Origin: Treponema sp. UBA792
GTDB lineage: Bacteria; Spirochaetota; Spirochaetia; Treponematales; Treponemataceae
Direction of reading: 5' to 3'
NCBI GenBank assembly: GCA_002296965.1
Contig: DBIW01000032.1
Location: forward strand, 1 to 15,248
DNA length: 15,248 nt
Numbering within the stretch: position 1 is the first letter of the stretch; each line of letters starts with the position of its first letter. A program made the position numbers and the translations under genes. The notes beneath the pieces were generated by a model. That model was not told where the DNA came from. It worked only from the letters and a program-made list of their open reading frames with translations, and made no database searches. Positions 1 to 15,248 of the stretch are shown here, in pieces.

Positions 1-220
1 TCTTTGCCGGGTCGGTCTCCGGCTTAGCGACGGTCTTTCCGTCCTCCACGGTCACGGGCGCGATTTCCGTGCCGCCGTTGCTATTGAACGTGACGGTGTG
101 TTTCGCCGTCTCCGGCTCAGTTGTCGTGGGCTGCTGGCATGAGGTGAATACTACCCCCCCCAGGAGTACCAGAGCTGTTGCGGCCGCCGCCGCGCGGCTC
201 ACGATGTTTTCTTTTCTCAT
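1..220 (-). CDS. Partial surface lipoprotein with Listeria-Bacteroides (Flg_new/InlB B-type) repeat
   Basis: This is the first 73 codons of a protein that continues off the left edge. The ATG at 220 follows a strong Shine-Dalgarno AAGGAGG (spacing about 5). The N-terminus is basic (MRKE), then an alanine/leucine/valine-rich hydrophobic stretch ends in the lipobox VFTSC (Cys28), so it should be lipidated and processed by LspA. After a Thr/Glu/Pro spacer, the sequence HTVTFNSNGGTEIAPVTVED then GKTVAKPETDP matches the start of a Listeria-Bacteroides repeat (Flg_new family), a beta-grasp-like module common in secreted and surface proteins; function beyond that is unknown. Eight G residues in a row lie in the signal-peptide codons (154-161). 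Glycine codons include GGG and GGC rather than the GGA typical of the rest of the window, which may hint at separate ancestry. A 70-codon alternative frame over this region lacks family features and was not used. Confidence 0.8.
   Translation of the reverse strand, partial: MRKENIVSRAAAAATALVLLGGVVFTSCQQPTTTEPETAKHTVTFNSNGGTEIAPVTVEDGKTVAKPETDPAK
154..161 (-). repeat. Poly-G(8) tract in lipoprotein signal peptide
   Basis: Read on the minus strand, eight consecutive G bases form the codons CTG GGG GGG GTA in the hydrophobic core of the signal peptide. Loss of one G creates CTG GGG GGG TAG, an immediate stop. Gain of one G shifts into a frame that stops after about a dozen codons, at 117. The tract therefore sits where slipped-strand mispairing would switch the gene off. 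The tract is seen directly; phase variation is inferred. Confidence 0.6.
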
Positions 221-353
221 TCGTTCCTCCTTGTGACAAGAAAATTCGTACTATCCAGAATAAGCCCCTTTTTCTCTCCGCGCGATAGGGGATTTTACCT
301 ATTGTCCGCTTGTCCGGAGGAAAATTCATCCGGCCGCAGGCAAATCCATCCTG

Positions 354-382
354 TTGAATTCCGCGCGTTTCTGGAGTATCTT
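354..382 (+). promoter_or_regulatory. Candidate sigma70-type promoter for the deacetylase gene
   Basis: TTGAAT (354-359) and TATCTT (377-382) are separated by 17 bases and would start transcription near 389, giving a leader of about 10 bases before the ATG at 400. A second -10 choice, TACAGT (382-387), would give an even shorter leader. No Shine-Dalgarno lies at the usual distance; a GGAG at 373-376 is too far upstream. The rest of the 221-353 intergenic region shows only short imperfect inverted repeats and no clear promoter for the leftward lipoprotein gene. Confidence 0.4.
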
Positions 383-399
383 ACAGTACACAAAAAATC

Positions 400-1629
400 A
401 TGCAGAAAAACAAGACCACCAGAAAAAAACGTAAATCCGGCAGAAAAAAGCCAAAATTCCATCCGTCCTCATTCAAGATAATCGTGTTCTGCGGAGCGGT
501 TGTGGCAGTCTGCCTGCTGCTCCTGATATGCACGTCCGTGCTGTCAAAACCCAAAACGGAACACCGTCAGGAAGCTCCGATTTCCGGACGGTTCGAGCAG
601 AAGCAGCCGGAGACCGGACTGAATTCCGCAAAGGAATCAAAGAAACAGGAAAATCCGGCGCCGCAGCCTCAGAAAAAAACGGAGCCGGCGCAGAAACAGA
701 AGCCGAAGGAACCGGAAAAAAAGGCCGCCGCTGACACCAAGCCGCAGCAGCCTCAGCCGGAAAAGCGGACTCCTCCTGCCCGCCAGGACACAGCCGAGAA
801 ACAGAAACCGGCGGCTCCGGCGCAGAATCCTCAAAAAAACGTGAATTCGACGCCAAAACCGGACAATACGGCGGCACGGGCAAAGCCAGCGCAACAGGCT
901 CCTGCGAAAACCGCAAAAAAAGAGGAATTCGGTTTTCCGCAGGCAAGGAACGGCGCACAGCTGATTTTCGTGTTTGATGACGGCGGTCAGAATCTTGCCC
1001 ACCTCGCGGAATTCCTGAAGCTTCCCTTTCCGTTCACGGTGGCGGTTCTTCCGCAGCTTGCCCATTCGTCCGAGACTGCGGCAAAAGTCAGGGCTTCCGG
1101 AAACGAGGTGATTCTTCACCAGCCCATGCAGGCGGTCAACGCGAATGTGAATCCGGGACCGGGCGCAATCACGCCGCAGATGACAACCGCGCAGATAGAA
1201 GGAACGCTGATCCGGAACATTCAGGAAATCGGACCGGTGGCGGGCATGAACAACCACGAAGGCTCGCTGATTACCGCGGATGCCCAGAAAATGAGCGTTG
1301 TTCTTAGAATCGCCTCCGCCGAGGGAATTTATTTTCTGGATTCAAGGACAAACGCGGACACGAAAGTTCCGGAAGTGTCGGAGGCGCTGGGATATTCGTA
1401 TTTCGCGCGGAACGTGTTCCTTGACAACGAGAAAAAACGCGCGCCGATTCTTGCCGAGATAAAGAAGGGAATTGATATTGCCAATAAAAACGGAACTGCT
1501 ATAATGATAGGACACATCTGGTCCGCCGACATCCTGCCTGGAATTCTCATGGAAATTTACCCCGAACTGAAGGCAAAGGGCTACAGGTTCAGCACGGTTT
1601 CCGAGTCGGACGCAAGAATTTATCCATAA
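400..1629 (+). CDS. Membrane-anchored divergent polysaccharide deacetylase (YibQ/DUF610-type)
   Basis: The 409-residue protein has a short, very basic cytoplasmic N-terminus (1-25), one membrane segment (about 26-48), a Lys/Pro/Gln/Glu-rich low-complexity linker (about 50-180), and a C-terminal domain (about 184-409) of the divergent polysaccharide deacetylase family, a NodB-like fold. Signatures seen are FVFDDGG (Asp193-Asp194), LHQPM (His240), NNHEGS (285-290), FLDSRT (Asp314) and IGHIW (His372), corresponding to the metal-site Asp/His positions of this family. The linker could let an anchored domain reach the peptidoglycan or outer envelope. The substrate is not established for this family and activity is inferred. 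Its stop is 30 bases before tsaD, so the two are probably cotranscribed. The linker coding region contains several seven-A runs. The ATG at 400 is the only plausible start, although it lacks a good ribosome binding site. Confidence 0.82.
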   Translation: MQKNKTTRKKRKSGRKKPKFHPSSFKIIVFCGAVVAVCLLLLICTSVLSKPKTEHRQEAPISGRFEQKQPETGLNSAKESKKQENPAPQPQKKTEPAQKQKPKEPEKKAAADTKPQQPQPEKRTPPARQDTAEKQKPAAPAQNPQKNVNSTPKPDNTAARAKPAQQAPAKTAKKEEFGFPQARNGAQLIFVFDDGGQNLAHLAEFLKLPFPFTVAVLPQLAHSSETAAKVRASGNEVILHQPMQAVNANVNPGPGAITPQMTTAQIEGTLIRNIQEIGPVAGMNNHEGSLITADAQKMSVVLRIASAEGIYFLDSRTNADTKVPEVSEALGYSYFARNVFLDNEKKRAPILAEIKKGIDIANKNGTAIMIGHIWSADILPGILMEIYPELKAKGYRFSTVSESDARIYP

Positions 1630-1659
1630 AACATGGTTCCATTTCTTATGGGAGGAAAA

Positions 1660-2685
1660 ATGAAGGTCTTAGGAATTGAATCAAGCTGCGACGAGACGGC
1701 CGCGGCAGTCGTTGAGGACGGAAAAACCATTTTAAGCAATGTCGTGGCGACGCAGATTCCATTTCATAAAATATACAAGGGCGTTGTCCCCGAAATCGCA
1801 AGCCGCAAGCACACGGAATGGATTCTCCCGGTGGTGAGACAGGCGCTCAAGGAAGCCGATCTTTCGCTTGACCAGATTGATGCTGTCGCCGCGACCAACC
1901 GCCCCGGACTGATGGGCTCGCTGCTTGTGGGATTCACCTTCGGAAAGACGCTCGCCTGGGCAACAGGAAAACCGTTTGTCGCGGTGAACCACATGCTAGG
2001 CCACCTTTATGCGGCGCATCTCCAGAACGAGATTGAATATCCGTACATCGGGCTGCTTGTCTCAGGCGGACACAGCATCATCTGCCGGGTGAACGGATTC
2101 GATGACCTTGAGATTCTGGGAACGACGGTAGATGATTCCGTCGGAGAGGCATTTGACAAGGTCGCGAAATTCTACGGACTGGGTTATCCGGGCGGAGTCA
2201 TAATCGACAACCTAGCAAAAAAAGGAAATCCGGCGGCGGCATCATTTCCGGTGCCGAAGCTGGATCCGGAAGAGCACCGCTACGACGTGTCGTTCAGCGG
2301 ACTGAAAACAGCGGTAATCCATCAGCGCGATATGTTCTGGAACAAGGGATTTGAGCACACGACAGAAAATATGTGCGCGGCGTTTCAGGAGACGGCGTGC
2401 AGGACGCTGCTCTCAAGGCTTTTCCGGGCTGTCGACGACACCGGACTTAAAACCGTTGTGGCCGGCGGAGGAGTCGCGGCAAATTCGCGGCTCCGGGCAA
2501 TGCTTGCGGAACGCCCGGACATAAAGTGCGTTTTTCCGCCGCTCAAACTGTGCGGCGACAACGGAGCAATGATTGCCGGTGTCGGGTATCACTTTCTAAA
2601 ACGCGGCGACCGTACCGGATGGAACTCAACCGTATGCGCAAGAATTCCGCAGTTCAAACGCGGCCTTGAGCAGGTCAGGCGCTAA
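1660..2685 (+). CDS. tsaD: tRNA N6-threonylcarbamoyladenosine transferase TsaD
   Basis: This 341-residue cytoplasmic enzyme transfers the threonylcarbamoyl group from TC-AMP to A37 of ANN-decoding tRNAs, with TsaB and TsaE as partners. The Kae1/Gcp fold is complete: the opening motif GIESSCDET (5-13), metal-binding His111 and His115 in NHMLGHLYAAH, SGGHS (135-139), GEAFDKVAK (162-170), GGGVAANS (269-276) and GDNGAMIA with the metal ligand Asp300. These numbers coincide with the E. coli enzyme. I chose ATG 1660 rather than the in-frame ATG at 1633 because GGGAGG lies five bases before it and the protein then begins MKVLGIESSC, as family members do. It follows the deacetylase gene by 30 bases and converges on the phosphate transporter gene with only 27 bases between stops; no clear terminator hairpin is visible there. 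Confidence 0.97.
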   Translation: MKVLGIESSCDETAAAVVEDGKTILSNVVATQIPFHKIYKGVVPEIASRKHTEWILPVVRQALKEADLSLDQIDAVAATNRPGLMGSLLVGFTFGKTLAWATGKPFVAVNHMLGHLYAAHLQNEIEYPYIGLLVSGGHSIICRVNGFDDLEILGTTVDDSVGEAFDKVAKFYGLGYPGGVIIDNLAKKGNPAAASFPVPKLDPEEHRYDVSFSGLKTAVIHQRDMFWNKGFEHTTENMCAAFQETACRTLLSRLFRAVDDTGLKTVVAGGGVAANSRLRAMLAERPDIKCVFPPLKLCGDNGAMIAGVGYHFLKRGDRTGWNSTVCARIPQFKRGLEQVRR

Positions 2686-2712
2686 TCCGGACGCCCAGTC
2701 TCCGCAAAGCTC

Positions 2713-4383
2713 CTAGAACCTTGCCTTGACGACATCGTAGATGCAGTCCGCGGCTTTCTCAAAACGGCGGACAAGCTCCAGATAGACAAGCTCCGAATTC
2801 ACGTCCGCGCCGTCCTCAATGCGGTGGGTCACCATCTTTCCGAGCTTGCGGCGCGTCTTGTTTATGGAATTCTCCATTGCCCGCGCCTCATCCTTTTGTT
2901 GGCCCGAAAACCCGGAAGTCATGTTCGCTGTTATGAATTCCATGAATTTTTCCACCGCGCTGGCATAATCGCCGAGCTTCGCGACGGACTTCTGCGTGAA
3001 TTTCAGCTCCTTTTTGTCGGATTTCTCAAGAAGGTGCATGATTGCGGTACACTCGTCGCTGAAAGTCTCAAGGCTGGAAATGGTCTGAAGCTGGCTGTCA
3101 ATTTTTCTGCGCTCGCTGCGCCCCGCGCTGTCCAGATGGGAAACCTTCACCAGAAACGACGAAAGTATCTCGTTCATCGAATCAAGATAATCCTCCATCT
3201 CCTTGACCTCGCCAAATTTCCCGCGCGCCTTTGTCCGGCTCTCGTCGCGCAGCGACAAGATACAGCAGCCGAGCATTTTGGAGCAGAATTCCGTCATCGT
3301 CTGAATTTCCTTGTCAACGTTCACAATGCTTACAGCCGCGGAGCCGGTAGAATAGGCGGAAATGAATGGCGGCTCGTATTTTCCGAGGCTCTTCTTCTCG
3401 TCCGGGGAGTCTTTTATTATTCTGCAAGCGACTGACGCAATCTGATCCACAAACGGAAGGAACAGAACGGTACAGCAGACATTGAACATCGTGTGGAGCA
3501 TGGCGATATGATTCGTGATGTTTGATTCCGGCGTTCCCGGCACGATAAAATCAACAAGCGCAAGAAGCGGTCTGAAGAAAATCAGCGCAATCAGAGTTCC
3601 CGTAACGTTGAACATTATATGGACAAGCGCGGCGCGTCTGGCGTTCACATTTCCGCCGAGAGACGCAAGCAGCGCGTCGATTGTAGTTCCGATGTTGCTG
3701 CCGAGAACAAGCGCCGCGGCAAATTCCCACGGAAGCGCGCCGTTGTAGCTGAGCGCAAGAATTATCGCCGTAAATGCGCTTGAGGAATGAATCAGCGCGG
3801 TCAGAAGCGTTCCGAGCAGAACTCCGGCAAGAATTCCTCCGGCGCCCCAATCCGCCACCGACGAGATGAAAGTTACGGACGACGGATCAAGTTTCAGAAT
3901 ATCGGTGAGAAGACCAAGTCCCAGGAAAAGAAGCCCGAATCCCATCAGAACCTCGCCGCTGTCGTGGTATTTCCATTTTTTCATGCAGTAGATGTAGAAA
4001 CCTATGCCGAAAAGCGGAATGGCAAACGCCGTTATGCTGAACGAGAATCCCAGCAGCGACACAATCCATGCGGTCACCGTTGTTCCGATGTTCGCGCCGA
4101 AAATGATTCCGATTGACTGCCTGAGCGTAAGAACTCCGGCGTTCACGAATGAGACAACCATCACCGTGGTCGCGCTGGAGGACTGAATTATCGAAGTGAC
4201 GAAAAGTCCCGTAAGCGTGGCCGTAAAACGGTTTCCGGAAATAAGACGTAGCAGAGGCTGGAGCTTGTCGCCCGTTCCCTTCTGAATTCCGCTGCTCAGC
4301 ATATTCATCGCAAAAAGCAGCACGGCAAGACTTCCGCCGAATTTCAGGACAACCATCATTGCGTCCGAAAGCGAGAATGTCAT
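2713..4383 (-). CDS. Na+/phosphate cotransporter with C-terminal PhoU-like domain
   Basis: The 556-residue inner-membrane protein belongs to the NptA/PNaS (SLC34-like) family, which imports inorganic phosphate with sodium. The membrane part (about 1-320) carries the two inverted-repeat signatures: QSSSATT (67-73) with GANIGTT (96-102), and HSSSAFT (199-205) with GSNIGTT (228-234). A hydrophilic helical tail (about 350-556) resembles PhoU, the phosphate-signalling partner. The ATG at 4383 is preceded by GGAGG with five-base spacing; a longer version starting at TTG 4395 would run through that site and is less likely. It lies 23 bases downstream of phoR in the same direction, so it is probably the last gene of a phoB-phoR-transporter operon. 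No pst genes or separate phoU are seen. Phosphate is the likely substrate, supported by context; phosphonate or another anion cannot be excluded. Confidence 0.9.
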   Translation of the reverse strand: MTFSLSDAMMVVLKFGGSLAVLLFAMNMLSSGIQKGTGDKLQPLLRLISGNRFTATLTGLFVTSIIQSSSATTVMVVSFVNAGVLTLRQSIGIIFGANIGTTVTAWIVSLLGFSFSITAFAIPLFGIGFYIYCMKKWKYHDSGEVLMGFGLLFLGLGLLTDILKLDPSSVTFISSVADWGAGGILAGVLLGTLLTALIHSSSAFTAIILALSYNGALPWEFAAALVLGSNIGTTIDALLASLGGNVNARRAALVHIMFNVTGTLIALIFFRPLLALVDFIVPGTPESNITNHIAMLHTMFNVCCTVLFLPFVDQIASVACRIIKDSPDEKKSLGKYEPPFISAYSTGSAAVSIVNVDKEIQTMTEFCSKMLGCCILSLRDESRTKARGKFGEVKEMEDYLDSMNEILSSFLVKVSHLDSAGRSERRKIDSQLQTISSLETFSDECTAIMHLLEKSDKKELKFTQKSVAKLGDYASAVEKFMEFITANMTSGFSGQQKDEARAMENSINKTRRKLGKMVTHRIEDGADVNSELVYLELVRRFEKAADCIYDVVKARF

Positions 4384-4406
4384 AAAAACCTCCAAGGCCT
4401 GTTATT

Positions 4407-5741
4407 TCAGCTGTTTTCCGGAAACGTCACAGAAACCGAAGTTCCCTCGTTCACCGTACTTTTTAACGTTATTTTGGCGTCGTGATATTCGGCGGCGTGC
4501 TTTACAATCGAAAGTCCAAGTCCTGTTCCGCCGATTTCCCTGGAATGGCTTTTGTCCACCCTGTAGAAACGTTCAAACACGCGGTTCTGCTCGGCTTCCG
4601 GAATTCCGATTCCGGTGTCGCTCACAGTAAGAACCGCATTCTTCTGCCCCGCCGAACGGATTTCTCTCAGCGTCACGGTGACCGAACCTCCGTTCCTGTT
4701 GTATTTGACCGCGTTGTCAAGCAGATTGAAAATCATCTCGTCAATCAGCTGCGGAACACCTTTTATGAACAGATTTCCGCCCGAAACCGCAAGCGACACG
4801 TTCTTTTTTTCCGCCGCGGATTTTACCGTGGCGCAGGCGCGCTCCGCATATTCCCGGAGATTTATTTTCTCGAACTGGAACGGAACGGATTTCTCGTCAA
4901 GTTTTGAAAGCTTGATTATGTCGTTCACAAGCACAATCAGGCGCTGCGTCTCCTTGTAGATGTCTCCGGCAAAGTCGCGCATCGTGTCAGAATCAACATG
5001 TCCGTCCTTCATAAGCTCCGCAAACCCGGAGATTGATGTGAGCGGTGTCTTCAGTTCATGCGAGACATTCGCGGAAAATTCCTGGCGCAGCGACTCGCGT
5101 TCCTTCCGCTCAAAATTCTCCTCCTCGATTCTGTCAAGCAGCGGCTGCAGCTCGGCGTAATTTTCGGAGGCGCGGGGATTGTCAAGGTCGATCTCGTTTA
5201 TCGGTTTTGTTATCTGTTTTGAGAGAATCGAAGCGGCGGCTCCGGTGACAATCAGCGCAATCACGAACATGAACAGAATCGGCTGGATAAGCCCGATCAG
5301 AAGCGCCTGAAAAGTGTGATATTTTCCGGAGACACGCAGAATGTCGCCGTTATCCATCATCAGCGCAAAATAAAGCGTCTTCTCGAACATCGTGGTGGAA
5401 TAACGGACCGAACGCCCCGAACCGTTCTTCTTTGCAAGAACAATCTCCTGCCTGTCGGAATGGTTCTCGGCGGTGGAAGCGTCCGCCTCCGAATCGAATT
5501 TTACATTTCCTTCCGGATTTATCACCGTAATACGCGTGCTTGAGACAAGGCCGTCAAGAAACGCGTCTCCCGCGGTTTTTATTCCCTGCCTGACAAGATC
5601 CGCCTCGCTCTCAAGCTCCGCGAACATCCGCTCCTCGTAATAGGAAGTAAGATTGTCCACAAGAAACAGGGCGCACAGGAAATACACAAGCGTTCCGATT
5701 ATGAACGTGTTCCTGAAAATTCTGAATGTCATGCTTTTCAT
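4407..5741 (-). CDS. phoR: PhoR-type sensor histidine kinase
   Basis: This 444-residue membrane kinase has one transmembrane helix at about 11-30, an extracytoplasmic segment of about 115 residues (31-146), a second helix at about 147-172, then a short linker helix. The dimerisation/phosphoacceptor domain carries FSANVSHELKTP with His228. The ATPase domain has the N box around LLDNAVKYN (Asn343), G1 DTGIGIP (375-381) and G2 GGTGLGL (404-410). The architecture and the H-box match PhoR/ResE-type kinases. The ATG at 5741 overlaps the phoB stop as ATGA and has GGAG eight bases upstream, so translation is probably coupled to phoB. An ATG three codons in is possible but less favoured. It precedes the Na+/phosphate transporter. 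A phosphate signal is inferred from context; the sensor segment itself does not reveal the ligand. Confidence 0.9.
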   Translation of the reverse strand: MKSMTFRIFRNTFIIGTLVYFLCALFLVDNLTSYYEERMFAELESEADLVRQGIKTAGDAFLDGLVSSTRITVINPEGNVKFDSEADASTAENHSDRQEIVLAKKNGSGRSVRYSTTMFEKTLYFALMMDNGDILRVSGKYHTFQALLIGLIQPILFMFVIALIVTGAAASILSKQITKPINEIDLDNPRASENYAELQPLLDRIEEENFERKERESLRQEFSANVSHELKTPLTSISGFAELMKDGHVDSDTMRDFAGDIYKETQRLIVLVNDIIKLSKLDEKSVPFQFEKINLREYAERACATVKSAAEKKNVSLAVSGGNLFIKGVPQLIDEMIFNLLDNAVKYNRNGGSVTVTLREIRSAGQKNAVLTVSDTGIGIPEAEQNRVFERFYRVDKSHSREIGGTGLGLSIVKHAAEYHDAKITLKSTVNEGTSVSVTFPENS

Positions 5742-6430
5742 TCGCGCGCTCCGTCCGCACGGATTGTGAATCCGACTCCGCGGACAGTCTCAATGCAGGC
5801 TCCGTCATCACCGAGTTTCTGACGCAGGTTTCTGATATGCACATCGATTGTGCGGCTTTCGGTGTTGCTGTCGTAGTCCCAGACGGAATTCATCAGCATC
5901 TCGCGGGTTATCACGCTGCCCTGTTTTTCAAGAAGCACGGCGAGCAGGTCAAATTCCTTGAGCGCGAGGAAAACGGGTTTGCCGCCTACCGTAACCGTAT
6001 GGTTGCGCCGGTTCAGGACAATCCGTCCGAAGGTAAGATTTTTTTCCTCAGGAATTTCCCGGTTCATGGCAAAGCGCCGCATAACCGCCTTGATTCTGGC
6101 GGTAAGCTCCATCATTCCGAACGGCTTTGCGATGTAATCATCGGCACCGTAATCAAGGGCAATCACCGTGTCGTACTCCGAATTCCGCGCGGTCACCATA
6201 ATCACAGGAATTTTCTGCGTCCGCGGCGAGGCGCGCAGCTTTTTTAGGACTTCGATTCCGTCCTCTTCGGGAAGCATTATGTCAAGAAGAACAAGATCCG
6301 GCAGATTCGCGTTCAAGGCATCCCAGAACAGTGACGGCCGCGGAAAACCTTCGGCATCAAGTTTCTGATTCTGCAGAGTATAGATTATGAGTTTTCGGAT
6401 ACTGTCATCATCTTCCAGAAGATAAATCAT
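5738..6430 (-). CDS. phoB: PhoB-type OmpR-family response regulator
   Basis: The 230-residue regulator has an N-terminal receiver domain with acidic residues Glu6-Asp9, phosphoacceptor Asp50 (LVLLD), Thr80 and Lys102 in AKPF. Its C-terminal winged-helix DNA-binding domain (about 130-225) contains LKEFDLLAVLLEKQG, the recognition-helix region SRTIDVHIRNLRQKLG and the end wing VRGVGFTI. It is phosphorylated by the adjacent PhoR and presumably activates phosphate-starvation genes. The ATG at 6430 is the expected family start (MIYLLEDD), yet no Shine-Dalgarno precedes it; a -10-like TAGATT ends only seven bases upstream, which suggests a leaderless message. A two-copy Pho box-like repeat lies just upstream and overlaps the region after the argA stop, which points to autoregulation. 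It could be another OmpR-type regulator, but the transporter neighbour favours PhoB. Confidence 0.9.
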   Translation of the reverse strand: MIYLLEDDDSIRKLIIYTLQNQKLDAEGFPRPSLFWDALNANLPDLVLLDIMLPEEDGIEVLKKLRASPRTQKIPVIMVTARNSEYDTVIALDYGADDYIAKPFGMMELTARIKAVMRRFAMNREIPEEKNLTFGRIVLNRRNHTVTVGGKPVFLALKEFDLLAVLLEKQGSVITREMLMNSVWDYDSNTESRTIDVHIRNLRQKLGDDGACIETVRGVGFTIRADGARE

Positions 6431-6437
6431 TGTTTAA

Positions 6438-6443
6438 AATCTA
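6438..6443 (-). promoter_or_regulatory. Candidate -10 element of the phoB promoter
   Basis: On the minus strand TAGATT lies seven bases before the phoB ATG. No good -35 hexamer sits 17 bases upstream, as expected if activation depends on PhoB bound at the repeat at 6476-6492. Initiation about seven bases downstream would put the transcript start at or next to the A of the ATG. Confidence 0.35.
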
Positions 6444-6475
6444 TCAGTATTCCGGGCAAAAATCATCTTTACAAT

Positions 6476-6492
6476 TGTAAATTCTCTGTAAA
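6476..6492 (-). promoter_or_regulatory. Candidate Pho box: two TTTACA repeats with 11-base period
   Basis: On the minus strand TTTACA (6492-6487) is followed by five bases (GAGAA) and a second TTTACA (6481-6476). This agrees with the Bacillus PhoP box form, TT(A/C/T)ACA repeats separated by about five bases, and lies 46-62 bases upstream of phoB. The second copy is also half of a perfect 14-base palindrome (6468-6481, TTTACAATTGTAAA). No clear third or fourth repeat follows. The repeats are seen directly; the regulator is inferred from position. Confidence 0.5.
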
Positions 6493-6493
6493 T

Positions 6494-7849
6494 TCAGCGG
6501 AGACGGTAGACCCGTGAATTCCGGCCGGGATTCCACAGCGCGCGGCGTTCCTCCGGAAGCGATTCGATTCCGTCCGCCCTGAATCCCAACTTCTCGAACC
6601 AGTCGGCAGCCTGCGTCGTCATTATGAAGATTCCCGAAGCGTTCATCCGGTCCGCCTTATCAATCAGATATTCGGTGAGCTTGCGCCCGATTCCCAGATG
6701 GACAAAGGAATTTTCCACGGCGACAGCCGCAATCTCCGCCTGTCCGTCCGAATAAAGGTGGAGCGCGGCGCAGGCATGAATTCCTCCGTCAAGCTCGTAG
6801 ACAATGTAGTCACCGATGGAATCTGAAATCTGCATCTCCGTGCGCGGAAGAAGCTTTCCGCTTTCGACAAAAGGACGCTGAATCGCAAGAACAGAAGGAA
6901 TGTCCGTGCGCCGCATCTGCCGGATTCCGCCGTAGTCGCTCGTATAAATCATCGTTCCGGAGCCGAGATCGGAGAAAATCTCGCACGGAAGCACACCGTC
7001 AAGCCGGCCTGTGACAATATGCGCACGCGTAACTCCGTCCGCACACGCGCTGCGCGCCGTCCTGACAACAGAAAGAATTTCATCCGGAGCATTCGCGTTC
7101 AGCCTGAGGAATTCGTCCGTCTCCTCAAGATTCATCGCCGGAATATCGCCGCTTTCCGTCTGCGCGAAATTTTCGGGAACAGAATAATCCGCGGAATTTA
7201 TGGAGGAAATGTCCAACATATAAAAAAGCTTGTCCGCCTTGAGGCTTACTGCGACCTGATACGCCAGCAGAACGGAAGAAATATTGTACGGCCGCCCGAC
7301 AGAATTCCACCCGATGCACGGAAATATCGGAATAAATCCGCTGTCAAGCACGGTTCTTATAGAATCCGAGTGAATTCTGTCTATCTCTCCGGCGGTTCCA
7401 AAATCGAATCCGTCTATGATTCCCTTTGAGCGGGAGCGGACCCAGTTGCCGATTACCGCGGTGATTCCGTTCGCGGCGAGGCTTGTCATCACCACATTCG
7501 ACACGTCAAATGCCGCCATTTTTATAAGCGGCATTGCGGACTCCTCGGTGACGCGGATATTGTCACGGTAGACGCTACTTATTCCGGCGGAAAAAAGAAC
7601 CTCGTCAATACGCTTTCGCGCGCCGGGAATAATCAGAACGCGCAGCCCCGCCTCGTGAAGCAGCGCAATGTCGCGGATATGGCTTGAGAACAGAGGAGAA
7701 TCGATTGTCCGGTCATCCAGATAAATCACGACGACCGCATTTCTGAATTTTCTGAGGTAGCGGATAACGTCACGGACATTCTCCGCCTTGCGCGTCAGCG
7801 ACATTCCGTGACGCTCCGGATTTTCCAGCTGAATTTTCCGTTCCGTCAT
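6494..7849 (-). CDS. argA: N-acetylglutamate synthase (amino acid kinase + GNAT domains)
   Basis: The 451-residue protein catalyses acetyl-CoA plus glutamate to N-acetylglutamate, the first step of arginine synthesis. An N-terminal amino-acid-kinase-fold domain (about 25-295) contains VVVIYLDD, LLHEAGLRVLIIPGARKRIDE and the segment GTAGEIDRIHSDSI typical of ArgA. A C-terminal GNAT domain (about 305-451) contains the acetyl-CoA loop VHLGIGRKL and ends in WFEKLGFR then RRALWNPGRNSRVYRLR, close to the ArgA C-terminus. Length matches the E. coli enzyme (443). I chose ATG 7849 because it overlaps the upstream stop as ATGA and GGAAGAA precedes it; extending to 7873 only adds residues encoded inside the upstream gene. 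It forms a two-gene unit with the FMN-binding-domain protein. No arginine box was recognised. Other arg genes are not in the window. Confidence 0.9.
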   Translation of the reverse strand: MTERKIQLENPERHGMSLTRKAENVRDVIRYLRKFRNAVVVIYLDDRTIDSPLFSSHIRDIALLHEAGLRVLIIPGARKRIDEVLFSAGISSVYRDNIRVTEESAMPLIKMAAFDVSNVVMTSLAANGITAVIGNWVRSRSKGIIDGFDFGTAGEIDRIHSDSIRTVLDSGFIPIFPCIGWNSVGRPYNISSVLLAYQVAVSLKADKLFYMLDISSINSADYSVPENFAQTESGDIPAMNLEETDEFLRLNANAPDEILSVVRTARSACADGVTRAHIVTGRLDGVLPCEIFSDLGSGTMIYTSDYGGIRQMRRTDIPSVLAIQRPFVESGKLLPRTEMQISDSIGDYIVYELDGGIHACAALHLYSDGQAEIAAVAVENSFVHLGIGRKLTEYLIDKADRMNASGIFIMTTQAADWFEKLGFRADGIESLPEERRALWNPGRNSRVYRLR

Positions 7850-8256
7850 TTTTCTTCCGCCTCCGCTCCGCAAAGCGCGTTTCCAACCGCATTCATAAAG
7901 ACAACCGCCTCAAGCTCAGCTCCTTCCGGCGGAACAAACACCGTCCTGTTCGACTGAACCATCATGTCAAGAAGCGGCTGCGGATTCTGACCGCGCGAGC
8001 CTTCGTTTTTTACTATATTAATAGAAGAAATCCGATGGCTGCTGACCGAGACATCCAGCGTCACGCGCATATAGCTTGTTCTTGCGCTTCCTTCGTAGAT
8101 TCCGTCCTGAATTCCGTTCATGTCAACATCACGCAGCTCAAGAGAGGCGGCCTCCTTTATCTGTCTGCGCCGGCGTTCGACAAAAACCGTGCTGAAGACC
8201 AGCGCAAAGCAGACGGCAACCATGACTGTCCTGAAAATTCCTTCTTTTTTTTGCAT
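7846..8256 (-). CDS. Small membrane-anchored FMN-binding-like domain protein
   Basis: With the ATG at 8256 this is a 136-residue protein with one transmembrane helix (about 9-26), a basic stretch RRRRQ, and an extracytoplasmic FMN_bind-like domain (about 50-130) beginning DGIYEGSARTSYMRVTLDVS. That pattern matches the family opening DGxYxGxxxGY...V.V. The expected covalent flavin motif S(T)GAT near the end is not present; the aligned region reads LEAVVFMNAVGNAL, so covalent FMN attachment is doubtful. A longer version from a TTG at 8328 was rejected because it spans a consensus promoter and has no support. There is no Shine-Dalgarno; a -10-like GATAGT ends six bases before the ATG, suggesting a leaderless message. 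The stop overlaps the argA start (ATGA). The role is unknown; electron transfer or a structural role in the envelope are both open. Confidence 0.68.
   Translation of the reverse strand: MQKKEGIFRTVMVAVCFALVFSTVFVERRRRQIKEAASLELRDVDMNGIQDGIYEGSARTSYMRVTLDVSVSSHRISSINIVKNEGSRGQNPQPLLDMMVQSNRTVFVPPEGAELEAVVFMNAVGNALCGAEAEEK
8245..8252 (-). repeat. A(8) tract directly after the start codon
   Basis: On the minus strand the FMN-binding-like gene begins ATG C followed by eight A bases. Such a tract at codons 2-4 could permit slippage. A-rich start regions are also known to help translation of transcripts with weak or absent leaders. Only the tract itself is certain. Confidence 0.4.
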
Positions 8257-8262
8257 GATAGA

Positions 8263-8291
8263 ACTATCTAAAATCGGCGGACCAATGTCAA
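8263..8291 (-). promoter_or_regulatory. Strong sigma70-type promoter for the FMN-binding-like gene and argA
   Basis: On the minus strand a perfect -35 TTGACA (8291-8286) is followed after 17 bases by GATAGT (8268-8263). The predicted start of transcription, six to seven bases further, coincides with the ATG at 8256. The -35 lies inside an inverted repeat (8273-8305). Confidence 0.6.
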
Positions 8292-8305
8292 CGCGGAGCG
8301 CCGAT
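8273..8305. repeat. Inverted repeat flanking a -35 hexamer
   Basis: ATCGGCG (8273-8279) and CGCCGAT (8299-8305) are perfect seven-base inverted arms, 19 bases apart, bracketing TTGACA of the leftward promoter. A T-run follows on the plus strand, so it resembles a terminator, but no rightward gene precedes it. It is more likely an operator-like dyad, or chance. Confidence 0.35.
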
Positions 8306-8330
8306 ATTTTTTGCTTATTTTGCTCCAAAC

Positions 8331-8359
8331 ATACTAACTTTTTTTCCGAAAGTCAGTAT
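8331..8359. promoter_or_regulatory. Operator-like dyad upstream of lspA
   Basis: ATACTAACTTT (8331-8341) and AAAGTCAGTAT (8349-8359) form eleven-base inverted arms with one mismatch and a seven-base loop. The right arm runs into the likely lspA -10 (TATATT, 8357-8362), so a protein bound there would block initiation. The element lies upstream of both predicted divergent transcription starts, so it probably acts as DNA rather than as an RNA hairpin. Confidence 0.45.
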
Positions 8360-8362
8360 ATT
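8357..8362 (+). promoter_or_regulatory. Candidate -10 of the lspA promoter
   Basis: TATATT lies seven bases before the lspA ATG, with no recognisable -35 at 16-18 bases and no Shine-Dalgarno in between. A leaderless lspA message is suggested. Confidence 0.4.
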
Positions 8363-8369
8363 TAATCCT

Positions 8370-8900
8370 ATGGAAAAAATTTCAAAGGATAAAATCCTTC
8401 CGTTCACCCTGACCATCGCGGTAATTCTGGCAGATCAGATTTCAAAAATCCTTGTGGTAAGGATGATTCCTCCTTATACAATCGGCGCGCAGTTTTTCGG
8501 AGACTTTCTCAGGATAATACACGTCTACAATCCCGGAGTCGCATTCAGCGTCGGCGCGAATTTTTCCGAGACGGCAAGACGGTTCTTGTTCGCGTTCATG
8601 CCGGTAATCGTGATCGCGATGGTTGTCGGTGTTTATTTCAGGAATAATGAATTCTCAAAACTTCAGCGCTGGGCAATCGCCGGACTTATCGGAGGCGGAA
8701 TCGGAAATCTGATTGACCGTTTTTTCCGTGCGGAAGGCGTTGTGGACTTCATAGACGTAAAATTCTACGGAATTTTCGGACTTGCGCGCTGGCCCACATT
8801 CAACGTGGCGGACTCCGCGGTTGTTGTCTGCGGAATTCTGCTTGTAATCTCGTTCATAATAACATCAGTAAAAAACAAATCACCGGAAACAAATTCATAG
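8370..8900 (+). CDS. lspA: Lipoprotein signal peptidase (signal peptidase II)
   Basis: This 176-residue inner-membrane aspartic protease cuts prolipoprotein signal peptides before the lipidated cysteine. Four membrane helices are visible (about 10-30, 70-90, 98-115 and 150-168). Conserved elements are ADQISKILV (21-29), VYNPGVAFS (52-60), the first catalytic aspartate in GGGIGNLIDR (Asp116) and the second in FNVADS (Asp148). Length is normal. The ATG at 8370 gives the expected N-terminus; the upstream sequence is AT-rich with a -10-like hexamer but no ribosome binding site. It leads a rightward group with a small membrane protein and the MTA/SAH nucleosidase. Substrates would include the lipoprotein at the left edge of this window. 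Confidence 0.96.
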   Translation: MEKISKDKILPFTLTIAVILADQISKILVVRMIPPYTIGAQFFGDFLRIIHVYNPGVAFSVGANFSETARRFLFAFMPVIVIAMVVGVYFRNNEFSKLQRWAIAGLIGGGIGNLIDRFFRAEGVVDFIDVKFYGIFGLARWPTFNVADSAVVVCGILLVISFIITSVKNKSPETNS

Positions 8901-8918
8901 AACAGGAGAAATGACAAA

Positions 8919-9308
8919 ATGGACACACCAGACCTTGACGAAGAGGAGAAAGCCCGCAGAAAGGCGGAATCTATCGCCTACAGAAACAAAAAACGCTACT
9001 CAAGTATCTTCATGCTTTGCGCAAGCGTTTTTGAGATACTCGAATCGCTTGCAATCATGTTCGTGATGTTTTTTATCGCCGCATTCTTTATATTCAGGGT
9101 GTTCAAGGCGACCGGACCGACCGGACAGGTTCTTTTTCAGGTTCTGATGATTCTGATTTTCATATCAGGACTGATTCTGGGATTCCTTGTATATAAAAAA
9201 ACGGTCACCTGGGTCATAAAAAAATACAAACTTGAGGACAAGCTGCTTGACGAGGTTCTTCTCCACTACACAAAGAAGGACGACCTGGAAGAAAAACTCA
9301 GAAGATAG
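8919..9308 (+). CDS. Small conserved-type membrane protein of unknown function
   Basis: I do not recognise a family. The 129-residue protein has a charged N-terminal region (MDTPDLDEEEKARRK), two strongly hydrophobic segments (about 29-62 and 70-93) and a charged C-terminal helix ending DDLEEKLRR, so both ends are probably cytoplasmic. AGGAGA nine bases before the ATG at 8919 supports this start. Another ATG at 8911 is out of frame, only one base after the same site, and opens a 51-codon frame that looks like a decoy. It lies 18 bases after lspA and nine bases before the nucleosidase gene, clearly within an operon. The sequence gives no catalytic motif. Confidence 0.75.
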   Translation: MDTPDLDEEEKARRKAESIAYRNKKRYSSIFMLCASVFEILESLAIMFVMFFIAAFFIFRVFKATGPTGQVLFQVLMILIFISGLILGFLVYKKTVTWVIKKYKLEDKLLDEVLLHYTKKDDLEEKLRR

Positions 9309-9317
9309 GATTTTATC

Positions 9318-10031
9318 ATGAAAAAAATCGGAATAATCGGAGCGATGGAAGAGGAAGTCTCGATTCTGATAAACGAGATGAAGAATTCCGGAAAAGTGGC
9401 CGAAACCGGCGCGGACGGACTGGTGTTCCATAGCGGAAAAATAAACGGAACCGATGCCGTCATCGTAAAAAGCGGAATCGGCAAGGTGAATGCGGCTCTA
9501 TGCGCCCAACGGCTGATTCTCCAGTTCGGTGTGACCCACATTATAAACACCGGAATAGCCGGAGCTTTGGGCGGAGACCTGCGGATTTTTGACATGGTTG
9601 TATCGACGGATGCGGTATATCACGACATGGACGCGGTTCTGTTCGGCTACAAGCCCACGCAGATTCCCGGAATGAAGGTCAGCGAATTCAAGGCGGACGC
9701 AGAACTTGTAAAAACGGCCGAGCTTGCGTTCGCAAAGGTAAACACCGTGCCAGGCCGGAAAATTCTTGCGGGAAGAGTCGCGACCGGAGACCAGTTCATC
9801 GCCGACAGGGACAAAAAGGAGCACATAAAGGAAATCTGCGCTCCGCTCTGCGTGGAGATGGAAGGCGCGGCGATTGCCCATGCGTGCTTCCTGAACGGAA
9901 TTCCGTATGTGATTCTGCGCTGCATCTCCGACATGGCGGACGAAAGCGTAGAGGCGACATATTCATTCAACGAGGACACGGCGGCTCACGAAAGCGCGAA
10001 AATCGTTCTGGAGATGCTCAGCAGCTTTTGA
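9318..10031 (+). CDS. mtnN: 5'-methylthioadenosine/S-adenosylhomocysteine nucleosidase
   Basis: This 237-residue cytoplasmic enzyme (MTAN, Pfs) hydrolyses methylthioadenosine and S-adenosylhomocysteine to adenine plus the thioribose product. The start GIIGAMEEEV supplies the glutamate equivalent to E. coli Glu12 (here Glu13). The signature VEMEGAAIAH supplies the substrate-binding glutamate (Glu182), and SDMAD contains the catalytic aspartate (Asp205, equivalent to Asp197). Other conserved parts are SGIGKVNAA (52-60), NTGIAGAL (77-84) and ATGDQF (155-160). It starts nine bases after the membrane protein gene, with AGGA as a modest ribosome binding site. The next gene, luxS, uses the S-ribosylhomocysteine that it produces. 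The luxS promoter appears to overlap this gene's stop codon. Confidence 0.96.
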   Translation: MKKIGIIGAMEEEVSILINEMKNSGKVAETGADGLVFHSGKINGTDAVIVKSGIGKVNAALCAQRLILQFGVTHIINTGIAGALGGDLRIFDMVVSTDAVYHDMDAVLFGYKPTQIPGMKVSEFKADAELVKTAELAFAKVNTVPGRKILAGRVATGDQFIADRDKKEHIKEICAPLCVEMEGAAIAHACFLNGIPYVILRCISDMADESVEATYSFNEDTAAHESAKIVLEMLSSF

Positions 10032-10056
10032 ATTCAGCAGAAATTCATCATATATA
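10028..10056 (+). promoter_or_regulatory. Promoter for luxS overlapping the mtnN stop
   Basis: TTGAAT (10028-10033) overlaps the TGA of the nucleosidase gene; TATATA (10051-10056) follows after exactly 17 bases. Initiation near 10063 would put AAGGAGG (10065-10071) at the very 5' end of the message. This would let luxS be expressed apart from the upstream operon. Confidence 0.55.
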
Positions 10057-10082
10057 ACCAGCTAAAGGAGGCACGGCAAATT

Positions 10083-10565
10083 ATGTCCGAACACACATCA
10101 GGAAACTACAATGTAGACAGCTTCAACCTTGACCACACAAAGGTGACGGCTCCGTTTGTCAGAATCGCATCAAAAAAGACAGGTCCCAAAGGAGATGTCG
10201 TGACAAAATACGACATACGTTTTACCCAGCCGAACAAGGAATTCATGACGACCGGCGCAATCCATACGCTTGAGCACCTGATTGCGGAATATATCCGCGA
10301 CGAGATGGACGGCGTGATTGACCTTTCACCGATGGGCTGCCGCACAGGATTTTATTTTACGGTTTTTGGAGATCACGACGAGGAATATGCGGCGAATCAC
10401 CTTCTGAACGTGCTGAGAAAAGTCGCCGTCTGGGACAAACCGGTTCCTGCCGCCACCGAAAAGGAATGTGGAAACTACCGCGACCATGATCTTGAAGGAG
10501 CAAAAAAATATGCCGACGCCTGGGTAAAAGGCATAGAAACAACCGGATGGAAATGTTATAAATAG
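10083..10565 (+). CDS. luxS: S-ribosylhomocysteine lyase LuxS
   Basis: This 160-residue metalloenzyme splits S-ribosylhomocysteine into homocysteine and DPD, the precursor of autoinducer-2. The metal site is intact: His61 and His65 in HTLEH and Cys129 in ECGNYRDH. Glu64 and the catalytic Cys86 in MGCRTGFY are also present. The start at 10083 follows AAGGAGG with spacing of about 11 bases. It acts directly after the upstream nucleosidase. The arrangement is comparable with the pfs-metK-luxS cluster of Borrelia, but metK is absent here. Whether AI-2 is used as a signal cannot be told from this window. Confidence 0.97.
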   Translation: MSEHTSGNYNVDSFNLDHTKVTAPFVRIASKKTGPKGDVVTKYDIRFTQPNKEFMTTGAIHTLEHLIAEYIRDEMDGVIDLSPMGCRTGFYFTVFGDHDEEYAANHLLNVLRKVAVWDKPVPAATEKECGNYRDHDLEGAKKYADAWVKGIETTGWKCYK

Positions 10566-10587
10566 TCCTGAAAATCATCTTAAAAGT

Positions 10588-10593
10588 TATAAT
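10588..10593 (+). promoter_or_regulatory. Perfect -10 hexamer upstream of the DUF1538 gene
   Basis: TATAAT lies 20 bases before the proposed TTG start at 10614, in the 48-base gap after luxS. No convincing -35 is present at 16-18 bases. Initiation would fall near 10600, so the transcript would begin at about ATGGAG and have a leader of about 13 bases. Confidence 0.45.
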
Positions 10594-10613
10594 TTATTCT
10601 ATGGAGTTTGCAA

Positions 10614-12152
10614 TTGAACATCCTGAACAAATTCAAGGAAACAGCGGTCTCCGTAATTCCCATAATGGTGATAGTTCTTGCTCTGGGAATTGCGGTTCAT
10701 CTTGACGGGCTGCTTCTTGTCCGCTTTGTCGTGGGCGGAATTCTGCTGATTGTCGGACTGACAATATTTCTGCTTGGCGTTGACCTGGGAATCCAGCCGA
10801 TGGGGGAACGGTGCGGAGCCGCGCTCACAAAAAAAAGAAGCCTTCCCCTTCTTATGGCGGCAGCATTCCTGATTGGATTTCTTGTGACGGTCGCAGAACC
10901 GGACATCCAGGTTTTCGGCGATCAGGTTAAAGGCGTTTTTCCGTATCTGCACAAAATGGCATTTGTGTTCATAATCGGAGCCGGAGTCGGTCTTTTCCTG
11001 ATGACCGGCCTTCTCCGCACGGTGACACATTTCTCTCTTAAAATCGCGCTTCTCATCTCGTATATATTGGTGTTCACAGTGGCGATGTTCGCCCCGAATG
11101 AATTCATCGGAATCGCGTTTGATTCGGGCGGCGCCACGACAGGACCGATGACGGTTCCGTTCATCCTTGCGCTCGGTCTCGGCGTCTCGTCGGTCCGTTC
11201 AGGAGACAAGGACAGCTTCGGGCTCACGGGAGTCACATCTGTAGGCCCGGTGCTGGCGGTAATCGTGTACTCACTGATTCTTAAACATTCCGGCGCGATG
11301 ACGGACGTTTCTGCGGCAGCCGAAACCGCTCTTGCCGCGGAAAACACAATAAAAGGCGGATTCCTCGCCCAGGTGATGGAACCTTTCGCGCTGAAATTTC
11401 CGGCCACGGCAAAGGAGGCATCGCTTTCTATACTTCCGATTCTATTCCTTTTTGCGGTTTTCCAGATTTTCCTGCTGAAAATGTCACGCCGCCAGGTGTC
11501 GAGAATGTTGATAGGTTTTGCGTACAGCTTTATCGGACTTTCCGTTTTCCTCACCGGAGTGAACGGCGGATTCATGCAGGCGGGACAGGCGCTCGGAATA
11601 GAACTCGGAACAAGAGCCTTCCAGCATGGCGGCGGATGGTTCGCCCTTCTGATAATCACCGGCCTTATAATCGGAGCTATAATTGTCTGCGCGGAACCGG
11701 CGGTCTGGGTTCTTTCGGAACAGGTCGAATCGGTCTCCGGAGGAACAATTCCACGCAGAACGCTTCTAATATTTCTTGCGGCTGGAGCTTCGGTGGCAAT
11801 CGGACTTGCGCTTTGGCGCGCGGTCTCCGGATTCAACCTGAAAATAATCCTCATTCCCGGATACATTCTTGCTCTGGCCCTTATGATATTCACGCCGCAT
11901 ATTTTTACGGGAATCGCGTTCGACTCAGGCGGAGTCGCGACAGGACCTTTGACATCAACATTCGTGCTCTCGTTCACGCTCGGCGCGACATCCGGAGGAA
12001 CAGGAAATTCCGACCCGTTCGGAGTAATCGCGCTTGTGGCGATGATGCCGCTGATTACAATTCAGGTTATGGGAATCATATTCAGGAAAAAACAGCAGAA
12101 GCAGGCAGGACTTGAGTCCAGGCCGAACAAAGAAGAAGGAGCCGGAAAATGA
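10614..12152 (+). CDS. Tandemly duplicated DUF1538 integral membrane protein
   Basis: This is a polytopic inner-membrane protein of about 512 residues made of two DUF1538 units. The halves share motifs at a constant offset of about 266 residues: AEPDIQV (94-100) with AEPAVWV (360-366), and GIAFDSGGATTGP (167-179) with GIAFDSGGVATGP (434-446). Each half has roughly six hydrophobic helices, recalling a pseudo-symmetric transporter or channel. The family's substrate is unknown to me. No ATG fits this frame near the conserved beginning. TTG 10614 is chosen because GGAG (10603-10606) lies seven bases upstream; TTG 10608 is too close to it. An ATG at 10601 is out of frame. The stop overlaps the P-II-like gene as ATGA, which makes a functional P-II/membrane partnership likely by analogy with AmtB-GlnK. 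Confidence 0.85.
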   Translation: MNILNKFKETAVSVIPIMVIVLALGIAVHLDGLLLVRFVVGGILLIVGLTIFLLGVDLGIQPMGERCGAALTKKRSLPLLMAAAFLIGFLVTVAEPDIQVFGDQVKGVFPYLHKMAFVFIIGAGVGLFLMTGLLRTVTHFSLKIALLISYILVFTVAMFAPNEFIGIAFDSGGATTGPMTVPFILALGLGVSSVRSGDKDSFGLTGVTSVGPVLAVIVYSLILKHSGAMTDVSAAAETALAAENTIKGGFLAQVMEPFALKFPATAKEASLSILPILFLFAVFQIFLLKMSRRQVSRMLIGFAYSFIGLSVFLTGVNGGFMQAGQALGIELGTRAFQHGGGWFALLIITGLIIGAIIVCAEPAVWVLSEQVESVSGGTIPRRTLLIFLAAGASVAIGLALWRAVSGFNLKIILIPGYILALALMIFTPHIFTGIAFDSGGVATGPLTSTFVLSFTLGATSGGTGNSDPFGVIALVAMMPLITIQVMGIIFRKKQQKQAGLESRPNKEEGAGK

Positions 12153-12814
12153 AATACAGACTTTTTATCAGCATTGTTCCGCACAACTCCGGTGAGCTAG
12201 TCGCCGGAGCAGCCTCATCTGCAGGAGCACGCGGCGGAACCGTGGTGATGGGACGGGGAACCGCATCCAACGGCATAATCCAGTTTCTGGGACTTGGCGA
12301 AAAGGCAAAGGACATTGTTTTTATTGTTGTTGACGACTCAACGGCAGACGATGTCTGGGTGGCCATCAGATCCGCCGCAATGCACAAAGGCGAACATTTC
12401 GGAATTCTATTTTCAATCGATGTGGACAGTTTTATCAGACAGGGACAGATTTCAGCCTCTGACAATCAAGGAGAAAAAGACATGGACAGCACATACAGAA
12501 TGATTACAGCCATCGTGAACAAAGGCTACGCCGAGGATGCAATGGCGGCCGCAAGAAAAGCCGGCGCGCACGGAGGAACAATAATTTCCGCACGCGGAAC
12601 GGCAAAGGCCGGAGACGAGAAATTCTTCGGAGTAGAAATTGTTCCCGAAAAGGATATGCTTGTTGTCCTTGTAGAAAAAGACAAAGCCGACGGAATCATC
12701 GATGCAATCAGGACGCTTCCTTGCCTCGAAAAACCGGGCAGCGGAATCGTGTTCTGCTCGGAAGTCCAGAATTTCACGTCAATCGGCGGACGCTTCGACA
12801 AAACAGAATCGTGA
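12149..12814 (+). CDS. Two-domain P-II family protein (tandem GlnB-like fusion)
   Basis: The 221-residue protein contains two P-II-like ferredoxin-fold domains, 1-100 and 112-215. Aligned motifs are ARGGTVVMGRGTAS (28-41) and AHGGTIISARGTAK (140-153), each followed by a short T-loop and the LGL/FGV and I(V/L)V strand, about 113 residues apart. The uridylylated tyrosine of canonical GlnB T-loops is not evident, so control, if any, is likely by ligand rather than by GlnD. The C-terminal domain begins at Met112, preceded by AAGGAG at eight bases, so it may also be made separately. The start overlaps the DUF1538 stop (ATGA), with AAGGAG upstream, and the end overlaps birA (GTGA). It probably binds nucleotides and regulates the membrane partner; this is inferred from family and context. 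Confidence 0.85.
   Translation: MKYRLFISIVPHNSGELVAGAASSAGARGGTVVMGRGTASNGIIQFLGLGEKAKDIVFIVVDDSTADDVWVAIRSAAMHKGEHFGILFSIDVDSFIRQGQISASDNQGEKDMDSTYRMITAIVNKGYAEDAMAAARKAGAHGGTIISARGTAKAGDEKFFGVEIVPEKDMLVVLVEKDKADGIIDAIRTLPCLEKPGSGIVFCSEVQNFTSIGGRFDKTES
12468..12484 (+). promoter_or_regulatory. Internal ribosome binding site and ATG between the two P-II domains
   Basis: AAGGAG (12468-12473) stands eight bases before an in-frame ATG (12482) exactly at the start of the second P-II domain (MDSTYRMITAIV). Translation from here would give a 110-residue single-domain P-II, the usual length for the family. It could be a working internal start or a relic of two separate genes. Confidence 0.5.
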
Positions 12815-13830
12815 ACACAAAACAGACTGTTCTTGAGGAGCTTTACAGGGCCGCCGAGACAGGAGGCTTTGTCTCCGGGCAGGAATTTGCGGAAAAAGCG
12901 GGACTCTCGCGCGCCGCCGTATGGAAAGCGGTGACCGCCCTCAGAGATGAAGGCGTAAAAATCGAAGCCGTACCGAAGCTCGGATACAGGCTCACCGAAA
13001 GCGGAAGTTTTCTTGACGCGGAGATAATCCGCTCAAGGCTTCCCGCCGATTCCGGCATAAAAATCAGGCTTCTTGACATAACCGACTCAACGAATTCCGA
13101 AGCCGACAGAATCATCTCAGCGGCGAAGGAAATCAGTTCCGTCCACAAGACTGCCGTAATCGCAGGTGAACAGACCGCCGGACGAGGCCGGCTCGGACGG
13201 AAATTCTATTCTCCGGCGGCGACAGGACTATACATCTCGCTGATTTATGTTCCCGGCGGCTCAATCCAAAATCCGGCGGTTCTGACCGCGACCGCAGCCG
13301 TAGCTGTATGCCGCGCGATAAGGAAAATCTACGGCGCAGAGTGCGGAATCAAATGGGTCAACGACATCTACCTTGACGGAAAAAAAATCTGCGGAATTCT
13401 GACCGAAGGCCGGATGAATTTCGAGACAGGCAGAATAGAAGCCGCGATTGTCGGAATAGGCGTGAACATAACAACCGACTGTCAGAATTTTCCGGATGGA
13501 CTGGGAGAAAAGGCCGGCTCGATTCTGGGAGAAAACGGAGATGCAAGACGCAATCTGCTGGCCGCAGAAATAATCCGCGAGGTGTTCGGAATATATGATT
13601 CGGCGGAGAACGGTTTTCAGGACGCAATAAGGGAATACAGGGAAAAATCCGTTCTAAAAGGAAAACGCATAGAAATTTCGCCTGTAGTCGGCACATCAAA
13701 GGAAAACTACCCGGCGACCGTCATCGGCATCACGGATGACGCGGGACTGGAAGTCAGACTTGATTCCGGAGAGACACGCGTCCTGCACAGCGGAGAAATT
13801 TCCCTTCACGGCACAAATCTTTTCAGATAA
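12811..13830 (+). CDS. birA: Bifunctional biotin-protein ligase / biotin operon repressor
   Basis: The 339-residue protein activates biotin to biotinyl-AMP and transfers it to carrier proteins such as the acetyl-CoA carboxylase subunit. An N-terminal winged helix (about 1-62; SGQEFAEKAGLSRAAVWKAV, then PKLGYRL) indicates a DNA-binding repressor form. The catalytic domain has the adenylate loop GRGRLG (124-129), KWVNDIYLDGKKICGILTE (181-199) and VGIGVNI (214-220). A small SH3-like C-terminal domain (about 290-335) closes it. I chose GTG 12811 because it overlaps the P-II stop (GTGA) and gives a normal N-terminus; the longer frame from 12721 lies within the P-II gene. No good Shine-Dalgarno is seen, so coupled translation is likely. 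Biotin genes are absent from the window, so repressor targets are not visible here. Confidence 0.93.
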   Translation: MNTKQTVLEELYRAAETGGFVSGQEFAEKAGLSRAAVWKAVTALRDEGVKIEAVPKLGYRLTESGSFLDAEIIRSRLPADSGIKIRLLDITDSTNSEADRIISAAKEISSVHKTAVIAGEQTAGRGRLGRKFYSPAATGLYISLIYVPGGSIQNPAVLTATAAVAVCRAIRKIYGAECGIKWVNDIYLDGKKICGILTEGRMNFETGRIEAAIVGIGVNITTDCQNFPDGLGEKAGSILGENGDARRNLLAAEIIREVFGIYDSAENGFQDAIREYREKSVLKGKRIEISPVVGTSKENYPATVIGITDDAGLEVRLDSGETRVLHSGEISLHGTNLFR

Positions 13831-13935
13831 TCCGCAAATTCATGCAAAAACAATGATTACCGGCGGTCCGATTGTATACAAATGAGGAATTACAGTTTAG
13901 ACTGACCTCACAAATCCAACTATCGGGGGTAAAAG

Positions 13936-15248
13936 ATGAGCGCACTCAGTGTCATCATTTGGATCGCGGCGGTTTTTCTGCTGGTGATTTTTTTCTGTTC
14001 CTACAAGAAAGTTCCGAAGAACAAAATCGGAATCCGTGTCGGGCCGTTCGGAAACAAGACGGTTACAGGAAAGGCGGTTTTTGTGGTTCCGTTTCTTCAG
14101 CGCATTGACTACATGACGCTTGAGAACATTCAGGTTGATTTTGTAAGCAAGGAGTCGATTCCGACTCAGGACGCCATAAACATCAAGGTTGATGCGATTG
14201 CGAACATCGCGATTTCCCAGGACAACGAGATTATGAAAAAGGCGGCGGCGAAATTCATCGGCTACACGACAGGAAACATCGCCGACATCGTAAAGCCGGT
14301 TCTTGAGGGAAATATCCGCGAGATTATAAGCCAGATAAAACTGAAGGATTTGATTCAGGGCGACAAGAAGGTTCTTGCCGAGCAGATTGCGCAGAATGTA
14401 AAGCCGAATCTTGAGGACTTGGGACTAGAGCTGACAACGTTCAACATCCAGAATTTCAAGGACGACAACGGCGTAATCAACAATCTTGGTATCGAGAACA
14501 CCGTGAGCATTTCAAAGGACGCGGCAAAGGCGAAGGCGGCTGCCGAGGCGGAAATAAAGATTGCGCAGGCGCAGGCCGACAAGGACGCGAACGATGCGCG
14601 TGTCGCGGCCGAGCTTGAGATTGCACAGAAACAGAACGACCTTGCGATAAAGAAAGCCGCGCTCAAGCTCCAGGCGGACACTGAGGCTGCAAAGGCCGAG
14701 GCCGCAATGGGAATCGAGACGGAGAATCAGCGAAAAGTTCTTGAAATCAAGGCGGCGGACGCGAACATAGCAAAGCAGGAAAAGCAGATTGAGATTCAGG
14801 AGAAGGAAGTCGCAATCAAGGAGAAGGCTCTTGACGCCGAGATAAAGAAGACTGCCGAGGCTGACAAATTTGCGGCTGAGCAGAAAGCCGACGCGGAGCT
14901 TTACACAAGGCAGCGCAAGGCCGAGGCAGAGGCGTTCGAGCTTCAAAAGCAGGCGGAAGCCGAGGCTTACCAGAAGCAGAAAAAAGCCGAGGCGGAAAAG
15001 CTTGCGATGGAAAACGAGGCGGCAGGAAAGAAATCTCTTGCGGAGGCGATTCAGGCGCAGGGCGAGGCGGAAGCCGAGGCAATAAAGGCCAAGCTCGTTG
15101 CGGAAGCGGAAGGTATGCGCGAAAAGGCGGAGGCTATGAAGCTTTACGGAGATGCGGCGCGCCAGCAGATGGAGCTTGACGCCCTTAAAGTTTACTTTGA
15201 GCAGCTTCCGAAAATTGCGGAGGCTGCAGGAAAGTCTTACCAGAACGT
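13936..15248 (+). CDS. Flotillin-like SPFH-domain protein, 3' end beyond the window
   Basis: The first 437 residues are present. A short N-terminal membrane segment (about 5-22) is followed by an SPFH/band 7 domain (about 27-190) with the flotillin-type stretches PVLEGNIREIISQIKLKDL (121-139) and TFNIQNFKDDNGVINNLG (168-185). A long charged helix rich in Ala, Glu, Lys and Gln (about 195-420) follows. Flotillins form large oligomeric cages that organise membrane microdomains; typical length is near 500, so about 60 residues probably lie beyond the edge. The ATG at 13936 follows GGGGGT, a weak ribosome binding site. The 105-base gap after birA holds a ten-base palindrome (13872-13881) and only weak promoter matches. 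Lysine codons are mostly AAG and glutamate GAG, unlike the AAA- and GAA-rich neighbours, which may indicate high expression. No NfeD gene is visible. Confidence 0.92.
   Translation, partial: MSALSVIIWIAAVFLLVIFFCSYKKVPKNKIGIRVGPFGNKTVTGKAVFVVPFLQRIDYMTLENIQVDFVSKESIPTQDAINIKVDAIANIAISQDNEIMKKAAAKFIGYTTGNIADIVKPVLEGNIREIISQIKLKDLIQGDKKVLAEQIAQNVKPNLEDLGLELTTFNIQNFKDDNGVINNLGIENTVSISKDAAKAKAAAEAEIKIAQAQADKDANDARVAAELEIAQKQNDLAIKKAALKLQADTEAAKAEAAMGIETENQRKVLEIKAADANIAKQEKQIEIQEKEVAIKEKALDAEIKKTAEADKFAAEQKADAELYTRQRKAEAEAFELQKQAEAEAYQKQKKAEAEKLAMENEAAGKKSLAEAIQAQGEAEAEAIKAKLVAEAEGMREKAEAMKLYGDAARQQMELDALKVYFEQLPKIAEAAGKSYQN

Follow-up and report, generated by a model that had tools for sequence, protein, structure and literature searches.

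Organization of the locus

The window, that is, the whole stretch of 15,248 nucleotides analysed here, belongs to contig C25 of a 1.9-Mb draft genome (G000). Two genes lie side by side on its forward strand; the first encodes a membrane protein with two DUF1538 units, and the second encodes a tandem P-II regulator. The features of the pair are as follows:

10608..12152, +: UmpA-UmpB-like fused membrane protein with two DUF1538 units (profiles and trees; likely start at 10614)
10665..11279, +: DUF1538 unit 1, clustering with split UmpA (202.9 bits; trees)
10896..10901, +: E97-P98 codons of unit 1, invariant in alignment A1, at a predicted helix break (model)
11121..11123, +: D172 codon in the FDSGGATTGP motif of unit 1, invariant in A1, close to a predicted helix break
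11439..12080, +: DUF1538 unit 2, clustering with split UmpB (200.1 bits; trees)
11694..11699, +: E363-P364 codons, counterpart of E97-P98 in unit 2, invariant in alignments A1 and A2
11922..11924, +: D439 codon in the FDSGGVATGP motif of unit 2, invariant in A1 and A2
12149..12152, +: ATGA, the 4-nt overlap of the membrane and P-II genes (sequence)
12149..12814, +: tandem P-II regulator of 221 aa (two PF00543 stretches; model pLDDT 76.8, pTM 0.72)
12149..12451, +: P-II domain 1 (residues 1-101), of a class in which the G-x-G B-loop is mostly lost
12485..12790, +: P-II domain 2 (residues 113-214), of a class in which the G-x-G B-loop is mostly kept

The longest reading of the membrane gene (ORF 10608-12152, +) starts at TTG 10608. 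TTG 10614 is the likelier start; a GGAG sequence, read by eye, is located 7 nt upstream of it (10603-10606). No RNA family reached its gathering score in the window, nor in a search at 10400-10700. Between 10000 and 13000, there is one promoter-like site (2.2 expected) and there are eight terminator-like sites (3.3 expected).

The pair is preceded by the genes for one MTAN-type phosphorylase and LuxS (9318-10565, +) and followed by the biotin ligase gene birA (12814-13830). An N-acetylglutamate synthase-like gene (6494-7873, -) is located 2.7 kb upstream of the pair; relatives of it occur in four other survey loci (L089, L091, L096 and L097), directly before DUF1538 in L089. The window also encodes a Na+/phosphate cotransporter with a C-terminal PhoU-like domain (2713-4395, -), beside a histidine kinase and a response regulator.

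The membrane protein contains two homologous DUF1538 halves

The membrane protein is the only DUF1538 protein encoded in the window genome. It matches PF07556 (DUF1538) with 390.2 bits over two stretches (cut-off 22.6), and its two halves can be aligned with each other at 30% identity over 227 residues (E 1e-31; hhalign probability 99.9). The motifs of the two halves are offset by 266-267 residues, E97-P98 corresponding to E363-P364 and D172 to D439; all of these residues are invariant across a 16-sequence alignment. The initial annotation had described two DUF1538 units with a constant offset of about 266 residues, and the profile matches, the alignment of the halves and the measured offset bear this out.

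The AlphaFold2 model of the protein is a confident one, with a pLDDT of 89.9 and a pTM of 0.88. As read from this model, each half would comprise seven segments, two of which are predicted to be interrupted, at E97-P98 and D172 in the first half and at E363-P364 and D439 in the second, all of them invariant motifs. The loops contain 0.197 Lys and Arg per residue on the inside and 0.045 on the outside, the sides being assigned under a 7+7 model with both termini inside; the loop charges are thus compatible with an inverted 7+7 arrangement of this kind. Sequence search of the PDB returned no solved relative of the membrane protein, Foldseek and VIA gave no clear structural match for the chain, and viral contigs, when scanned for DUF1538, yielded no relative.

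The tandem resembles a fused UmpA-UmpB pair

One DUF1538 pair, UmpAB of Halomonas zhaodongensis, has been measured to act as a Na+(Li+,K+)/H+ antiporter (PMC5484666). UmpA and UmpB, for each of which seven segments are predicted, assemble into a hetero-dimer and jointly catalyze pH-dependent antiport; tolerance to 0.2 M NaCl required co-expression of umpA and umpB, whereas UmpB alone helped growth somewhat below that concentration (PMC5484666). DUF1538 is also included in a table of pH-adaptation genes in a paper on growth pH (PMC13255231). The initial annotation had called the substrate of the membrane protein unknown, which overlooks this characterized member of the family.

The single-unit tree joins unit 1 to split UmpA (support 99/92) and unit 2 to split UmpB (100/98), both from Alphaproteobacteria; the same groupings were recovered in a second single-unit tree (99/90 and 100/99). 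The split units in these trees are one umpA and two umpB, all from plasmids. Owing to this grouping, the tandem is best interpreted as UmpA and UmpB fused to each other: like UmpAB, the window protein belongs to the DUF1538 family and possesses paired A- and B-type halves of seven segments. Different from UmpAB, its halves reside in one chain, a P-II gene is attached, and its scores are far below the equivalog cut-offs of NCBIfam, being 158.9 bits for UmpA (NF041627, cut-off 490) and 143.5 bits for UmpB (NF041628, cut-off 500). Therefore, we refer to the protein as UmpAB-like. By analogy with UmpAB, it may exchange Na+, Li+ or K+ for H+; the low UmpA and UmpB scores speak against this assignment, as does the small number of assayed relatives. 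To our knowledge, UmpAB is the only DUF1538 pair that has been assayed.

The regulator is a non-canonical tandem P-II protein

Few signal proteins are as widespread as those of the P-II family. The product of ORF 12149-12814 (+) matches PF00543 with 59.2 bits over two stretches (cut-off 25) and is of P-II fold. Its two halves share 35% identity over 98 residues (E 7e-12) at an offset of 113 residues; both the tandem of P-II domains about 113 residues apart and the ATGA overlap with the membrane gene had been noticed in the initial annotation and are confirmed here. Among the PDB sequence-search matches of the protein, P-II chains were returned and none was CutA; different from CutA1, the regulator is also linked to a transporter.

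We took the uridylylation site and the GDGK B-loop as the patterns of canonical GlnB/GlnK. Neither is present in the first (0/176) or second (0/178) tandem domains or in any of the other sets, whereas, among three canonical P-IIs scanned as a control, two contain the uridylylation pattern and all three contain GDGK.

Pfam does not recognize the P-II domain that is fused to the C-terminus of some DUF1538 proteins (0/3 proteins), and on the long P-II chains described below it gave 22.6 bits for L229, which is under the cut-off of 25, and no match for L219. These domains were identified as P-II by our own iterative profile and by profile-profile comparison of separately aligned sets. Compared to the second tandem domains, the fused domain reached a probability of 99.8, domains 1-3 of the triple chains reached 99.1, 99.4 and 99.1, and the two domains encoded by the gene upstream of the fusions reached 97.9 and 99.7, the members and boundaries of all sets being taken from the joint profile. 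As controls, five sets with shuffled columns were used and four comparisons were made to DUF1538 halves; all of them stayed below 2. By profile-profile comparison, with the controls near zero, the P-II domains of the layouts are related. When compared to the three canonical P-IIs alone, the two tandem domains scored 93.1 and 84.7, the three domains of the triple chains 74.8, 21.9 and 19.0, the single set (which holds one partial domain of L130) 7.7, the upstream gene 4.4 and 0.1 and the fused domain 1.1.

The second P-II match in the window genome belongs to an ammonium transporter, whose C-terminal domain it forms (L003, 1465-3231, -; contig C29 of G000), with 393.7 bits for PF00909 and 81.9 bits for PF00543.

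Linkage between DUF1538 and P-II

The closest relatives of the window in the named species collection are from Treponema (best protein identity 68%). In all 80 named loci, which are the best 80 of 246 relatives and come from Treponema or other spirochaetes, one two-domain P-II is encoded directly downstream of the DUF1538 gene. We also surveyed 392 sampled Spirochaetota genomes, 144 of which have a DUF1538 match (143 above the cut-off). The survey gave 134 distinct DUF1538 genes that are non-identical to the named 80; two at contig edges (L237 and L239) were excluded, as were identical copies and one 21.5-bit fragment with a stop (G055). P-II was tallied by domains, not by ORF. It is adjacent or fused in 128 of the 132 further assessable genes; the four exceptions come from three genomes (G281 twice, G295 and G373), each of which has a tandem P-II elsewhere.

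To measure the spacing, the P-II start was set at the first start codon encountered when reading onwards from 60 nt upstream of the DUF1538 stop codon. Among the 203 genes, named and survey, that are followed by P-II, this start lies within 20 nt of the stop codon in 183, and the overlap is exactly 4 nt in 91.

Among 72,556 plasmids, DUF1538 was detected in nine, and the Methylocystis P-II query (E 1e-3) found the same nine; with the window P-II as the query (E 1e-5), five of the nine were found. Seven of the nine plasmids were read: in the five of these that are annotated, DUF1538 adjoins a 'P-II family nitrogen regulator', and in the two that are unannotated, P-II was located by scan. In the remaining two of the nine, the match positions are adjacent. 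The plasmids that carry both include Clostridia and Alphaproteobacteria. The absence of a conserved DUF1538/P-II neighbourhood across genomes had been set beforehand as the outcome that would overturn the coupling; with 80/80 named loci, 128/132 survey genes and 9/9 plasmids, the neighbourhood is conserved across phyla, and the P-II gene is linked to its transporter gene as in P-II-regulated transporters.

Such a neighbourhood could be inherited gene order without function. In Treponema-type loci with enough flanking sequence, other neighbours are retained as well (MTAN in 62/74, luxS in 41/74 and birA in 25/77), and conserved gene order accounts for some of the linkage within these loci. However, P-II persists outside family f1, where MTAN, luxS and birA were found in none of the 91 survey loci (31 of them flanked by 2.5 kb or more on each side), and the same pair is found on plasmids of other phyla; this explanation is very improbable for the linkage as a whole.

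Gene content follows the same trend. Among 46 genomes, this P-II is present in 25 of the 26 DUF1538-positive ones and in 2 of the 20 DUF1538-negative ones; the sole positive genome without a query match, G349, has a 381-aa P-II-type chain. In two species (G091 and G291), the tandem P-II is retained at the same genomic site, beside MTAN and birA genes, and DUF1538 is gone. Together with the unlinked copies of G281, G295 and G373, these cases could mean that the P-II shares a transcript with the transporter yet has a different target, such as an enzyme or regulator of the same stress. We regard this as rather improbable, since P-II is directly fused to DUF1538 in some proteins, is linked to it in three phyla and is nearly absent from DUF1538-negative genomes.

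Layouts of the DUF1538 and P-II chains

The DUF1538 and P-II chains are combined in four layouts. In layout A, known from the plasmids of two lineages (Methylocystis rosea and Chelativorans sp., the annotated umpA of the latter being just 273 nt), split UmpA and UmpB are accompanied by one P-II domain. Layout B, one fused tandem with a two-domain P-II, is that of the window, of Treponema, of other Spirochaetota families and of Clostridia. In layout C, the tandem is accompanied by a P-II chain of 364-436 aa; it comprises 25 genes from 17 families, 21 of the genes being long tandems, and our profile recognized three P-II domains in 15, two in seven and one in three of the 25 chains. Layout D consists of natural DUF1538-DUF1538-P-II fusions. 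It was found in three survey genes, each overlapped by a P-II gene upstream, which encodes two domains in two cases; the contig ends inside the third. A search aimed at the fused P-II domain returned 19 proteins. One locus (L163) has the gene order tandem, P-II, tandem.

In the P-II tree, which has few columns and many open forks, the first tandem domains of Clostridia and Spirochaetota group together (97/91); therefore, the P-II duplication was probably shared by them. The two units of the tandems with long P-II chains cluster with each other in the DUF1538 trees (98/92 and 99/92). A separate origin of layout C is probable; when a shared DUF1538 duplication was put to the AU test, the p value was 0.0456, which is marginal and concerns a group named post hoc.

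The initial annotation had proposed that the duplication of the membrane protein is matched by that of P-II. This is right in outline, split genes being accompanied by one P-II domain (in two lineages) and tandems by two or more. The counts are not 1:1, however: 25 tandem genes go with a P-II chain of more than 300 aa, and the fusions have an upstream P-II in addition to their own domain.

A putative P-II-gated cation/proton antiporter

Taken together, these observations indicate that the UmpAB-like antiporter and its dedicated multi-domain P-II make up a real and widespread unit. Given the families, the repeats, the overlap, the linkage across phyla and the natural fusion, and by analogy with known P-II systems, we consider it fairly probable that the two genes act as one functional unit, in which the dedicated, non-canonical P-II gates a fused UmpA-UmpB-like cation/proton antiporter. 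The antiporter would consist of two inverted seven-segment halves, with the N and C termini inside and the conserved acidic residues at the helix breaks. P-II may dock on its cytoplasmic face, the side on which the fused domain of layout D is attached to the C-terminus, and may open or close it in response to a small, nucleotide-like ligand. Such docking, with locking or release of the antiporter according to the ligand, would follow by analogy with AmtB-GlnK and SbtA-SbtB, in which the T-loop of P-II reaches into the carrier from the cytoplasm (PMC8352866, PMC10710835).

Like SbtA-SbtB, a Na+/bicarbonate symporter with a PII-like lid, the window pair combines an inverted-repeat carrier with a P-II-type partner in the same operon (PMC8352866). 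Different from SbtA, the window protein has only DUF1538 among its Pfam matches; SbtB is a single-domain homotrimer (PMC8352866), whereas the window P-II is a two-domain chain. AmtB-GlnK and the Amt-P-II fusions, one of which is encoded in the window genome too, also tie P-II to a membrane transporter; however, the transporter family is unrelated, and the window P-II lacks the uridylylation and GDGK patterns.

Two single cases favour gating of a cation antiporter, namely the PF03553 neighbour of the P-II gene in G295 and the K+ transporter neighbour in G147. Against gating stand the two genomes without DUF1538 (G091 and G291), the non-adjacent copies in G281, G295 and G373 and the single-domain P-IIs of this class beside other genes.

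P-II may also gate the membrane protein and report nitrogen or carbon status, the substrate being other than Na+ or K+, for example ammonium, a small amine or bicarbonate. In favour of this, the best-known partners of P-II transport ammonium, nitrate, urea and bicarbonate (PMC10710835), the window protein is below the UmpA and UmpB cut-offs, and the measured activity comes from one pair (PMC5484666). Such a substrate is nevertheless unlikely: the acidic motifs are invariant family-wide, the A/B pairing is that of UmpAB, the canonical nitrogen-signalling motifs are absent from the P-II, and the neighbours in the two single cases are Na+/H+ antiporter and K+ transporter genes.

The antiporter family and the control of transporters by P-II are already known. 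P-II is not mentioned in the UmpAB paper (PMC5484666), nor in the main text of the open-licence PMC papers that contain DUF1538; among the open-licence PMC papers listed in our searches (titles and abstract openings), no description was found of the coupling, of the fusions or of the layouts with one, two, three and two plus one P-II domains. A further-reaching reading of the gated antiporter, which we consider less likely than not, is a new kind of P-II lid, in which hard-wired, non-canonical and possibly nucleotide-sensing chains of two, three or two plus one fused P-II domains would gate a Na+/K+-proton antiporter of two inverted halves, the P-II chains having multiplied as the transporter halves became fused. 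Should the transporter not be a trimer, this lid would contradict the stated rule that only transporters able to work as trimers come under P-II control. That a non-canonical P-II class is tied to a monovalent-cation/proton antiporter family in three phyla points to metabolism controlling Na+/K+ and pH balance directly, and chains with one, two, three or two plus one P-II domains allow a direct test of the stoichiometry of P-II control.

Other neighbours of the P-II genes

In the two genomes without DUF1538, the tandem P-II is located between MTAN and birA (L264, 4101-6287, in G291) or between MTAN plus luxS and birA (L265, 3808-6872, in G091), in the gene order of the window. In G295 (L254), the unlinked tandem P-II gene (3658-4332) is directly followed by the PF03553 Na+/H+ antiporter gene (4361-5968); the same P-II in G373 has no Na+/H+ antiporter neighbour within the stretch read.

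Single-domain P-IIs of the same class occur away from DUF1538 in G325, G357 and G359; single-domain P-II genes are located at 3696-4145 (-) in L256, 4095-4439 (+) in L257 and 4002-4325 (+) in L266. An MFS gene adjoins the one in L256 (the MFS case in G357). In G147, the K+ transporter gene (PF02705, 604.8 bits; L227, 879-2759, -) directly follows the DUF1538/P-II pair on the same strand, and a second DUF1538/P-II pair starts divergently.
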